A stretch of 64,000 bases of DNA from Hyphobacterium sp. CCMP332 (GTDB lineage Bacteria > Bacteroidota > Bacteroidia > Cytophagales > CCMP332), in contig CP058647.1 in the NCBI GenBank assembly GCA_014323545.1, positions 1,528,001 to 1,592,000 of the forward strand, given 5' to 3'. Numbering within the stretch: the first letter of the stretch is position 1; every line of letters begins with the position of its first letter. The notes beneath the pieces are model-generated. The model was not told the origin of the DNA, did no database searches, and saw only the letters and a list, made by a program, of their open reading frames with translations. Position numbers and translations under genes: made by a program. Below, in pieces: positions 1-64,000 of the stretch.

Positions 1-345
1 ACAAGCACCCGCCATGATTTATAAGTGATGTGGATATGTGGATAAATATTACCTAGCTTATACACATTGTATTATAAGAAGTTTAAATTTAATTAACATT
101 TTTATTTTACTGATATACAATGCTTTAAGTTAGTTATCCACATTTATGTATGTGGAAAAGTTGTTAAAAGTTTTTTTGCTTTATTATCTTTGACTTATGT
201 CGGGCTTTTACAATATTTGTAGGCACCTGATTAAAAAATCAAGCACATTTTATTAAGGAATCATTAAGCAGGGGACTTAAAGCAGGAAACCGGCTGAAGG
301 AGACCTTTTTTTTAAAAATTTTTTAACTAGAACCCTAACGCCAAA
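1..345. promoter_or_regulatory. Gene-free region with DnaA-box cluster upstream of nrdB
   Basis: No coding sequence is supported in these 345 bases. Five 9-mers match or nearly match the DnaA box TTATNCACA: 29-37 (minus strand, one mismatch), 37-45 (minus, exact TTATCCACA), 58-66 (plus, exact TTATACACA), 134-142 (plus, exact TTATCCACA) and 151-159 (minus, TTTTCCACA, one mismatch). Between the second and third groups (about 67-120) lies a very A/T-rich stretch that could melt easily. A Bacteroidota-type promoter follows at 189-219. The region could be a chromosomal origin or a DnaA-controlled nrd promoter, as known for nrdAB of Escherichia coli; the sequence alone does not decide. Confidence 0.6.
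189..219 (+). promoter_or_regulatory. Predicted nrdBA promoter (Bacteroidota consensus)
   Basis: TTTG at 189-192 and AATATTTG at 212-219 are separated by 19 bases. The Bacteroidota primary sigma consensus is TTTG/TTG-N19-TAnnTTTG, so the -33 box is exact and the -7 box differs at one position. Transcription would begin near 226, giving a leader of about 120 bases before the nrdB ATG. The nearest DnaA-box-like site ends 30 bases upstream of the -33 box. Confidence 0.45.
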
Positions 346-1323
346 ATGGAAAAGCACGAAGAACTCCTACTAAAAGAAGACAAAAAACGATTTGTATTAT
401 TTCCCATCAAGTACCACGACATTTGGGAAATGTATAAAAAAGAGGAGGCGAGTTTCTGGACGGCTGAAGAAATTGATTTAAACCAGGATCTTGTTGACTG
501 GAACAACCTCAACGATGGCGAAAGACACTTCCTTTCTCATGTTCTTGCTTTCTTCGCCGCCAGCGATGGCATTGTCAATGAAAATCTTGCGGAGCACTTT
601 CTCCACGAAGTTCAGTTTCCAGAAGCTAAATGCTTTTATGGTTTTCAGATCATGATGGAAAATATTCACTCTGAGACCTATTCTTTATTAATTGATACCT
701 ATATAAAGGACCCCAAAGAAAAGGACCACCTTTTAAACGCAATCGAAACTGTGCCGGCCGTTAAGAAAAAAGCAGACTGGGCTTTGCGATGGATCGATAA
801 TGGTGATTTTAAAGAAAGACTAATCGCATTTGCCGCCGTTGAGGGAATATTCTTTTCCGGAAGCTTTTGCTCGATTTTCTGGATGAAAAAAAGAGGCTTA
901 ATGCCAGGTTTGAGTTTTTCTAATGAACTCATCTCAAGAGATGAAGGCCTGCACTGCGATTTTGCTTGTCTGCTTTACAACAACTACATCGAAAATAAAA
1001 TGCCCGAAGAGAAATTGAGGCAAATCATTCTCGACGCAGTGGAAATTGAAAAAGAATTTATTACAGATTCACTGCCGGTGGATTTGATAGGTATGAACTC
1101 CAAATTGATGAAACAATACATAGAGTTTGTTGCCGATAGGTTGCTATTGGAACTGAATTGCGAAAAAGAATTTAATTCAAAAAATCCATTTGATTTTATG
1201 GAAATGATTTCGCTTCAGGGTAAAACCAATTTCTTCGAGAAAAGGGTTGCAGAATATCAGAAGGCCGGGGTCATGGACAATGACAAGAAAGGCTTCAACT
1301 TCACCATGGATGAAGATTTTTAA
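346..1323 (+). CDS. nrdB: Class Ia ribonucleotide reductase, beta (radical) subunit
   Basis: This is the small subunit that holds the di-iron centre and tyrosyl radical used with NrdA to make deoxynucleotides. Expected ligand and radical residues are visible: Asp74 in ASDG, then Glu105, His108 and Tyr112 in the MENIHSETY block. That block and the CFYGFQ segment look more like the eukaryotic R2 subunit than the E. coli NrdB. The length, 325 residues, is usual for compact bacterial R2 proteins. The C-terminal tail ends in acidic and aromatic residues (FNFTMDEDF), the kind of tail that docks into the alpha subunit. nrdA follows after 32 bases, so the two form an operon. The order beta then alpha is the reverse of E. 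coli. Confidence 0.97.
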
Positions 1324-1355
1324 AGAATTTTTGAGAAAATTATTAAAAGTATAAC

Positions 1356-3731
1356 ATGTTAGTAATCAAAAGAGACGGGAGACGAGAGTCTGTCCGATTC
1401 GACAAAATCACCACCCGAATTGAAAAACTTTGCAATGGTCTTGATATGGATTATATCAAACCCATTGAAATCGCCAAAAAAGTAATCGACGGATTATACG
1501 ATGGCGTAACGACCGAACAATTGGACCGATTGGCTGCAGAAACAGCCGCTTCAATGACCGTTAGGCATCCCGATTATGCCAAACTTGCTGCGAGAATTGA
1601 AGTGTCTAATTTGCATAAAAGAACTTCTTCTTCCTTTTCCAATACCATGAAGAGAATGTATTCTTATGTTGACCCGAAAACCGGGGACAATGCACCTCTT
1701 CTTTCAAAAGAAACTTATAAAGTAATCAAAGACAATGCTGCAAAACTCGACGCAGCCATTGATTACGAGAGAGATTTTACTTACGATTTTTTCGGCTTTA
1801 AAACACTGGAAAGATCCTACCTTATGAAACTCGACGGAGCCATTGTGGAAAGACCACAACACATGCTCATGAGAGTTTCTATTGGTATCCACGGCGATGA
1901 TCTGGATGCTGCTATCGAAACCTATAATTTGTTATCGGAGAAGTGGTTTACACACGCTACTCCGACTTTGTTTAATGCTGGTACACCTAAACCACAATTG
2001 TCGAGCTGTTTTCTTCTAACCATGAAGGATGACAGCATTGATGGTATTTATGACACATTAAAGCAATGTGCAAAAATATCACAATCGGCCGGTGGTATAG
2101 GTCTGAGCATTCACCATGTAAGAGGAAAAGGAAGTTATATCAGAGGAACAAACGGAACCTCAAACGGCATTGTGCCGATGCTCAGAAATTTTGATATGAC
2201 AGCGCGTTATGTGGATCAGGGCGGAGGAAAGAGAAAAGGCAGTTTTGCCATTTATCTCGAGCCATGGCATTCTGATGTTTTCGAATTTCTCGAGCTAAAA
2301 AAGAATCACGGGAAAGAAGAAATGAGAGCAAGAGATCTCTTCTACGCACTTTGGGTTCCTGATTTGTTTATGAAGCGTGTTCAGGACGATGATGTATGGT
2401 CTTTGTTTGATCCTAATGAGGCTCCAGGACTTGCCGATACCTATGGGGAAGAATTTGAGAAGCTTTTTGAAAAATACGAACGCGAAGGAAAATACAGAAA
2501 GCAAATAAGAGCGCAGGAATTGTGGTTTGCCATCCTCGAATCGCAAACGGAAACCGGTACGCCTTATATGCTTTTTAAAGATGCTGCGAATAACAAGTCA
2601 AATCAAAAGAACTTGGGTACCATTCGCTCTTCCAACCTATGTACAGAAATTATTGAATATACCGCCCCGGATGAGGTGGCTGTTTGTAATTTGGCTTCCA
2701 TTGCCCTTCCGAAATACATCAAAGAAGATGGCAATTTTGATCATGAAAAACTTTATGAGGTCGTTTATACCGTGACAAAAAATCTCAATAAAGTCATCGA
2801 TGTCAATTATTATCCTGTGGAAGAGGCGCGCAATTCCAATATGCGTCACCGTCCAATAGGATTGGGTGTTCAGGGTTTAGCTGATACTTTCATTTTGATG
2901 AATTATCCATTTGAAAGTGAAGAAGCGAAAAAACTAAATAGGGAAATATTTGAAACCATTTATTTCGCTGCCATGACTTCTTCCAAAGATTTGGCTATCA
3001 AGGAAGGCCCATATGAAACCTTTAAAGGCTCTCCTGTTTCAAAAGGAATTTTCCAATTTGATATGTGGGGAGTTACACCTGATTCCGGAAGATGGAATTG
3101 GGAAAGTCTGAAAAGAGAAGTGAAAAAACACGGTGTTAGAAATTCCCTTCTTTTAGCTCCTATGCCAACGGCCAGTACAGCACAAATATTGGGCAATTGT
3201 GAGGCCTTTGAGCCCTATACCAGCAACCTGTATTTAAGAAGAGTACTTTCGGGTGAATTTGTTGTGGTCAACAAACATTTGATGAGAGACCTTATAAAAG
3301 CGGGTTTGTGGAATGAAGAAATGAAAAATGAACTCATTTCAGAGAATGGTTCTGTTCAAAAGATCTCCAGTATTCCTCAGGAAATAAAAGATCTGTACAA
3401 AACCGTTTGGGAAATCAGTCAGAAAACCATCATCGACATGGCCGCAGATAGAGGTGCTTATATCTGCCAAAGCCAGAGTTTGAACATCCATATGCAGAAC
3501 CCGAATTTCGGAAAGCTGACCTCAATGCATTTCTATGCATGGCAGAAAGGTTTGAAAACAGGTATGTATTATCTGAGAACCAAAGCCGCAACGGATGCCA
3601 TCAAATTTACGGTAGACAAAAAATCTCTTGCCAAGCCCATGGCTACAAAAGAGGAAGTGATCGCGCAAAATCAGGCGGACATGTCTTGTTCACTAGACAA
3701 CCCTGATGAATGCGAAGCTTGTGGTAGTTGA
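1356..3731 (+). CDS. nrdA: Class Ia ribonucleotide reductase, alpha (catalytic) subunit
   Basis: This 791-residue subunit binds and reduces ribonucleoside diphosphates. An ATP-cone allosteric domain occupies about residues 1-90 (VIKRDGRRE start). The active-site cysteines can be placed: Cys218 (QLSSCF), Cys429 (SNLCTE) and Cys444 (AVCNLAS), corresponding to the redox pair and the thiyl cysteine. The two radical-transfer tyrosines fit the SNLYLRR region, and a C-terminal CxxC (Cys786 and Cys789) would be re-reduced by thioredoxin or glutaredoxin. The intact ATP cone suggests dATP feedback control. The gene follows nrdB directly and is followed by two hairpins. Confidence 0.97.
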
Positions 3732-3750
3732 TTTTTCATTTGGTGTGTAC

Positions 3751-3804
3751 CCCTAAATAAATTTTAGGGTTAAACCCCTGCAGTGCTTGGCAGGGGGTTT
3801 TTTT
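3751..3804. terminator. Double hairpin terminator between convergent nrdA and a T9SS gene
   Basis: The first hairpin is CCCTAAA (3751-3757) with TTTAGGG (3763-3769), a perfect 7-bp stem. The second is CCCCTGC (3775-3781) with GCAGGGG (3790-3796), followed on the plus strand by a run of T. The second one is a good intrinsic terminator for nrdBA. The stop codon of the convergent gene lies at 3803, so the structure may also serve leftward transcripts. Confidence 0.75.
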
Positions 3805-4606
3805 AGTCTTTTATAAACTTCTGAACATGGACCTGTCCGGAACTGAGTGTTTTCAATATGTAAACACCTTGTTGAAAATCACTTGTATTCAAATTGGCAT
3901 TTGTAGCCTTGATTTCTACATCCATTAGCAATTGTCCGTTGGTATTAAAAATAGATACCTGATCAATTTCAATTGCCGAAGAAATACTCAACTGATCTTT
4001 TACAGGATTGGGGTATATGGAAAAGGCATTTTCTGTAATTGCTTCCAAAGCAACGGGGCTTGCCGCAGCACCGTATACATTATCAAAATAAATAATGTTA
4101 TCAGAACTTCTGCCTCCCAAATCAAAATCGGGGAAAATTACGATCTGATCGTAGGTCGTGTCCATGTGAGAAGAAAAATCAAAAGTGAGTTGTTCCCACT
4201 GATTCGTTAATGTATTGGCAATTTTGATCTCACCTAATGACCAGCTATCCACTCTTACCAGTTTAATACCGACATCGCTAATCACATCTTTCCATACCAT
4301 AATTCGTATTGTTGAATTGCTCGGATTAATGGTCCAGGACCCTATTCCCGCACCGTGCAAAGATTCACATCCCGCCCATGGGTTTCCCGTTTGTCTTGCG
4401 GTAAATTTGGCTACTGTTGCCGAGGTATTTATTCCTGATGGATCCGGATTGGCTACTATCTCCAAAGGTGGATTATCGGTGTTTTCAAAAACGGCCCAAT
4501 TCCAGTTGGCGCCATGACCGCCTGTTTCAAAATCAATTGGAATGTTTTGTGCATTTAAAAGCAGAGCAGGAAATAGACTTAAAATTGTAATGTAAATTTT
4601 TCTCAT
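3803..4606 (-). CDS. Secreted protein with T9SS type A sorting domain
   Basis: The 267-residue product begins with a signal peptide ending near LLLNAQ. The middle part (about 25-180) is a beta-rich domain with many Trp and Asp residues (FETGGHGANW, IIYFDNVYG) that looks like a carbohydrate-binding jelly-roll, though no ligand residues can be named. The last ~75 residues are a typical T9SS sorting domain: a linker, then YPNPVKDQL, a beta-sheet core, GVYILKT and a basic end (KFIKD). It should be exported through Sec and then the PorU/PorV-containing T9SS encoded at the right end of the window. Its function in the envelope is unknown; glycan binding is an inference from the domain type. Confidence 0.8.
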   Translation of the reverse strand: MRKIYITILSLFPALLLNAQNIPIDFETGGHGANWNWAVFENTDNPPLEIVANPDPSGINTSATVAKFTARQTGNPWAGCESLHGAGIGSWTINPSNSTIRIMVWKDVISDVGIKLVRVDSWSLGEIKIANTLTNQWEQLTFDFSSHMDTTYDQIVIFPDFDLGGRSSDNIIYFDNVYGAAASPVALEAITENAFSIYPNPVKDQLSISSAIEIDQVSIFNTNGQLLMDVEIKATNANLNTSDFQQGVYILKTLSSGQVHVQKFIKD

Positions 4607-4677
4607 AATTGTTGGTTAAATTTTTAGAAGATGTAAGGTAGACCAAAATTTATCTCTTGAATTGCAATACGAGGAGT

Positions 4678-4750
4678 TGATGTATATTAAATGTATTATT
4701 TGTGGGCCTGACTGTAATAAATACATCAATGATGTACAATTTATACATCT
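4678..4750. promoter_or_regulatory. Cluster of TGATGTA half-sites upstream of the AMP nucleosidase gene
   Basis: TGATGTAT (4678-4685), TACATCA (4722-4728), TGATGTA (4730-4736) and TACATCT (4744-4750) repeat one motif in alternating orientation. The middle pair forms an odd palindrome centred on 4729. A -7-like box follows at 4766-4773. This could be an operator, but the protein that would bind is unknown. Confidence 0.35.
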
Positions 4751-4765
4751 TAGTTTCTGAAATAC

Positions 4766-4773
4766 TATTTTTG
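4766..4773 (+). promoter_or_regulatory. Predicted -7 promoter box of the AMP nucleosidase gene
   Basis: TATTTTTG matches the Bacteroidota -7 consensus TAnnTTTG at every fixed position and lies 28 bases before the start codon. No clear TTTG is present about 19 bases upstream, where the TACATCT half-site falls instead, which would fit activator dependence. Confidence 0.35.
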
Positions 4774-4801
4774 ATAATTGTGATAAAGAATATAATCGTG
4801 T

Positions 4802-5572
4802 ATGAAAACAAAAAATGAAATAATTACCAATTGGTTGCCCAGATACACCGGCCAGCCGCTTGAATTTTTTGGCCATTATATATTGCTGACCAACTTTTTA
4901 AATTATGTAGAACTCTTTTGTGAAATACACAAGGTTGAACTCAAAGGCAGCAGCAATAGCATGCAATGTGCCACGGCAGGAGAAATAAGCATTATCAATT
5001 TTGGAATGGGAAGTGCCAATGCGGCCACGGTCATTGACCTTTTAAAAGCCATCAATCCTAAAGCCGTTTTATTTCTGGGAAAATGCGGAGGCCTGAAAAA
5101 GAAAAACCAGGTCGGTGATCTCATTTTGCCAATTGCAGCCATAAGAGGCGAGGGAACGAGTAATGATTATATGCCTAGTGAGGTGCCGGCTCTCCCCGCT
5201 TTTGCCTTGCAAAAAGTAATTTCAACAGCCATTAGAGAATATGGCCACGATTACTGGACCGGAACGGTATATACCACCAATCGACGCATTTGGGAACACG
5301 ATAAGGTCTTTAAAAAATACCTCAAAAAACTGCGTGCTATGGCCATCGACATGGAAACAGCCACCATATTTACCGTTGCATTTTCCAATGAAATTCCGGT
5401 TGGTGCACTGCTTTTAGTATCGGATATCCCAATGATCCCCGAGGGTGTTAAAACCGATGAAAGTGATAAAAAAGTGAGCGAGCAATATGTCAGAACTCAT
5501 TTGGAAATAGGCATTGAGTCGCTAAATAAATTGATTCATCGCGCTGAGACGGTAAAGCATTTGAAATTTTAA
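4802..5572 (+). CDS. amn: AMP nucleosidase-like nucleoside phosphorylase family protein
   Basis: This 256-residue protein belongs to the nucleoside phosphorylase/nucleosidase (PNP-UDP) superfamily. Seen in the sequence: the phosphate/ribose loop region NFGMGSANAA, the strand LFLGKCGGL, and the base and ribose-binding segment AIDMETATIF followed by VSDIPM. The length and motifs fit the short AMP nucleosidases of Bacteroidota, which split AMP into adenine and ribose 5-phosphate; they lack the N-terminal regulatory domain of the E. coli enzyme. The gene stands alone behind a possible regulatory half-site cluster. Another purine nucleosidase activity is possible. Confidence 0.75.
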   Translation: MKTKNEIITNWLPRYTGQPLEFFGHYILLTNFLNYVELFCEIHKVELKGSSNSMQCATAGEISIINFGMGSANAATVIDLLKAINPKAVLFLGKCGGLKKKNQVGDLILPIAAIRGEGTSNDYMPSEVPALPAFALQKVISTAIREYGHDYWTGTVYTTNRRIWEHDKVFKKYLKKLRAMAIDMETATIFTVAFSNEIPVGALLLVSDIPMIPEGVKTDESDKKVSEQYVRTHLEIGIESLNKLIHRAETVKHLKF

Positions 5573-5623
5573 AATGGCGTTAAGATGACAATCTTACACA
5601 GTTCATTTCCATAATTTTCTTTT

Positions 5624-6586
5624 ATGCGAAATTCAATAATCTTACTGAGCATCTTTCTTTATAATTCATTGATGGTTTTTGCCGGAAATCCTGAAGAACT
5701 GGGTAAGGTCGAATGGTTGCGAAATTATGATCTTGCTATTTCCAAATCAAAAGCGGTCAATAAACCGGTATTAATACTATTTCAGGAAGTACCCGGTTGT
5801 GCGACATGCAGAAATTATGGCCATAATGTTCTCAGTCATCCGCTAATGGTAGAGGCCATCGAAAATGAATTTATTCCATTGGCTATTTATAATAATAAAG
5901 CCGGAAAAGATGCAGAGGTCTTAAAAAAATACAATGAACCCAGCTGGAATAATCCCGTGGTGAGAATCGTAAATGAGAAGGGCGAATCCATTATAAATCG
6001 AATCGCCAGTGATTATTCAGCTAAAGGTTTGTGTTCCGGCATGATCACAGCATTAAAAAAATCAGGGAAATCCATACCCGCCTATCTGAACCTCTTAGAT
6101 GAAGAACTCAGCGCTGATTTACTAAGCAATAAAAAGGAAGCCTATTATAAAATGTATTGCTTTTGGTCGGGAGAAAAGCAATTGGGATCCGTTACGGGCG
6201 TACTCAATACAGAATCCGGTTTTATTGGTTCTGCAGAAATAGTAAAAGTGACATACAATCCGCAAAAAGTAGATGAACAGACATTGCAGGCATTTGCAAA
6301 TAAAAATGCCATGGAAGAAGTCGGAGAAAACGATGGCTTTAAATTAGCTACCGGTGATTTGCACTATTATTTGCAACATTCGAATTATAAATATTTGCCA
6401 CTGAGCGATTTGCAAAAGACCAAAATCAATTCGGCTTTGGGAAGAAAGGTTAATGCTGAAATATATTTGAGTCCCATGCAGAAAAAGTGGTTAAACGACA
6501 TTCAATCATCTCCGGAAATATATCAAGTCCTCTTTGACAAACAAATTGATAAGGCATGGGCTATTATAGAAAAAACAGGATTATAA
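5624..6586 (+). CDS. Secreted thioredoxin-like protein with MsrA-like C-terminal domain
   Basis: The 320-residue product starts with a signal peptide ending near MVFAG. Residues about 25-150 form a thioredoxin-like domain, with a hydrophobic strand (KPVLILF) before VPGCATC, so Cys59 and Cys62 form a CxxC pair. Residues about 170-260 resemble peptide-methionine sulfoxide reductase A: YCFW (Cys179) for the usual GCFW, then VTGVLNTESGF and EIVKVTYNPQKV. I recall related thioredoxin-like selenoproteins with a VPGU motif, of which this would be a cysteine form; that link is from memory. A periplasmic redox repair role is inferred. The glycine before the MsrA catalytic cysteine is replaced by Tyr, so activity is uncertain. 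Confidence 0.6.
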   Translation: MRNSIILLSIFLYNSLMVFAGNPEELGKVEWLRNYDLAISKSKAVNKPVLILFQEVPGCATCRNYGHNVLSHPLMVEAIENEFIPLAIYNNKAGKDAEVLKKYNEPSWNNPVVRIVNEKGESIINRIASDYSAKGLCSGMITALKKSGKSIPAYLNLLDEELSADLLSNKKEAYYKMYCFWSGEKQLGSVTGVLNTESGFIGSAEIVKVTYNPQKVDEQTLQAFANKNAMEEVGENDGFKLATGDLHYYLQHSNYKYLPLSDLQKTKINSALGRKVNAEIYLSPMQKKWLNDIQSSPEIYQVLFDKQIDKAWAIIEKTGL

Positions 6587-6589
6587 TTC

Positions 6590-7133
6590 ATTGAGATCTA
6601 CTTTGTTGTTAAATAGACTCCAAGATCTCTCGCTGCGCTTCCCTCTTGGAGTGACGGTCTAATGGGGTTAAATGCTAAAAAATTTCCGTCTTTCCAAGAT
6701 TCCGATAAATATTGGAGTTCGGTCTCAAAGTTATTGAGATCTCCCTTATTGTTAAATAGACTCCAGGAACTCTCGCTGCGCTTCAGTCTTGGAGTGACGG
6801 TATAATAGAGTTTAATGCTAAAAAATAACCGTCATTCCAAGATTCCGATAAATATTGGAGTTCGGTCTCAAAATTATTGAGATCTCCCTTATTGTTAAAT
6901 AGACTCCAGGAACTCTCGCTGCGCTTCCGTCCTGGAGTGATGGTATAATAGGGTTTAATGCTAAAATATAATCGTCATTCCAAGATTCCGATAATTATTG
7001 GAGTTCGGTCTCATAATTATTGAGATCTACTCTAATGTTGAATAGACTCCAAGAACTCTCGCTACGCTTCCGTCTTGGAGTGACGGCAAAATGGGGTTAA
7101 ATGCTAAAAAATAACCGACATTCCAAGATTCCG
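6590..7133. repeat. Tandem array of 143-bp units (about 3.8 copies)
   Basis: Units begin with ATTGAGATCT at 6590, 6733, 6876 and 7019, exactly 143 bases apart; the fourth breaks off near 7133. Each unit contains a hairpin whose arms are ACTCCAAGA and TCTTGGAGT (or a covarying version) around a loop containing CTCGCTGCGC, and a second inverted motif CCGTCATTCCAAGA. Units 2 and 3 are most alike. No open reading frame of note crosses the array, and it fills nearly all of the 635-base gap between the thioredoxin-like gene and arsR. It is not a CRISPR array: units are contiguous, with no spacers. Confidence 0.92.
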
Positions 7134-7192
7134 TATGTCCCCGAACTTTTCGCGGCATTGAAATAAGTCGAATTTTTATTTCTAAATATTTA

Positions 7193-7208
7193 ATCGTAAT
7201 ATTGCGAT
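7193..7208. promoter_or_regulatory. Predicted ArsR operator upstream of arsR
   Basis: ATCGTAAT-ATTGCGAT is a 16-bp palindrome with one mismatch, ending 13 bases before the arsR ATG. A second copy with 13 of 16 identical positions precedes arsM. Position and duplication suggest the binding site of the adjacent ArsR repressor. Confidence 0.65.
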
Positions 7209-7221
7209 GTAACTTTTAACA

Positions 7222-7554
7222 ATGGGAATTACAAAAGCACAATTATTTACCGAATCTCAGAATGATATAGCACTGGCGGCCAAGGCATTTTCCCATCCTG
7301 CAAGAGTGGCGATTATCGAATATCTTTTAAAGACCAATGCCTGTATCAATGGAGATCTGGTCAATGAACTAGGTCTGGCGCAAGCCACCATCTCTCAACA
7401 CCTGAGAGAACTTAAAGACATTGGAATTATTCAGGGCACAGTTGAAGGAGTGAAAATGAATTATTGTATCAATCACGCAAGATGGAAGGAGATCAAAAAT
7501 CAGTTCAATCAAATTTTTGAACGATTTGAATGTGATATACCCAATTGTTGCTAA
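7222..7554 (+). CDS. arsR: ArsR/SmtB-family metalloregulatory repressor
   Basis: The 110-residue protein has a winged helix-turn-helix: FSHPARVAIIEYLL, then the recognition helix LGLAQATISQHLREL and a wing around GTVEGVKMNYCI. Cysteines occur at the N-terminal side (TNACING) and as a C-terminal group CDIPNCC, suited to binding As(III) through thiolates. The classic ELCVCD motif of E. coli ArsR is absent, so the sensing site is of another type. The gene precedes arsM by 46 bases, and near-identical palindromes lie before both genes. It most likely represses itself and arsM until arsenite binds. Confidence 0.85.
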   Translation: MGITKAQLFTESQNDIALAAKAFSHPARVAIIEYLLKTNACINGDLVNELGLAQATISQHLRELKDIGIIQGTVEGVKMNYCINHARWKEIKNQFNQIFERFECDIPNCC

Positions 7555-7572
7555 AAAAATTTACTATTAATC

Positions 7573-7588
7573 ATCGCTATATTGCAAT
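7573..7588. promoter_or_regulatory. Second predicted ArsR operator, between arsR and arsM
   Basis: ATCGCTAT-ATTGCAAT repeats the palindrome found before arsR (13 of 16 positions the same). It lies 12 bases before the arsM start codon, so arsM may have its own ArsR-controlled promoter. Confidence 0.6.
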
Positions 7589-7600
7589 AAATCAAATAAT

Positions 7601-8485
7601 ATGAAAAACTCAGAGGAACTTAAGCAAATCGTAAAAGACAAATACTCCAAAATTGCGACACAGGAGATTGAAGTCAATAAAGCTTCCTGTTGTGGTGCAA
7701 CGGTAACTTCAAAAGAGGTTTATAACATAATGTCCGAAGACTATAATCAATTGGAGGGCTATGCTTCTGAAGCCGATTTGGGTCTCGGATGTGGATTACC
7801 CACCCAATTTGCAAAAATAAATAAAGGTGATACCGTGATCGATCTGGGTTCAGGTGCGGGAAACGACTGTTTTGTGGCGCGTCATGAATGCGGATCGGAA
7901 GGCAAAGTCATTGGTATCGACTTTACAAGAGAAATGATAGACCGAGCCAGGCAAAATGCCGAAAAACTGAATTTTAACAATGTTGAATTCAGAGAAGGTG
8001 ATATCGACAATATGCCGGTAAATGATAATGTCGCCGATGTTATCGTAAGCAATTGTGTTTTGAACCTCGTTCCCAATAAGAAAAAGGTGATCGCAGAAAT
8101 TTTTAGAACCCTAAAACCGGGAGGGCATTTTAGCATTTCGGATATTGTATTGGTCGGTGAATTGCCTGAAGCATTAAAAGAAGATGCGGAAATGTATGCG
8201 GGTTGCGTGGCAGGTGCCATTCAGAAAGATGATTATATACAATTCATTGAACAGGCCGGATTCAAAAATATCATTATCCAAAAGGAAAGTTCGATTGAAA
8301 TTCCCAATGATATTCTAAGCAAGTATTTGAGTGAAACTGAAATGGCCGAATTCAATCGTGGCGGTAGCGGTATTTTTAGCATTAGTGTATATGCAGAAAA
8401 ACCGGGTGAAAAATCCAAATCAAATATAAAAAGCGAAGAAATTGCCCAAGAGGCCTGTTGTGAACCCGGATCGGGCTGTTGCTAA
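7601..8485 (+). CDS. arsM: Arsenite S-adenosylmethionine methyltransferase
   Basis: ArsM methylates trivalent arsenic with SAM in the cytoplasm, yielding methylarsenicals. The 294-residue protein has the SAM-binding loop VIDLGSGAGND (about 79-89), followed by GIDFTREMI and the acidic strand of a Rossmann-type methyltransferase. Arsenic-binding cysteines fit Cys64 (GLGCGLP) and Cys202 (YAGCVAG), with an N-terminal pair Cys30-Cys31. The C-terminus carries extra vicinal cysteines (EACCEPGSGCC) that may help capture arsenic. The stop codon interlocks with that of the convergent TetR gene, sharing CTAA at 8482-8485. Linkage to arsR and the two operators supports the call. Confidence 0.92.
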   Translation: MKNSEELKQIVKDKYSKIATQEIEVNKASCCGATVTSKEVYNIMSEDYNQLEGYASEADLGLGCGLPTQFAKINKGDTVIDLGSGAGNDCFVARHECGSEGKVIGIDFTREMIDRARQNAEKLNFNNVEFREGDIDNMPVNDNVADVIVSNCVLNLVPNKKKVIAEIFRTLKPGGHFSISDIVLVGELPEALKEDAEMYAGCVAGAIQKDDYIQFIEQAGFKNIIIQKESSIEIPNDILSKYLSETEMAEFNRGGSGIFSISVYAEKPGEKSKSNIKSEEIAQEACCEPGSGCC

Positions 8486-9063
8486 TCCAGAATATTCAGA
8501 AACTCTTTTAAAGATTTTTTTAAAAGCGCATTTGCAGGATTAGTTTTAACCAGGACTTTAAGGCCATTGTAATAGGAATATAAAATAAATGCAATGGCTT
8601 TGGGGTCCTTTTCTTTTGGGATTTTGCCATGCTCCTGTCCTCTTTTGATAAATTCCTGAAAGTGATTTTGTATCAATGCTCTTGTATCATCCAATAATTG
8701 CTCAAGTTCTTTTTCTCCCGGTATCAACTCAGCAATAGTATTTACAATAAAACAGCCTTTTTTATCCTTATCCTTTACTGACTCATCGATGGCATTCTCA
8801 AAAAATCGGCCCAAGGAATCTTTCGGGTCCAGTTCAGTATCCAGGCTATCGTTTAATTTTTCGGTGTATTCAAAAATATAAAGCTCAAAAGCCATTTTGA
8901 ACAAGCCCCATTTATTGCCAAAAGTATCGTATATGCTCGCGCGGTTTATGCCCAAATGATCAACCAAATCCTGCATGGATGTTGCGTGATATCCTTTTTT
9001 CCAAAAAAGTAATTCGGCCTTTTTCAGGACTTTATTCTTATCAAAAGCTTTAGATCTTGGCAT
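8482..9063 (-). CDS. TetR/AcrR-family transcriptional regulator
   Basis: The N-terminal 55 residues form a TetR helix-turn-helix: KAELLFWKKGYHATSMQDL, then LGINRASIYDTFGNKWGLF. The remaining ~135 residues are the helical ligand-binding domain, with a single notable cysteine (KKGCFIVN) common in one TetR subgroup. The ligand is unknown. The gene is convergent with arsM and divergent from the glycosylase gene at 9200. A dyad at 9099-9125, 36 bases upstream of its start, may be its operator, which would allow control of itself and of the divergent gene. Confidence 0.85.
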   Translation of the reverse strand: MPRSKAFDKNKVLKKAELLFWKKGYHATSMQDLVDHLGINRASIYDTFGNKWGLFKMAFELYIFEYTEKLNDSLDTELDPKDSLGRFFENAIDESVKDKDKKGCFIVNTIAELIPGEKELEQLLDDTRALIQNHFQEFIKRGQEHGKIPKEKDPKAIAFILYSYYNGLKVLVKTNPANALLKKSLKEFLNILD

Positions 9064-9098
9064 TTTTATTTTCGAAGCGTTTATAAAGTTAATTCATT

Positions 9099-9125
9099 TA
9101 GAATTATCATTCCAATTCAATTCTA
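9099..9125. promoter_or_regulatory. Inverted repeat between tetR-type gene and DNA glycosylase gene
   Basis: TAGAATT (9099-9105) and AATTCTA (9119-9125) form a perfect 7-bp dyad with 13 bases between. It lies in the 136-base divergent intergenic region and is a plausible TetR operator. The region is very A/T-rich, so chance is a real alternative. Confidence 0.3.
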
Positions 9126-9199
9126 TAATTATTACTTTATTTAAAGAGATGAAATGTTTTATTTATGGTTTTAAAAGGCCATTCTGTTTATAAGTCTAT

Positions 9200-9826
9200 A
9201 TGCCAAAAAGCATTGTAAATGATATTGACCAAGCCGCTTTGCAAAAAATTGATCCCCTGTTTATAAGCATTCAAATGAGATACGCTTCCCCACCGAATTG
9301 GCAAAGAACAACCGGTTTTAAAACATTATGTCAAATTATCCTCGAACAACAGGTCAGTCTGGAATCCGCAAGAGCTCATTTTAATAAATTGGAATCCATA
9401 GTATCTGAATTCTCCCCTGAACATATTATTTCCCTGAGTGATAAAGAAATGAGAAATGCACAGATCAGTCGACAAAAAGCCTCCTATCTTAAAAATCTTT
9501 CGAATGCCATTCTGGAAAAAACTCTGGACCTCGGTGAATTGAAATTTAATTCCGAAAAAGAGATCAGAGAGAAGCTCACGGCAATTAAAGGAATCGGAAA
9601 TTGGACCTCAGAGGTTTATCTGATGTTTTGTCTTCAGTTTAAGGACATAATGCCAATTGGTGATGTGGCCATAGTCAATACTATAAAGGAATTGAAGGGA
9701 TTGGAAAGTCAGGAAGAAATCCTGGAATACACCGAAAAATGGAAACCCTATAGAAGCCTGGCCAGTTTTTATTTGTGGCACTATTATTTGTGCAAAAGAA
9801 ATCGAAACGCGGATAGTTTTATTTAA
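9200..9826 (+). CDS. DNA-3-methyladenine glycosylase II-like (HhH-GPD) protein
   Basis: This 208-residue protein removes alkylated bases from DNA in base-excision repair, by family. The helix-hairpin-helix and the following catalytic region are clear: LTAIKGIGNWTSEV, then the aspartate Asp155 in PIGDVAI, which is the usual GPD catalytic Asp. The N-terminal half has the LCQIILEQQVS segment common to AlkA-type glycosylases. It is shorter than E. coli AlkA because the N-terminal beta domain is missing, as in many bacterial AlkA-like proteins. No iron-sulfur cysteine cluster is present. The gene lies 12 bases before a small unknown gene on the same strand. Confidence 0.85.
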   Translation: MPKSIVNDIDQAALQKIDPLFISIQMRYASPPNWQRTTGFKTLCQIILEQQVSLESARAHFNKLESIVSEFSPEHIISLSDKEMRNAQISRQKASYLKNLSNAILEKTLDLGELKFNSEKEIREKLTAIKGIGNWTSEVYLMFCLQFKDIMPIGDVAIVNTIKELKGLESQEEILEYTEKWKPYRSLASFYLWHYYLCKRNRNADSFI

Positions 9827-9838
9827 ATATTTCAAAAT

Positions 9839-10129
9839 ATGAGAAAAGAAGAAACCATTCTTTGCCTTCACCCAAAAGGAAAAAAAGGGGTCAATATCTT
9901 GAAAAGAAGATATGATTTTATAGCCGAATACATTCTCAAAACCATTAGAAATGAAAAGGTAATAAGTTTTGAGGCGCTTTGCGATAAGGCCGAACAAGAA
10001 ATTGCACCTGATTTTGACGGTAAAATACTGTGGTACATGGTCACCGTCAAATTGGATCTTGAAGCCAGAAAACTGATAGAGCGAATTCCAAAAACCTCAC
10101 CCCATGAATTGCGCTTGGTAAATCAATAG
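9839..10129 (+). CDS. Small conserved-looking protein of unknown function
   Basis: A 96-residue soluble, basic protein (MRKEETILCLHPKGKKG start) with a predicted helical body and no signal peptide. I recall similar short proteins in other Bacteroidota annotated only as a domain of unknown function (possibly DUF6958). It starts 12 bases after the glycosylase gene and is probably co-transcribed with it. The stop codon is 12 bases from that of a convergent gene. No function can be assigned. Confidence 0.65.
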   Translation: MRKEETILCLHPKGKKGVNILKRRYDFIAEYILKTIRNEKVISFEALCDKAEQEIAPDFDGKILWYMVTVKLDLEARKLIERIPKTSPHELRLVNQ

Positions 10130-10141
10130 GGAATCTAAGTT

Positions 10142-10525
10142 TTAGCAATTCTCATTTTTATCCGGATTGTCAAAAAGTTGAGATTCATCCTCATTGCGAT
10201 CCGTCAAACACTTGAAGTCTTTTTCAACCAGTATAATTATTTCTTCACCCGAATTACAGACAATGGTATTTTCTATTCCCACCCGATCTGATCCAGCCCA
10301 TTGTTTGACATCGGTCAGGGGAAGATCAATACGCAGTTCATTTTTTACAAAACTGGCCTTGGGAATTAAGGTATTGGCGTCACTATGAATTGAATAATGA
10401 AAATTGTCTTTTTCAAAGGGGTTTAAAGGCAAAACAGATTGCACTTGATGAACTTCAGCTAATGCGTAAACCTCAGGTTCGCTTAATCGCAATCGTATTT
10501 TATTACCCAATAATCGCAGTTTCAT
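10142..10525 (-). CDS. Small unknown protein coupled to fdhD
   Basis: A 127-residue protein with beta-strand character (MKLRLLGNKIRLRLSEPEV start) and an acidic, Asn-rich C-terminal tail. Its ATG overlaps the fdhD stop region by four bases, so it is probably translationally coupled to fdhD. I have a weak memory of a similar short protein (DUF7009) next to fdhD in other Bacteroidota. A role in molybdoenzyme maturation is inferred only from this neighbour. Confidence 0.6.
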   Translation of the reverse strand: MKLRLLGNKIRLRLSEPEVYALAEVHQVQSVLPLNPFEKDNFHYSIHSDANTLIPKASFVKNELRIDLPLTDVKQWAGSDRVGIENTIVCNSGEEIIILVEKDFKCLTDRNEDESQLFDNPDKNENC

Positions 10526-11358
10526 AAGATTTCCAGGTATTCCGTTCCTGAATATACATTGAATCGATCATTTCTGGAAAATCCAATCAGGATTAATTTA
10601 TTTTCTTTTGCCAAATCCACAGCCAGGCTCGAAGGTGCTCCAACAGCCACCATCAATCTAAAACCGGCCATCAGGGCTTTCTGAACAAGTTCAAAGCCCG
10701 CCCTTCCGCTCACCCATAACAAATGCTTTTGTTCTGAATTGAAATTTTGCGCAGCCGCAATTCCTATGATTTTATCGACGGCATTATGTCTTCCGATGTC
10801 TTCGCGTAATGCCAGCAATTCACCATTTTTTGAAAATATGGCTGCGGCATGCAATCCGCCGGTATAATTAAATACTTCCTGAGCATTTTTTACTTTGTCA
10901 CTTAAGGCATCGATGAAGGATTTCTCTATAGCGACTTTGTTTAAACTGCGTTTGGGAATTTGACAGGCAATATTTTCCAAAGCACTTTTCCCGCAAACAC
11001 CACAACTTGATGAACTGTAAAAATGCCTTTGTAATTTCTCCCATTCAATATTGACCTCATCTTTAAGTATGGCCCTTATTACATTGCCCTCTTCTTCAAG
11101 AGCGACTTGCAAGCAATGTTTTATGGATATGACTTCTCCGGGATTGTTAATAATGTTTTCGGTTAAAAGGAATCCCATGGTTAGCTCCTCATCATTGCCG
11201 GGTGTTCGCATGGTTACAGACAAAGATTTTTCCACCCGTTTGGCACCTTGCAAAAAGCTTATCCTGATTTCCAAAGGCTCTTCAATAGCGAGCAGATCGG
11301 GCTTCTCGTCAACGCCGTCCGAATGATATTTAAAGGTATGTTTACTTTGTACTTTCAA
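10522..11358 (-). CDS. fdhD: Formate dehydrogenase accessory sulfurtransferase
   Basis: FdhD moves sulfur from a cysteine desulfurase to the molybdenum cofactor of formate dehydrogenase-type enzymes. The 278-residue product shows the CxxC loop SSSSCGVCGKS (Cys119 and Cys122), the GGLHAAAIF segment and the strongly conserved REDIGRHNAVDKIIG block. Translation probably starts at TTG (11356-11358), because the next Met (residue 50) would remove conserved sequence and an in-frame stop lies directly upstream. No formate dehydrogenase gene is in the window, so the client enzyme is elsewhere. Confidence 0.92.
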   Translation of the reverse strand: MKVQSKHTFKYHSDGVDEKPDLLAIEEPLEIRISFLQGAKRVEKSLSVTMRTPGNDEELTMGFLLTENIINNPGEVISIKHCLQVALEEEGNVIRAILKDEVNIEWEKLQRHFYSSSSCGVCGKSALENIACQIPKRSLNKVAIEKSFIDALSDKVKNAQEVFNYTGGLHAAAIFSKNGELLALREDIGRHNAVDKIIGIAAAQNFNSEQKHLLWVSGRAGFELVQKALMAGFRLMVAVGAPSSLAVDLAKENKLILIGFSRNDRFNVYSGTEYLEIL

Positions 11359-11479
11359 TTATTTGTTTGATTTCAATGCAATCAAAATTATTGTCACAAT
11401 CAGAAATTTTGTTTTTCGAAAAAATGCAATGAGTATAAAATTAATTAAATTAGTGAGACTTAAGATTTAATTTTTTGAC

Positions 11480-12430
11480 ATGAAGACTGCAATTAAGTAT
11501 TTTCTGTTTTCTATAACATTTCTCTTTTTAAGTCCTAAAAGCCAGGCGCAACTTTATAACAATTTCGATAATTCACAGGATTTTCAGGTTGTTATAGATT
11601 ATAGCGACTCTATAAATATTTGGCAGATAGCCGATGCGGCAAAATTTCATGATTTCGTATCATGCGGAAATTATTCACTTGTTACGGACTCAGTGAATAA
11701 TTATCCAAAGGGCGATACATCCTATGCCACTTTTAGAATTGATTCGATTTCAAATTTTTACAACTGGCCATTTGTGATCATGAATTGGGTCAATTTATTT
11801 CAGTTTGACTCATTAAATGCCGGCGGCTGGATTGAAATCTCTTACGATTCCGGTTCTTCCTGGTACAATGTTATTTCAGATACGAATTCGCATGCTGAAT
11901 ACATGGGCAGCCACATTCTGGATACTCTGAAAAATGGAGAAAAAACATTTTTTTGGGGAAAAAGTGATGGTTTTATATCGCCTACAACACAAAATAATCA
12001 ATGGTCTTATGAAGGTATATGCTGGAGTATGAGCGATACGGCGAGTCTATTTGCTAAAAGTGAAGTCATCGATTTTCGCTTTGTATTTTGGAGCGATACC
12101 GGGGCAGCAGAACAGTTGGGCTGGGCAATTGACGATATAAGTTTTTTTCCCTCCTTTATTGATTTTCTTGGGAATAAATCAAAACCTGACAATGAATTAC
12201 TGGATGTATATCCCAATCCCGTTAAAAATACTTTATTTTTTTATGATAAATCTGCAGAGTCGGGATCCAAAAATATTCGCATCGTATCAGCGGATGGGAA
12301 GGAAATTCTCCGAAAAAATACAAGCCAATCAAACATTGAATTGGATTTAAGTCAAATGGAATCTGGTATCTATTATTATATTTTTGAAAGAGGTTCTGAA
12401 AAAATAACGGGTAAATTTATTAAGCAATAA
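11480..12430 (+). CDS. Secreted protein with T9SS type A sorting domain
   Basis: The 316-residue product has a signal peptide ending near KSQAQ. The middle domain (about 25-225) is beta-rich, with segments such as GWIEISYDSGSSWYNV and GWAIDDISFF that recur in the large cargo proteins at 23837-31118. These look like jelly-roll (MAM-like) modules. Residues about 240-316 form the T9SS sorting domain: LLDVYPNPVKNTLF, a DLSQMESGIYYY turn and a basic end (KFIKQ). It is expected to be displayed at the cell surface or released. Its role is unknown. The stop codon is 7 bases from that of the convergent AAA ATPase gene. Confidence 0.8.
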   Translation: MKTAIKYFLFSITFLFLSPKSQAQLYNNFDNSQDFQVVIDYSDSINIWQIADAAKFHDFVSCGNYSLVTDSVNNYPKGDTSYATFRIDSISNFYNWPFVIMNWVNLFQFDSLNAGGWIEISYDSGSSWYNVISDTNSHAEYMGSHILDTLKNGEKTFFWGKSDGFISPTTQNNQWSYEGICWSMSDTASLFAKSEVIDFRFVFWSDTGAAEQLGWAIDDISFFPSFIDFLGNKSKPDNELLDVYPNPVKNTLFFYDKSAESGSKNIRIVSADGKEILRKNTSQSNIELDLSQMESGIYYYIFERGSEKITGKFIKQ

Positions 12431-12437
12431 GAAGCCA

Positions 12438-13961
12438 TTATTCTAAATCCTCATCCAATTCACCGAACTGCTGTCCTCCGAGCATAGAGCTTAAGAGATC
12501 CTTAAACTGTAGGCCTTTACCCAATTGCTTTTTACTCACCAGAGAGAATTCAGCCAATCCATGTAAGGCGAACTCCATATAAAAATTCAATTCTGATTTA
12601 TCCGTTTTTTTGGCGTATTGCGCCACTAATTTTTTTAATTCAGGAACGGCATGAAGTGCTTTTTCATAGTCTTTGTCCGAAGTATCGGTAAGCATTTCAA
12701 GCGTATTTCCTTCCCCAAACCAGGCCACCACTTTGGCATATGGATTTGGCCGGTCGCTTTTCCTTTTTCTAAATTGTTCGGGGTCGGGAAAAATCTGAAC
12801 AAATAACTTTCTTATAGTTTTGCCTATGATATTGTAGGCTACATCTCCGGCACCTTCCTGCTCACCTTCGTAAACCAATTCAACTTTCCCTGTAATCGCC
12901 GGGATCACTCCAATGAAATCGCCCACTCTTATCTGAGAATTTTTTTCACCGTTAATCAACATTCTTCTTTCGGCTGTTGCCATTAGATTTTCATAGGCAG
13001 AAATGGTAAGTCGGGCGGAAACTCCGGATTTTTCATCAATATACTCGCTTTGACGTGCTTCAAAGGCCAATTGCTCTATCATGTCCTTGGCAAGTTCGGG
13101 TATTCTTATGTTTTCACTAATCATTTCAGGAATCCTGGCCTCCTGGCTTGTTATCTTTTTTCCGACTTCTATGTCTTCGGGATAATGTGTGATGATCTGA
13201 GAGTCAATTCTATCCTTCAAAGGCGTTACAATACTTCCGCGATTCGTATAATCTTCGGGATTGGCTGTAAATACAAACTGGATATCGAGCGGCAGACGCA
13301 ATTTAAATCCTCGAATCTGAATATCTCCTTCCTGCAAGATATTGAATAGGGCCACCTGAATTCTCGCCTGTAAATCCGGCAGCTCATTGATTACAAAAAT
13401 ACCTCTGTGCGATCTCGGGATTAATCCGTAATGAATAACGCGCTCATCTGAATAGGGCAATTTTAATGTAGCCGCTTTTATAGGGTCTACATCTCCAATC
13501 AGGTCGGCAACTGTTACATCCGGGGTGGCGAGCTTTTCCGTATATCTCTCATTTCTGTGAATCCATACGATCGGCGTATGATCTCCATGCTCCGACACCA
13601 TATCTCTTCCCTGTCTTGAAATAGGATGTAAAGGGTCATCGTGAATTTCAGTCCCCTTTATTGCAGGGATATATTCATCGAGCAAAGCAATCATTAATCT
13701 TGCCATTTTTGTTTTGGCCTGCCCTCGCAATCCCAGTAAATTGATATTATGTCTTGCCAGAATTGCCCTTTGCAGATCGGGTATAACTGTGTCATCATAA
13801 CCGTAAATGCCTTCGAAAACCGTCTCCTTTTTTTGAAGTTTCTTGATCAGGTTATTTCTCAGTTCGTTTTTTATAGATACACTTTCGTAGCCAATGGCTT
13901 TTAAGTCTCCGAGCGTATGTATTGCGGTCAATTCCTTTACCGGAATATTATCAATCTGCAT
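12438..13961 (-). CDS. MoxR/magnesium chelatase-like AAA+ ATPase
   Basis: A 507-residue AAA+ protein. The Walker A region is GLRGQAKT (about 77-84) and the Walker B strand GIFVINELPDL has Asn in place of the usual Asp before Glu. The segment IQIRGFKLRLPLDIQFVFTANPEDYTNRG is like the inserted hairpin and sensor 1 of ChlI/BchI and MoxR ATPases (partial motif: FVFTANPEDY). The next gene upstream encodes a VWA protein, and such ATPase-VWA pairs act on metal insertion or protein complex assembly. No chlorophyll or cobalamin genes are near, so true Mg-chelatase function is unlikely. The target of this pair is unknown. Confidence 0.8.
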   Translation of the reverse strand: MQIDNIPVKELTAIHTLGDLKAIGYESVSIKNELRNNLIKKLQKKETVFEGIYGYDDTVIPDLQRAILARHNINLLGLRGQAKTKMARLMIALLDEYIPAIKGTEIHDDPLHPISRQGRDMVSEHGDHTPIVWIHRNERYTEKLATPDVTVADLIGDVDPIKAATLKLPYSDERVIHYGLIPRSHRGIFVINELPDLQARIQVALFNILQEGDIQIRGFKLRLPLDIQFVFTANPEDYTNRGSIVTPLKDRIDSQIITHYPEDIEVGKKITSQEARIPEMISENIRIPELAKDMIEQLAFEARQSEYIDEKSGVSARLTISAYENLMATAERRMLINGEKNSQIRVGDFIGVIPAITGKVELVYEGEQEGAGDVAYNIIGKTIRKLFVQIFPDPEQFRKRKSDRPNPYAKVVAWFGEGNTLEMLTDTSDKDYEKALHAVPELKKLVAQYAKKTDKSELNFYMEFALHGLAEFSLVSKKQLGKGLQFKDLLSSMLGGQQFGELDEDLE

Positions 13962-13973
13962 TATAATTTTTGA

Positions 13974-15071
13974 TTAAAATTTCTTTCTTCTGTTTTTTTG
14001 ATAGTCCTGAAAGATCATATGACCCAAACCTTTCAGACTTGAATAATAGGCCTTGCCTCCATTAACCGTTGAAAATTCTTCGACAAATTGTTTCAAATAC
14101 GGGTCTGAAGCAATCATAAATGTAGTGATCGGAATTTTCAATTTTCGGCATTGCCTTGCAAGGTTAAAAGTTTTATTCAGGATTTTTTGATCAAGCCCAA
14201 AACTGTTTTTATAATACCTCAGACCTTCTTTTATACAAGTTGGTTTACCATCGGTAATCATAAATATTTGTTTATTGCTGGTTTTTCGTCTTCGTAAAAT
14301 ATCCATGGCCAATTCCAAACCTGCCACCGTATTGGTATGATAGGGCCCTACCTGTAAATAGGGTAAATCCCTGACCTGGATTTGCCAGGCATCATTGCCA
14401 AAAACGATGATATCAAGGGTATCCTTAGGGTATTTCTGTTTCATCAATTCAGCCAGGGCCATGGCCACTTTTTTTGCCGGTGTGATCCTGTCTTCACCGT
14501 AAAGCACCATGGAATGCGAAATATCTATCATCAGGACCGTTGAAGTGATGGTCTTATATTCTTTTTCGGCCACCTGAAGATCATTTTCTGTGATCATGAA
14601 ATCCCCAATACCGTGATTGATCTGAGCATTTCTTATGGAATCGGTCATGGAGATCTGATCCATTGAATCGCCAAATTTATAATCTCTCAAATCCGGAGTG
14701 ATCTCACCCGTTGGTCCCGTATCATTGGTGCGGTGATCGCCTTTTCCCGATTTTTTAAGTTTTCCAAAGATTTCTTCCAGGGCAGAACGCCGAATTTCCA
14801 ATTCTGTTTTCGCAGTTATTCTCAAACCGCCAGCCTCTTCATTGTCTTCTATATAACCTTTCTTTCTAAGATCTTCAATGAAATCTCCGATGCCATAATT
14901 ATCATCTGTCAGATTGTATTGTTTGTCGAGCTGAGTCAGCCAGTTCAGGGCTTCACTTACATCGCCACCTGTCATGACCACCAATTGCTGAAAGATATTA
15001 TTCAGACTTTCAAAGCTCGCATTAGCCGCTTTTTGTGGAGGAATAAATTTAGAAAACTGAAATCCTTTCAA
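13974..15071 (-). CDS. VWA-domain protein partner of the MoxR-like ATPase
   Basis: A 365-residue protein with a C-terminal von Willebrand A domain. The metal-ion-dependent adhesion site is complete: Asp183-x-Ser185-x-Ser187 (DISHS), a Thr in GPYHTNT, and Asp in MITDGKPT. The N-terminal ~170 residues are helical and unassigned. The start is TTG at 15069-15071, because the next Met is residue 33 and a stop lies just upstream; this places the start 6 bases after the hydrolase stop. The ATPase gene follows after 12 bases. By analogy with CoxD-CoxE and MoxR-VWA pairs, it may carry the substrate to the ATPase; this is inference. Confidence 0.8.
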   Translation of the reverse strand: MKGFQFSKFIPPQKAANASFESLNNIFQQLVVMTGGDVSEALNWLTQLDKQYNLTDDNYGIGDFIEDLRKKGYIEDNEEAGGLRITAKTELEIRRSALEEIFGKLKKSGKGDHRTNDTGPTGEITPDLRDYKFGDSMDQISMTDSIRNAQINHGIGDFMITENDLQVAEKEYKTITSTVLMIDISHSMVLYGEDRITPAKKVAMALAELMKQKYPKDTLDIIVFGNDAWQIQVRDLPYLQVGPYHTNTVAGLELAMDILRRRKTSNKQIFMITDGKPTCIKEGLRYYKNSFGLDQKILNKTFNLARQCRKLKIPITTFMIASDPYLKQFVEEFSTVNGGKAYYSSLKGLGHMIFQDYQKNRRKKF

Positions 15072-15077
15072 ATTATT

Positions 15078-15620
15078 CTATTTAACCAATCTTGATATTT
15101 CTTTAAAGGTATCGCTGCCAGCTTCTTTACAAAGTTCAAACAGAATTGATTCGGAACTGCTAATTCTGGCCCCTTCCTGTCTCATCCTATGTATAGCAAT
15201 TTCCTTGTCCGATTGTTTTCTCGAAGAGACACAATCTTCAATTATAACAACATTCAATCCCCGGTTTTGCATATCGAGAAAAGTTTGCAGAACACAGACA
15301 TGCGCTTCAATTCCGAATAAAATAATCTCTTTCTTTTTGGAATGAATGAGCTCGTCCAAAAATGATTCGCTTCCACAACATGAAAAGCTCATTTTTTCAT
15401 GGCGCTTTAAGTCAGTAATGTAAGGGCTCAGTTCAGGAATAGTGCTTCCAAGGCCTTTCACATATTGTTCTGTCACCATAATCGGAACATTTAAAGCCTT
15501 CAGGCCCTGAATTAAAATGCCCGTCCTTTTTGCCATTTCCTCATGTTTGAAAATATGCGGAAATAAGCGTTCCTGAACATCTATTAAAACTGCCAAAGTA
15601 TTGTCGCGATGAAATCTCAT
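15078..15620 (-). CDS. Isochorismatase-family cysteine hydrolase
   Basis: The product has the alpha/beta fold of cysteine hydrolases such as YcaC and nicotinamidase. The catalytic triad can be proposed as Asp in LIDVQERLF, Lys in QYVKGLGS and Cys in GIEAHVCV. I place the start at ATG 15618-15620 (MRFHRDNT), giving 180 residues. A longer version from 15665 would use a TTG-type codon and overlap the divergent csaA gene start. The substrate is unknown: the family includes amidases and many proteins without known reaction. It is first in a leftward run with the VWA and AAA genes. Confidence 0.82.
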   Translation of the reverse strand: MRFHRDNTLAVLIDVQERLFPHIFKHEEMAKRTGILIQGLKALNVPIMVTEQYVKGLGSTIPELSPYITDLKRHEKMSFSCCGSESFLDELIHSKKKEIILFGIEAHVCVLQTFLDMQNRGLNVVIIEDCVSSRKQSDKEIAIHRMRQEGARISSSESILFELCKEAGSDTFKEISRLVK

Positions 15621-15663
15621 TTCTGTTAAATTTATATCGGAAATATAACAATAAATAAAGCGC

Positions 15664-15999
15664 ATGAATTACATAGAATGGAAGGATTTTGAAAAAGTCG
15701 ATATAAGGGTCGGGACGATTACCAAAGCCGAGCCATTTGAAAAAGCGCGCAAGCCTGCCTACAAATTATGGGTTGATTTGGGTGAGCTGGGCATTAAAAA
15801 ATCAAGCGCACAGATAACTGAAAATTATACCTTGGATGAGCTTCGGGGAAAACAGGTCATCTGTGTTTGCAACTTTAGGCCAAAACAAATAGCGGATTTC
15901 ATGTCGGAGGTATTGGTGACTGGGTTTGAGGATGAGTCAGGCAAGATAATATTAGCAAGTGTCACAAAGAAATTGCAGAACGGAAAGAAATTAAAATAA
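15664..15999 (+). CDS. csaA: tRNA-binding domain protein, CsaA type
   Basis: The 111-residue protein is a single OB-fold tRNA-binding domain, as found at the C-terminus of methionyl-tRNA synthetase. Seen: [11 protein letters not shown], then [22 protein letters not shown] and [17 protein letters not shown], all matching the CsaA family. CsaA has been described as a secretion-related chaperone in Bacillus and binds tRNA in other studies, so the cellular role is not settled. The length is the usual one. It is divergently placed from the isochorismatase-like gene, with 43 bases between starts. Confidence 0.9.
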
Positions 16000-16188
16000 T
16001 TAAAGAATAAAGGCCTAAATTTTTTAATTCTTCGATTCAGAATTGGCTCCCATATTTGTGCAATCGCACAACTTCCTAACCAATTTTGATTTTTTTTCAC
16101 TTCCACATTGACAATAGACTTTCTATACCAACATATATATTATAATATATAAATTTATTATATTCGTAATCCCCATAACAGTTTGGCT

Positions 16189-16665
16189 ATGAGAAACCTA
16201 CGATTAACTCTCCTTAGCATTTGTTTGCTCCTATCCAGCTACATAAAAGCCCAGGAATCCATTTTAAGCTCTGGAAATACAATTACGGTTTCAAATGGAA
16301 GTATAAGCTATTCGATTGGTCAAAATTCATATAATTCATACTCAAGTGCCAGTGGTGAATTAAATGAAGGAGTCCAGCATCCATTTGAATTTTACGTTCT
16401 TTCAATTCGGACGATTTTGCCAGAAAATTCAATTGAAGTATTTCCAAATCCGGCAGGTGATTATTTAAATATTAGCATTTCGAAGATCTCATATAATAAC
16501 TTGAGTTATGAGTTGCGTAATGCAAAGTCTACAATCATTGCATCTGGAAATTTTACAGCTTTCATTGAACAGATTAATATTTCAAATATCTCTAGCGGGA
16601 TTTACTTCCTCGAGGTGTTTGAATCTGAAGAAAGTATTAAAACCTTAAAAATTATTAAGTCATGA
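16189..16665 (+). CDS. Small secreted protein with T9SS type A sorting domain
   Basis: The product (158 residues from the ATG at 16189; an upstream TTG at 16183 is less likely) has a signal peptide ending near YIKAQ. A short domain (about 20-75) contains GNTITVSNGSISYSIGQ and ends in EGVQHPFEFYV, a pattern that often precedes sorting domains in Bacteroidota. The remaining part is the T9SS sorting domain: NSIEVFPNPAGDYL, SSGIYFLEV and a basic end (KIIKS). Its last codons overlap the ATG of the next gene by four bases (ATGA type), so the two are coupled. Confidence 0.78.
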   Translation: MRNLRLTLLSICLLLSSYIKAQESILSSGNTITVSNGSISYSIGQNSYNSYSSASGELNEGVQHPFEFYVLSIRTILPENSIEVFPNPAGDYLNISISKISYNNLSYELRNAKSTIIASGNFTAFIEQINISNISSGIYFLEVFESEESIKTLKIIKS

Positions 16666-17909
16666 AAAATCTTGTCATAATACTCAGCATTCTTTTGACT
16701 TATAGTTCATTGTTTGCACAAGCACCGGAAAATTTTAGCTATCAGGCTGTCATAAGAGATGCCAATAATGATTTGGTAACCAACTCAGCTGTTTCACTTC
16801 GTATGAGCATTCTCCAAGGTTCATCGACTGGTACTGCTGAATATGTCGAAACGCATAGTGTCTCTACCAATGATAATGGACTTATTTCAATTGCTATAGG
16901 TGGAGGAAACGTTGTTAGTGGAAATATCTCAACAATCGATTGGACACAGGGCCCCTATTTCATACAATCAGAAGTAGACCCAACCGGCGGAAGCACCTAT
17001 ACAATTAGTGGCACATCTCAACTCTTAAGTGTTCCTTATGCCATCCGAGCAAGTTCAGCCAATGAAAGCGATCCTCTATTTAGTTCTTCCATTGCCGCAG
17101 GCATTAGTGCCTCTGACACCACAAACTGGGGTTCAGAAAATGACCCAATATTCTCTTCTTCCGTGGCATCAGGAATTTCTTCTTCAGATACAGCGTCATG
17201 GAATTCCAAACTGGATAGTGAAGTTGATGGATCCATAACGAATGAGTTGCAATCACTTTCGAAGACCGGAAGTACAGTGACATTAAGCAATGGAGGAGGT
17301 AGTTTTAATGATGATGTAAATGTATATACCGGTGGGAATGGCATTAATGTCTCGGGTAGTAATGAAATATCCATTAATCTTTCAGAAATATTTCCAACCG
17401 GTATGATAATGCCATTTGCCGGAGACACATCACAAATTCCAAATGGTTGGCTGGTTTGCCATGGTCAGGCAATAGATCGTAGCACTTATCCTGATTTGTT
17501 TAACACGCTTGGAGTTATCTGGGGCGGAGGAAATGGAACTACAACTTTCAATGTACCTGATTTAAGAGGAAGGTTTTTAAGAGGAAAAGATTTTGGCTCT
17601 GGAAATGATCCGGACGCATCTACCAGGACAAGCTTATTTCCATTAGGATCTACGGGGGATAATGTAGGGAGTTATCAAAATGATGAATTTCTAAATCATA
17701 ACCATGGTGGTGGAAATCATACACATACTATAAGGGGTGTCTCAGGAAGTTCAAATGGCGGTGTTGGTTCAATCCATACAAACACGAACAACACCAATCC
17801 ATTTTCAACAGTTGATGGTTTTTCTTTTAGTGGAAACATTCTCAATACGAATGGTGGTTCTGAAACCCGTCCTATTAATGCTTATGTGAATTATATTATC
17901 AAAGATTAA
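16662..17909 (+). CDS. Secreted protein with phage tail-collar domain
   Basis: The 415-residue product has a signal peptide ending near SLFAQ. Residues about 20-130 form an N-terminal domain common in secreted Bacteroidota proteins (PENFSYQAVIRDANN). Two degenerate repeats follow (NESDPLFSSSIAAGIS and SENDPIFSSSVASGIS). The C-terminal third is a phage tail-collar domain: PTGMIMPFAGD, PNGWLVCHGQAI, FNVPDLRGRFLRG, then a His/Asn-rich loop and ETRPINAYVNYIIK. This fold is known from phage short tail fibres. No other phage genes are near, so it is probably a surface adhesin-like protein borrowed from or shared with tail fibres. Confidence 0.85.
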   Translation: MKNLVIILSILLTYSSLFAQAPENFSYQAVIRDANNDLVTNSAVSLRMSILQGSSTGTAEYVETHSVSTNDNGLISIAIGGGNVVSGNISTIDWTQGPYFIQSEVDPTGGSTYTISGTSQLLSVPYAIRASSANESDPLFSSSIAAGISASDTTNWGSENDPIFSSSVASGISSSDTASWNSKLDSEVDGSITNELQSLSKTGSTVTLSNGGGSFNDDVNVYTGGNGINVSGSNEISINLSEIFPTGMIMPFAGDTSQIPNGWLVCHGQAIDRSTYPDLFNTLGVIWGGGNGTTTFNVPDLRGRFLRGKDFGSGNDPDASTRTSLFPLGSTGDNVGSYQNDEFLNHNHGGGNHTHTIRGVSGSSNGGVGSIHTNTNNTNPFSTVDGFSFSGNILNTNGGSETRPINAYVNYIIKD

Positions 17910-18081
17910 AACTCGATAAACCAATTTATTCAATTGTCTGACTTTAAGCAGACCTGATTCTTTTGAATTATTTTCAATTCATTAGAGTTCATTAAATTCA
18001 ATAGCTGAATCATTAAAGCATTCTTTTTTCAAATAATAATTTTAGCAGAATTTTTACATAAATTTGAACTAATCTAATATT

Positions 18082-18759
18082 ATGCAGGATCAGTCTTCAC
18101 TTTGGTTTCTAGAGAATGTCAACCTCTTCAACGTTTTTTGTCCTAAAAAATCGGGTGAGTCTGAAGCGTATAAACCAAAATCCTATAAAAAAAACGAATT
18201 CATCTATTTCCCCAATGATGCTTCGGATACCATTTATTTTATCCATCAGGGAAAAGTAAAAATCGGCTCTTATTCCGAAGACGGAAAGGAGATCCTAAAA
18301 GCTGTGCTCACACCGGGAGAACTCTTTGGCGAAATGGCGCTTATCGGTGAGGAAAAACGCAATGACTTTGCACAAGCCATAGAAAACGAAACTCAACTTT
18401 GCCCGCTTTCGCTGGCAGAAATGGAATCCATTCTTCTCGATAACAAGGAGCTGAGCATAAAACTGACAAAAATTATTGGATTGAGGCTAAGAAAAATTGA
18501 AAGACGTCTTGAATCACTGGTATTCAAAGATGCCAGAACCAGAATAGTCGATTTTATAAAGGAAATGGGTGAAGAGCGTGGACAAAAAGTAGGTTTTGAA
18601 ACCCTAATCCGCAATCCGCTCACGCATCAGGATATGGCGAATCTTACTGGAACTTCCCGTCAAACTGTGACCACAGTTCTGAACGAGTTGAAAGAAAAGA
18701 ATGTCATCAATTTTGACAGAAGAAGAATTCTTGTAAGAGACATGGCGCTTCTTAAATAG
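18082..18759 (+). CDS. Crp/Fnr-family transcriptional regulator
   Basis: A 225-residue regulator. The cyclic-nucleotide-binding-like barrel spans about residues 25-125 (VKIGSYSEDGKE, LTPGELFGEMALIGEE), and the C-terminal winged helix-turn-helix contains HQDMANLTGTSRQTVTTVL. Cysteines are few (Cys15 near the start and one in QLCPLS), so an iron-sulfur cluster as in Fnr is unlikely. The barrel retains GELFGEMAL but lacks the Arg-Ser/Thr pair of true cAMP binders, so the effector is unknown. It stands alone and is followed by a strong inverted repeat. Confidence 0.9.
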   Translation: MQDQSSLWFLENVNLFNVFCPKKSGESEAYKPKSYKKNEFIYFPNDASDTIYFIHQGKVKIGSYSEDGKEILKAVLTPGELFGEMALIGEEKRNDFAQAIENETQLCPLSLAEMESILLDNKELSIKLTKIIGLRLRKIERRLESLVFKDARTRIVDFIKEMGEERGQKVGFETLIRNPLTHQDMANLTGTSRQTVTTVLNELKEKNVINFDRRRILVRDMALLK

Positions 18760-18764
18760 TACGA

Positions 18765-18822
18765 TGAAGGAGGACGGAGGACGAAATTTATCTATTGTCG
18801 TCTTCCGTCCCTTCGTCTTCAG
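18765..18822. terminator. Bidirectional hairpin between the Crp/Fnr gene and ndk
   Basis: A long inverted repeat, GAAGGAGGACGGAGGACGA against TCGTCTTCCGTCCCTTC, with about 13 bases of loop, sits between two convergent genes. The arms pair with one bulge region and a few mismatches. It probably terminates both transcripts. The GGACGGAGGACG-type arm looks like a dispersed intergenic repeat, but it occurs only once in this window. Confidence 0.6.
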
Positions 18823-18828
18823 TCTTTT

Positions 18829-19248
18829 TTAAAACATTTCCATTTTAGAGAAAAAGAAACTTGCCTCAATCTGGGCATTTTCATCAGAATCAGATCCGTG
18901 GATCGCATTGGCTTCAATAGATGTTGCAAATAGTTTTCTGATCGTTCCCTCAGCTGCTTCAGCAGGATTTGTGGCTCCAATAATTTTTCGGAAATCTGCA
19001 ACTGCATTGTCTTTTTCCACGACAAAAGCATAAATAGGCCCTCCGGACATGTATGCACAAAGATCTTTATAGAATGGTCTTTCCTTATGTACTTCGTAAA
19101 AAGCTCCTGCTCTTTCTGCACTTAATTTTGTTTTTTTCAAAGCCACGATTCTAAAGCCCGCTTCTTCGATTATTTTAAATATTGCTCCTGCATTACCGGC
19201 TTCCACTGCATCCGGCTTAATCATTGAAAATGTGATATTCCCAGCCAT
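18829..19248 (-). CDS. ndk: Nucleoside diphosphate kinase
   Basis: The 139-residue enzyme transfers the gamma phosphate between nucleoside triphosphates and diphosphates, completing dNTP synthesis after ribonucleotide reductase. The phospho-acceptor histidine is His117 in NAIHGSDS. The N-terminal [10 protein letters not shown] and the RPFYKDL and GATNPAEA segments are typical. The length is normal for bacterial Ndk. It is transcribed alone, divergently from nrnA. Confidence 0.97.
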
Positions 19249-19320
19249 TTTTATTGTTGTTTTGAATTTGAGCGCAAAACTAAACTTTTATTTAATTTAT
19301 TACACTCTGAACTAATAAGA

Positions 19321-19351
19321 TTGGTTATCAGTTAAAAAAATTCCAAATTTG
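19321..19351 (+). promoter_or_regulatory. Predicted nrnA promoter
   Basis: TTG at 19321-19323 and CAAATTTG at 19344-19351 are spaced by 20 bases; the -7 box matches TAnnTTTG except for its first base. The distance to the nrnA ATG (37 bases) fits a short leader. Confidence 0.35.
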
Positions 19352-19388
19352 CAGGCTTTAAAAAAGAATCCTAAGCGGATTCTGAAAT

Positions 19389-20426
19389 ATGAGATCTTTA
19401 GAAGAGTTAAAACATAAACTTCAAAATCCTAAGTCCATTGTAGTTCTACCGCACACAAAACCCGATGCTGATGCACTGGGTTCGAGTCTTGCGCTCATGT
19501 CGATATTGAAGAAAATGGGTCATAAGGTAAATATTATTTCCCCTACCGATTATCCTGCTTTTTTAAACTGGATACACGGTCAGGATGAGGTAATTCAATA
19601 TTCAGAAGCAAAATCTGACGAAATCAAAACCCTGATCTCCGAATCGGATATCATTTTTGCCCTGGATTTTTGTGCCTTGAAAAGAGTGGACAAACTCGAA
19701 GCAATGGTTAGAGAAAGCAAGGCGGAAAAGGTATTGATTGATCATCATATCGGAAAAGAAGATTTCGCCGATTATGAACTCTGGTCTTCCAAGGCTTCTT
19801 CCACTGCGGAATTGATTTATGATTTTATCCATCTTATGGATTTGTCCGATAAAATGGGCAAACACGAAGCAGAAGCAATCTACGCAGGGATCATGACAGA
19901 TACAGGCTCATTTCGATTCCCGGCTACTTCCAGAAAGGTGCATTTAATTATTGCAGACCTTATGGAATACGATATCGATCATGCCAAGATTCACCGTTTG
20001 GTTTACGATAATAACCGATTGAAAAAACTTCAATTATTGGGTTATGCCTTGAGTCAAAAACTTAAATTTTTACCCGAATACAATACGGCCTACATTAGTT
20101 TATCTGAAAAGGATCTTGAAGAATTTAATTACCAAACCGGTGACAGTGAGGGGCTTGTGAATTATGCTTTATCACTGAAAGGCGTTGTTTTTGCTGCATT
20201 AATCACAGAAAAAGATGATGGAGTAAAATTCAGTTTCAGATCTGTGGGAGAATTCAATGTGAATGAATATGCCAGCAAACATTTTAATGGCGGCGGCCAT
20301 AAAAACGCAGCAGGAGGAAGAATTGAAGGCAGCCTGGAAAATGCGCTAAGCAAATTTGAAAATAGCCTCAAGGAATACAAAGAAGAATTAGTTAAACAAT
20401 CAGAATTAGAAAATACATTATGTTAA
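19389..20426 (+). CDS. nrnA: Bifunctional oligoribonuclease / pAp phosphatase (DHH family)
   Basis: This 345-residue DHH/DHHA1 phosphoesterase degrades very short RNA oligonucleotides and 3'-phosphoadenosine 5'-phosphate in characterised relatives. Metal-binding motifs are present: PDADALGSS (Asp26 and Asp28), the DHH signature in VLIDHHIG, and the DHHA1 substrate motif GGGHKNAAGG near residue 303. The size is typical of NrnA. It overlaps the following FKBP lipoprotein gene by 7 bases, so the two are co-transcribed, though a functional link is not obvious. Confidence 0.92.
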   Translation: MRSLEELKHKLQNPKSIVVLPHTKPDADALGSSLALMSILKKMGHKVNIISPTDYPAFLNWIHGQDEVIQYSEAKSDEIKTLISESDIIFALDFCALKRVDKLEAMVRESKAEKVLIDHHIGKEDFADYELWSSKASSTAELIYDFIHLMDLSDKMGKHEAEAIYAGIMTDTGSFRFPATSRKVHLIIADLMEYDIDHAKIHRLVYDNNRLKKLQLLGYALSQKLKFLPEYNTAYISLSEKDLEEFNYQTGDSEGLVNYALSLKGVVFAALITEKDDGVKFSFRSVGEFNVNEYASKHFNGGGHKNAAGGRIEGSLENALSKFENSLKEYKEELVKQSELENTLC

Positions 20427-21316
20427 AAATCACAAGTAAAATTTTATTTGTCCTAATCGTTTTGAGCGGCTTCGGATGTGATAACCTCGCAAATGGTGGA
20501 GGAAAAGATAAATTCACGGTCACGGAAAAAGGCCTTGAATACAAATTATTAAACGACGCCGAAGGGCCTGTAGCAAATATTGGAGACATGCTGACCTTCA
20601 ATATGGTGCTTTACAAAAACGAAGATTCCGTTATTACCAGCACTTGGGAAACCGGCAATCCGATTAAAACTCCATTACAAGAGCCCGGTTTCAACGGCGA
20701 TGTTTCAGAGGGTTTTGCCCTTATGAGTGTTGGTGACAGCGCTTTTTTCAAAGTGCCGATTGATTCTCTTTTCAAAGGAAGAATGAACAATATGCCCCCT
20801 TTCTTACAAGGTGCAAAATATTTGAGCTACACCATTAAAATGGAAAATATCCAAACACAGGAAGAAGTTCAGGCTGAAAAAGAAGCAGCACAAGCGGAGC
20901 AAAAACAAACCGATGATAACCTGATTCAGGACTATTTAAGTGCAAATGGAATTGAGGCTGAAAAAACCGAGTCGGGAATTTATTATACGATTACCGATGA
21001 AGGAGACGGAACACATCCTACCATTCAAAATCAGGTCACTGTTCATTACACCGGTAAATTATTAAATGGAAACGTTTTTGACTCATCCATTCCTGAAAAC
21101 ATGCCTGAAAGACAAGGTATGAGTGGCGAGCCCGTTACTTTTCCTTTATCAGGCGTTGTAAGAGGATGGCAGGAAGGTATTCCTTTGCTAAGTAAAGGAG
21201 GATCAGGAGTATTGTATATTCCCTCTTACTTGGCTTATGGAGCACAAAGTCCTAGTCCGGCTATTCCGGCAAATTCAGTTTTGATTTTTGAAGTTGAATT
21301 ATTGGATATTAAATAA
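20420..21316 (+). CDS. FKBP-type peptidyl-prolyl isomerase lipoprotein
   Basis: A 298-residue lipoprotein with the lipobox LSGFGC (lipid attachment at Cys20). Two FKBP-like domains can be seen: a degenerate one at about 30-130 (GDMLTFNMVLY, ALMSVGDSAFFKVP) and a canonical one at about 195-298 (VTVHYTGKLLNGNVFDSS, GWQEGIPLLSKGG, YLAYGAQSPSPAIPANSVLIFEV in part). An acidic, Gln-rich helical linker joins them. The C-terminal domain keeps the aromatic and Asp residues needed for activity. It probably helps proline isomerisation of envelope proteins. A hairpin terminator follows. Confidence 0.9.
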   Translation: MLKITSKILFVLIVLSGFGCDNLANGGGKDKFTVTEKGLEYKLLNDAEGPVANIGDMLTFNMVLYKNEDSVITSTWETGNPIKTPLQEPGFNGDVSEGFALMSVGDSAFFKVPIDSLFKGRMNNMPPFLQGAKYLSYTIKMENIQTQEEVQAEKEAAQAEQKQTDDNLIQDYLSANGIEAEKTESGIYYTITDEGDGTHPTIQNQVTVHYTGKLLNGNVFDSSIPENMPERQGMSGEPVTFPLSGVVRGWQEGIPLLSKGGSGVLYIPSYLAYGAQSPSPAIPANSVLIFEVELLDIK

Positions 21317-21337
21317 ATCCGAAATTTAGGATTATAG

Positions 21338-21374
21338 AAAAACGGAGCCTGATTCTTTCGAGCTCCGTTTTTTT
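21338..21374. terminator. Intrinsic terminator between FKBP and HisA-like genes
   Basis: AAACGGAGC (21340-21348) pairs with GCTCCGTTT (21362-21370) with a 13-base loop and a following T-run on the plus strand. Because an A-run flanks the left arm, it can also work for the convergent HisA-like gene, whose stop codon is at 21373. Confidence 0.85.
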
Positions 21375-22095
21375 ATGCCATGATCTCAGAAAGTTCGCTG
21401 AGGTCAATCAGATTTTCATGCATGGCTTTGCCTATCACAACAGAGCTGACTCCTATTTTTTCTAACGTGCGGATATCCTCGGCAGACCTAACTCCACCAC
21501 TGGCGATCAGTTTTACATCGGGATGCTTTTCCAGTATTTCCTTGTAAAACTTTACAGCGGGCCCTTTGAGCTGGCCATCTTTTGATAAATCAGTGGATTT
21601 AACATGTAGTATTCCTCTTTCATGATAATAGCCGATCATATCAATTACATCGAGTTCGGTTGTTGATGTCCAGTCACCTGTAGTGATTTTCCCGCCTCTT
21701 GAATCGGCAGCGAGAATTATTTTTTCCCTTCCGTATGTGATGATCCATTGATTAAAAAGCTCACGATAATTTGCGGCTATTCGGGAAGCGGCAATTCTTT
21801 GAGCCCCGGACTCAAAGGCCAGTCTGATATCCCCGTCATTGGTCACACCTCCGGTGAAATCGATTGTCAGCTTGGTATAACGCGAAATCATTTCAAGCGT
21901 GGTATAATTAACGATAACACCCTTTTTTGCCCCGTCAAGATCAATTAATAAAATTCGCTTGATTCCCGCATCTTGAAATTTTTGGGCCACATCGATTGGC
22001 GCATCCTCATAAACAACCACGTTTTCAAAGTTGCCTTGTGCTACTTTTACTACTTTATTGTTCATTACGGCTATGGCTGGTATTATCTCTATCAT
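21373..22095 (-). CDS. HisA-like (beta/alpha)8-barrel protein lacking the first catalytic Asp
   Basis: The 240-residue protein matches HisA (ProFAR isomerase of histidine synthesis) along its length: IIPAI start, LLIDLDGAKKG, DFTGGVTND, then AADSRGG with Asp131 and the phosphate-binding STDLSKDG and ASGGVRSAEDI. The first catalytic aspartate (Asp8 of Thermotoga HisA, in PAID) is Ala9 here (PAIA). The second catalytic Asp is kept. No other his gene is nearby. It may be a paralogue with a changed reaction, or an inactive form. The fold assignment is firm; the function is not. Confidence 0.75.
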   Translation of the reverse strand: MIEIIPAIAVMNNKVVKVAQGNFENVVVYEDAPIDVAQKFQDAGIKRILLIDLDGAKKGVIVNYTTLEMISRYTKLTIDFTGGVTNDGDIRLAFESGAQRIAASRIAANYRELFNQWIITYGREKIILAADSRGGKITTGDWTSTTELDVIDMIGYYHERGILHVKSTDLSKDGQLKGPAVKFYKEILEKHPDVKLIASGGVRSAEDIRTLEKIGVSSVVIGKAMHENLIDLSELSEIMA

Positions 22096-22220
22096 AAATG
22101 TTAAATTGGCGAAATTAATTTAAGGCCAACAATTTTTAATTAATGGACTGTTATATAATTGTAAATCGTATTGAAATTGGTCCGAGAGCTTTCGAATATA
22201 CAAAAATTCTTTGGTAAGCA

Positions 22221-22847
22221 ATGTCTATGAAAACATCAAAAATAATTCTATTAAGCCTTTTGCTTTTCTTATTAAAGAGTCCATCTTTTTCACAGGCTTT
22301 TAGTACCCGCGATGGCTGGGGTATTGTAGTAGGTGGTAATTTTTCTGATATCGTAGGAAGAAGCGTGCAAATCGGAAATGAACCTAAATTTGGCCTGAGA
22401 GCAGGTTTTTCATTGGAATCAACTGCAGTTAATCAGTTTTATTTTCGAAGTGAATTGCTTTACAACCAAAAAGGCGCTCGCATTTCAGCAGGAATTGGTC
22501 AGCAAACGGCCATTTTACAAACCTATCATACTCTTGAAATACCGGTTTTAGGATGTTTTGAATTTACCAAGGGGGTTGGAATTGGGGGTGGACTATATGG
22601 GGCTTATCTCATCGATTCACAGCTTGAATCCCAATTTGGCGGAACTACGGTTCCAATTCAGTTTCAGGAAAACGATTTGAGAAGATTAGAATTGGGTTAT
22701 GCCGTGGAATTGAATTTTTTTAAGCAGGAAGGTCTGCAGGGTGGTTTGAGATATCAACGAAGCATCTCCACAATCAACAATTCCATCGACCGTTATCATC
22801 AGGTGGTTTCCGCCTATATCGGTATTCTTTTTAATAATGGCGGTTAA
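22221..22847 (+). CDS. Outer-membrane beta-barrel protein, PorT-like
   Basis: A 208-residue protein with a signal peptide ending near SFSQ and a run of amphipathic strands typical of small eight-stranded outer-membrane barrels (FGLRAGFSLES, FYFRSELLYNQKGARIS, GLRYQRSISTINN). The C-terminal strand ends YIGILFNNGG. This pattern fits the outer membrane protein beta-barrel (PorT-like) family. ATG at 22221 or 22227 are both possible starts. It overlaps the next gene by 11 bases, suggesting co-translation with the ATP-grasp protein. Function unknown. Confidence 0.75.
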   Translation: MSMKTSKIILLSLLLFLLKSPSFSQAFSTRDGWGIVVGGNFSDIVGRSVQIGNEPKFGLRAGFSLESTAVNQFYFRSELLYNQKGARISAGIGQQTAILQTYHTLEIPVLGCFEFTKGVGIGGGLYGAYLIDSQLESQFGGTTVPIQFQENDLRRLELGYAVELNFFKQEGLQGGLRYQRSISTINNSIDRYHQVVSAYIGILFNNGG

Positions 22848-23856
22848 AAGTATAATACCAAAATGGGAATTCTGGCCGGCATGGCTATTCTACATCCCTG
22901 TTTATATTTATGCTTCATGGCTTGTCCTTAAAGCGCGAAATACTACATTTTTTTCACTATCCAACCCAGTCATGAAATGGGGAGGACTCTTCGCCTATTC
23001 CAAATTTAAAATTCTGGATGCTTTGCCTGAGCATCGTATTCCTTTGCAATTGTTGATTTCTCCAACAACGAGTCCGGCTGAGGCATTGGCAATGCTTCAT
23101 AAAAAAGGAATTGCATTTCCCCTGATTTTGAAACCCGACAAGGGTGAAAGAGGAAAACAGGTGGCTTTCATAGAAAATGAAAGTGCTTTCTATGAATACA
23201 GTTTATGGGGAAAGGTTGAAGTCATTGTGCAAGAATTTATAAACTGGCCTCTGGAGATTGGTGTGCTCTGGATCAGAGACATGTCGCACAATATAGGCTT
23301 TATTTCATCCCTCATGGAGAGGTCACTATTAACCATAACAGGAAATGGCCTGGACAGTGTGGAAAAACTGCTTCATAAAAATAACAGATATCGACCTTAC
23401 ATTAAGAAAATAAAAGAACGGTATCCTCAGAAATCGGATTATATTCCAAAAAATGGAGAGCAATTTTTAATTGAGCCCATCGGAAATCACAGCCGCGGAA
23501 CAATATTTTTAAATGCTATGGATAAAATTGATGTCCATTTAGTGGATGTTATGAATCAATTATTAATTCCTGTTACTGGCTTTAATTATGGCAGACTTGA
23601 TATACGTACTAAATCCTGGGAGGAATTAAAAGCGGGAAGAAATTTCAAAGTTCTTGAAATAAACGGAGCCAACTCTGAACCGGCCCATATTTATAATCCC
23701 AATTCTTCCATATTGAAAGCCTATAAAACTTTGTTTCAACACTGGAAATACATGCACAGGATTGCAGTTTACAATCGCAAAAAAGGGCTTGTGTCTGAAA
23801 ATTTTTCCGAATTATTTCGGGCTTTCCGAAGCTACCTTAGCGATGACCAATCTTAA
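22837..23856 (+). CDS. ATP-grasp-like protein with N-terminal membrane segment
   Basis: A 339-residue protein. Residues about 10-30 (FWPAWLFYIPVYIYASWLVL) form a hydrophobic segment near the start. The rest resembles an ATP-grasp ligase: LILKPDKGERGKQV in the ATP-binding N-subdomain, VIVQEFI in the hinge, RLDIRT and VLEINGANSEP in the Mg-binding C-subdomain. Such folds join a carboxylate to an amine, but the substrate is unknown here. It starts within the preceding barrel gene, and its 3' end overlaps the convergent gene by 20 bases. A role in envelope polymer or peptide modification is inference. Confidence 0.7.
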   Translation: MAVKSIIPKWEFWPAWLFYIPVYIYASWLVLKARNTTFFSLSNPVMKWGGLFAYSKFKILDALPEHRIPLQLLISPTTSPAEALAMLHKKGIAFPLILKPDKGERGKQVAFIENESAFYEYSLWGKVEVIVQEFINWPLEIGVLWIRDMSHNIGFISSLMERSLLTITGNGLDSVEKLLHKNNRYRPYIKKIKERYPQKSDYIPKNGEQFLIEPIGNHSRGTIFLNAMDKIDVHLVDVMNQLLIPVTGFNYGRLDIRTKSWEELKAGRNFKVLEINGANSEPAHIYNPNSSILKAYKTLFQHWKYMHRIAVYNRKKGLVSENFSELFRAFRSYLSDDQS

Positions 23857-26812
23857 TAAATTTGCTTCTTAATAAAAGGTCTTCTGCAGAAATCTGAATG
23901 ATATAATATCCCGGCTTCCAATTATTTGTAAATATTGTCCCTCTGTTTTCATTGGAATTTTCCCGGTACATTTCCCGGCCAAAGATATCGTGAATTATAA
24001 CTTCAAATGTATTTGAAGTGGCTTCTGTAGCCCATGAAAACTGATCCCGGACAGGGTTGGGATACAATTGCAATTCATATTTTTCTCTAGGCTTAAATAT
24101 TTCTATCGCGCTAATTTCATCGATTACAAAATTGCGACTTAGCGTATCACTTCCACAATTGCTTCTCGCGATTAAGGTAATTTTGTAAGTCCCCGTATCG
24201 AGAAATACAATCGGATGGATAGTATTACTAGAGTCCAAAGTACCTGTGCTAAGGTTTTCAAATAACCAGGTAAATGTTTGAGCCGATTGAGACCGGTTAT
24301 TAAGAATGAACCTGTTTTTTTCACGGTCAAAGCTATAATTCGCCATTGGACTGACATTCCCCCTTGTTACATTTACACTGGATTCTCCTTCGCAAGGTTG
24401 TGAATTTGAAACTCTCAGATCATAGAGGTAATAATAAAATTCCGGATCAAAATTATTTCCAAGAATGGCAAGATATGCATTTGAATAGGTACCGTATTCT
24501 GCGCCCGAAGTATTTCTATATAAGCTTGTGCCGCTAAAATTGTGCACCCGAATGATGTAATCGCCGGGAACAAGATCAAAACCCGGGTAAATTCTATTTT
24601 TTCCTGAATTCGTTGTAAAGGTTTTACTCTGAAGGGTATTTCCCTGTTCATCCTCAATACTTATATCAAATGATCCGGAAAGGTTGGCATAAATTGCGGC
24701 AGAAAGGATTGAGGTATAATTGCTGACCTGAATTCTTGTTCGGGAATCGATATTAGTATAGGATCCATTGCCTATAGAATTATCCTCAGGTCCTAAGGTA
24801 TCGATTAAGCCAATTGTATTGCTAATATAAAAAGTAGTATCGGTGGTAATGGAACCGGTGAGAAATGTATCGCCAACAAACACAAGATCGTTTCTGCTCA
24901 TATCTGAATACCATTTTATCAAATTGTCACCACTGGCTGTTAAAAGAGCCCTTGCACTATCACAGATTTGAACATTGCTCGAACTTGCCTGCGCTTTGTC
25001 GGCATATATGCTTAAAGGAATACTTAAGCTATCATTTTGATTAAAACCATCGGATGGTAAATTGGAATATACTTTGAGTTCAAAATTCCCGGTATCAATG
25101 GCTTGAACCAATCCAAGAAAAACCTGATCCTGCATACCAGAACTTAAAGTACCGGAATACAAGCTTGAGTCGCTTATGTTAGCGTAATTATAGATAATGT
25201 AAAAATTGCTTTGTGCCGCTGTCCCTAAATTTAGAATATCAACTATGAGTGAATCTGATTCTCCCTGGCAAAAATCAAATCTCGTTTTGTTCGAAGCGAG
25301 GAGCGCCAAATCATTATTAATAGATTCACCAAAATAAAAATCGTCAAAGGCAAAGCCCTCATCCCGGGTATTTATATCAGAACCAAAATTAACTCTGAAT
25401 CGCAATGTTGATTTTCCGGCCAGCAAATTTTCATTGATCTTCGAAGAAAGAAATCCACCACTTCCCTCATTAAAGCTTTCATTTCCACTCCAACCGGCGG
25501 TACCACCTGAAAACTGCAAGCCATCAATCTGTGAATTGTTATACCAGTTTATAGAATTACTATTGTCGATATTCTGCCAACTAATTCCATCATTTAAAGT
25601 ATACTGAATATTAGCGCCATCGTAATCGCTTTCTGATTCCCACCAAACAGCCATCCTCAATTCCGCATTATTTAATGAAGTGCTATTAAAACAAGGGCTC
25701 AATACATAAGAGTTTTCATTATTGTTATAAAGCCCGAATCCGGTATTTCCCGTAACCCACGCATTCTGACCTGAATTTGCCCCTCTGATTTTAGATTTCA
25801 TGGGTTCTCCAAAAGACCAGGTGCTGTTTTCTCCTCCCTCAATCCATTCTTCCTGACCCGATTCAAAGTCTGTAAAATATGGAAATTGGTTGATCTCATT
25901 CAGGTTTATTATTGTGCTGGTCAATGTATTATTGATGCTGTAATTGTCGCTCGCTGAATCAATCCAAATTTTTAATTCGTATTCTGCATTGGCGGATAAA
26001 TCAACACCCTGACTGAACACATATTGTATGCTGGTATCCGCAGCAATTTGAACAATCGTTTCAGTTACAATAGCGTTTGAGTCAAGCTGGTAAGAAATAC
26101 TGATATTATTTAAAGCGGTCTGTCCCAAATTTTCAACTTCAACAGTAACCGGGGAAGCGCTCGGATAGTCACAGGCATCACTAATCGGCTGAATCAATTG
26201 CCGCAGGCCGACATCTGTATAATTTTGTAAAATCTCAAAATCATCAATAGCAAAACCTTCGTTGTTCTGACTGTAGTCTGAGAAAAACAAAAATCTAAAT
26301 CGCACATTTTGCGTCAAAGGAATGGTGTCTAAGATATGAGAGGCAATTTTCCAGCCATTGGAATTCCCACTCCAGTAATCTACGGTACTGTCATTATGCC
26401 AGTTTTGCCCTGTATTGTATTTTCCGATACTATTCCAATTGACTTCGTCCAGAGTGTACTGAAATTTTACATAATCACAACAGGACTCTGTTTTCATGTT
26501 GTATTTAAATCTTAGATAGGGCGCCTGAGAAAGCGAGGAAAAGTTAAAAAGGGGAGATTCTAATGCATCGAGTCTGTTGTTGGCATAATTAAATAGAGTA
26601 TCCGTCATCCAGGCATTATTTCCTGAATAAGCTGAATTGATCTGAGTCATCGAAGGGGCCCCTCTTTTCCAGGTATTGAGATTTCCACTGGTTTGCCAAT
26701 TGGTGGTGGCTAAATCAAAATTATCGATAAATGGAAATGTAGTTTGAATTTGAGCAAAGAGACTGCTTGAAAATAGGGCAATACAAAAGAAAAGGGTAAA
26801 CCTCATTAGCAT
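23837..26812 (-). CDS. Large T9SS cargo protein with repeated jelly-roll and CARDB-like modules
   Basis: The 991-residue product has a signal peptide ending near SSLFAQ. Two MAM-like jelly-roll modules are evident: one at about 25-195 (FPFIDNFDLA ... EGFAIDDFEIL) and one at about 315-500 (FPYFTDFESGQEEW ... DEGFAFDDFYFG). Each is followed by a CARDB-like beta domain (VTVEVENLGQTALNN; LIVDILNLGTAAQSN). Later come a cell-surface-type domain and a PKD-like domain (PMANYSFDREKN). The C-terminal ~80 residues are a T9SS sorting domain (LQLYPNPVRDQF, KFIKIGHR). It shares modules with the next two genes. Function probably adhesive or matrix-related. Confidence 0.82.
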   Translation of the reverse strand: MLMRFTLFFCIALFSSSLFAQIQTTFPFIDNFDLATTNWQTSGNLNTWKRGAPSMTQINSAYSGNNAWMTDTLFNYANNRLDALESPLFNFSSLSQAPYLRFKYNMKTESCCDYVKFQYTLDEVNWNSIGKYNTGQNWHNDSTVDYWSGNSNGWKIASHILDTIPLTQNVRFRFLFFSDYSQNNEGFAIDDFEILQNYTDVGLRQLIQPISDACDYPSASPVTVEVENLGQTALNNISISYQLDSNAIVTETIVQIAADTSIQYVFSQGVDLSANAEYELKIWIDSASDNYSINNTLTSTIINLNEINQFPYFTDFESGQEEWIEGGENSTWSFGEPMKSKIRGANSGQNAWVTGNTGFGLYNNNENSYVLSPCFNSTSLNNAELRMAVWWESESDYDGANIQYTLNDGISWQNIDNSNSINWYNNSQIDGLQFSGGTAGWSGNESFNEGSGGFLSSKINENLLAGKSTLRFRVNFGSDINTRDEGFAFDDFYFGESINNDLALLASNKTRFDFCQGESDSLIVDILNLGTAAQSNFYIIYNYANISDSSLYSGTLSSGMQDQVFLGLVQAIDTGNFELKVYSNLPSDGFNQNDSLSIPLSIYADKAQASSSNVQICDSARALLTASGDNLIKWYSDMSRNDLVFVGDTFLTGSITTDTTFYISNTIGLIDTLGPEDNSIGNGSYTNIDSRTRIQVSNYTSILSAAIYANLSGSFDISIEDEQGNTLQSKTFTTNSGKNRIYPGFDLVPGDYIIRVHNFSGTSLYRNTSGAEYGTYSNAYLAILGNNFDPEFYYYLYDLRVSNSQPCEGESSVNVTRGNVSPMANYSFDREKNRFILNNRSQSAQTFTWLFENLSTGTLDSSNTIHPIVFLDTGTYKITLIARSNCGSDTLSRNFVIDEISAIEIFKPREKYELQLYPNPVRDQFSWATEATSNTFEVIIHDIFGREMYRENSNENRGTIFTNNWKPGYYIIQISAEDLLLRSKFIKIGHR

Positions 26813-26891
26813 TTTCTTATAAAAGGCTGCAAAAATACAGGATTATAATTGTATTAAACGCTAAAGTTTAGATTTATTGGAATTAAATAAA

Positions 26892-28943
26892 TTATTCTTT
26901 GATACACTTCAATCGATGTACGAAATTCTCTCCTTCCATATTTATAATATACAATCCCTTAGAGAGTGAATTGCCTTCGAAATTAAATAACTTTTCTCCA
27001 TTCCAATGGACGCTACGTATCTCCTTACCATTTAAATCAAATACCTTGATCGATTTAACCGTTTCGGAAAAAGCACCTAAATCAAGCGTGAAATGATCAT
27101 TGAATGGATTGGGTCTTATGCTTATTTCCTTTTCTAATAAATCATGCAATTCTGTAGCTCCATCCACATTAAGAACGGCTTTTAAGGTATCATTGGAGTT
27201 TATAGTATCATTTGAAAATAGGGTATAGGACTTTACACTAATGAATGGCGAACCATTTGGGTCACCGAAATAGGCCCCGATATTGATTTCTGTTTCCGCA
27301 TTTGAAGCGAGATTACCTGTAAATACATTTTGATAATTCACCACTCCCACTTTCGAAACAATGGGAATATTAGAAACGGTGTTGGAACCAAAATTCTTTA
27401 GGCGTATAAATATGTTTTCACCTGTGTTGGCTGCGATGATTTTATCGCCATTTTGAGTTCTGAAATCAATTATGCCCACATCGTTCGGAAATACTCTTCG
27501 CGCTTCAATTTGCGTTATATGTAAATCGTAGTCTTCGGGGTCATTGACCGGACCATCCTTGGCTTTAAATGCAAATACTACATCCTGACCAACATAACTG
27601 ATAAGATTGATGGCAAATTGTCTTAATGAATTGGATAAGGTAGTGAAGGCATCTATGGTTGTTAGAATATTAAATGAATTTCCACAATCGGTAGAAATAT
27701 AAACTTCCAATTTATCATCGCTTCCCATATTCGCGCTTTGAGTACCGTCTTTACTAGTAAGTGCAACACTGAAAAACAAGCGTGCAGAATTTGAAATTAA
27801 CACCGGCGGACTTACAATCCATTCAGAATTTTGTGTTCCTGACAAATTTATTTTGGCTGTGGGAGTTCCAAAGAACAATTGCTGAAGAGAATCCGAACTT
27901 TTCCAGTTGGCATTCAAACTTGCTCCGGGCGCATTATTGCCTCTTGCTTCCCTCCAGCCCGGAAAGGCATTGACCAGATTGTCGCCATTATAATTGCTAA
28001 AATCAACGACTTCAAGCGGAAATGCTTCTTTTACGCCTTCGCTAAGGGTATCATTTGCTTTGTTCAGATCCTGTGGAAATATAACCCAGGTTTTAATTTT
28101 AAAATCCTGCAAAGGGGTGAAATCAAAACTACTTTGAAAGACAAAATTGTCTTTTTGATCAGAGGCGAGCAATCCAATGTATTGCTGGATGACCGGGGGA
28201 TTATCATTGATCTGGTAGGCCAGTGAAAAATTGTTTTGATCGCTGGCACCAAGATTCGTGATCTCAATTTCTATCGGCAAAACACCGGTTACACCACAAT
28301 CCTGTTTTGGACTTACAACTTCGGTAATTGCTAAATCATCGGGAATGTCATTAAATATTCTGAAATCATCTATTGCCATATCACTGGTAAAAGAAGTCCC
28401 TGTCATTCCGCGAATCCTGAATTTTACATTTGGATTAAATGCAGCAAGATTTGTAAGATTAATCTGAGTGTTTTGCCATTGATTTGTGTTAGCAGTCCAG
28501 GAAGGAATTACATCCTGAATCCAAACGCCGGTTCCAGTATCCAGGTCGAAGTGCATGGTTCCCATCGCCGTACCAAACATGTGCCACCAAAAATCAATAG
28601 TAGGATTGCTCAACAAAGAAAAATCGAATGTAGGACTGTTTAATAGTGCCGTTTGATTATTGCATCCGGAAGTTTCCGTATATAAATAATTTCCGGAGGA
28701 AGTTCCCGGATTGTGATCCTGAGAAGGGCCTGTATTTAAAGAACTTGTCCCCCCAAAATCGACAAACCATTCGGCGCCATCGTTTGTGGCATTGGACCAG
28801 CCCGCTGATAAATTGCACGGACCACTACAGGTTCCGCTGCAATTACTAAAACTTTCAAAATCCTGTGTGTAAGGAAAAGTGTTGATTTGGGAAAAAGAAA
28901 TTGAACTGATGGAGAGCGCTAGAAAAAATAATAATATCCTCAT
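26892..28943 (-). CDS. T9SS cargo protein, paralogue of the adjacent upstream gene
   Basis: A 683-residue secreted protein with a signal peptide ending near SFSQ. An N-terminal MAM-like jelly-roll (about 22-200, ending MAIDDFRIF) is followed by a CARDB-like domain and by a region of about 350 residues clearly related to the gene at 28998: both contain DNLVNAFPGWREARG or DNLDEAVPGWSEARG, NDPEDYDLH and NTGxNxxIRLKNFG. The end is a T9SS sorting domain (SIRPNPFNDHFTL, GLYIINM, KCIKE). It probably arose by tandem duplication with module replacement at the N-terminus. Confidence 0.82.
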   Translation of the reverse strand: MRILLFFLALSISSISFSQINTFPYTQDFESFSNCSGTCSGPCNLSAGWSNATNDGAEWFVDFGGTSSLNTGPSQDHNPGTSSGNYLYTETSGCNNQTALLNSPTFDFSLLSNPTIDFWWHMFGTAMGTMHFDLDTGTGVWIQDVIPSWTANTNQWQNTQINLTNLAAFNPNVKFRIRGMTGTSFTSDMAIDDFRIFNDIPDDLAITEVVSPKQDCGVTGVLPIEIEITNLGASDQNNFSLAYQINDNPPVIQQYIGLLASDQKDNFVFQSSFDFTPLQDFKIKTWVIFPQDLNKANDTLSEGVKEAFPLEVVDFSNYNGDNLVNAFPGWREARGNNAPGASLNANWKSSDSLQQLFFGTPTAKINLSGTQNSEWIVSPPVLISNSARLFFSVALTSKDGTQSANMGSDDKLEVYISTDCGNSFNILTTIDAFTTLSNSLRQFAINLISYVGQDVVFAFKAKDGPVNDPEDYDLHITQIEARRVFPNDVGIIDFRTQNGDKIIAANTGENIFIRLKNFGSNTVSNIPIVSKVGVVNYQNVFTGNLASNAETEINIGAYFGDPNGSPFISVKSYTLFSNDTINSNDTLKAVLNVDGATELHDLLEKEISIRPNPFNDHFTLDLGAFSETVKSIKVFDLNGKEIRSVHWNGEKLFNFEGNSLSKGLYIINMEGENFVHRLKCIKE

Positions 28944-28997
28944 TGATTGAAATTATTTCAATCAAAAATAAGGCTTTTCATTTATAGGACAATTTCT

Positions 28998-31118
28998 TTA
29001 ACGATAAATAAGCTTATAACTTGAATTATTCCCTTTTGCCTTGTAATTAAGGATATATACTCCCTTGTCCAATAAAGATAAGTTGATTTTCAGCTTATTA
29101 TCATATGATTCCAGTTCATGAACTTTTTGACCTTTTGAATCATAAACCGTAATTATGCCTTCAAGCTTGGTGTCGGAATGGAGCAGAAAAACGCCATCGG
29201 CAGATGGGTTTGGATATATTTTCACAGGTTTATCTTGCTGATCGTCCAATCCAACACCAATTGCACCGGTAACATTCAAAAATGTGCGGAGCGTATCATT
29301 TTGATTGATTGTGTCATTAGGATACATGGTATAAGCCAAAAACGGGACTTGAGGAGGCCCCTGAACCGAGGCATAATAGCCACCCAGGTTTATTTCTACT
29401 TCCTGATTTGGCCCCAGGTTATTGTAGCGCACAAATTGATAATTAACACTTCCCATTTTAGCAATTATTGGGATGGTATTAATTGTGTTGGCACCAAAAT
29501 TTTTCAATCTGATATAGACATTTGTACCTGTATTTGCATTGATCGTTTGTGTTCCGTTGTCGGTTCTGAAACTCACGATTCCCGCATCATTGGGATATAT
29601 AAATCGCGCCTCAAAATTGCTCAAATGCAAGTCGTAATCTTCGGGATCGTTGGTAGGCCCATCGCTGGCTTTAAATGCCAAAATTATTTCCTGACCAATA
29701 TAATTATCGAGGCGAAGGGCGTATTGCCGGAGACTGTTATCCAACCCGGTAGATGCATCAAGAGTCAACATACTGGTCCAGGAAGATCCACAATCGTTGG
29801 AAAGCATTACCTCCAATTTATCATCGGAGCCCATGGCAGAATTAGCGGTGCCATCCTTAATAGTGGTGGCGGCATTAAAATACATGATAGATGCCTGAGG
29901 AACTCTGAATATAGGCCCTATCAGCCATTCTCTCTGATTTATTCCCGATAAATTTACGCGAGCTGTATTGACACCAAAAAACTGCATTTGAATTGAATCC
30001 GCACTGGTCCAGTTTGAATTGGCTCCCGAAGGATTTTGTCCTCTCGCCTCAGACCAGCCGGGAACTGCTTCATCTAAATTATCGCCGGTGTAGCCTGGAA
30101 AAGTTACCGGTATTATCGGCAAAACAGTTTTCAAACCTATATTCAATGTAGAGTCGTTGGTCCGGTTTTCATCCCCGGTAAGATCGGTCCAAACGCTTAT
30201 GACATAATTATCGCTGCTGCTTAAATTCACTTGTTGAGCAAAAGTAAATGTGGCTTCCTGATCCTGATTAAGGCTTCCGGTATAGGTTTCTGTTACAATG
30301 GCCTGATTATTCAACTGATATGAAATGTTGAAATTGCTTTGTGTTTGAAAACCAAAATTTCTTATTCTGACTGTTACATCTTCCAGACCCAATCCGCAAT
30401 CTTGCGTTGGAGAGGATACATTCAATAGTCCAATATCAAGGGCTTTAAGATCAAAAATTAAAATATCATCAAAGGCAAATCCTTCATCTTGTACACTCCC
30501 GTCAGAACCAAAGGCCACTCTTAATTTAACACTGCTTTGACCGATAAGGCTGTTCATTCCGTTTTTAGCTAATACCCAGCCTCCCGAACCATTTCCGGTC
30601 GAATTTCGGCCGGTCCAACCAATTTGTTGTCCACCCGGGTTTCCGTTAATGGTATTGTCATTATACCAATTGTTGGGATCATTGAAGTTTCCAACATTTT
30701 GCCAGCTGGAACCGTTATTTATACTGGACTGAAGTACCGCTCCATCCCATGAAAATTCACTGTTCCACCAAACATTCATTTGAATCACGGGCTGTTGTAA
30801 GGTTGAGAAATTAAATTCAGGGGATTCAACGAATGAGTTTTCATTTGGGCCGTATTGTCCACCTAGAGTACCGGTTACGAAACAATTGGCCCCGGAAGCT
30901 GCGCTGTTAATCACCTGTTTTGTTGGTGTGCCCAGGGACCAGGTTCCCGATCCACCGGTAGTCCATCCGCCGTTTCCACTCTCAAAATCTTCGATATATG
31001 GAAATGTACTTATTGTCTGCGCATTAGTGACATTCCCAATTGAATAGATAAATATCAGAGATAAAAATATTTTCAAGTAATGGCTATTACTTACATTTAA
31101 GAGTAAATTTTTAAGCAT
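28998..31118 (-). CDS. T9SS cargo protein with jelly-roll N-terminus
   Basis: Starting at the ATG 31116-31118 (an upstream TTG at 31127 is less likely), the product has 706 residues and a signal peptide ending near NVTNAQ. Residues about 40-225 form a MAM-like jelly-roll that matches the second module of the 23837 gene (FPYIEDFESGNGGW, SWQNVGNFND, DEGFAFDDILIF). The central and C-terminal parts match the 26892 gene. The sorting domain has KIYPNPSADGVF and ends YKLIYR. The start codon abuts the predicted non-standard start of the divergent gene with no space between them. Confidence 0.82.
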   Translation of the reverse strand: MLKNLLLNVSNSHYLKIFLSLIFIYSIGNVTNAQTISTFPYIEDFESGNGGWTTGGSGTWSLGTPTKQVINSAASGANCFVTGTLGGQYGPNENSFVESPEFNFSTLQQPVIQMNVWWNSEFSWDGAVLQSSINNGSSWQNVGNFNDPNNWYNDNTINGNPGGQQIGWTGRNSTGNGSGGWVLAKNGMNSLIGQSSVKLRVAFGSDGSVQDEGFAFDDILIFDLKALDIGLLNVSSPTQDCGLGLEDVTVRIRNFGFQTQSNFNISYQLNNQAIVTETYTGSLNQDQEATFTFAQQVNLSSSDNYVISVWTDLTGDENRTNDSTLNIGLKTVLPIIPVTFPGYTGDNLDEAVPGWSEARGQNPSGANSNWTSADSIQMQFFGVNTARVNLSGINQREWLIGPIFRVPQASIMYFNAATTIKDGTANSAMGSDDKLEVMLSNDCGSSWTSMLTLDASTGLDNSLRQYALRLDNYIGQEIILAFKASDGPTNDPEDYDLHLSNFEARFIYPNDAGIVSFRTDNGTQTINANTGTNVYIRLKNFGANTINTIPIIAKMGSVNYQFVRYNNLGPNQEVEINLGGYYASVQGPPQVPFLAYTMYPNDTINQNDTLRTFLNVTGAIGVGLDDQQDKPVKIYPNPSADGVFLLHSDTKLEGIITVYDSKGQKVHELESYDNKLKINLSLLDKGVYILNYKAKGNNSSYKLIYR

Positions 31119-33668
31119 ATAAAACAATTAAGTGTCTATATCATCCTGGTTTTCTGCCTGATCTCCACCGGACTGCCCGGTCAGAATCCAATTCCAAACT
31201 TGAAATTTAGCAAAAAGTTAATTCTCAATGGTGATTTAAAATCAATTATTTCAAAAGCCTGCCCCAATAAGAATTTAATATATTCCGAAATTAATTATAC
31301 GGATTCATCTGCGAATGAATTTAGTGGGCTTCTTATTCAAGACAGCATAGGAAATCTTTTAAGCTCAAATAAAATTGAATTACCAAATCATTCCATTCTT
31401 CAAATAAAAGAATTGATTGTTTCAGACAGCAATTCGGTTTTTCTACTTGGAAGCCTGATTGATTCAGTCAGTAATAGCTCTGTGGCCATTTTAAAATTTG
31501 ATTCTAAAGGCCGGATTCAATGGGCCAATTCCTATTTTTCTACAGGGGAGATTTCCATCCATTCTGCAGTCAAATATGAAAATTCCCTGCTAATCTGTGG
31601 TACAAATCTTACAGAAAATAACGGCTTACTTATAAATGTTTCAGAAACCGGAAGTCTTATTTCCTCTCTCAAATTAAACAGCTCAAACTCCAGTACTTTT
31701 AATGACATATCCATTTACAGCAATGGCTTTATTATTGTTGGATCAGTTGAAAAAGAAGCTTCTGTATTTCATTATTCTTTCAAAAGCGACAGCATTAAAA
31801 CCTATCTTTTTAATTCTTCAGGCAATATAAACTCTCTGAGGCAAATTGTTCGGCGAGACTTAAATACATTTTATATTTCAGGATACAGCGATGCTCACAG
31901 CAGCATCGCGGGCGATGCGATAATTTGCAAATGGACTACAGATCAATCTCAGAATGCAAGATTCATGCATATAGGTGTCGCAAATGATTTTGAGATTTAC
32001 AATTCTGTAATTGATTCAAATTCAATCATCACAAACGTTGGTAAAGCAGAATATTACGGAAATGGCATTTACAATGGTATTTTATTACAATTGGATTCAA
32101 ATCTCAACCTATTAAATTCCACTGTCCTTCAGAATAATTTTAGTTCTGAATTGCATGCTATTGTCAAGCCAAATAGGAAACGATTGGGCTTTTTCGGCAT
32201 AAGAAATGACAATACGGCGAATAATGGGATTGCTTACGGTCTGATAGATTCAGATTCCTTATCGTTTTGTGAGTTTCAAAACGCCATTTTGGATACGGGT
32301 ACTTTTTCACCGGGCATGAGCACTTCCTTATTATCGATTGATAATGTAAATCTATCTGTCTTGCCAATAGCGATTCAGCTTAGTAATCTCAATTTGGGTA
32401 TACAAAGTATTTGTAAAGAGGGCTATTGCAAAATACCGCTGGAAATCCAAGGGCAAAAACAAAATTTATGTATCGGTGATACAATCAATTTCAACCTTAA
32501 GAATGCGTTTCAGAACATATCATGGAAACTCAATGACCAAATAATCTCAAATAATTCCAGTGTATCATTGATCTATGATGGAGAATCAATTCACCTTACT
32601 GCGGAAGTATGGGATGATCTTGGATGTTTTGGATTTGATGAAATCATTATTCATCCAAAAAAATATGCGCTTGAAATAGAGGGGGAAAGCAAACTATGCC
32701 TCAACAATTCTGAAGTCTGGTATCGTATCATTTATGATAAATCACTGGAATTAGATTTTCAAATTATAAATGGAGAATTGATACAAAAATCCGGTGATTC
32801 TCTTCTGATTGATTGGAAAAATAGCGTTAGCCAAGTTCTGGTTTATTTAAAGGACAGTAGCAATTGTAGGCTTGCAAAAAAATCATTGGAAATTAAGCTC
32901 GATTCCGGAATTATTCTTAACCCTGTCATCTATGGGCTGACGGAAGATAGCCTGGTGGAATTAACAAGGCTAGATTTTAGTTTACAATCTATTCCCGAAA
33001 TTCAAAATCAATCATTTCGGCTTTATAAAGTCATGCAGGATATTTCACAATATCAAACTATTTTGCTTGAAAACGAATCAAAATGGATAGACCCTGATTA
33101 TACTCCCGGTGCCGGCTATTATATTGAAACCGAGAACAATTGCAGCCATACACTCAGATCAAAAACGCATAGAGCCATTTATCTGGATGTTGAAAATCAA
33201 ACTTTGAAATGGACCGATTATTTGGGCTGGTCAAAAACGAATACCAAATACAATTTAATTCGGAACGGTATTATGGCAGAAGAATTAAATTCTAACAACT
33301 ATGCTTTAAAATCATTTGAGGAATTCGAGTCCTGCTTTAGAATTAGGGCAAAAAATTTGGAAACTGAATATGTAAGTTTCTCAAATATGCAGTGCATTGA
33401 TGAATCCCTTAGGCTTGTTTTACCTGATGTAATTACTCCCAACGGCGATGGTATAAATGAGCGATTTAGCATCCCCGAATTGCAAATGTTCCCATCTATT
33501 ACCTTAAGCGTATACAACCGTTGGGGAAAATTAATTTATAGTAAAATCAATTACGATAATACCTGGCCTGATAGAAATATTGAAAATGGCACCTATTTCT
33601 ATAGACTTAGTTTTGAAAAAGACTTGGGAATTAAAAATTACAAAGGCTGGATTGAAGTTTTAAAATAG
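31119..33668 (+). CDS. T9SS type B (gliding-associated) cargo protein, non-standard start
   Basis: The obvious reading frame from TTG 31200 (822 residues) lacks a signal peptide, but the same frame continues upstream and encodes KQLSVYIILVFCLISTG followed by LPGQ, a good signal peptide. The frame is open to 31107 with no ATG, GTG or TTG; the codon expected as start, 31119-31121, is ATA. The body is beta-rich with Ser/Asn repeats (kelch-like or SBBP-like strands) and a later Ig-like part. The last ~85 residues are a type B sorting domain: LPDVITPNGDGINERF, SVYNRWGKLIYS, NGTYFYRLSF. The exact start is uncertain. Confidence 0.7.
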   Translation: MKQLSVYIILVFCLISTGLPGQNPIPNLKFSKKLILNGDLKSIISKACPNKNLIYSEINYTDSSANEFSGLLIQDSIGNLLSSNKIELPNHSILQIKELIVSDSNSVFLLGSLIDSVSNSSVAILKFDSKGRIQWANSYFSTGEISIHSAVKYENSLLICGTNLTENNGLLINVSETGSLISSLKLNSSNSSTFNDISIYSNGFIIVGSVEKEASVFHYSFKSDSIKTYLFNSSGNINSLRQIVRRDLNTFYISGYSDAHSSIAGDAIICKWTTDQSQNARFMHIGVANDFEIYNSVIDSNSIITNVGKAEYYGNGIYNGILLQLDSNLNLLNSTVLQNNFSSELHAIVKPNRKRLGFFGIRNDNTANNGIAYGLIDSDSLSFCEFQNAILDTGTFSPGMSTSLLSIDNVNLSVLPIAIQLSNLNLGIQSICKEGYCKIPLEIQGQKQNLCIGDTINFNLKNAFQNISWKLNDQIISNNSSVSLIYDGESIHLTAEVWDDLGCFGFDEIIIHPKKYALEIEGESKLCLNNSEVWYRIIYDKSLELDFQIINGELIQKSGDSLLIDWKNSVSQVLVYLKDSSNCRLAKKSLEIKLDSGIILNPVIYGLTEDSLVELTRLDFSLQSIPEIQNQSFRLYKVMQDISQYQTILLENESKWIDPDYTPGAGYYIETENNCSHTLRSKTHRAIYLDVENQTLKWTDYLGWSKTNTKYNLIRNGIMAEELNSNNYALKSFEEFESCFRIRAKNLETEYVSFSNMQCIDESLRLVLPDVITPNGDGINERFSIPELQMFPSITLSVYNRWGKLIYSKINYDNTWPDRNIENGTYFYRLSFEKDLGIKNYKGWIEVLK

Positions 33669-33681
33669 CCGGATTAAAAAA

Positions 33682-35007
33682 ATGAAGTCGATTTTAAATC
33701 ATCTAAACAAAAGTTCACCTTCAATTGGCCTGGGCCTATTTCGCATCTTATTTGGCCTAATCATGCTCTGGGAAGTTATTTATTTTTACCGCATCGGCCT
33801 CATCGAAAAATTTATTTTTCTTCCCGCCACGCTTTTCAATTATGATTTTCTTCCGCTCAGTCCTATGAGTGAACCTGCCATGCAAATAATCCTTGCAGGA
33901 ATGTTGCTGAGTGCTGTATTGATCACAATTGGATATTACTTTCGTATGGCCTCCTTTTACTTGTTTTTGTCCTTATCCTATATTCATTTGCTGGATAAAG
34001 GTCTTTACAATAATCATATATATCTTATATGTCTTGTTTGTCTAATGTTCAGCATAAGCAATGCAGATGCTTCATTGACTTTAAAAAAAAGCAGGACCTC
34101 TCCTCAAATACCACGATGGCAATATTTGATTTTTCAAATTCACATTGCCATGGTATATTTTTTTGGTGGTATTGCTAAAATAAACCCCTACTGGTTGAAT
34201 ATGCACCCGGTAAAAGAAATTCTGGCTATCAGGGCAAAAAATTCGGGATTTGAGTTTATCAGCACTCCTCTGGTCGAGAATTTCATTATGTACGGAGGTT
34301 TGATTTTCGACATGAGTATTCCATTTCTATTATGGTATAAACGAACGCGAATGCCAGCCATAATACTCGCTCTCTTTTTTAATTTATCCAATGCCTGGAT
34401 ATTTCGAGACATTAATATTTTCCCCTTTTTCATGATGGGAGCCCTGATTCTATTTCTCGATCAGGATAAAGTTGAATCGTATCTGAAGCGATTCAATTTG
34501 CCAATTTCAAAACAAAAAATCCAAGTAAGGAAACTTACAAAATCCCTTTTAATCGTACTGTCCCTATATTTCATAATCCATTTCATTTTACCCTTTCGAC
34601 ATTTTCTCTACCCAGGATATGTCGATTGGACGGGTGAAGGGCAGCATTTTGCCTGGAGAATGAAAATTCAACATCGCGAGATAGTGGAGATGAAATTTGC
34701 CCTTTTTGATCTGGACAAAAGAGAAATTCATGAAATCGACCCTAAAAATTTAATAAATCTGTCGCAGTATCAGCAGATGTCACTTCATCCTCGCATGGCT
34801 GTTCAGTTTGCTGAATATTTAAAACAATTGGCATTAAAAAAGCTACGGATCAGAAATTGCATGGTCAAGTCAAAAATAAAAGTCACATTTAACGGCTCCG
34901 AACCTTTATATGTATTTGATCCGGATTTTGATCTTTTGCAAATATCAAATCGCCGTTCCTCTATCAATGAATTTTTAAATTCGGCACCTCAAGCAAGGAA
35001 TTATTAA
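33682..35007 (+). CDS. HTTM-domain protein, bacterial homologue of vitamin K-dependent gamma-carboxylase
   Basis: A 441-residue integral membrane protein with several transmembrane helices in the first ~325 residues. Family marks include SIGLGLFRILFGLIMLWE at the start of the HTTM domain, GGIAKINPYWL with Lys166 at the place of the catalytic-base region of the human enzyme, and the soluble motif HFLYPGYVDWTGEGQHFAW. The human enzyme carboxylates Glu residues using reduced vitamin K; the bacterial proteins have largely unknown reactions. It lies 13 bases after the type B cargo gene on the same strand and may be co-transcribed with it. Confidence 0.82.
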   Translation: MKSILNHLNKSSPSIGLGLFRILFGLIMLWEVIYFYRIGLIEKFIFLPATLFNYDFLPLSPMSEPAMQIILAGMLLSAVLITIGYYFRMASFYLFLSLSYIHLLDKGLYNNHIYLICLVCLMFSISNADASLTLKKSRTSPQIPRWQYLIFQIHIAMVYFFGGIAKINPYWLNMHPVKEILAIRAKNSGFEFISTPLVENFIMYGGLIFDMSIPFLLWYKRTRMPAIILALFFNLSNAWIFRDINIFPFFMMGALILFLDQDKVESYLKRFNLPISKQKIQVRKLTKSLLIVLSLYFIIHFILPFRHFLYPGYVDWTGEGQHFAWRMKIQHREIVEMKFALFDLDKREIHEIDPKNLINLSQYQQMSLHPRMAVQFAEYLKQLALKKLRIRNCMVKSKIKVTFNGSEPLYVFDPDFDLLQISNRRSSINEFLNSAPQARNY

Positions 35008-35034
35008 ATTAGTAGCCGAATTGAGACAATTATT

Positions 35035-35547
35035 ATGAAATTTCAATTAAGGCCCTGGAAAAAAGAAGATTTGCCCTCCCTGGTCAAGCATGCCAATAAT
35101 TTTGAAATTGCTAAAAACATGATGGATAATTTCCCGCATCCCTATACAAAAAAGGAAGGGGAAAAATTTCTTGATTTTGTAACGGAAAAAGTCCCCCCAA
35201 CCATTTTGGCTATAGAAATTGATGGAGAAGCAGTGGGAAGTATAGGACTCCACCCCAAAAACGATATTATGCGAAAAAACGGCGAGCTCGGCTATTGGTT
35301 GGCCGAACAATATTGGGGTAAGGGAATAATTACAAAGGCCATTAAACAAATGTCGGATTACGGCTTCGAAAACTTTGATATCGAACGTATATTTGCACGT
35401 CCATTTGGAACTAATATTGCATCACAAAAAGCGCTTGAAAAAGCCGGATATAAATTAGAAGCCCATTTGGAAAATACCTTGTACAAAAATCAGGAATACC
35501 AAGATGAACTAATCTATGCCCTGCGCAAAAAGTGGTTTGAGAAATAA
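35035..35547 (+). CDS. GNAT-family N-acetyltransferase (RimJ/RimL type)
   Basis: The 170-residue protein has the GNAT fold of the RimJ/RimL subgroup: LRPWKKEDLPSL at the start, ELGYWLAEQYWGKGIITKAI as the acetyl-CoA-binding motif A (Q/RxxGxG/A-like, here YWGKGI), and NIASQKALEKAGYKLEA in motif B. Members acetylate ribosomal protein N-termini, amino acids or antibiotics; the substrate cannot be told. It starts 27 bases after the HTTM gene. Confidence 0.9.
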   Translation: MKFQLRPWKKEDLPSLVKHANNFEIAKNMMDNFPHPYTKKEGEKFLDFVTEKVPPTILAIEIDGEAVGSIGLHPKNDIMRKNGELGYWLAEQYWGKGIITKAIKQMSDYGFENFDIERIFARPFGTNIASQKALEKAGYKLEAHLENTLYKNQEYQDELIYALRKKWFEK

Positions 35548-35614
35548 TATTAATCTCTCTCCAAAGGAAAATTAAACATCAAAGGCAGGATACGCGGAGA
35601 CCTTATATCAATTT

Positions 35615-36358
35615 ATGAAACAGCATTACGAAGAATACTCAAATGAGGACTTTGAGGTATGGAAAATACTATTCGAAAGACAAAAAAAAGAATTAAGCCT
35701 TAAAGCGAGTAAGGAGTATAATCATTATTTAAATGAATTGAACAAAAGCTTAAACGCCGATTTCATACCGAGATTCCCGGAATTAAATAATGCGCTTATG
35801 GAAAAGACCAATTGGTCCATTGAGGTGGTGCCGGGTTTGATTCCGGTGGAGCGGTTTTTTGAACTGCTTTCCAAAAGGAAATTTTGTTCTTCCACATGGA
35901 TCAGAGAAAAAATTCAATTGGATTATCTTGAGGAACCGGATATGTTTCATGACATTTTCGGGCATATCCCCTTGCTCATGGATTCCGAATATGCCAATTA
36001 TATGCAGGCATTGGGCCAGCTAGGTGTTAATTACAAGGATCATCCTGAAGTAATAAAAGGCCTTAGAAGTTTGTATTGGTTTACCATTGAATTTGGACTC
36101 ATGGGAAGCCGGGAAAATCCACAGATTTACGGAGCAGGTATTATATCCTCCTTTGGTGAATCAAAACATATTTATGAGAATAAAAATGTGACGGTAAAAC
36201 AATTTGACCTGGATGAAATCCTTGAAAAAGAAATAGTTACAAGTGAAATTCAGAATCTTTATTATTCCGTTGAATCCATGTCATATTTATACGATACGCT
36301 TGACAACTTAAAGATTTCTTTAGAGAAATTGAGTTCAAAATCAAAATTTGTAAATTGA
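35615..36358 (+). CDS. phhA: Phenylalanine 4-monooxygenase
   Basis: This pterin-dependent enzyme hydroxylates phenylalanine to tyrosine. The 247-residue protein contains only the catalytic domain, as is normal in bacteria. The iron ligands are visible: His112 and His117 in MFHDIFGHIPLL and Glu159 in TIEFGL. Pterin-binding segments VVPGLIPVERFF and ISSFGESKH also match. No pterin recycling gene (phhB) is next to it. It appears to be transcribed on its own or with the antiporter gene 37 bases downstream. Confidence 0.95.
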   Translation: MKQHYEEYSNEDFEVWKILFERQKKELSLKASKEYNHYLNELNKSLNADFIPRFPELNNALMEKTNWSIEVVPGLIPVERFFELLSKRKFCSSTWIREKIQLDYLEEPDMFHDIFGHIPLLMDSEYANYMQALGQLGVNYKDHPEVIKGLRSLYWFTIEFGLMGSRENPQIYGAGIISSFGESKHIYENKNVTVKQFDLDEILEKEIVTSEIQNLYYSVESMSYLYDTLDNLKISLEKLSSKSKFVN

Positions 36359-36395
36359 TTCAAGTATTTCATAAATTTGGTTCATACCGAATTAA

Positions 36396-37352
36396 ATGGT
36401 CTTAAATCTATTATTTCTTGCATTAGGAATGGTTCTCCTTATAAAGGGAGCAGATTGGCTGGTGGATGGAGCCGCTGCTCTGGCAAAGAAATATAAAGTC
36501 TCTGACCTTGCAATTGGTTTAACCATTGTGGCCTTTGGTACTTCTGCACCCGAACTGGTAGTAAATTCTTTTGCCGCCGCAGAAGGTCATCATCAAATGG
36601 TATTGGGCAATGTAATCGGGAGTAATTTTTTCAATTTATTCTTAATCCTGGGAGTTGCCGGAATTATTATTCCTCTTACTGTACAATCGAGTACGGTATG
36701 GAAGGAAATCCCATTTTCGCTTTTGGCTATTGTTCTTGTATTGGCATTTGGCAATAATTTCTTCGTAGATCAGCACAGCATTATTTCAAGAGCTGATGGT
36801 TTTATACTTCTGGGGCTGTTTTTTATTTTTCTTTATTATGTCTATTCTCAGTTAAAATCTGATCCTGCAGAAATACAGCTAGAGGAGAAAAATATGAGCT
36901 CCCTTATGGTTACCGTATTCATCTTTGCGGGATTGGCAGGTTTGGTCATAGGAGGCAAAGTAGTTTTGGTAAATGCGGTTTCCATCGCTCATGTATTTGG
37001 TGTCAGTGAAAGAATCATTGGTTTAACGGTAGTAGCTGCGGGAACTTCACTGCCCGAATTGGCTACTTCAGTTGTTGCCGCCATTAAAAAGAAAACCGAC
37101 ATTGCTGTAGGGAATATAATAGGTTCCAACATTTTCAATTTCCTTTTAATCTTCGCCATAAGTGCGATCATAAGGCCCATTCAATATGATACAATATTTA
37201 ACCGCGATCTATATTTGATTGCAGGAGGAACTGCATTTCTGTTTATCGCCATGTTTACAGGAGGTAAGAAAAAACTGGATCGCTGGGAAGCTGCCATTCT
37301 TCTAATTGTTTTTCTGGCTTATACGTATTATCTGATTAATTCGGGTAACTAA
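36396..37352 (+). CDS. Calcium/sodium antiporter, CaCA family
   Basis: A 318-residue inner-membrane protein with about ten hydrophobic segments and the two inverted alpha-repeats of the CaCA superfamily: GLTIVAFGTSAPELVVN in the first half and GLTVVAAGTSLPELATSVVA in the second, each followed by GNxIGSNxFN. These repeats hold the acidic ion-binding residues (Glu in PEL). It fits the YrbG type. It would export Ca2+ in exchange for Na+ or H+. The SET-domain gene follows after 13 bases. Confidence 0.93.
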   Translation: MVLNLLFLALGMVLLIKGADWLVDGAAALAKKYKVSDLAIGLTIVAFGTSAPELVVNSFAAAEGHHQMVLGNVIGSNFFNLFLILGVAGIIIPLTVQSSTVWKEIPFSLLAIVLVLAFGNNFFVDQHSIISRADGFILLGLFFIFLYYVYSQLKSDPAEIQLEEKNMSSLMVTVFIFAGLAGLVIGGKVVLVNAVSIAHVFGVSERIIGLTVVAAGTSLPELATSVVAAIKKKTDIAVGNIIGSNIFNFLLIFAISAIIRPIQYDTIFNRDLYLIAGGTAFLFIAMFTGGKKKLDRWEAAILLIVFLAYTYYLINSGN

Positions 37353-37365
37353 ATAAAAATTTTAA

Positions 37366-37953
37366 ATGATCCACCCTAATACTGAATTGAAATTCATCAA
37401 CCGTGAGATTGGCTATGGTGTAGTTGCCACAGAATTAATTCCTGCCGGTACGATTACCTGGGTATTGGATAAACTCGATAGAGAATTTAGTCCAATAGAG
37501 TTTCAGCAAATGGATGCAATCTATCAGGATATTCTGGATACTTATACCTTTAGAAATAATAAAGGAAATTTTGTGCTATGTTGGGATAATGGAAGATTTG
37601 TTAACCACAGTTTCAATTCAAATTGTCTTACAACAGCTTATGATTTTGAAATCGCAATTCGGGATATTCAAATAGGAGAGCAATTGACAGATGATTACGG
37701 CTATTTAAATATTCCCCGGCCTTTCCGGGCTGCTGATGAAAAAACCAAAAGAAAAAGTGTTTATCCCGATGATTTATTGAAATACTATAAGCATTGGGAT
37801 AAGAAGATTTTAAAGGTTTTTCCAAAAATAAACGAACTCAACCAACCCCTCTCTTCACTTATCAATAAAGATCTTTGGGAATTGGTGAATCAGGTAATCA
37901 ACGGAGAAAGGGAGATGGATTCGATACTGAATAATTACTATAAGGAATCTTAA
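37366..37953 (+). CDS. SET-domain protein (putative protein lysine methyltransferase)
   Basis: A 195-residue protein made almost entirely of a SET domain. Recognisable parts are GYGVVATELIPAGTITW, the SAM-binding RFVNHSFNSNC (Asn80, His81, Ser82), and the catalytic GEQLTDDYGY with Tyr111. Cysteines of a post-SET zinc site are not evident. Such proteins are known mainly in eukaryotes, but short SET proteins also occur in bacteria. The substrate is unknown. It follows the antiporter gene by 13 bases and is probably in its transcript. Confidence 0.82.
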   Translation: MIHPNTELKFINREIGYGVVATELIPAGTITWVLDKLDREFSPIEFQQMDAIYQDILDTYTFRNNKGNFVLCWDNGRFVNHSFNSNCLTTAYDFEIAIRDIQIGEQLTDDYGYLNIPRPFRAADEKTKRKSVYPDDLLKYYKHWDKKILKVFPKINELNQPLSSLINKDLWELVNQVINGEREMDSILNNYYKES

Positions 37954-38010
37954 GACCTCAAAATTCAAGCTATACTGTTATCATTGTATTCTCTTTTTAA
38001 ATAAAATGAA

Positions 38011-38886
38011 ATGAACCAAACCGGAACAATCATTCTGATCGCTGCTCTATTCATTATTATGTTTGGTATGGGGCTTACCCTGACCATGGCAGATTTTAAA
38101 AGAGTTTTAAAATTCCCAAAAGCTGTTCTTACCGGACTGATAAATCAGCTAATTATATTACCTCTCATTGCATTCTCGATCGCTATTTTACTGAATGTAA
38201 CTCCGGAATTGGCGGTGGGCATTATGATCCTTGCAGCTTGTCCAGGGGGTGCCACATCCAATTTGATTACGCATCTTTCAAAGGGTGATACGGCATTGAG
38301 CGTAACACTAACCGCCATCAGTTCGCTGATTACGATAATTTCAATTCCACTCATCGTTTCATTTTCGCTGAATTACTTTATGGGCATGGATAGAACGGTG
38401 GAAATAAATATTCCGAAAGTTTTTGCCCAGCTTCTCATTATTACGGTCATTCCCGTATCATTGGGAATGTGGATCCGGGCTAAAAAGCCGGATTTTGCTG
38501 ATAAAATGGAAAAATCAGTAAAAATTGCTTCCGCGATTGTATTGGCCCTTGTTATTCTTGGCATTATCGTAAAAGAGAAAAACAATATCATAGATTATTT
38601 TGAACAGGCAGGAATTCTAGCACTAGCCTTAAATCTTACAACCATGTTAATTGGTTTTATAACTGCCAAAATATTGCGTCTTAGTTTGCCCCAAACGATT
38701 ACTATATCGATTGAGACCGGCATTCAGAATGGCACCATGGCCATTGGAGTGGCCACTATCGCACTGGGAAGTTCCGTATTAGCCATTCCGGCAGCCATTT
38801 ACAGTCTGATTATGTTCGGAACAGGTTTCGCCATAATCATGATCGGAACGCAACAATCTTCAAAACTTATCCATTCAGAAGATTAA
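38011..38886 (+). CDS. Bile acid:sodium symporter (BASS) family transporter
   Basis: A 291-residue membrane protein with about nine or ten transmembrane helices. Diagnostic stretches are MFGMGLTLTMADFKRVLKFP, ILAACPGGATSNLITHLSKG with the crossing-helix Asn/Ser residues of the sodium site, and TISIETGIQNGTMAIGVA. Members take up organic anions such as bile acids, pantoate or keto acids with Na+; the substrate here is unknown. The 162-base region downstream contains a perfect 14-bp palindrome that belongs to the next operon. Confidence 0.92.
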   Translation: MNQTGTIILIAALFIIMFGMGLTLTMADFKRVLKFPKAVLTGLINQLIILPLIAFSIAILLNVTPELAVGIMILAACPGGATSNLITHLSKGDTALSVTLTAISSLITIISIPLIVSFSLNYFMGMDRTVEINIPKVFAQLLIITVIPVSLGMWIRAKKPDFADKMEKSVKIASAIVLALVILGIIVKEKNNIIDYFEQAGILALALNLTTMLIGFITAKILRLSLPQTITISIETGIQNGTMAIGVATIALGSSVLAIPAAIYSLIMFGTGFAIIMIGTQQSSKLIHSED

Positions 38887-38954
38887 ACCCGTATTTTCCA
38901 GAATCAGCTTTTATTAAGTAAATACCTTGATTTTCTTTAACTAAGTAAATTTAG

Positions 38955-38968
38955 ATGATTTAAATCAT
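38955..38968. promoter_or_regulatory. Perfect 14-bp palindrome upstream of the YceI-porin operon
   Basis: ATGATTTAAATCAT is identical to its reverse complement and lies 81 bases before the first YceI ATG. A -7-like box TACTTTCG is found at 39013-39020. The palindrome could be a regulator binding site; its shape is slightly reminiscent of a Fur-type box, but A/T-rich palindromes also arise by chance. Confidence 0.35.
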
Positions 38969-39048
38969 TTTGAAAATTGATTATCGCTAAGTTTTCAGCC
39001 TAAAAAGCTTTCTACTTTCGAATCGTAGATTTAAAGACTATTCCAATT

Positions 39049-39606
39049 ATGATTTCGAAACGAAGACTTTTCCTACTCATCTTTTTTCTGGCAGCAATTC
39101 AGATTGGTTTTGCACAAAAAACACTCCGTTTGAATGAATCCTCCGTAATGTACGTCCACGGAACTTCTACACTTCACGACTGGACAAGTATAGTTGAAGA
39201 AATGACGGCAACTGCAGAAGTAGATATGGATGGTGAGTTGAAAGATATCAAGTCACTAACTACGAAAATTAAAGTAGAATCAATAGAAAGTGGTAAGGGT
39301 AAAATGAATGATCTTACATACGAAGCACTCAAATCAGAAGAGCATCCCTTTATTTCTTTTCAGTTAAATGATATTAAAAGCATTCAATCCGGTGACATAA
39401 TTGCTTCAGGCAAGCTTACCATCGCCGGTGTAACAAAAAATATTAGTGTCAAAGGCAATTACAGCTTATCGGGTAACAAATTAAAAATCTCCGGTAAAAA
39501 GGACATTAATATGACTGAATTCAATATCGAACCTCCAACAGCCATGTTTGGAACAATCGTGGTTGGGGAAGTAGTAAGCATTGAATACGATTTAATTCTA
39601 AACTAA
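39049..39606 (+). CDS. YceI-family periplasmic lipid-binding-like protein
   Basis: The 185-residue product has a signal peptide ending near QIGFAQ and a YceI beta-barrel fold. Typical features are the first strands YVHGTSTLHDWTS, the segment KMNDLTYEALKSEEHPFISF and the closing FNIEPPTAMFGTIVVGE. Characterised YceI proteins bind isoprenoid-like lipids such as polyprenyl chains. It precedes a porin-like gene by 8 bases, and a second YceI-like gene follows that, so the three probably act together at the envelope. Confidence 0.9.
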   Translation: MISKRRLFLLIFFLAAIQIGFAQKTLRLNESSVMYVHGTSTLHDWTSIVEEMTATAEVDMDGELKDIKSLTTKIKVESIESGKGKMNDLTYEALKSEEHPFISFQLNDIKSIQSGDIIASGKLTIAGVTKNISVKGNYSLSGNKLKISGKKDINMTEFNIEPPTAMFGTIVVGEVVSIEYDLILN

Positions 39607-39635
39607 AACTTAATATGTATCTAAATTTTATCGAT

Positions 39636-40985
39636 ATGAAAAAGCTATTTGTATTTCAATTAACGTTTATTTTCACCCTTTTTTTAGGGCTGAACGCGCT
39701 GGCTCAGGAAGAGTCGGCTGACATGTATGAAAATGAGGACTCCAGAGCAGAGTTACAAAACTTCAGATACAATGACCAAAGAGGTCTGAACGTATTTGAA
39801 GCACCAAAGGACGATACGCCATATAGAGGATTTGGATTGAGAATAGGAGGAGATTTTGCATTGCAATATCAAGGTATAAGCCAATCTTCAAATTTTGCAG
39901 GTGATACGCTATTAGAGCTGGGAAGTAATTTCAATCTACCTACCGCCAATTTGAACATTGATGCTCAGCTGTATGATGGTGTGCGCTTACATTTACGTAC
40001 CTATCTTTCTTCAAGACACCATGAAGAAGCATGGGTAAAGGGCGGATATATAAGAATTGATAAACTGGACTTCATCAAAGAAGATTTCTTATCAGGATTT
40101 ATGGATATGGCTTTCATTAAAGTTGGTATGGATGAAATCAACTACGGTGATGTGCATTTCAGAAGATCTGATAATGCAAGAACAATCTTCAATCCATTTG
40201 TTGGAAATTATATTATGGATGCTTTCACAACTGAACCATTCTTAGAAGTAAATGTAATGCATGAATCCGGAATATTAGGTGTTGTTGGAGCGTCAAATGG
40301 CCGTTTGAACCAAAATGTAGTTCAAAACAACGATGAAGGAATTACCTTTTATGGAAAACTGGGTTATGACAAGCAAATGAACGATGATCTTCGATTGAGA
40401 TTTACCGGTTCATTCTACACCAGTTCTGCAGATCAGGGAACTTATCCAAACCCAACTGGTAGAAATCGTCAAAGAGATTATTTATATGCCGGAGACAGAT
40501 CAGGTGCAAGATATTATGGCATTATGGAAAGTAATCAAGGTGGAGGAAGTGATTTTGATCCAAGATTTAGTCCGGGATGGAAAGGTTTGACAGCTTTCCA
40601 GGTAAACCCATTTGTAAAATTTAAAGGTTTAGAATTCTTCGGCGTATTTGAAATGACCAGTGATAATGACACATCAGGAGGTAGTTTTACTCAACTTGGC
40701 GCAGAATTATTATATAGATTCGGTGGAAACGAACAGTTTTACGTTGGCGGAAGATACAATTCTGTTTCAGGCGATTTTACAGATCAATCGAATACCGATA
40801 TGAGCCAAACCAGAATTAACGCTGGTGCAGGATGGTTCATAACCAGAAATATGCTAGCTAAAATTGAGTATGTAACACATTCTTATGATGGTTCCTTATC
40901 TCCAGAAGGTGCACCATTGAATCAATCAAGGTTTGACGGAGCAACCTGGGATGGAATAGTGCTTGAAGCAGCTATTAGTTTCTAA
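39636..40985 (+). CDS. Porin-like outer-membrane beta-barrel protein
   Basis: I start this at ATG 39636 (MKKLFVFQL), which gives a proper signal peptide ending near NALAQ; an upstream ATG at 39615 would only add seven residues. The product, about 449 residues, has many amphipathic strands with alternating aromatic residues (DFALQYQGIS, VRLHLRTYLS, FYVGGRYNSVSG) and ends in a strand with terminal Phe (VLEAAISF), the usual outer-membrane barrel signature. The family could not be named further; it looks like a 16-18-strand porin. A strong terminator follows. Confidence 0.8.
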   Translation: MKKLFVFQLTFIFTLFLGLNALAQEESADMYENEDSRAELQNFRYNDQRGLNVFEAPKDDTPYRGFGLRIGGDFALQYQGISQSSNFAGDTLLELGSNFNLPTANLNIDAQLYDGVRLHLRTYLSSRHHEEAWVKGGYIRIDKLDFIKEDFLSGFMDMAFIKVGMDEINYGDVHFRRSDNARTIFNPFVGNYIMDAFTTEPFLEVNVMHESGILGVVGASNGRLNQNVVQNNDEGITFYGKLGYDKQMNDDLRLRFTGSFYTSSADQGTYPNPTGRNRQRDYLYAGDRSGARYYGIMESNQGGGSDFDPRFSPGWKGLTAFQVNPFVKFKGLEFFGVFEMTSDNDTSGGSFTQLGAELLYRFGGNEQFYVGGRYNSVSGDFTDQSNTDMSQTRINAGAGWFITRNMLAKIEYVTHSYDGSLSPEGAPLNQSRFDGATWDGIVLEAAISF

Positions 40986-41011
40986 ATTATTTTGACCTAA
41001 ATAATGTTATG

Positions 41012-41042
41012 GGGGAGTTGAATTATCAACTCCCCTATTTTA
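41012..41042 (+). terminator. Intrinsic terminator after the porin-like gene
   Basis: GGGGAGTTGA (41012-41021) and TCAACTCCCC (41026-41035) form a perfect 10-bp stem with a four-base loop, followed by a T-rich stretch. The second YceI-like gene starts 19 bases later, so read-through or a new promoter must supply it. Confidence 0.9.
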
Positions 41043-41054
41043 TATTTATAAATT

Positions 41055-41642
41055 ATGATCTTTTTGCTATTTGCATTTGTGTTTTTTGGATGGGAAAACC
41101 AAAGTCCCTCAGAATACAATATTCGTATTTACGATGAAAGCAAGTTAAAAATTCACGGCACTTCAAATGTCAATACATTCAGCTTTGAATACGACCCCGA
41201 ATATCTTCAGGATGATATGTGTGTGACTGTAAAGAGCAATTCAGATCGAATTTCATTTGAAAATGCCATTCTCAATTTAAAAGTAAAAGGATTTGATAGC
41301 GGCAACAGAATTATGAACAATGATCTTTATGAATTACTTAAAGCGGATTTGTACCCTTCTGTTACTATAGATTTTCAATCGGTGGTCCCCAAAATGAAAG
41401 GTGCCCATCATAAATCACTTTTTCTAAATGCAAAAGTTCGATTGGCCGGCCAGGTTCACAATGAACTAATAGAAGTCAATCCTCAAAAATTAGATGAGCA
41501 TTATCATTACAATGGAGTTGCAACACTTAATCTCAGGAATTATTGCATTGAGCCTCCTGTGAAATTTTTGGGATTGGTTAAAGTCCAGGAAGAACTAACC
41601 ATTAATTTTGACCTGAAATTCGAAGCCAGCGAAAATTCCTAA
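41055..41642 (+). CDS. YceI-like protein
   Basis: A 195-residue protein with a short N-terminal hydrophobic segment (FLLFAFVFFGW) that may be a signal peptide. The fold marks of YceI are weaker than in the gene at 39049 but present: LKIHGTSNVNTFSFEY, GNRIMNNDLYELLKADLYPSVTIDF and NYCIEPPVKFLGLVKVQEEL. It lies after the terminator of the porin gene and may be expressed by read-through. Its stop codon interlocks with that of the radical SAM gene (CTAA, 41639-41642). Confidence 0.78.
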   Translation: MIFLLFAFVFFGWENQSPSEYNIRIYDESKLKIHGTSNVNTFSFEYDPEYLQDDMCVTVKSNSDRISFENAILNLKVKGFDSGNRIMNNDLYELLKADLYPSVTIDFQSVVPKMKGAHHKSLFLNAKVRLAGQVHNELIEVNPQKLDEHYHYNGVATLNLRNYCIEPPVKFLGLVKVQEELTINFDLKFEASENS

Positions 41643-42670
41643 TTCCAGATTTTCGTTCCCTCTGAACAATTGCTGCAAATGTCTATTTCTGATCTGGATT
41701 TGAATAAATTTGATCTGAATGCTTTATAAGCATCGTTATTCCATATTTCTTCAAACTTATTTTCCTTTATATTTCCCATCGAATGATTTGAATCCTTGTC
41801 GAAACAGCAGGGCACTACATCTCCATTCCATGTTATAACCGCAGAATGCCACATTTTCCAGCAGTGGTTATCCATTCGGTTTTTAAGTACCCATTTTCCT
41901 TCATCATTGTATTTATATCTCGACAGCGATTCATCAGATGGAATAAATGCTGAGCCGTTTTCATAGTTGTTGATCTGGGCCGTTTTAATAAGGACTCTGT
42001 CCACACCGAGTTGCGCACCAAATGCATTAACATCTTTGAGCTGATGTTCATTTGTGCCCATTGCAATAAATTGTAAATCAATAAAGGGTTTTCGCGATTT
42101 TAGCTTTTTCTTAATACTTACCAGATTATTCAAGCCATCGCTTACTTTGCTCAAATCCCCTCCAATTCTGTATTTTTCATACGTTTCCTGATCCAGCCCA
42201 TCGATGGATACAATAATTCGGTCCAAACCGCTTTTTACAGTTTTTTCGGCATTTTCAGGATTTAAAAAATGCGCATTGGTGCTGGTATTCGTATAGATAT
42301 CAGATTCTGAGGCAATTCTTACAAAATCAAAGAAATGTTGATTGAGATAAGGTTCCCCCTGAAAATAAAGCGTCAGATAAATTAAATACTCCCTGACATC
42401 CTCTATTATTCTAGAATACAAGCCCGGCTCCAACATACCGGTTGGCCTTGTAAAAGCCCTCAAACCACTAATACATTCCGGACATCTGAGATTGCATGAG
42501 GTCGTGGGTTCAACTGATAGCGCAAAAGGCATTGCCGGATGCAAAACTTTTCCAGTTTTTCTTGAGTGTCTGTAAGACTGATAGACTTCAATGGCATTTC
42601 TCAACTTTTTAAAATTGACCTTGCCTGCCAAATTGATTGCCTCCCTATATTGTAATCCTAAGTTTTTCAA
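41639..42670 (-). CDS. Radical SAM protein with SPASM domain
   Basis: The 343-residue protein has the radical SAM cluster motif with Cys59, Cys63 and Cys66 (SCNLRCPEC) after VEPTT, followed by barrel segments (YLTLYFQGEPYLN, IVSIDGLDQETYEKYR). The C-terminus is a SPASM domain with VVPCCFDKD and a final ICSNC, which would bind an additional iron-sulfur cluster. SPASM proteins modify peptides, cofactors or other targets; no small peptide gene is seen beside it. The start is TTG 42668-42670, overlapping the TGA of the upstream deiodinase-like gene (TTGA), so translation is coupled. Confidence 0.88.
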   Translation of the reverse strand: MKNLGLQYREAINLAGKVNFKKLRNAIEVYQSYRHSRKTGKVLHPAMPFALSVEPTTSCNLRCPECISGLRAFTRPTGMLEPGLYSRIIEDVREYLIYLTLYFQGEPYLNQHFFDFVRIASESDIYTNTSTNAHFLNPENAEKTVKSGLDRIIVSIDGLDQETYEKYRIGGDLSKVSDGLNNLVSIKKKLKSRKPFIDLQFIAMGTNEHQLKDVNAFGAQLGVDRVLIKTAQINNYENGSAFIPSDESLSRYKYNDEGKWVLKNRMDNHCWKMWHSAVITWNGDVVPCCFDKDSNHSMGNIKENKFEEIWNNDAYKAFRSNLFKSRSEIDICSNCSEGTKIWN

Positions 42671-43335
42671 TATCTTACTAATACTTCATCAAGAGATTTT
42701 CGCTTGATATTTGGGACTTCGCATTTCTCATGAGGCAGGCCCACCGGCAAAAGTAAAAATGGCCTTTCATTTTCGGGTCGATTCAAAATCTTACTTAAAA
42801 AATTCATTGGACTCGGCGTATGCGTCAGTGTGCACAAACCGGCATTATGAATGGCATTAATAAGCATCCCACAGGCAATTCCTACGGATTCATTTACATA
42901 GTAATTGTTCTTCTTTTCACCTTTGTCCAACTCGAATACCCTTTTGAATACAATTATTAAGTACGGAACGGTTTCAATAAAAGGCTTTTCCCAATTGGTG
43001 CCAAAAGGTTCAAGGTCTTTTAACCAGGTTTCACTCATTCTTCCATGATAGCTATCGTACTCTTCCTTTTCCGCAGCCTCTCTAATTTTTTGTTTTAATT
43101 TTTTGTCTTTGACCAAACAAAACGTCCAGGGCTGTTTGTGCGCACCTGAAGGTGCTGTATTGGCGGTAAGTATAATTTCTTCGAGAATGGATTCGGGAAA
43201 ATTCTTATCCGAAAAAAAACGTATTGAGCGTCGTTTTTCTGAAAAATCGCGCATTTGTCTGGCGCGAAATAGCATTTCTTCGTTCGAAAACGATTCATGC
43301 TCAAAGGGTACAAATGCATCTTTATTTGAGGACAT
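42667..43335 (-). CDS. Iodotyrosine deiodinase-like flavoprotein (nitroreductase family)
   Basis: The 222-residue FMN protein aligns without gaps to the human iodotyrosine deiodinase core. Conserved parts include RRSIRFFSD, TAPSGAHKQPWTF, and YYVNESVGIACGML. The three residues that grip the halotyrosine in the human enzyme (Glu157, Tyr161, Lys182) correspond to Glu92, Tyr96 and Lys117 here. It would reductively remove halogen from halotyrosines, as shown for a homologue from Haliscomenobacter (recalled). The gene is the first of an operon with the radical SAM gene, behind a consensus promoter at 43375-43404. Confidence 0.85.
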   Translation of the reverse strand: MSSNKDAFVPFEHESFSNEEMLFRARQMRDFSEKRRSIRFFSDKNFPESILEEIILTANTAPSGAHKQPWTFCLVKDKKLKQKIREAAEKEEYDSYHGRMSETWLKDLEPFGTNWEKPFIETVPYLIIVFKRVFELDKGEKKNNYYVNESVGIACGMLINAIHNAGLCTLTHTPSPMNFLSKILNRPENERPFLLLPVGLPHEKCEVPNIKRKSLDEVLVRY

Positions 43336-43374
43336 AATTTAAGGCATTTAAAAATTCTTAATTTTAAATTAAGT

Positions 43375-43404
43375 AAAAGTTAAATTTGGTAACTCAGATT
43401 GCAA
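43375..43404 (-). promoter_or_regulatory. Predicted promoter of the deiodinase-radical SAM operon
   Basis: On the minus strand, TTG (43402-43404) is followed by 19 bases and TAACTTTT (43375-43382), which matches TAnnTTTG at all but the last position. The ATG is 39 bases further on. Confidence 0.4.
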
Positions 43405-43472
43405 TTAGTGAGATTTTTAATTTGAATTTCAGTAATTCAATCCTTTGCAATATCCTAACAAATTAATTGGTA

Positions 43473-46400
43473 ATGAAAAAAGTATTGATTGTTCTGCTCA
43501 GTATGATTGTTCTTCTTCTCATAATTATGGTATCTGTACCGATCATCTTTAAAGATGATATCAGAAAAGCGGTTGATGATGCCGTCGCGGAAAATGTTAA
43601 TGCGAAAGTCTATTTTGACCCCGCAAAATTCAGTCTCTCATTTTTCTCTCACTTCCCAAGCCTTACGATAGCCATTGAGGATTTCGGAATTGCCAATAAT
43701 GCTCCCTTTCAGGGTGACACTCTTATGGATGTCAAAAAATTTGAACTGGCCATTAATGTTATGAGTCTTTTGACAGATAAAATAGAACTGAATGGCATTT
43801 ACCTTATAGAACCCAATATTTATGTTAAGGTATTAAAAGACGGAAGAGCAAATTACGATATTGCCAAAGCCACAGATGAAGAAGCACCCATTGAAGAGCC
43901 TGCGAGTGAAGAAAGTTCAGAAATGGCCTTCTCGATAAATGTTTGGGAAATTGCCAATGCTAATATCAGATACATCGATAATTCTTCAGATATGCGTGCT
44001 TACATAAAAAACTTAAGGCATAAAGGCTCCGGAGATTTTACGCTTTCCGTTTTTGATATTAATACAAAAACCAATATTGAGGCTATAGATTTTAGCATGG
44101 AGGGGACGGATTACCTGAATGGAAACACTATCAATGCCGACCTTATTCTAAATATGGATCTGGATAATAACAAATATGTTTTTAAGGAAAATAGTATCGC
44201 ATTAAATCAATTTGTTTTTGGATTTGATGGCTCCATTGTACTTGGTGATGACTTTCAGGATTACGACCTTACTTTTATCTCAAAAGAAACAACATTTAAA
44301 AATATCTTATCACTGGTTCCCGCTGTCTTTAAAAAGGACTTTGAATCATTGAAAACTTCCGGGACCATGTCTTTTGATGGATTTGTTAAGGGAAAATTAC
44401 AGGGAGAGGTACTTCCTGATTTTGGAATAACGCTTCTGGTCAAAGATGGAATGTTCCAATATCCTGACTTACCTGCTGCTGTCAAAAATGTAAATCTCGA
44501 CCTGAATGTTAAAAAAGAGGGTTCGAGTCTTGAATCCACAGAAATGGATCTTAAAAAATTTCATATGGATTTAGGAAATAATCCGGTAGATATAACGGCG
44601 ACTACAAAAGGAATTGATGTAATTGATATGAACGTTGATGCCAATGTCAATTTAAATCTTGCAGAAGTTTCTTCTTTTTACCCGGTAGAGGGTCTTGAAA
44701 TGAAGGGGCTTTTTGGGCTGGTTGCAAAGATCAGTGGGACTTATAGTGAAACTGCAATGCCTAATGTTAATGCCGATTTGAAATTGGAAAATGGCTATAT
44801 CAAATCCGCAGAAGTACCGGCTCCTTTGGAAAATATACAAATGATTGCCAATGCTAAAAGCGCAGGTGGAGATCTGGTCAATAGCTCATTGGATGTGAAA
44901 ACATTTAAAATGAACTTTGATGGCAATCCAATTGAAGCATTTTTGCATCTGGAAAACTTTGAGAACTATACCTATAGCACAGGCTTAAAAGGTCAAATTG
45001 ATCTTGGAAAACTAATGAAAATCTTTCCACAGGACGGTATGGAACTGGCCGGTATCATTCAGGCCGATATTAAAACCTCCGGTAAAATGTCGGACATAGA
45101 TGCCGAACGCTATGATCAATTACCCACATCGGGAAAAATCAGTGTTTTTAACCTCGCATTTAAAAGTGAAGACCTGCCTCAGGGCCTGGGGATAAAATCT
45201 GCCAATTTTGAATTTAATCCTAAAGAGGCCATTCTTAGAAATTATAATGGTACACTTGGGAATAGTGACATGCAAATGTCAGGTAGTTTTAATAATTATT
45301 TGGGCTATGTATTAAAAGACCAAACCTTAGTCGGAAATCTTAAATTCAATTCAAAGCGCTTTGATTTAAACGAATGGATGTCTGAAGAGGAAGAATTGGG
45401 GTCAGAAGCAAGTGCCTCTACCGAGGAAGAACTGGTGGTAGAACCCATTCCAAGAAACATAGATTTTACACTTGACGCCAGCATAGAGAAAATTCTTTAT
45501 GCGCAATCTGATATTACCAATTTGAATGGCCAGATTGTAATCAAGGATGGGGCGATAAATTTAAATCAAACAAGATTTAACATGCTCGCTGGTACCTTCA
45601 GGACTACCGGAAAATACGATACCAAAGATTCTCTAAATCCTTATTTTTCATTTGACCTTCACATCGAAGAATTGGAAATACCAAAAGCATACGAGGCATT
45701 TGCTTCAATTCAGGAAATGGCTCCTATGGCAAAGAATATGACCGGCAAGGTCAATACTGATTTTCATGTTGAAGGAAATTTATTACAAAACTACGATCCC
45801 GACCTCGCAAGCCTCTCCGGCGGTGGTTTGTTGAATATTTTTAATGCAGCAATGAAGGATTTTAAAATCATTAATAAACTTAACAGTGCAGCAAAATTTG
45901 CAGGATTTAATTCGAATGCATCCAACGAATATCCGCTGAGTGACTTTCTTGTTAATGCAGAAATTCGTGATGGAAAGATATTTTTTGAACCTTTTAAAAT
46001 AAATGCCGCTGGAAATAATCTGACTATTGGTGGAAATTATGGTCTGGATGGTGCCCTGGACTATACCATTAAATCCGATATTTCAGCAAGTGCCATCACA
46101 GGTGCTGCAGCCAGTGCTTTGAATGCGTTGTCCGGTTCAAACTTATCGGGCTCCGGGCCTGTAACATTAAACTTCGGTGTCACAGGTACACAATCAGATC
46201 CTAAAGTGAAGTTGTTAGGCATGGATTCAGGAGATGGGTCCGGTAAAAGCGTAGCAAAAACAACTGTTACAAATTTAAAAAACAAAGCAAGCGATGATGC
46301 CAGAAACAAAGCCAGAGAACAGGCAGATAAAATTCTGGCCGAGGCAAAAAGAAATGCTGACAAAATTAGGGCTGAAGGAAAACGCTCTGCCAACTTAATT

Positions 46401-46607
46401 CGCAAGCAATCCAATGATCAGGCCGATGCTTTGGTGAAAAAAGCGAATAACCCTATTGCAAAACGAGCTGCTCAGGAAGCCGCCAAGAAAATTAAAAAAG
46501 AAGGAGAAGATAAGGCCAGAAAGGTTGAAAATGAAGCCAACCGCCGCGCAAATCAAATCATGAATGAAGCCAACAAAAAAGCAGATAGTATAATCAAAAA
46601 CCCTTAG
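43473..46607 (+). CDS. AsmA-family protein with long Lys/Ala-rich C-terminal tail
   Basis: I start the gene at ATG 43473 (MKKVLIVLLSM), not the in-frame TTG two codons earlier. The 1044-residue protein has an N-terminal transmembrane segment (about 1-25) and long repeated beta strands typical of AsmA/TamB-like lipid-bridging proteins (DKIELNGIYLIEPNIYV, ATKGIDVIDMNVD). The last ~120 residues are an unusual helical tail rich in Lys, Ala, Asn and Arg (for example AREQADKILAEAKRNADKI). Related proteins bridge inner and outer membranes for lipid transport. The function of the tail is unknown. Confidence 0.85.
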   Translation: MKKVLIVLLSMIVLLLIIMVSVPIIFKDDIRKAVDDAVAENVNAKVYFDPAKFSLSFFSHFPSLTIAIEDFGIANNAPFQGDTLMDVKKFELAINVMSLLTDKIELNGIYLIEPNIYVKVLKDGRANYDIAKATDEEAPIEEPASEESSEMAFSINVWEIANANIRYIDNSSDMRAYIKNLRHKGSGDFTLSVFDINTKTNIEAIDFSMEGTDYLNGNTINADLILNMDLDNNKYVFKENSIALNQFVFGFDGSIVLGDDFQDYDLTFISKETTFKNILSLVPAVFKKDFESLKTSGTMSFDGFVKGKLQGEVLPDFGITLLVKDGMFQYPDLPAAVKNVNLDLNVKKEGSSLESTEMDLKKFHMDLGNNPVDITATTKGIDVIDMNVDANVNLNLAEVSSFYPVEGLEMKGLFGLVAKISGTYSETAMPNVNADLKLENGYIKSAEVPAPLENIQMIANAKSAGGDLVNSSLDVKTFKMNFDGNPIEAFLHLENFENYTYSTGLKGQIDLGKLMKIFPQDGMELAGIIQADIKTSGKMSDIDAERYDQLPTSGKISVFNLAFKSEDLPQGLGIKSANFEFNPKEAILRNYNGTLGNSDMQMSGSFNNYLGYVLKDQTLVGNLKFNSKRFDLNEWMSEEEELGSEASASTEEELVVEPIPRNIDFTLDASIEKILYAQSDITNLNGQIVIKDGAINLNQTRFNMLAGTFRTTGKYDTKDSLNPYFSFDLHIEELEIPKAYEAFASIQEMAPMAKNMTGKVNTDFHVEGNLLQNYDPDLASLSGGGLLNIFNAAMKDFKIINKLNSAAKFAGFNSNASNEYPLSDFLVNAEIRDGKIFFEPFKINAAGNNLTIGGNYGLDGALDYTIKSDISASAITGAAASALNALSGSNLSGSGPVTLNFGVTGTQSDPKVKLLGMDSGDGSGKSVAKTTVTNLKNKASDDARNKAREQADKILAEAKRNADKIRAEGKRSANLIRKQSNDQADALVKKANNPIAKRAAQEAAKKIKKEGEDKARKVENEANRRANQIMNEANKKADSIIKNP

Positions 46608-47095
46608 AGGATTTTAAATTCTGCATAAATAAATTCATCGTCTGCCTGCTCTTTTTCAGGAGAATCATTTACAGTAATTATAAATCTGTAAGTGCCGCGT
46701 CTTACATAAGCACTTTTATCATTTCCCGGCTCATAGCCACCCTCACACCAGCTTTCTTTTTGATTCCAGGAGAGGTCCATTTGTTGGAATGGTTTAATTG
46801 GAATATAATGAGGTGGAGCACAAGGCGCCCCACATGCACAATGTTGTATCCGCAGGTCGTACCAAAGTGTATCGATTTTTCTTTGTATTTGCAATCTGGA
46901 AGGCTCCAATAAATACCGGAGTGTATCAGAATTATTTTCGAGAATAAAAACCACATTATCTCCGGGTTTGTACTTTTCACCTATAATCACCCTAACGCCT
47001 AATTTGCTGTGCTCTTCCTTTTCTGCACTAAGCTGAGAACTCGGATTACACGAAAAAAAATAAATCCCTATTAGAAGAAAAAGTAGTTTTTGCAT
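46604..47095 (-). CDS. Predicted lipoprotein of unknown function
   Basis: A 163-residue lipoprotein with lipobox around FFSC (Cys16). The mature part seems to be a beta-sandwich (KYKPGDNVVFILENNS, GTYRFIITVND). A central cysteine-rich segment (HCACGAPCAPPH) and one more Cys (SWCEGG) could form disulfides or bind metal. The stop codon interlocks with that of the AsmA gene (TTAG, 46604-46607). No family is recognised. Confidence 0.7.
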   Translation of the reverse strand: MQKLLFLLIGIYFFSCNPSSQLSAEKEEHSKLGVRVIIGEKYKPGDNVVFILENNSDTLRYLLEPSRLQIQRKIDTLWYDLRIQHCACGAPCAPPHYIPIKPFQQMDLSWNQKESWCEGGYEPGNDKSAYVRRGTYRFIITVNDSPEKEQADDEFIYAEFKIL

Positions 47096-47267
47096 CGGGC
47101 AAAAATAGAATTAATTAAGTATTGATTTTTATGCTTTAAGTAAACTTAAAATTAATACAGCCTATTTTTGATTAATATAATTATATTTTATATTAGTATT
47201 ATACAATTATACGCCTTTTTGTAACCATTTTATTAATATTTGCGTAATATTTAATTAACTTTGGAAG

Positions 47268-48080
47268 ATGCTTAAATTTCTTATGTACGGTTTTTTACTG
47301 ATCAGCGTCCCCTTGAACGCTCAGTATTTTGCTGTATCTGATTTTCATTCAGATTTTGAGAAAAAGACATTTGAGCAGCTTAAACAAAATAAGCTAGTAG
47401 ACCCTTCAAGTTTTTTAATAGCCGCAGAAAGTAAAAATGGACTAAATGAATACAGGGATTTTTCACTCCTTTTGAAAAGCATCCCATTGGAATTGAACAC
47501 TTCCAAAATGGATCGAATGGATTTTGAGAAAAAACTCAAATACATATTCAAAACCACTCAAAAAAAATATTTTAACAGCTATCAATTGTATGAATCCTAC
47601 AGCGATCTTTTGGAAAAAGGCGATTACAATTGTATTTCCGGTACTGCCTTTTATGCTCTGCTCCTGTCCGAAATGGGCTATAAAATTCATATTTATGAAA
47701 CGCCCTTTCACGCTTACCTTGAAGTAGAAAATGAAAACGGAGAATTTATTTTAATTGAATCGACGGATGCGGCTTTTGGGGTAGTAGATAAAATGAAAAA
47801 CGTCAAATCGCGAAGAGAAGAATACGCGCAGGGTCAAAGTGAATTTGTGGCAAGAGGATTGGGAAATGCAAGCGAAAATCCGGAAGAAATTTTTACCAAT
47901 GAGATCAATCTTTTCAACTTAGCCGGATTACAATATTATAATCTCGCAGTGCTTGCCTTTAATGAGGGAGAATTTGAAAAGGCTTCCAAACTTTTAAAAA
48001 AAGCAGCCTATTTATACCCTTCTTCAAGAATAATTATGTTGCAGCTTCTAAGTGAAGAATTAATTGCTTCCAATTATTAA
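47268..48080 (+). CDS. Secreted transglutaminase-like protein
   Basis: A 270-residue protein with a signal peptide ending near PLNAQ. The likely Cys-His-Asp triad of a transglutaminase-like (papain-type) fold is Cys122 (YNCISGTAFY), His148 (FHAYLEV) and Asp167 (ESTDAAFG). The final part is helical and TPR-like (LAFNEGEFEKASKLLKKAAYLYP). It may be a peptidase or transferase acting in the periplasm; the substrate is unknown. The upstream 172 bases are very A/T-rich. The stop codon interlocks with that of the response regulator (TTAA, 48077-48080). Confidence 0.75.
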   Translation: MLKFLMYGFLLISVPLNAQYFAVSDFHSDFEKKTFEQLKQNKLVDPSSFLIAAESKNGLNEYRDFSLLLKSIPLELNTSKMDRMDFEKKLKYIFKTTQKKYFNSYQLYESYSDLLEKGDYNCISGTAFYALLLSEMGYKIHIYETPFHAYLEVENENGEFILIESTDAAFGVVDKMKNVKSRREEYAQGQSEFVARGLGNASENPEEIFTNEINLFNLAGLQYYNLAVLAFNEGEFEKASKLLKKAAYLYPSSRIIMLQLLSEELIASNY

Positions 48081-48844
48081 TGATCAAGCCAGGCTTTAAA
48101 GGCCGGCGTTTTATCAGCACTGATCACAATTTCATCATCAATACCGGGTTTTAAGCTAATTTTTAATCTCCCTTTGAAATAGGGTTTGATTTCTGATGCT
48201 GCATCCAGATGTATTATATATTTTCTGTTAATCCTAAAGAATAATTCGGGATTGAGCTGTTGCAAAATCTCATCCAGTGATATATCCATAGGATACTTAT
48301 TTCCCTCTTTGTTTACCAGAAATGTCAGCTTGTTATCAGAATAGAAATAGGCTATTTCTTCCGTTTTAACAGCGTGAATTTTATTTCCCAGTTTTACCAA
48401 AAACCGTGATTTATAATTATTTTTTGCTTCGCTAATGGCTTCTAATAGCGATTTTACATCCAGCGTACTTTCTTCCTGATTCCAGGCTCTTTTTTTCGCT
48501 TCGTATTTCTCCAGACTAGCTCTTATTTTTTCTTTTTGTACAGGCTTAAGCAGATAATCAATACTGTTAACCTCAAAGGCTTTAATGGCGTACTGATCAA
48601 AGGCGGTGGTAAAAATTACAGGACATTTTAATTCCTGATTCTCGAAAATATCAAAACTCAATCCGTCGCCTAATTGAATATCCGTAAATATCAGATCGGG
48701 AGAATCGTTTTTATCAAACCAGGAAGAGGCTTCTTTTACAGAACTCAATAATTCCATTATCTCAATCGAATCATCAATTTCTCTGAGCATTTTGCTCAAT
48801 TTTTTTGCCGCTAGTTCCTCATCTTCAATGATTAATACCTTCAT
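48077..48844 (-). CDS. LytTR-family response regulator
   Basis: The 255-residue protein has a receiver domain (about 1-125) with the phospho-acceptor Asp55 in IFTDIQLGDG and conserved Lys in YLLKPVQ, and a C-terminal LytTR DNA-binding domain (about 150-255; YFRINRKYIIHLDA region). Its start overlaps the stop codon of the histidine kinase gene by four bases, so the two form a LytS/LytR-type pair. The target genes are not apparent, although the repeat protein at 49911 is in the same transcript. Confidence 0.93.
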   Translation of the reverse strand: MKVLIIEDEELAAKKLSKMLREIDDSIEIMELLSSVKEASSWFDKNDSPDLIFTDIQLGDGLSFDIFENQELKCPVIFTTAFDQYAIKAFEVNSIDYLLKPVQKEKIRASLEKYEAKKRAWNQEESTLDVKSLLEAISEAKNNYKSRFLVKLGNKIHAVKTEEIAYFYSDNKLTFLVNKEGNKYPMDISLDEILQQLNPELFFRINRKYIIHLDAASEIKPYFKGRLKISLKPGIDDEIVISADKTPAFKAWLDH

Positions 48845-49866
48845 TTTTCAACTTCAAGCAAAGGCAATTTTACAATAAAATGTGATTCTATATTCAATAC
48901 ATCTACTTCTTTATCCGAAAGGAACTCAAATCGCTTTTTTATATTCTTTAATCCGGATTTTGAAGAGTTTACGGTTTGATTTTTCTTTTGAAGATTATTT
49001 TTAACGACCAGTTTTTCATTTTCAGTAAACATCTCGATTGTTAAAGGCATTTCGCCATCTATCTTATTGTGTTTAATGACATTTTCAACCACAATTTGCA
49101 GTGCCAAAGGAGGGATCATAAGATTTTCTGTATTAATGATTATATCATTTTGAAAAATCAGGCGTTCACCAAATCGATTCTTAAGTAAATAGACATAGCT
49201 GTTGAGAAATTCAAGCTCCTCTTCAAGACTGACTAATTCTACTTGCTTGTTTTTTAATACATAGCGATATACTTCGGCAAAATTATCCAGAAATTTTCTG
49301 GCAGTATCCTTGTCTTCATCTATCAGCGATGATAAAATGTTTAAATTATTGAAAAGGAAATGTGGGTCAATATGACTTTTTAATACCTCCAGCTGGGTTC
49401 TGATATTTTCCTTTTCCAGTTGTTCAGATTTTAATTTTGTCTTTTTCCATTGGGTCATAAAGTATATCCCAAAATGTATGGATATGGCTGGCAACACAAA
49501 GAGCAGACCGTAAATGTTCATCACGGCCATTTGAGAAAAATCCGGAGCTGAACTGGTGAACAAAGTCCTGAAAAAGTAGAAAGTTAGATTTACAACCAGC
49601 AAACTGTAAATTCCACTAGAAAGCAGTTGAATAAAAAAACGTCTGGAAACAAAAACATCCCAGGGCAATTTTTTATCCAGCCACTTCGAAATAAAACGAT
49701 TCCCTGCCCAAATGAAGAATACGACGTTTATTATCCAAAATATAATTGTGATTAAAAGCGATTCCACTTTGGAAAAATAACCAAGAAAGGCGACTGCTCC
49801 TAAAATCGCTACGATCACGGCCAGACCTAGCCAGGAAAGAGCACTTGCATCTCTCCTTGTGTTCAT
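48841..49866 (-). CDS. LytS-like sensor histidine kinase
   Basis: I start at ATG 49864-49866 (MNTRRDAS), as the longer frame begins at a TTG. Four transmembrane helices lie in the first half (for example AVIVAILGAVAFLG and SSGIYSLLVVNLTFYFF). A His_kinase domain follows with the phospho-accepting histidine in HIDPHFLFNNL and an ATPase-type region (LALQIVVENVIKHN; degenerate compared with classical kinases, as usual for this group). It is coupled to the LytTR regulator and follows the repeat-protein gene. Confidence 0.9.
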   Translation of the reverse strand: MNTRRDASALSWLGLAVIVAILGAVAFLGYFSKVESLLITIIFWIINVVFFIWAGNRFISKWLDKKLPWDVFVSRRFFIQLLSSGIYSLLVVNLTFYFFRTLFTSSAPDFSQMAVMNIYGLLFVLPAISIHFGIYFMTQWKKTKLKSEQLEKENIRTQLEVLKSHIDPHFLFNNLNILSSLIDEDKDTARKFLDNFAEVYRYVLKNKQVELVSLEEELEFLNSYVYLLKNRFGERLIFQNDIIINTENLMIPPLALQIVVENVIKHNKIDGEMPLTIEMFTENEKLVVKNNLQKKNQTVNSSKSGLKNIKKRFEFLSDKEVDVLNIESHFIVKLPLLEVEK

Positions 49867-49910
49867 ATAATTGGGCGTACTAAAAATTGGAAAATTTCCC
49901 AAAACGGTGA

Positions 49911-51155
49911 TTATTGAAATTTAATTTCTTTCACACCTTCCCAGGGAATCAAGACGGGCTCTTCATCTGTTTCACTCTTGAAAATCATCAGGCCATCGTT
50001 CCTATCCGAAACATCCTGTGAATCTCCCAGTAATACTTCTTTGCCATTTCTCAAAGTAATATTTGAAAAATTATAATTCTTAGGTTTTATCGAAGCAATT
50101 TTTCTGAAGGGTATGGAGTATTTGACGTTGTAGTCATCTCCTTCAAGAATTTCATAATCATAAGTTTCGTCAATATCGAAGACGATAAGGCCTTTCAATG
50201 TTTCTCCTTTGACTGTAATAACTTCGCCTTTTAGCCTTTTTGGTTTTGGGAATTCATCATAAGAAAGAAATGATCCCACTGGGATTTTGTCCTGAAACTC
50301 CACATATTCAAAGTCTCTCCAATCTACCAATACTTTTCCAAAATCCTGAGTTCTGGCAACCACGCCTCTGTTTGAATCGTCCACATCGTTGGTTCCGAAC
50401 AGATCAACTTCCCGGCCGGATTTTAAGGTGACTCTGGATCCTCTGCCGTAGCGTTCAATTTTTCTGATATTACCCATTTCTATGGAAAATCTTTCATTAT
50501 TATTATTCCCATCGAGTTTATCAATGCTAAGACATTCTTCATGATCCCATTGAATGAAACCTTCAAACTCTCCTCTTATTGTTTTTACTTTTCCATAAAG
50601 CGGTTCACCGAATTTTGATTTTAAATTGGGTGGGCCTGATTCAAAGTCAATTCTATTCACTCTTTCCCACCTGATCTTAACCTCTCCAAGTTCCGGATCC
50701 ATTACTAAAATACTCGTTCCTATGTCATTTGAGCCCCCCGAGACATTAAACCTCGAATCGTCTTTCATTATTAATGACACTTCAGAACGGCCAACCGGTT
50801 CTATAGCTTTTATATCACCAAAGCGACAAACAAACTGATGATTTTGCCAATGGTAATCACAGCAATTTTTATCTTTCCAAAGACCCATAAACTCCCACTC
50901 GTCATCGCCTTTGTTAAACTTCATGGTTTTGACCATGTCTTTATTGGCCCAGCGATTATAGGGATTTTCTCTTTTTGTGGAATTAAACTCATCTTCCCAC
51001 AAGGCTTCTTCATCACCCCACCTAATCTGTCCTTTATATTTATCCCCATCGATCGTTGAAACTGTTCCGTAAATAAAGGCTTTATCACTTTGTGCAAAAG
51101 CCCCGGCAGTGACCACAAATACCAGGGCTAACAAACTATAGACTTTTTTTAACAT
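49911..51155 (-). CDS. Secreted protein with three tandem beta-rich repeats
   Basis: A 414-residue protein with a signal peptide ending near GAFAQ. Three units of about 110-130 residues recur, each starting with a pattern like YGTVSTIDGDKYKGQIRW, YGKVKTIRGEFEGFIQW or KGEVITVKGETLKGLIVF, and later showing a Gly-Asn-rich turn (VSGGSNDIG, FGTNDVDD, LGDSQDVSD) followed by a strand ending in a conserved aromatic. No family is recognised. It is the first gene of the operon with the LytS/LytR pair, 44 bases upstream of the kinase start, so it may be sensed or controlled by that system. Confidence 0.7.
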   Translation of the reverse strand: MLKKVYSLLALVFVVTAGAFAQSDKAFIYGTVSTIDGDKYKGQIRWGDEEALWEDEFNSTKRENPYNRWANKDMVKTMKFNKGDDEWEFMGLWKDKNCCDYHWQNHQFVCRFGDIKAIEPVGRSEVSLIMKDDSRFNVSGGSNDIGTSILVMDPELGEVKIRWERVNRIDFESGPPNLKSKFGEPLYGKVKTIRGEFEGFIQWDHEECLSIDKLDGNNNNERFSIEMGNIRKIERYGRGSRVTLKSGREVDLFGTNDVDDSNRGVVARTQDFGKVLVDWRDFEYVEFQDKIPVGSFLSYDEFPKPKRLKGEVITVKGETLKGLIVFDIDETYDYEILEGDDYNVKYSIPFRKIASIKPKNYNFSNITLRNGKEVLLGDSQDVSDRNDGLMIFKSETDEEPVLIPWEGVKEIKFQ

Positions 51156-51282
51156 GACATTATTAGATTAATTTGACCTCCAATCTGATATCAAAGGTGG
51201 CCAGTCACATTCATATATAAAAGGAATATTTGATGAATCGGGATATTTTGGGAATGAATTAGCATTTGCTTGTGCTGAATTA

Positions 51283-53211
51283 TTATTTAACAGATTTCCC
51301 CTTTCCTAACCTGTTTAAAAGGCTGCTGGTAATGTTCAGGAAGTTTTCTTCAGTTATAATACCAATCAATTTGTCATTTTTGACCACCGGCAAACAGCCA
51401 ATTTTTTTATCCTGCATTATATTCATTGCTTCAATGACCGTAGTTTCTGGACTTATGTGAATCGGATTGGCAATCATCAAATCCTTTACAGTTTTGCCAT
51501 CGCTCAATTCGCCTTTGTTTAATCTGCTAAAGTAACGAAGCAGCATTCTTGAAGAAATAAGTCCTATCAATTTTCCCTTATCGTCCTCGACCGGCATGTA
51601 CCGAATTTTTTGCCAATCCATAATTTCGGTGACCATTTCCGGAATATCGTCCTTTATTATAGTAAATAAATCCGTCGTCATGAATTCTTCTGCGAGTAAT
51701 GTTGAATGTTGCCAAGACACTATATCCTCAAGACTTGCCAGATCCCAGGTGTGAATTGGTTTGCCTTCCTGTTGATTCTTTAATATGCTGGCAGTGAGAC
51801 CAATGGAAAGTTCTTCCTTGGATGTCACTTTGCTGAGTTTGGCAAATGATTTCAGCATCCAGCTAGCACCCGTTTTTCGGCTTTCATTTCTTTCATTGAT
51901 CACATCCATATAGCGATCTATATCCTCTTGATTTATATTATTCTTTTTCAAACCCTCTTTTGCCAAAGGCAATAGTTCTTTTTGAATCAGTTCGCTGACG
52001 GGATATTTTTTATCTTTAAACCAGTGCAATTGCGTATCCATACCCAAACGCGCTGTTGCAACAAAATTTGATTTTGCATCATCAAAATCCATATGAATTG
52101 GGATATCAGGATAATGATGATCAAATACGGACATCAATCCAATCCAGAAAGCAGAATTTGCGACTTCATCAAGGACAGAAGGCCCGGAAGGCAAACAGCG
52201 GTTTTCAATTCTTAGGTGAGGTTTCCCATTCGGGCTAATCCCATAGCAGGGTCGGTTCCATCTGTAAACCGTTGAATTGTGAATCATTAGAGCGCGAAGT
52301 GCCGGTGTTACACCTTCATCAATTTTTTTAAAAACATCTTCGTCAACATCAGTCATCAACATTACCTTGAACCGAACGATATCCTCCTTATACAATTCAA
52401 TAATGGAATTTTGAAGCCATTGATTACCAAAAGTCACCCTGGGGCTTCTATCGCGTAAATGCTCGCTGGTCACCCGGGTGTCCACGGATTGCTGAAATAA
52501 TGCAACCCTTGTTTCTTTCCAAAGGCGTTTTCCAAAAAGCATAGGACTGTTGCTCGCAATGGCCAATACCGGGGCCATCAATACCTGAGCGGCATTGTAT
52601 TTGCGGACAAAATCGTCGGGAGCAATTTGCAAGTGTACCTGAAAACTCGTGTTACAAGCTTCCAGCATTGCAGAATCGTGTTTTATATTCAGTTCATCTA
52701 TACCCGCTATTCTCAATTCGTAGATTTTCCCTCTCAATTTGTTGATGGCTTTTACCAATGCAAAGTACCGATCCAGTGGTGTAAGGTTTTCCAGGTCGAG
52801 ATCAAATTTTCGGATGGTCGGTAAAATTCCTGTAAGCACTACTTCACTGTGATGATTGGCCGCAACTGCGCTTACTTTTTTCAGAAGTGTATTGAGATTA
52901 TTTTCCAAAACTGAAAAGCAATCCTTTTCATAAACAAGGGGATCAATATTGGCTTCAAGGTTAAATTTTGCCAATTCAGTCGTAAATGTTTTGTCATTCA
53001 AATCATTCAGCACTTCAAGAGACTTGGGAGAAGGTTTATAATTTTCATCCACCAAACACATTTCCTGTTCTGCACCAATATGCATCGGGCTGGTATTAAA
53101 CCAATTGTCTTCAAGCATTTTTTCCAAAGCCTGAAGATCCTTTAAGAGATATTTTGTAAAATTATTGAGCTGCTTTTGATTTGAAACTATCCTTACGTTT
53201 AAGTCTCCCAT
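51283..53211 (-). CDS. GCS2-type glutamate-cysteine ligase-like protein fused to CBS domains
   Basis: The 642-residue protein has an N-terminal domain of the glutamate-cysteine ligase 2 family (about 40-400): HIGAEQEMCLVD contains the metal-binding glutamates, and RIENRCLPSGPS is the usual Arg/Glu loop. The C-terminal ~150 residues are a pair of CBS domains (TTDLFTIIKDDIPEM, LIGLISSRML; PIHISPETTVIEAMNIM, KLIGIITEENFL). CBS pairs often sense adenosine nucleotides. It could make gamma-glutamyl peptides under energy control; this is inference. A divergent RND gene starts 173 bases away. Confidence 0.82.
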   Translation of the reverse strand: MGDLNVRIVSNQKQLNNFTKYLLKDLQALEKMLEDNWFNTSPMHIGAEQEMCLVDENYKPSPKSLEVLNDLNDKTFTTELAKFNLEANIDPLVYEKDCFSVLENNLNTLLKKVSAVAANHHSEVVLTGILPTIRKFDLDLENLTPLDRYFALVKAINKLRGKIYELRIAGIDELNIKHDSAMLEACNTSFQVHLQIAPDDFVRKYNAAQVLMAPVLAIASNSPMLFGKRLWKETRVALFQQSVDTRVTSEHLRDRSPRVTFGNQWLQNSIIELYKEDIVRFKVMLMTDVDEDVFKKIDEGVTPALRALMIHNSTVYRWNRPCYGISPNGKPHLRIENRCLPSGPSVLDEVANSAFWIGLMSVFDHHYPDIPIHMDFDDAKSNFVATARLGMDTQLHWFKDKKYPVSELIQKELLPLAKEGLKKNNINQEDIDRYMDVINERNESRKTGASWMLKSFAKLSKVTSKEELSIGLTASILKNQQEGKPIHTWDLASLEDIVSWQHSTLLAEEFMTTDLFTIIKDDIPEMVTEIMDWQKIRYMPVEDDKGKLIGLISSRMLLRYFSRLNKGELSDGKTVKDLMIANPIHISPETTVIEAMNIMQDKKIGCLPVVKNDKLIGIITEENFLNITSSLLNRLGKGKSVK

Positions 53212-53384
53212 ATCCTCTTTATTAAAATCTCCTTAAATTAAGTAAAAAGACCTCATTCAAACATGATTTTGACACATAATCAAACATGAACCTTTCTCAG
53301 ATTATAATGTTCAGGCTTAGATATCAGTTTATTACAAAGAAAAATCTTCAAATAGCTTAGAAATCAATAGTTTTGCTGGCTTGA

Positions 53385-55838
53385 ATGTGGACTAGTTTAG
53401 CACATATAATAATTAAGTACCGATATGCCTTACTGGCATCAATACTTGTTGTAACTATTTTTATGGCCAATCAGGCCAGGAAGATTGAGTTAACTTACGA
53501 TTTTGCGCAGATCGTTCCCGACGATGATCCCGACATGATCTATTTAAGGGAGTTTAAAAAAACCTTTGGCGAAGATGGTACGGTCATGGCCATCGGATTA
53601 AAAGACGAATCCATCTTTGAAAAAGATAAGTTTATTAAACTTCAATATCTTGACAAAGCACTGAGCCAGATTGAAGGTGTCGATAAGGTATTGTCCATCG
53701 CTTCTATACTCAATGTGAGTAAAAATACCGCGGAGAAAAAATTTGAATATTTACCTGTTTTTACAAAAACTCCCGACAGTCAAGAGGAACTCGATAGTTT
53801 ATTGGCGATTGCCGGAAATATTAAGTTTTACGAGGGGCAGGTAATCAACAGTGAAAACGGTGCATTATTAGTTATTATCACCTTAGAAAAAGATTATGTC
53901 AATTCAGCACAGCGCGATCCCCTTATTGCCGACATTCGAATGGCAGGTGATCAGTTTACGGATAAAACAGGTATTGAGCTTCACTATGCCGGAATTCCCT
54001 ATGTAAGATCTGAGGTTTCCAATCGCGTAAAAGAAGAATTTTCATTCTTCCTTTATATTTCCTTAGCCGTTTGCGCGACCATATTATTTCTCTTTTTCAG
54101 ATCCTTTACCGCAGTGCTTGTGCCCATGTTGTTGATTGGAGTAATTGTAGTCTGGACAATGGGTACGATCGTTTTACTAGGATATAAGCTCACACTTTTA
54201 ACAGCCCTATTACCCCCCATCATTGTGGTAATTGGTATCCCAAACAGCATTTATCTTATCAATAAATATCACCAGGAATTCAGCAAACACGGGATTAAAC
54301 TCCTGGCATTGAGCAGGATCATTCGCAAAATTGGAATTGTCACACTGATAACCAATTTTACAACAGCTATAGGCTTTGGTGTACTTACATCTACAGATAT
54401 TGCCATTCTCACTGAGTTTGGATTGGTAGCTTCCATTAACATTATGGCCACTTTTGTGGTAAGTATTATCCTTATTCCCGCTACTTTCGCCCTATTACCC
54501 GAGCCCTCTGCAAAGCATCTTAAACATCTCGAATTTAGATTTGTAGGTTTCTTGCTCGAAGGATTTGATGTGATTGTACATAAATATCGTCCGGCGGTTT
54601 ACATCAGCACATTGATCACCATTGTTGTATCCGTTTACGGACTTACCAAAATTGAAGCCATCTCATATATGGTGGATGATTTGCCTAAAAACTCGCCTAT
54701 AATTAAGGACCTCCATTTTTTCGAGCAGAATTTTGCAGGAATAATGCCTTTGGAAATCATTGTTGATACCAATAAAAAAAGGGGAACGACTAAACTCAAT
54801 AATCTGCAACTTGTAGATCAGTTTGATGAATTTATAGATTCCATTCCGAATGTTTCCAAATCGGTATCCATGTTAAATGTGGTAAAAGCAGCCAACTATG
54901 CATTCTACAATCAAAATCCTGACTTTTACCAGCTCCCTTCCAAAAGAGACCGCGCATTTCTCTACAGATATTTAAAAAATACCCAAGACAGCACTCAAAT
55001 TGCCAATAGTTTTATTGATTCGGCGGGTCAAAAAATGCGACTATCCTACAGGATAGAAGACATGGGTTCTATTCGATTGAATGAACTTATAAATGAAAAA
55101 ATTATTCCTAAGGCCAAATCATTATTTGAAGGAACGGATCTCGAAATGATGGTTACCGGCACCACCTTGATTTTTATCAAAGGCAACAGTTACCTGATTC
55201 AGAATCTTCTTCAAAGTATGATCATTGCCTTTGTATTGATCGCCATCATTATGGCCATTCTTTTTCAATCGGTCAGAATGATTCTTATCAGTATTATTCC
55301 AAATACAATACCACTCTTGGTCACAGCGGGTATCATGGGCTATTTTGGCATTCATCTAAAACCAAGTACCGCATTAATATTTAGCATTGCATTTGGTATT
55401 TCGGTGGATGATTCGATTCACTATTTAGCCAAATACCGACAGGAATTACTGGCCAATGGCAATCGAATTTCAAAATGTGTTTCTATTAGTCTTCTCGAAA
55501 CCGGATCGAGCATGATGTACACCTCAATCGTCCTTTTTGCAGGATTTATCATTTTTGCATTTTCTGATTTTGGCGGAACCGTGGCGCTTGGAGTTCTTAC
55601 TTCGCTTACGCTGTTAGTGGCTTTACTTATCAATTTAATCATTTTGCCTTCTCTGATAATGTCTTTTGATAAAGGCCTGAAAAACAGAGATGCACATCCG
55701 CTCATTGAGATGTATGATGAGTTTTACTATGAGCATGAAGATGAGGAGATCGATTTAAGTCAAATGTCTGTAAGAAGCAATGGCAGAAAGTCTGAAGAAG
55801 AGTTTTTTAAAGGAGAAGAGAATAGCGATAGTAAATAA
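53385..55838 (+). CDS. MMPL/RND-family membrane transporter
   Basis: An 817-residue inner-membrane protein with about 12 transmembrane helices in two halves, each with a large periplasmic loop. The two transmembrane blocks contain the usual MMPL pattern GIPNSIYLINKYHQE in the first half and GISVDDSIHYLAKYRQE in the second, with Asp residues that could carry protons. No outer-membrane channel or membrane-fusion partner is adjacent. The C-terminal tail is acidic. The substrate may be a lipid or hydrophobic compound, as in related proteins. Confidence 0.88.
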   Translation: MWTSLAHIIIKYRYALLASILVVTIFMANQARKIELTYDFAQIVPDDDPDMIYLREFKKTFGEDGTVMAIGLKDESIFEKDKFIKLQYLDKALSQIEGVDKVLSIASILNVSKNTAEKKFEYLPVFTKTPDSQEELDSLLAIAGNIKFYEGQVINSENGALLVIITLEKDYVNSAQRDPLIADIRMAGDQFTDKTGIELHYAGIPYVRSEVSNRVKEEFSFFLYISLAVCATILFLFFRSFTAVLVPMLLIGVIVVWTMGTIVLLGYKLTLLTALLPPIIVVIGIPNSIYLINKYHQEFSKHGIKLLALSRIIRKIGIVTLITNFTTAIGFGVLTSTDIAILTEFGLVASINIMATFVVSIILIPATFALLPEPSAKHLKHLEFRFVGFLLEGFDVIVHKYRPAVYISTLITIVVSVYGLTKIEAISYMVDDLPKNSPIIKDLHFFEQNFAGIMPLEIIVDTNKKRGTTKLNNLQLVDQFDEFIDSIPNVSKSVSMLNVVKAANYAFYNQNPDFYQLPSKRDRAFLYRYLKNTQDSTQIANSFIDSAGQKMRLSYRIEDMGSIRLNELINEKIIPKAKSLFEGTDLEMMVTGTTLIFIKGNSYLIQNLLQSMIIAFVLIAIIMAILFQSVRMILISIIPNTIPLLVTAGIMGYFGIHLKPSTALIFSIAFGISVDDSIHYLAKYRQELLANGNRISKCVSISLLETGSSMMYTSIVLFAGFIIFAFSDFGGTVALGVLTSLTLLVALLINLIILPSLIMSFDKGLKNRDAHPLIEMYDEFYYEHEDEEIDLSQMSVRSNGRKSEEEFFKGEENSDSK

Positions 55839-55840
55839 TC

Positions 55841-55870
55841 TTTAAGGGAAGCAAAAATTACCTACTTTTG
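55841..55870 (+). promoter_or_regulatory. Predicted ileS promoter
   Basis: TACTTTTG (55863-55870) matches TAnnTTTG at every fixed position. TTTA at 55841-55844 is a weaker -33 box with 18 bases between. The ATG lies 27 bases after the -7 box. The promoter overlaps the tail of the intergenic gap behind the RND gene. Confidence 0.5.
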
Positions 55871-55896
55871 CATGCCGAAAAACCCAGCAATTTCAA

Positions 55897-58800
55897 ATGG
55901 CTCGTAAATACACAGAGTATAAACAGCTTAGCTTTCCGGAAATAGAAAAAAACATTCTAAAATTCTGGAAGGAGAATAACATTTTTGAACGCTCCGTCTC
56001 AGAGCGAGAAGGCAAGAAATCCTTTACATTTTATGAGGGCCCGCCCTCTGCAAATGGAACCCCGGGAATTCACCATGTTATGGCCCGCACGGTCAAAGAC
56101 ATCTTTTGTCGCTTTAAGACCTTACAAGGCTATCAGGTAAAAAGAAAAGGCGGATGGGATACTCATGGCCTACCTGTTGAGTTACAGGTTGAAAAAGAGC
56201 TCGGCATTACAAAAGAAGATATCGGTAAGAAAATAAGCGTTGAGGATTACAATCAGCGTTGCCGTGAAGCGGTAATGAAATTTAAAGGTGAATGGGAAGA
56301 GCTCACGGAAAAAATGGGCTACTGGGTTGATATGGACGACCCTTACATAACTTTTGAAAACAACTACATCGAAAGTCTTTGGAATTTACTTAAAAAACTA
56401 TTTGACAAAGGTCTTTTGTACAAAGGCTATACCATACAGCCTTTTTCTCCAAAAGCGGGAACCGGATTAAGTTCTCATGAATTAAATCAGCCCGGTACAT
56501 ACAGACAGGTCAAGGACACCTCTATAGTTGCCCAATTTAAATTAAAACGCAGCGAAAAATCAGAATTTATTTTTGATTCGAATGACGAAGAAGTATTCTT
56601 ATTAGCATGGACCACCACCCCATGGACACTCCCTTCCAACTGTGCGCTTGCCGTCGGGAAAAATATTAAATACGTCAAAGTAAAAACCTTTAACCCTTAT
56701 ACTTTTAAACCCACTTCAGTAATTCTGGGAGCTGATTTGGTTAATAAGTTTTTTCAGGCAAAAGGTGCTGAAGTTTCGCTTGAAGACTACGATGAGGGCG
56801 ATAAAATAATCCCATGGAAAATTGCAGGAGAATTCAAAGGTTCAGAGATTTCAGAACTGAAGTATGAGCAATTAATGCCATATGTGACTAATGAAGATTT
56901 AGAGAGAAATGCATTCCGTGTAATTATCGGTGATTTTGTTTCTACGGAAGAAGGTACGGGTATTGTTCATACGGCTTCTGTTTTTGGTGCCGATGACTAC
57001 CGTGTAGCCCAGCAAAATAATGTTCCTGCCGTGATGGTAAAAGATGAAAACGGGCATGACATTCCATTAGTGGATAAGCAAGGTCGATTTGTAAAAGAAG
57101 TATCGGACTTTGCAGGTCGCTATGTAAAACAGGAGTACGAAGATGAAGGCGTGGCTGAAAATCCCGAGTATAAATCCACCGATGTACTGATTGCGATTAA
57201 ACTCAAAGAAGAAAATAAAGCCTTTAAGGTAGAAAAATACGAACACAGCTATCCTCATTGCTGGAGGACAGATAAGCCGATTTTGTACTATCCGCTGGAT
57301 TCATGGTTTATTAAGACCACGGCTTTTAAAGATCGACTTGTAGAATTAAATAACAGTATTAATTGGAAGCCTGCTGCAACTGGTAAGGGAAGATTTGGTA
57401 ATTGGCTTGAAAATCTTGTTGACTGGAATTTAAGCCGATCCAGATTTTGGGGAACACCACTCCCTATTTGGAGAAGTGAAGATAAATCCGAGGCCATATG
57501 CATTGGTTCGAAGGAGGAACTGAAGAATGAAGTTTCTAAATCGGTAAAAGCCGGTTTTATGGATAGTGAACTGGATGAAAATTTTGATTTTCACCGCCCT
57601 TTTGTAGACAAAATTGTCCTGGTCAGCCCCAGCGGCCAAAAAATGTATCGCGAATCCGATCTAATTGATGTTTGGTTTGATTCGGGAGCAATGCCATATG
57701 CCCAATGGCATTATCCATTTGAAAATGAAGATGTATTTAAAGCCAATTATCCGGCAGATTTTATAGCTGAGGGTGTAGATCAAACGCGTGGTTGGTTTTT
57801 TACCCTGCATGCCATCGCGGTAATGCTTTTTGACTCGGTTGCATTTAAAAATGTTATCGCCAATGGCCTGGTTCTGGATAAAGACGGAAATAAGATGTCT
57901 AAACGCCTCGGCAATGCAGTGGACCCATTCGATGCAATCAATACCTATGGTGCAGATTGTAACCGTTGGTATATGATCAGCAATGCTCCGCCATGGGAAA
58001 ATTTAAAATTTGATATTGAAGGCGTTAAAGAAGTTCAGCGAAGATTTTTTGGGACACTTCACAATACTTATAATTTCTTTGCCTTATATGCCAATATTGA
58101 TGGCTTTAATTATAAATCCGATCCTGTTGCTTTCAATAAACTGCCTGAAAGCGATCGATGGATTCTCTCCAGATTGCATTCATTGATTGGTAATGTGAAA
58201 AAAGCCTATGAAGATTACGATCCGACACGCGCTGCAAGACTAATTCAGGATTTTACGATAGACGATTTGAGTAATTGGTATGTGCGTTTAAATCGAAAAC
58301 GATTTTGGGTAGGAGAGTTTACGAATGACAAAAAAGCGGCCTATGAAACGCTTTATAATTGTCTTGAAGTCATTTTGAAATTGTCTTCACCGGTTATCCC
58401 ATTTATATCGGAGCATTATTACAGAGAGCTCAATGTCGTTAGTAATAAAGAAAAATTTGATTCCATTCATCTCTCTGAGTTTCCGGAAGCCAACAGTATG
58501 GTGATAGATTTGGATTTGGAAAAGAGAATAGATTATGCCCAAAGAATTTCATCGCTTGTTCATTCTTTGAGAAAAAAGGAAAGAATAAAAGTCAGACAGC
58601 CTCTATCTAAAATTATGATTCCTGTTCTTGACAAAAAAGCAAAGGAACAAATTCAGCAGATATCAGAAATGATCAAGAATGAAGTCAATGTCAAAGAGGT
58701 AGAATTGTTGCTCGATGATCATTCCATAATCACCAAAACAGCAAAAGCAAATTTCAGAGAGCTTGGACAAAAGTTCGGCCCAAAACTGAAAACAATTGTT

Positions 58801-59277
58801 CCCCATATCCAAAAAATGGATCAGAATGCCATTTCTGAATACGAACAATACGGCGTTTTTTCAATCGATGTTGATGGAGAACATATACAGCTTGAACAAG
58901 GTGATATCCTTATCGAGACCCGCGATGTGCCCGGTTGGTCGGTCGCCAACGACAGCGGTTTGACCGTTGCTTTGGACATTGCCATTACCGATGAATTAAA
59001 AAGTGAGGGATTTGCCCGGGACATAGTTAATCGAATTCAAAATATGAGGAAAGACTCCGGATTGGAGGTTCAGGACAAAATTGTCGTGGAAATATCCTCA
59101 AAAGACGAATTTGTTATTAATTCGGTAAACAATTTTAACCAATATATCTCCAGGGAAACACAGGCCATGAAGCTGGATGTTCTGGATAAAGATCCTGCTG
59201 ATTCTGATTCAATTGAAATTGATGAAATATCAATAGGGCTTAAAATCGAAAAAACCAGTCTAAGTATTAGTCAATGA
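55897..59277 (+). CDS. ileS: Isoleucyl-tRNA synthetase
   Basis: The 1126-residue class I synthetase charges tRNA-Ile. The HIGH-type motif is PGIHH (residues 56-60) and the KMSKR motif is at 666-670. The editing (CP1) domain lies between. RKGGWDTHGLPVELQVEK and the overall length put it in the long, eukaryote-like type common in Bacteroidota, often linked to reduced sensitivity to mupirocin (family knowledge). The stop overlaps the lspA ATG by four bases (ATGA), so the genes are coupled. Confidence 0.97.
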   Translation: MARKYTEYKQLSFPEIEKNILKFWKENNIFERSVSEREGKKSFTFYEGPPSANGTPGIHHVMARTVKDIFCRFKTLQGYQVKRKGGWDTHGLPVELQVEKELGITKEDIGKKISVEDYNQRCREAVMKFKGEWEELTEKMGYWVDMDDPYITFENNYIESLWNLLKKLFDKGLLYKGYTIQPFSPKAGTGLSSHELNQPGTYRQVKDTSIVAQFKLKRSEKSEFIFDSNDEEVFLLAWTTTPWTLPSNCALAVGKNIKYVKVKTFNPYTFKPTSVILGADLVNKFFQAKGAEVSLEDYDEGDKIIPWKIAGEFKGSEISELKYEQLMPYVTNEDLERNAFRVIIGDFVSTEEGTGIVHTASVFGADDYRVAQQNNVPAVMVKDENGHDIPLVDKQGRFVKEVSDFAGRYVKQEYEDEGVAENPEYKSTDVLIAIKLKEENKAFKVEKYEHSYPHCWRTDKPILYYPLDSWFIKTTAFKDRLVELNNSINWKPAATGKGRFGNWLENLVDWNLSRSRFWGTPLPIWRSEDKSEAICIGSKEELKNEVSKSVKAGFMDSELDENFDFHRPFVDKIVLVSPSGQKMYRESDLIDVWFDSGAMPYAQWHYPFENEDVFKANYPADFIAEGVDQTRGWFFTLHAIAVMLFDSVAFKNVIANGLVLDKDGNKMSKRLGNAVDPFDAINTYGADCNRWYMISNAPPWENLKFDIEGVKEVQRRFFGTLHNTYNFFALYANIDGFNYKSDPVAFNKLPESDRWILSRLHSLIGNVKKAYEDYDPTRAARLIQDFTIDDLSNWYVRLNRKRFWVGEFTNDKKAAYETLYNCLEVILKLSSPVIPFISEHYYRELNVVSNKEKFDSIHLSEFPEANSMVIDLDLEKRIDYAQRISSLVHSLRKKERIKVRQPLSKIMIPVLDKKAKEQIQQISEMIKNEVNVKEVELLLDDHSIITKTAKANFRELGQKFGPKLKTIVPHIQKMDQNAISEYEQYGVFSIDVDGEHIQLEQGDILIETRDVPGWSVANDSGLTVALDIAITDELKSEGFARDIVNRIQNMRKDSGLEVQDKIVVEISSKDEFVINSVNNFNQYISRETQAMKLDVLDKDPADSDSIEIDEISIGLKIEKTSLSISQ

Positions 59278-59876
59278 AGTATTCAAAATATTTTTTAATC
59301 AGTCTGGCCATAATTATTCTGGATCAGTCGGTAAAAATGCTAGTGCATTTCAATATGGATTACGGTTCAGTGGGCCAGATTAAAGTATTTGATGACTGGT
59401 TTAAACTGTATTATACTTTGAATCCCGGAATGGCATTTGGAATTCAACTGGGCTCGTCTTATGGAAAACTGGTATTGAGTTTATTTCGCTTATTAGCGAT
59501 GGGGGGAATTGCTTATTATTTGATTTTGCTAATTAAAAAATCAGCTCAACGGGGTCTTTTGGTTTGTATAGCATTAATTCTTGGTGGTGCCATCGGAAAT
59601 GTAATAGACAGTACTTTTTACGGTGTAATATTAAATAATGCCCCTTCAGATGCAAGCACGCCCTGGTTTCACGGACAAGTCATAGATATGTTTTATCTGG
59701 ATATTTGGGAAGGCTTTGCACCAGACTGGATTCCATTTATCGGTGGACAATATTTCAGTCTATGGCCAATTTTTAATATTGCCGATGCCTCCATTTTTTG
59801 TGGAGTCCTTGCCATTTTAATTTTTCAGAATAAATTCTTTAAGAAAGAAGAAGATTCAGATTCGAAAGAATTGTAA
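59274..59876 (+). CDS. lspA: Lipoprotein signal peptidase
   Basis: The 200-residue inner-membrane aspartyl protease removes signal peptides from prolipoproteins; its likely substrates include the lipoproteins at 20420 and 46604. Four transmembrane helices are seen, and the two catalytic aspartates fit GNVIDSTFYG and FNIADASIF. An extra loop around NAPSDASTPWFHG is typical of Bacteroidota LspA. Many Bacteroidota place a DksA-type gene between ileS and lspA; it is absent here. Confidence 0.95.
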   Translation: MKYSKYFLISLAIIILDQSVKMLVHFNMDYGSVGQIKVFDDWFKLYYTLNPGMAFGIQLGSSYGKLVLSLFRLLAMGGIAYYLILLIKKSAQRGLLVCIALILGGAIGNVIDSTFYGVILNNAPSDASTPWFHGQVIDMFYLDIWEGFAPDWIPFIGGQYFSLWPIFNIADASIFCGVLAILIFQNKFFKKEEDSDSKEL

Positions 59877-59886
59877 TTAGATTTTC

Positions 59887-61023
59887 CTAACTCTCGTCCT
59901 GTACGGATTCAAGCTCATCCGGTCTCATAAAATTGAAACCAAGCGTTAGACGAAGTGTATTTTCCAATGGATGATTTCTTGTAGTTGGTATTAGGTATGC
60001 AAGATCAAGAGCAATGACCTGATATTTCACACCGGCACCCACGGTAAAATATTTCCTCGCGCCATAGAGTTCATCTTCAAAGAAATAACCGGTGCGAACA
60101 AAGAACTTATCATCGTAATTGTATTCCAGCCCTAGTGAAATAGCTATTTCTTTTAATTCTCCGCTAAATCCGTCAGGTGAATCTCCAAAAGAGCTGAAAG
60201 CTCCTCCTACCACACCGCGGTCTGAGTTTGCATCGGATGGAACCAGTAATTTATTAAAGTCGATGGAGAGTGTAAAAGTATTGTAAACATCCGCATCCAT
60301 TCCAATTGAAGTACCCAATTTCAAACTTGTTGGAATAAAATCTGCTGAATCATTATTCGAATAAGATATTTTCGGACCCAGATTGCTCAGGTTGGCACCA
60401 AAAGCAATATTGGTATTATTCCCAAATATCACATAGTCGTTTCGATAAAACATGGCCAGGTCTGCTGCTGCAGTATTACCCGGTTTCAGGTCAGTTCCTG
60501 TTGGACTGGTCTGTGCATCAATTCTACCGGTCAGGTCGGAGTGAATATATTTTAATCCCAATGACACACCCAATTTGCGGCTTAGCTTTCTGGAATAGGC
60601 CATTGAGATATTAAACTCATTTGGATTAACCAACTGAAGTTCATTCCCCTGATTATCGGTAAATTGTATTTGGCCTAAATTGAAAAATGTAAGTGAAACG
60701 CCAATTGCATCTTCCTGTCGGATTTTTGCAAATGCCGTAAGGTAGGATAAGGACATGTCATCCACCAGGTTTCTCAACCAGGGCGTATAAGACACAGAAC
60801 CACCATAGTCCGCATCGATGAAAGCTAGTTTGCCGGGATTCCAAAACATTGAAGCTGCATCAGGACTTGTTGCTGCACCCACATCTCCCATGGCAGCTCC
60901 TCTTGCATCAACAGGTAGGGTTAAAAAAGGCACTGAGGTTGTTAGTGTTCTCAGATCATCCTGACCATAAATAACGTTGCATGCAAATACTCCAAGTATT
61001 GCTACTAGTATCTTTCTTGACAT
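59887..61023 (-). CDS. porV: T9SS outer-membrane protein PorV (LptO)
   Basis: Starting at ATG 61021-61023, the product has about 378 residues and a signal peptide ending near VIYGQ. The sequence has the PorV pattern: PFLTLPVDARGAAMGDVG, PDAASMFWNPGKLAF, YTPWLRNLVDDM, and then a 14-strand barrel ending LRLTLGFNF. PorV carries cargo proteins from the translocon to the PorU sortase. It lies directly downstream of porU in the same leftward transcript. Confidence 0.93.
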   Translation of the reverse strand: MSRKILVAILGVFACNVIYGQDDLRTLTTSVPFLTLPVDARGAAMGDVGAATSPDAASMFWNPGKLAFIDADYGGSVSYTPWLRNLVDDMSLSYLTAFAKIRQEDAIGVSLTFFNLGQIQFTDNQGNELQLVNPNEFNISMAYSRKLSRKLGVSLGLKYIHSDLTGRIDAQTSPTGTDLKPGNTAAADLAMFYRNDYVIFGNNTNIAFGANLSNLGPKISYSNNDSADFIPTSLKLGTSIGMDADVYNTFTLSIDFNKLLVPSDANSDRGVVGGAFSSFGDSPDGFSGELKEIAISLGLEYNYDDKFFVRTGYFFEDELYGARKYFTVGAGVKYQVIALDLAYLIPTTRNHPLENTLRLTLGFNFMRPDELESVQDES

Positions 61024-61057
61024 CTTTAAAAAATTGAGCTGCAAATATAAAAGTAAT

Positions 61058-64000
61058 TTATTTGATATATACTAAACGCTTGATTTCGCCAGTTTCTGTT
61101 CCAAGGTTTTTGGATTTAACCTTGATTTCGTAAAAATAAACGCCTGAATTTAATTTTTGTTGCTGCGAATTCGTACCATCCCATCGGAGTTGTTCATAAT
61201 TCAGACCATCTACCTTAGTTGTACTCGCCGGAATCTCCATATTCGCAGTTTTCATGAGTTTACCCGTTCTGTCCAATATTCGCAGTTCTAATATCAAATC
61301 TTCACCGGCTGTATTGTGATCAAATGAAAAATATGTGACCTCGCTAAAGGGATTAGGGTAATTCATGACATTTTTTAAAGCCATTGTTTCACTGGAAGCT
61401 ACAACAAACTGAACGGTGGCTTCAGATGAGTTATTGTGTGTATCCCAGGCTTTTAAAGTAAGACTGTGTTCGCCATCAGGTAAATCTTTCAATTGATAAT
61501 TTACTCTGCCTTTCTGATAATTGTCAAGTTCAGATAAATAATAGTCATTGAGAATAATTTTCTCCTCTGAACTGGCGCTTACAAGTGCAGTAATATCGTG
61601 TCCAATTCCGGTTCCGGTAAAATTAATCCCATTTTCATCTTCGAGAAATGCGATTAATTCAGGTGAAGCTGAGGTTAAATCTCCCGAAGAAAATGTGGTA
61701 TCATCGAGGTAAAGGTTTATCAAAGGCGGATCATTATCCGCAATTATATTATCACAACTCGAGCCTACAAACACCCTTGTTTCAAGACCATTGGCATCAA
61801 GTCCGGTTTCAGGGTCATAAGCATAAGATCCGATTTTGCCTTGTCCGATGCTGTAGTCAATATCTTTGGGTACTACAAAATTTACATTGAATTCTCCATT
61901 ATTAACTGTGGCCTTCCCTTTAAATAAAAGGTTTTTATAAATGCTATAAGGAAATTTGGAATTGTCATTACCCAAGGTTGTCAATTGCAGTTTTTTATCG
62001 AATACTTTTAAATCGACAAATCCATTAAAGTTGTTGAGTATGGAACTGTCGAGATCCGCTACAATTCCCTTAATCCCCACAAGACAAAGCGCTTTAAGCG
62101 TGTCTTGCTCAAGATCCGGTGAAACTTCATTGATCTCAGTAATTAATACTCTTTTATCAGGATAGTTTAATTTCATGGATGGATCTCCCAACAATGCAAA
62201 ATTTCTATTGTTAATCTGCTCACTTTCATTTTTTGACCTCCTGATGATTTCACCGAGACTCAGGGCCTGGCCATTTTCTCTGTCAAATACATTGTTGAAA
62301 AATGTCAGGTTAATTGAAAGGTTAGCACTTGAATAAACGGGCCGGGTTGTCGTCATTATTCCTATGGCTCCACCTGATCTTTCAAGCAGTACCATTTCTC
62401 CTCCTGCCACTACATCAGGGTCGTCATATCTCCCAAACTCACAAGTGGCAGTAAAAAAGAATGTTAATTTGTCATAATTATTCCATTGTGAAATCTGATC
62501 CAACCTGAGAATTTGCTCCTCTGTCCAACCAACTTCGCCGCCATGTCCAGAATAATTTACCAAAAGTGTTCCATCCTGTATGGCCCGGTCTAAAGCATTT
62601 TTACCTTCTATTGTTAATGCGCCTGATGGAGAAGAGACTTCGGGATATGCATCGATATAAATTTTCTGGATATCCATTGCTGGATTTGCATTGGCCGCAG
62701 CTATTGAAGCCGCTTCCGCATCTAACATATGTCTGTTAGAATCATCATCATCAGCGACGAATGTCAATTTATTCAGCCAGTCTCCAAAAATGTTTGCTTT
62801 ATTCTCATAAAAAATAACTTTATCAATAATGATTCTGGCCTCTTCAAGAGATTTAACAGGAAAGCGGCCAACACCCACGCTCATTTTATGGGTTCTTTGA
62901 CATGAAACATTATAGCACCACTCTCCAAGCCCATCATCTAAAAAGGCAATATAATCATCCGATGAATGACTGTTTACATCGTGAAGAGAAATGTCTGATT
63001 CATAAACAGGAACAAAATTGGTATTTACAGGACTTCTGTATTTGTAATCGTAGGAGGCATCGCCAAATAGTAAAACATTTTCAAGTGCATTGGGATCTCG
63101 GTCAAATAACATTTTCATATAATCCCTTAAAGCGCATAAATCCTGTTTTCCACTTGAAAACTCATTGTAGATGTGATCGGTACGCACTACCTGTACACTA
63201 AGACCCATTACCTCTCTTTTGTAATTGGCGAAGCGCTCGGCCTCACTTAAGAAAATAGGGTGGGTAATAATTATTAACTCTTTGGGCTGATGCGCGTGCA
63301 GATTTTGATTTTTAACCGCTTTGACTGAAACAGGATTTCCAAGACTGGACAATGAAAAAGCAATGAATTCATTTAATACACCCTGATTGGCATCAAACTT
63401 GAAATTAACCTGACTGCCGTTTCGATTGAATGATTGTCTTATGGGATTCAAAGGATCAGTTACATCCCAAATCTCCAAATCATTGGGAGCATTATTTATT
63501 CGGAATTGAAAGGTTCCCCCTTGTTCGGTTAATTTATTTCTGAATGGAATACTACTGCCATTCCATTCAAGGGCTCGTTTTGCTTCAATAGTAATGTAAT
63601 TCAAATAACCTTTGGCATTAACACTTCCGTTTTTATCGTATCTGATGTTCACATTAAAATTATCAGCCATAGAAATGCTCTGAGGGCTCAGACAGGTTCT
63701 TTGTGTATTGGAATTGAATTTTTGTCCATAACCTGTATTAACACCTGAAATTATTGCATCATTGCCAATTGGGTTGCCATTGATATCGTATCTAAAAACG
63801 GAGCTTGTAGTTGAGGGAGTATGTCTTGCAACCGTATTTATTTCAAGACAAATATCTTCGGTTTTTATCAAGTTGGGAATAGTAAAATTAAAGCTTTGAG
63901 AAAGTGTGAAATCAAATAATTCTCCATACCATTCACGCCCGGATTTTTCAAGGTTTATAAGGTCGGATTGATGCTGAATCCTGTAATCAAAATTATCTAA
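61058..64000 (-). CDS. porU: T9SS sortase/C-terminal signal peptidase PorU (5' end beyond window)
   Basis: The frame runs from the stop at 61058 to the right edge with no in-frame stop; the apparent start at 63871 is an internal TTG, and codons beyond it encode SGREWYGELFDF, a conserved PorU N-terminal segment. PorU is a gingipain-like cysteine protease that removes sorting domains and attaches cargo to A-LPS. The His/Cys dyad is in YSGHGGEVGW and FTATCEFGRYDD. The C-terminus has a FlgD-like and sorting-domain-like part (MNYPNPFSEVTYF, NSGVYFYEIKV). The start and signal peptide lie outside the window. Confidence 0.92.
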   Translation of the reverse strand, partial: LDNFDYRIQHQSDLINLEKSGREWYGELFDFTLSQSFNFTIPNLIKTEDICLEINTVARHTPSTTSSVFRYDINGNPIGNDAIISGVNTGYGQKFNSNTQRTCLSPQSISMADNFNVNIRYDKNGSVNAKGYLNYITIEAKRALEWNGSSIPFRNKLTEQGGTFQFRINNAPNDLEIWDVTDPLNPIRQSFNRNGSQVNFKFDANQGVLNEFIAFSLSSLGNPVSVKAVKNQNLHAHQPKELIIITHPIFLSEAERFANYKREVMGLSVQVVRTDHIYNEFSSGKQDLCALRDYMKMLFDRDPNALENVLLFGDASYDYKYRSPVNTNFVPVYESDISLHDVNSHSSDDYIAFLDDGLGEWCYNVSCQRTHKMSVGVGRFPVKSLEEARIIIDKVIFYENKANIFGDWLNKLTFVADDDDSNRHMLDAEAASIAAANANPAMDIQKIYIDAYPEVSSPSGALTIEGKNALDRAIQDGTLLVNYSGHGGEVGWTEEQILRLDQISQWNNYDKLTFFFTATCEFGRYDDPDVVAGGEMVLLERSGGAIGIMTTTRPVYSSANLSINLTFFNNVFDRENGQALSLGEIIRRSKNESEQINNRNFALLGDPSMKLNYPDKRVLITEINEVSPDLEQDTLKALCLVGIKGIVADLDSSILNNFNGFVDLKVFDKKLQLTTLGNDNSKFPYSIYKNLLFKGKATVNNGEFNVNFVVPKDIDYSIGQGKIGSYAYDPETGLDANGLETRVFVGSSCDNIIADNDPPLINLYLDDTTFSSGDLTSASPELIAFLEDENGINFTGTGIGHDITALVSASSEEKIILNDYYLSELDNYQKGRVNYQLKDLPDGEHSLTLKAWDTHNNSSEATVQFVVASSETMALKNVMNYPNPFSEVTYFSFDHNTAGEDLILELRILDRTGKLMKTANMEIPASTTKVDGLNYEQLRWDGTNSQQQKLNSGVYFYEIKVKSKNLGTETGEIKRLVYIK

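Follow-up and report, generated by a model that had tools for sequence, protein, structure and literature searches.

A conserved DnaA-box cluster upstream of nrdBA in a Cytophagales chromosome: A probable DnaA-binding control region of class Ia ribonucleotide reductase

Upstream of the class Ia ribonucleotide reductase operon nrdBA in a Cytophagales chromosome lies a cluster of DnaA boxes that is conserved nonrandomly at nrdB and is located away from the skew-defined chromosome origin. Judged from sequence comparison, the region is quite probably a DnaA-binding control region, or operator, of nrdBA, and the cluster most likely keeps the supply of DNA precursors in step with the replication cycle.

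The window—the whole 64-kb stretch of DNA analyzed here—comprises bases 1,528,001–1,592,000 of a single 3,325,829-base contig. The cluster occupies a 398-bp intergenic region between the divergent gene pairs rplU-rpmA (minus strand, left of the window; Pfam L21 and L27) and nrdB-nrdA (plus strand), with the rplU start codon 53 bases left of the window edge (Table 1). Most named relatives of the NrdB protein belong to Cytophagales, and the closest of them is 83% identical. A 16S rRNA search with the bacterial model gave no match in the window genome; the same search missed some control genomes, so this may be a limit of the search.

Table 1. Boxes, predicted promoter elements, and genes at the left end of the window (window coordinates)
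Feature	Position	Strand	Basis or remark
DnaA-box-like ATATCCACA, one mismatch	29–37	−	base 37 common to neighboring box
DnaA box TTATCCACA, exact consensus, distal group	37–45	−	sequence match
DnaA box TTATACACA, exact, distal group	58–66	+	sequence match
A/T-rich stretch separating both box groups	67–133		sequence
DnaA box TTATCCACA, exact, left half of proximal inverted pair	134–142	+	family's best-conserved box
DnaA box TTTTCCACA, one mismatch, right half of proximal inverted pair	151–159	−	sequence match
Predicted −33 element TTG	161–163	+	read from sequence against Bacteroidota consensus
Predicted −7 element TATCTTTG of nrdBA promoter	185–192	+	21 bp after TTG
Leader block AATATTTGTA..C.CCTGA, downstream of predicted nrdB promoter	208–232	+	conserved in window genome's family
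nrdB, class Ia ribonucleotide reductase small chain	346–1323	+	PF00268, E 1e-117
nrdA, ribonucleotide reductase large chain with ATP cone	1356–3731	+	PF02867, PF00317, PF03477

A first-pass annotation of this DNA had described three exact and two one-mismatch boxes at 29–159 upstream of nrdBA, all of which were recovered in place, and had judged a chance origin of three exact 9-mers unlikely. Dinucleotide shuffles of positions 1–219 bear out that judgment: They contain 0.029 exact boxes on average, and none of 5,000 reached three. The three exact TTATNCACA boxes of the cluster are also the only ones in the 64-kb window. Across the whole genome (3.33 Mb), exact TTATNCACA sites number 138 versus 105 for the reversed pattern; because this count exceeds its control only slightly, single boxes carry little meaning. 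The same small excess over chance is what speaks for the cluster being a chance product of A/T-rich DNA, an explanation whose probability we put close to nil: It is contradicted by the shuffles and by the conservation of boxes across families, for which the reversed control gives 0 matches. Among the 127 sites listed, which are complete up to ~2.97 Mb and incomplete over the last 0.35 Mb, the nrdB cluster is the only triple within 110 bp, and in a weighted box scan of 1.61 Mb (48% of the genome) it ranks first, with 3.85 against 2.70 for the runner-up.

Other box groups were observed on the same chromosome. The second-strongest cluster, at 1,929,782–1,929,888 (L166, 9782–9888), consists of TTTTCCACA, TTATCCACA, and an inverted TTATCCACA and is flanked by a gene for a ClC channel and a thioredoxin-like gene; genomes G001, G002, and G035 likewise have boxes downstream of the ClC gene. 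Two further boxes, 79 bp apart, lie between parA-parB and yidC at 2,942,279–2,942,366 (L263, 7279–7366), possibly linking DnaA to the segregation genes.

Bacteroidota promoters follow the consensus TTG / TAnnTTTG, and TATCTTTG is the only match to TAnnTTTG on the plus strand of positions 1–345. The proximal boxes form an inverted pair, TTATCCACA-N8-TGTGGAAAA, that makes up a 26-bp site (134–159) and ends one base short of the predicted −33 TTG; at least two consensus boxes lie just upstream of the predicted class Ia nrd promoter. Four Hymenobacter loci also have the element TATCTTTG, 103–121 bases before nrdB. For an RNA element in the leader, Rfam gave no match at the gathering score; rliA matched at chance level under a permissive threshold and was rejected.

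Boxes at nrdB are conserved in relatives beyond chance. Forty distinct rplU/nrdB intergenic regions of Cytophagales hold 37 TT[AT]TCCACA boxes, where shuffles predict 0.57 and the reversed control yields 0. The 63 distinct regions upstream of nrdB genes that lack rplU as a neighbor have 14, compared with 1.0 expected. Comparison of nrdB upstream regions, proposed as a check in the first-pass annotation, thus finds the boxes enriched, though absent in part of the order: The TT[AT]TCCACA box is missing from 17 of the 40 rplU/nrdB regions, and most of the nonadjacent nrdB genes, among the 63 distinct upstream regions, are box-free, so control of this kind would be patchy within Cytophagales. Within the window genome's own family, both halves of the proximal inverted pair are conserved, and one same-family relative (L045) carries TTATGCACA in place of the 58–66 box, at an equal distance (76 bp) from the proximal box. 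The distal group (29–66) has no clear conservation outside this family.

Because the intergenic region is common to both operons, the boxes might instead serve the divergent ribosomal genes rplU-rpmA. The distal group is closer to rplU, and the predicted rplU −7 element—CAAAGATA on the plus strand, the reverse complement of TATCTTTG, 372 bases before nrdB—lies ~47 bp from it. Genomes in which the two genes have separated point the other way. Where nrdB stands apart from rplU, exact box pairs are retained in G012, in G006 (family f5; a tandem TTATGCACA-2 bp-TTATCCACA), and in G025/G040 (a tandem arrangement, 2 bp between boxes), whereas rplU standing apart in G006, G012, G025, and G040 has no boxes; in three genomes a separate rplU does carry boxes, but only isolated single ones. 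Paired boxes therefore stay with nrdB and not with rplU, which favors nrdB as their owner in a separated-gene test that rests on two families within the order (f5 and f11), and we regard service to rplU-rpmA as very unlikely.

The inverted pair recurs as an architecture. When 291 Cytophagales genomes were searched for TTATNCACA-N6..9-TGTGNAWAA, 64 had the pair, versus ~10 matches for the reversed pattern. Its spacer is mostly 7 bp, 6 in some genomes, and 8 in the window genome and G001, and the spacer sequence is free. Among the 30 loci listed, the pair lies between rplU and nrdB in 14: the window genome, G001, and 12 genomes of a Hymenobacter-like family (f12). In three genomes of family f19 (L306, L307, and L308 at 1501–1525), TTATCCACA-N7-TGTGGATAA lies ~125 bp upstream of dnaA. 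A pair common to nrdB and dnaA argues for a DnaA operator; other pair loci lie elsewhere, including in or near genes without a known DnaA link. We tentatively suggest, at somewhat less than even odds, that in Cytophagales the fixed-spacing inverted pair TTATCCACA-N7-TGTGGATAA is a DnaA operator whose location (nrdBA, dnaA, or another site) varies with the family and whose form differs from the tandem double box of E. coli; in that case, the window would hold the nrdBA version with a second box group added. Our literature search of open-licence papers found no Cytophagales nrd control with an inverted DnaA-box pair.

Two families also show boxes at sites of other kinds. In family f10, the pair occurs once per genome at non-nrd places (L331–L352, ~1501–1525), with neighbors, named by eye, that include an oxidoreductase gene together with bioF- or ybeY-like genes in several genomes and a uvrB-like gene in one; these are possible titration or conversion sites. 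In several f12 genomes (L317, L318, L319, L322, and L323 at 1501–1525), the 25-bp box palindrome is embedded in a long reading frame that resembles NAD(P)H-hydrate epimerase (named by eye).

Titration of DnaA is the main rival to nrd control, and the two could hold together. In its strict form, the cluster would mainly titrate or convert DnaA in the manner of datA or DARS and leave nrdBA unaffected. Several boxes do stand together fairly near the origin, titration by origin-proximal boxes has been shown in E. coli (PMC12371093), and in f10 and some of the f12 genomes the same pair occurs at loci other than nrdB and dnaA. Yet the boxes go with nrdB when the neighborhood changes, and the pair adjoins the predicted promoter; we consider the strict form unlikely, and a control region of nrdBA remains the preferred reading.

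The first-pass annotation had also offered the cluster as the chromosome origin, to be recognized by a genome-wide GC-skew minimum nearby. Gene orientation dominates raw GC skew and makes it too noisy, so skew was taken at fourfold-degenerate third positions with a correction for gene strand. This strand-corrected skew has its cumulative minimum near 1.74 Mb instead. A step model over 1,292 genes places the switch at 1.74 Mb (range 1.72–1.77 Mb) and the terminus near 0.02 Mb, and an origin at 1.52–1.56 Mb is worse by 21–25 scaled chi-square units. In block bootstraps the switch fell at 1.64–1.76 Mb in 41 of 60 and at 2.04 Mb in the other 19, the latter because of one odd stretch at 2.03–2.05 Mb. 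Replication skew in that stretch (L170; genome 2,030,001–2,050,000) is strongly reversed (−0.23), perhaps reflecting a recent insertion or inversion. The nrdB cluster, at 1.528 Mb, is ~218 kb from the switch.

At the switch itself, an A+T-rich intergenic region of 365 bp (1,746,187–1,746,551; L159, 6187–6551) carries DnaA boxes at 1,746,245 and 1,746,311 and stands two genes away from mnmG/gidA. Its A+T fraction is ~0.78, and it provides the only stepped 300-bp window above 0.78 in 1.66–1.80 Mb. This region is likely the chromosome's oriC. Two other placements were rejected: an origin linked to dnaA, which was identified at 0.98 Mb, far from the skew switch, and an origin at the ClC/TlpA box cluster (1.93 Mb), which is ~30 scaled chi-square units worse than the best fit.

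Relatives offer a comparable picture downstream of mnmG, with seven box-like sites within 300 bp in G006 and several in G045, G030, G020, and G029; the corresponding place in G032, G047, and G037 has few or no boxes. In G006 and G045, mnmG (at 3.67 and 2.01 Mb, respectively) is close to the coarse skew minimum, and nrdB is 410 and 200 kb away, although the coarse 20-sample skew of these two genomes cannot by itself separate nrdB from mnmG. dnaA is far from the skew minimum or mnmG in G006, G045, and the window genome. In a published Bacteroidota genome, dnaA lies off the skew turn and oriC is predicted next to mnmG (PMC11278836, where the figure legend swaps the labels of the two points).

Set against an origin of the mnmG/gidA type, the nrdB cluster has the DnaA boxes and the A/T-rich DNA: Its boxes are strong, an A/T-rich block accompanies them, it lies within ~6.5% of genome length of the skew minimum, and nrdB is loosely origin-proximal in G045 and G006 too. 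It is, however, away from both the skew switch (1.72–1.77 Mb) and mnmG, and the region at 1,746,187–1,746,551 fits the type better, with relatives carrying clusters in the same place. With the switch elsewhere and a rival box region on the mnmG side, the nrdB cluster is most unlikely to be oriC, and that part of the first-pass annotation finds no support.

The alternative put forward there, that DnaA couples dNTP supply to initiation, is the one that comparison favors: The boxes are enriched and conserved, they are kept with nrdB, and the pair also stands at dnaA promoters, all of which is consistent with a DnaA-responsive nrdBA. That DnaA binds here, where the promoter sits, in which direction control acts, and whether rplU-rpmA respond are matters of inference. 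In the proposed mechanism, DnaA would bind the proximal inverted pair (134–142 / 151–159) and the distal group cooperatively. At low DnaA occupancy, RNA polymerase would be helped at the nrdBA promoter; at high ATP-DnaA, the protein would spread from the boxes over the −33 region and close the promoter. The level of ribonucleotide reductase would then track the DnaA cycle. This switch from activation to repression as ATP-DnaA occupancy rises is proposed by analogy with E. coli nrdAB (PMC8203912).

DnaA control of ribonucleotide reductase has been demonstrated for E. coli nrdAB, whereas for B. subtilis and C. crescentus it is a proposal only (PMC8203912). The E. coli nrdA double DnaA box is bound in ChIP-seq, where bound sites are tandem and 2–3 bp apart (PMC11317965). 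Like E. coli nrdAB (double box TTATCCACA-aag-TTATGCACT), the window has high-affinity boxes upstream of class Ia genes. The tandem pair with 2–3-bp spacing, which characterizes the E. coli sites and not DnaA-regulated nrd promoters in general, is absent from the window and present, with 2 bp, in G006 and G025/G040. In the window genome's family and f12, by contrast, the pair is inverted with a 7–8-bp spacer, and the window further differs from E. coli in its second box group ~70 bp upstream, its gene order nrdB-nrdA, and its divergent rplU-rpmA. A second point of comparison is autoregulation at the dnaA promoter. The f19 genomes carry the same inverted pair there, with a 7-bp spacer, whereas dnaA in the window genome has no exact box closer than ~2 kb upstream, and the pair stands at nrdB instead.

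DnaA control of nrd genes is thus of a kind already known from E. coli; no account of the Cytophagales member with its inverted pair turned up in the open-licence papers searched. For this chromosome, the likely origin shifts to the mnmG side, and one 26-bp site would give a sharp test of the coupling. More broadly, if nrdBA in so distant a phylum carries conserved boxes in a fixed arrangement, a link between the replication initiator and dNTP supply would seem to be widespread or to have arisen more than once.
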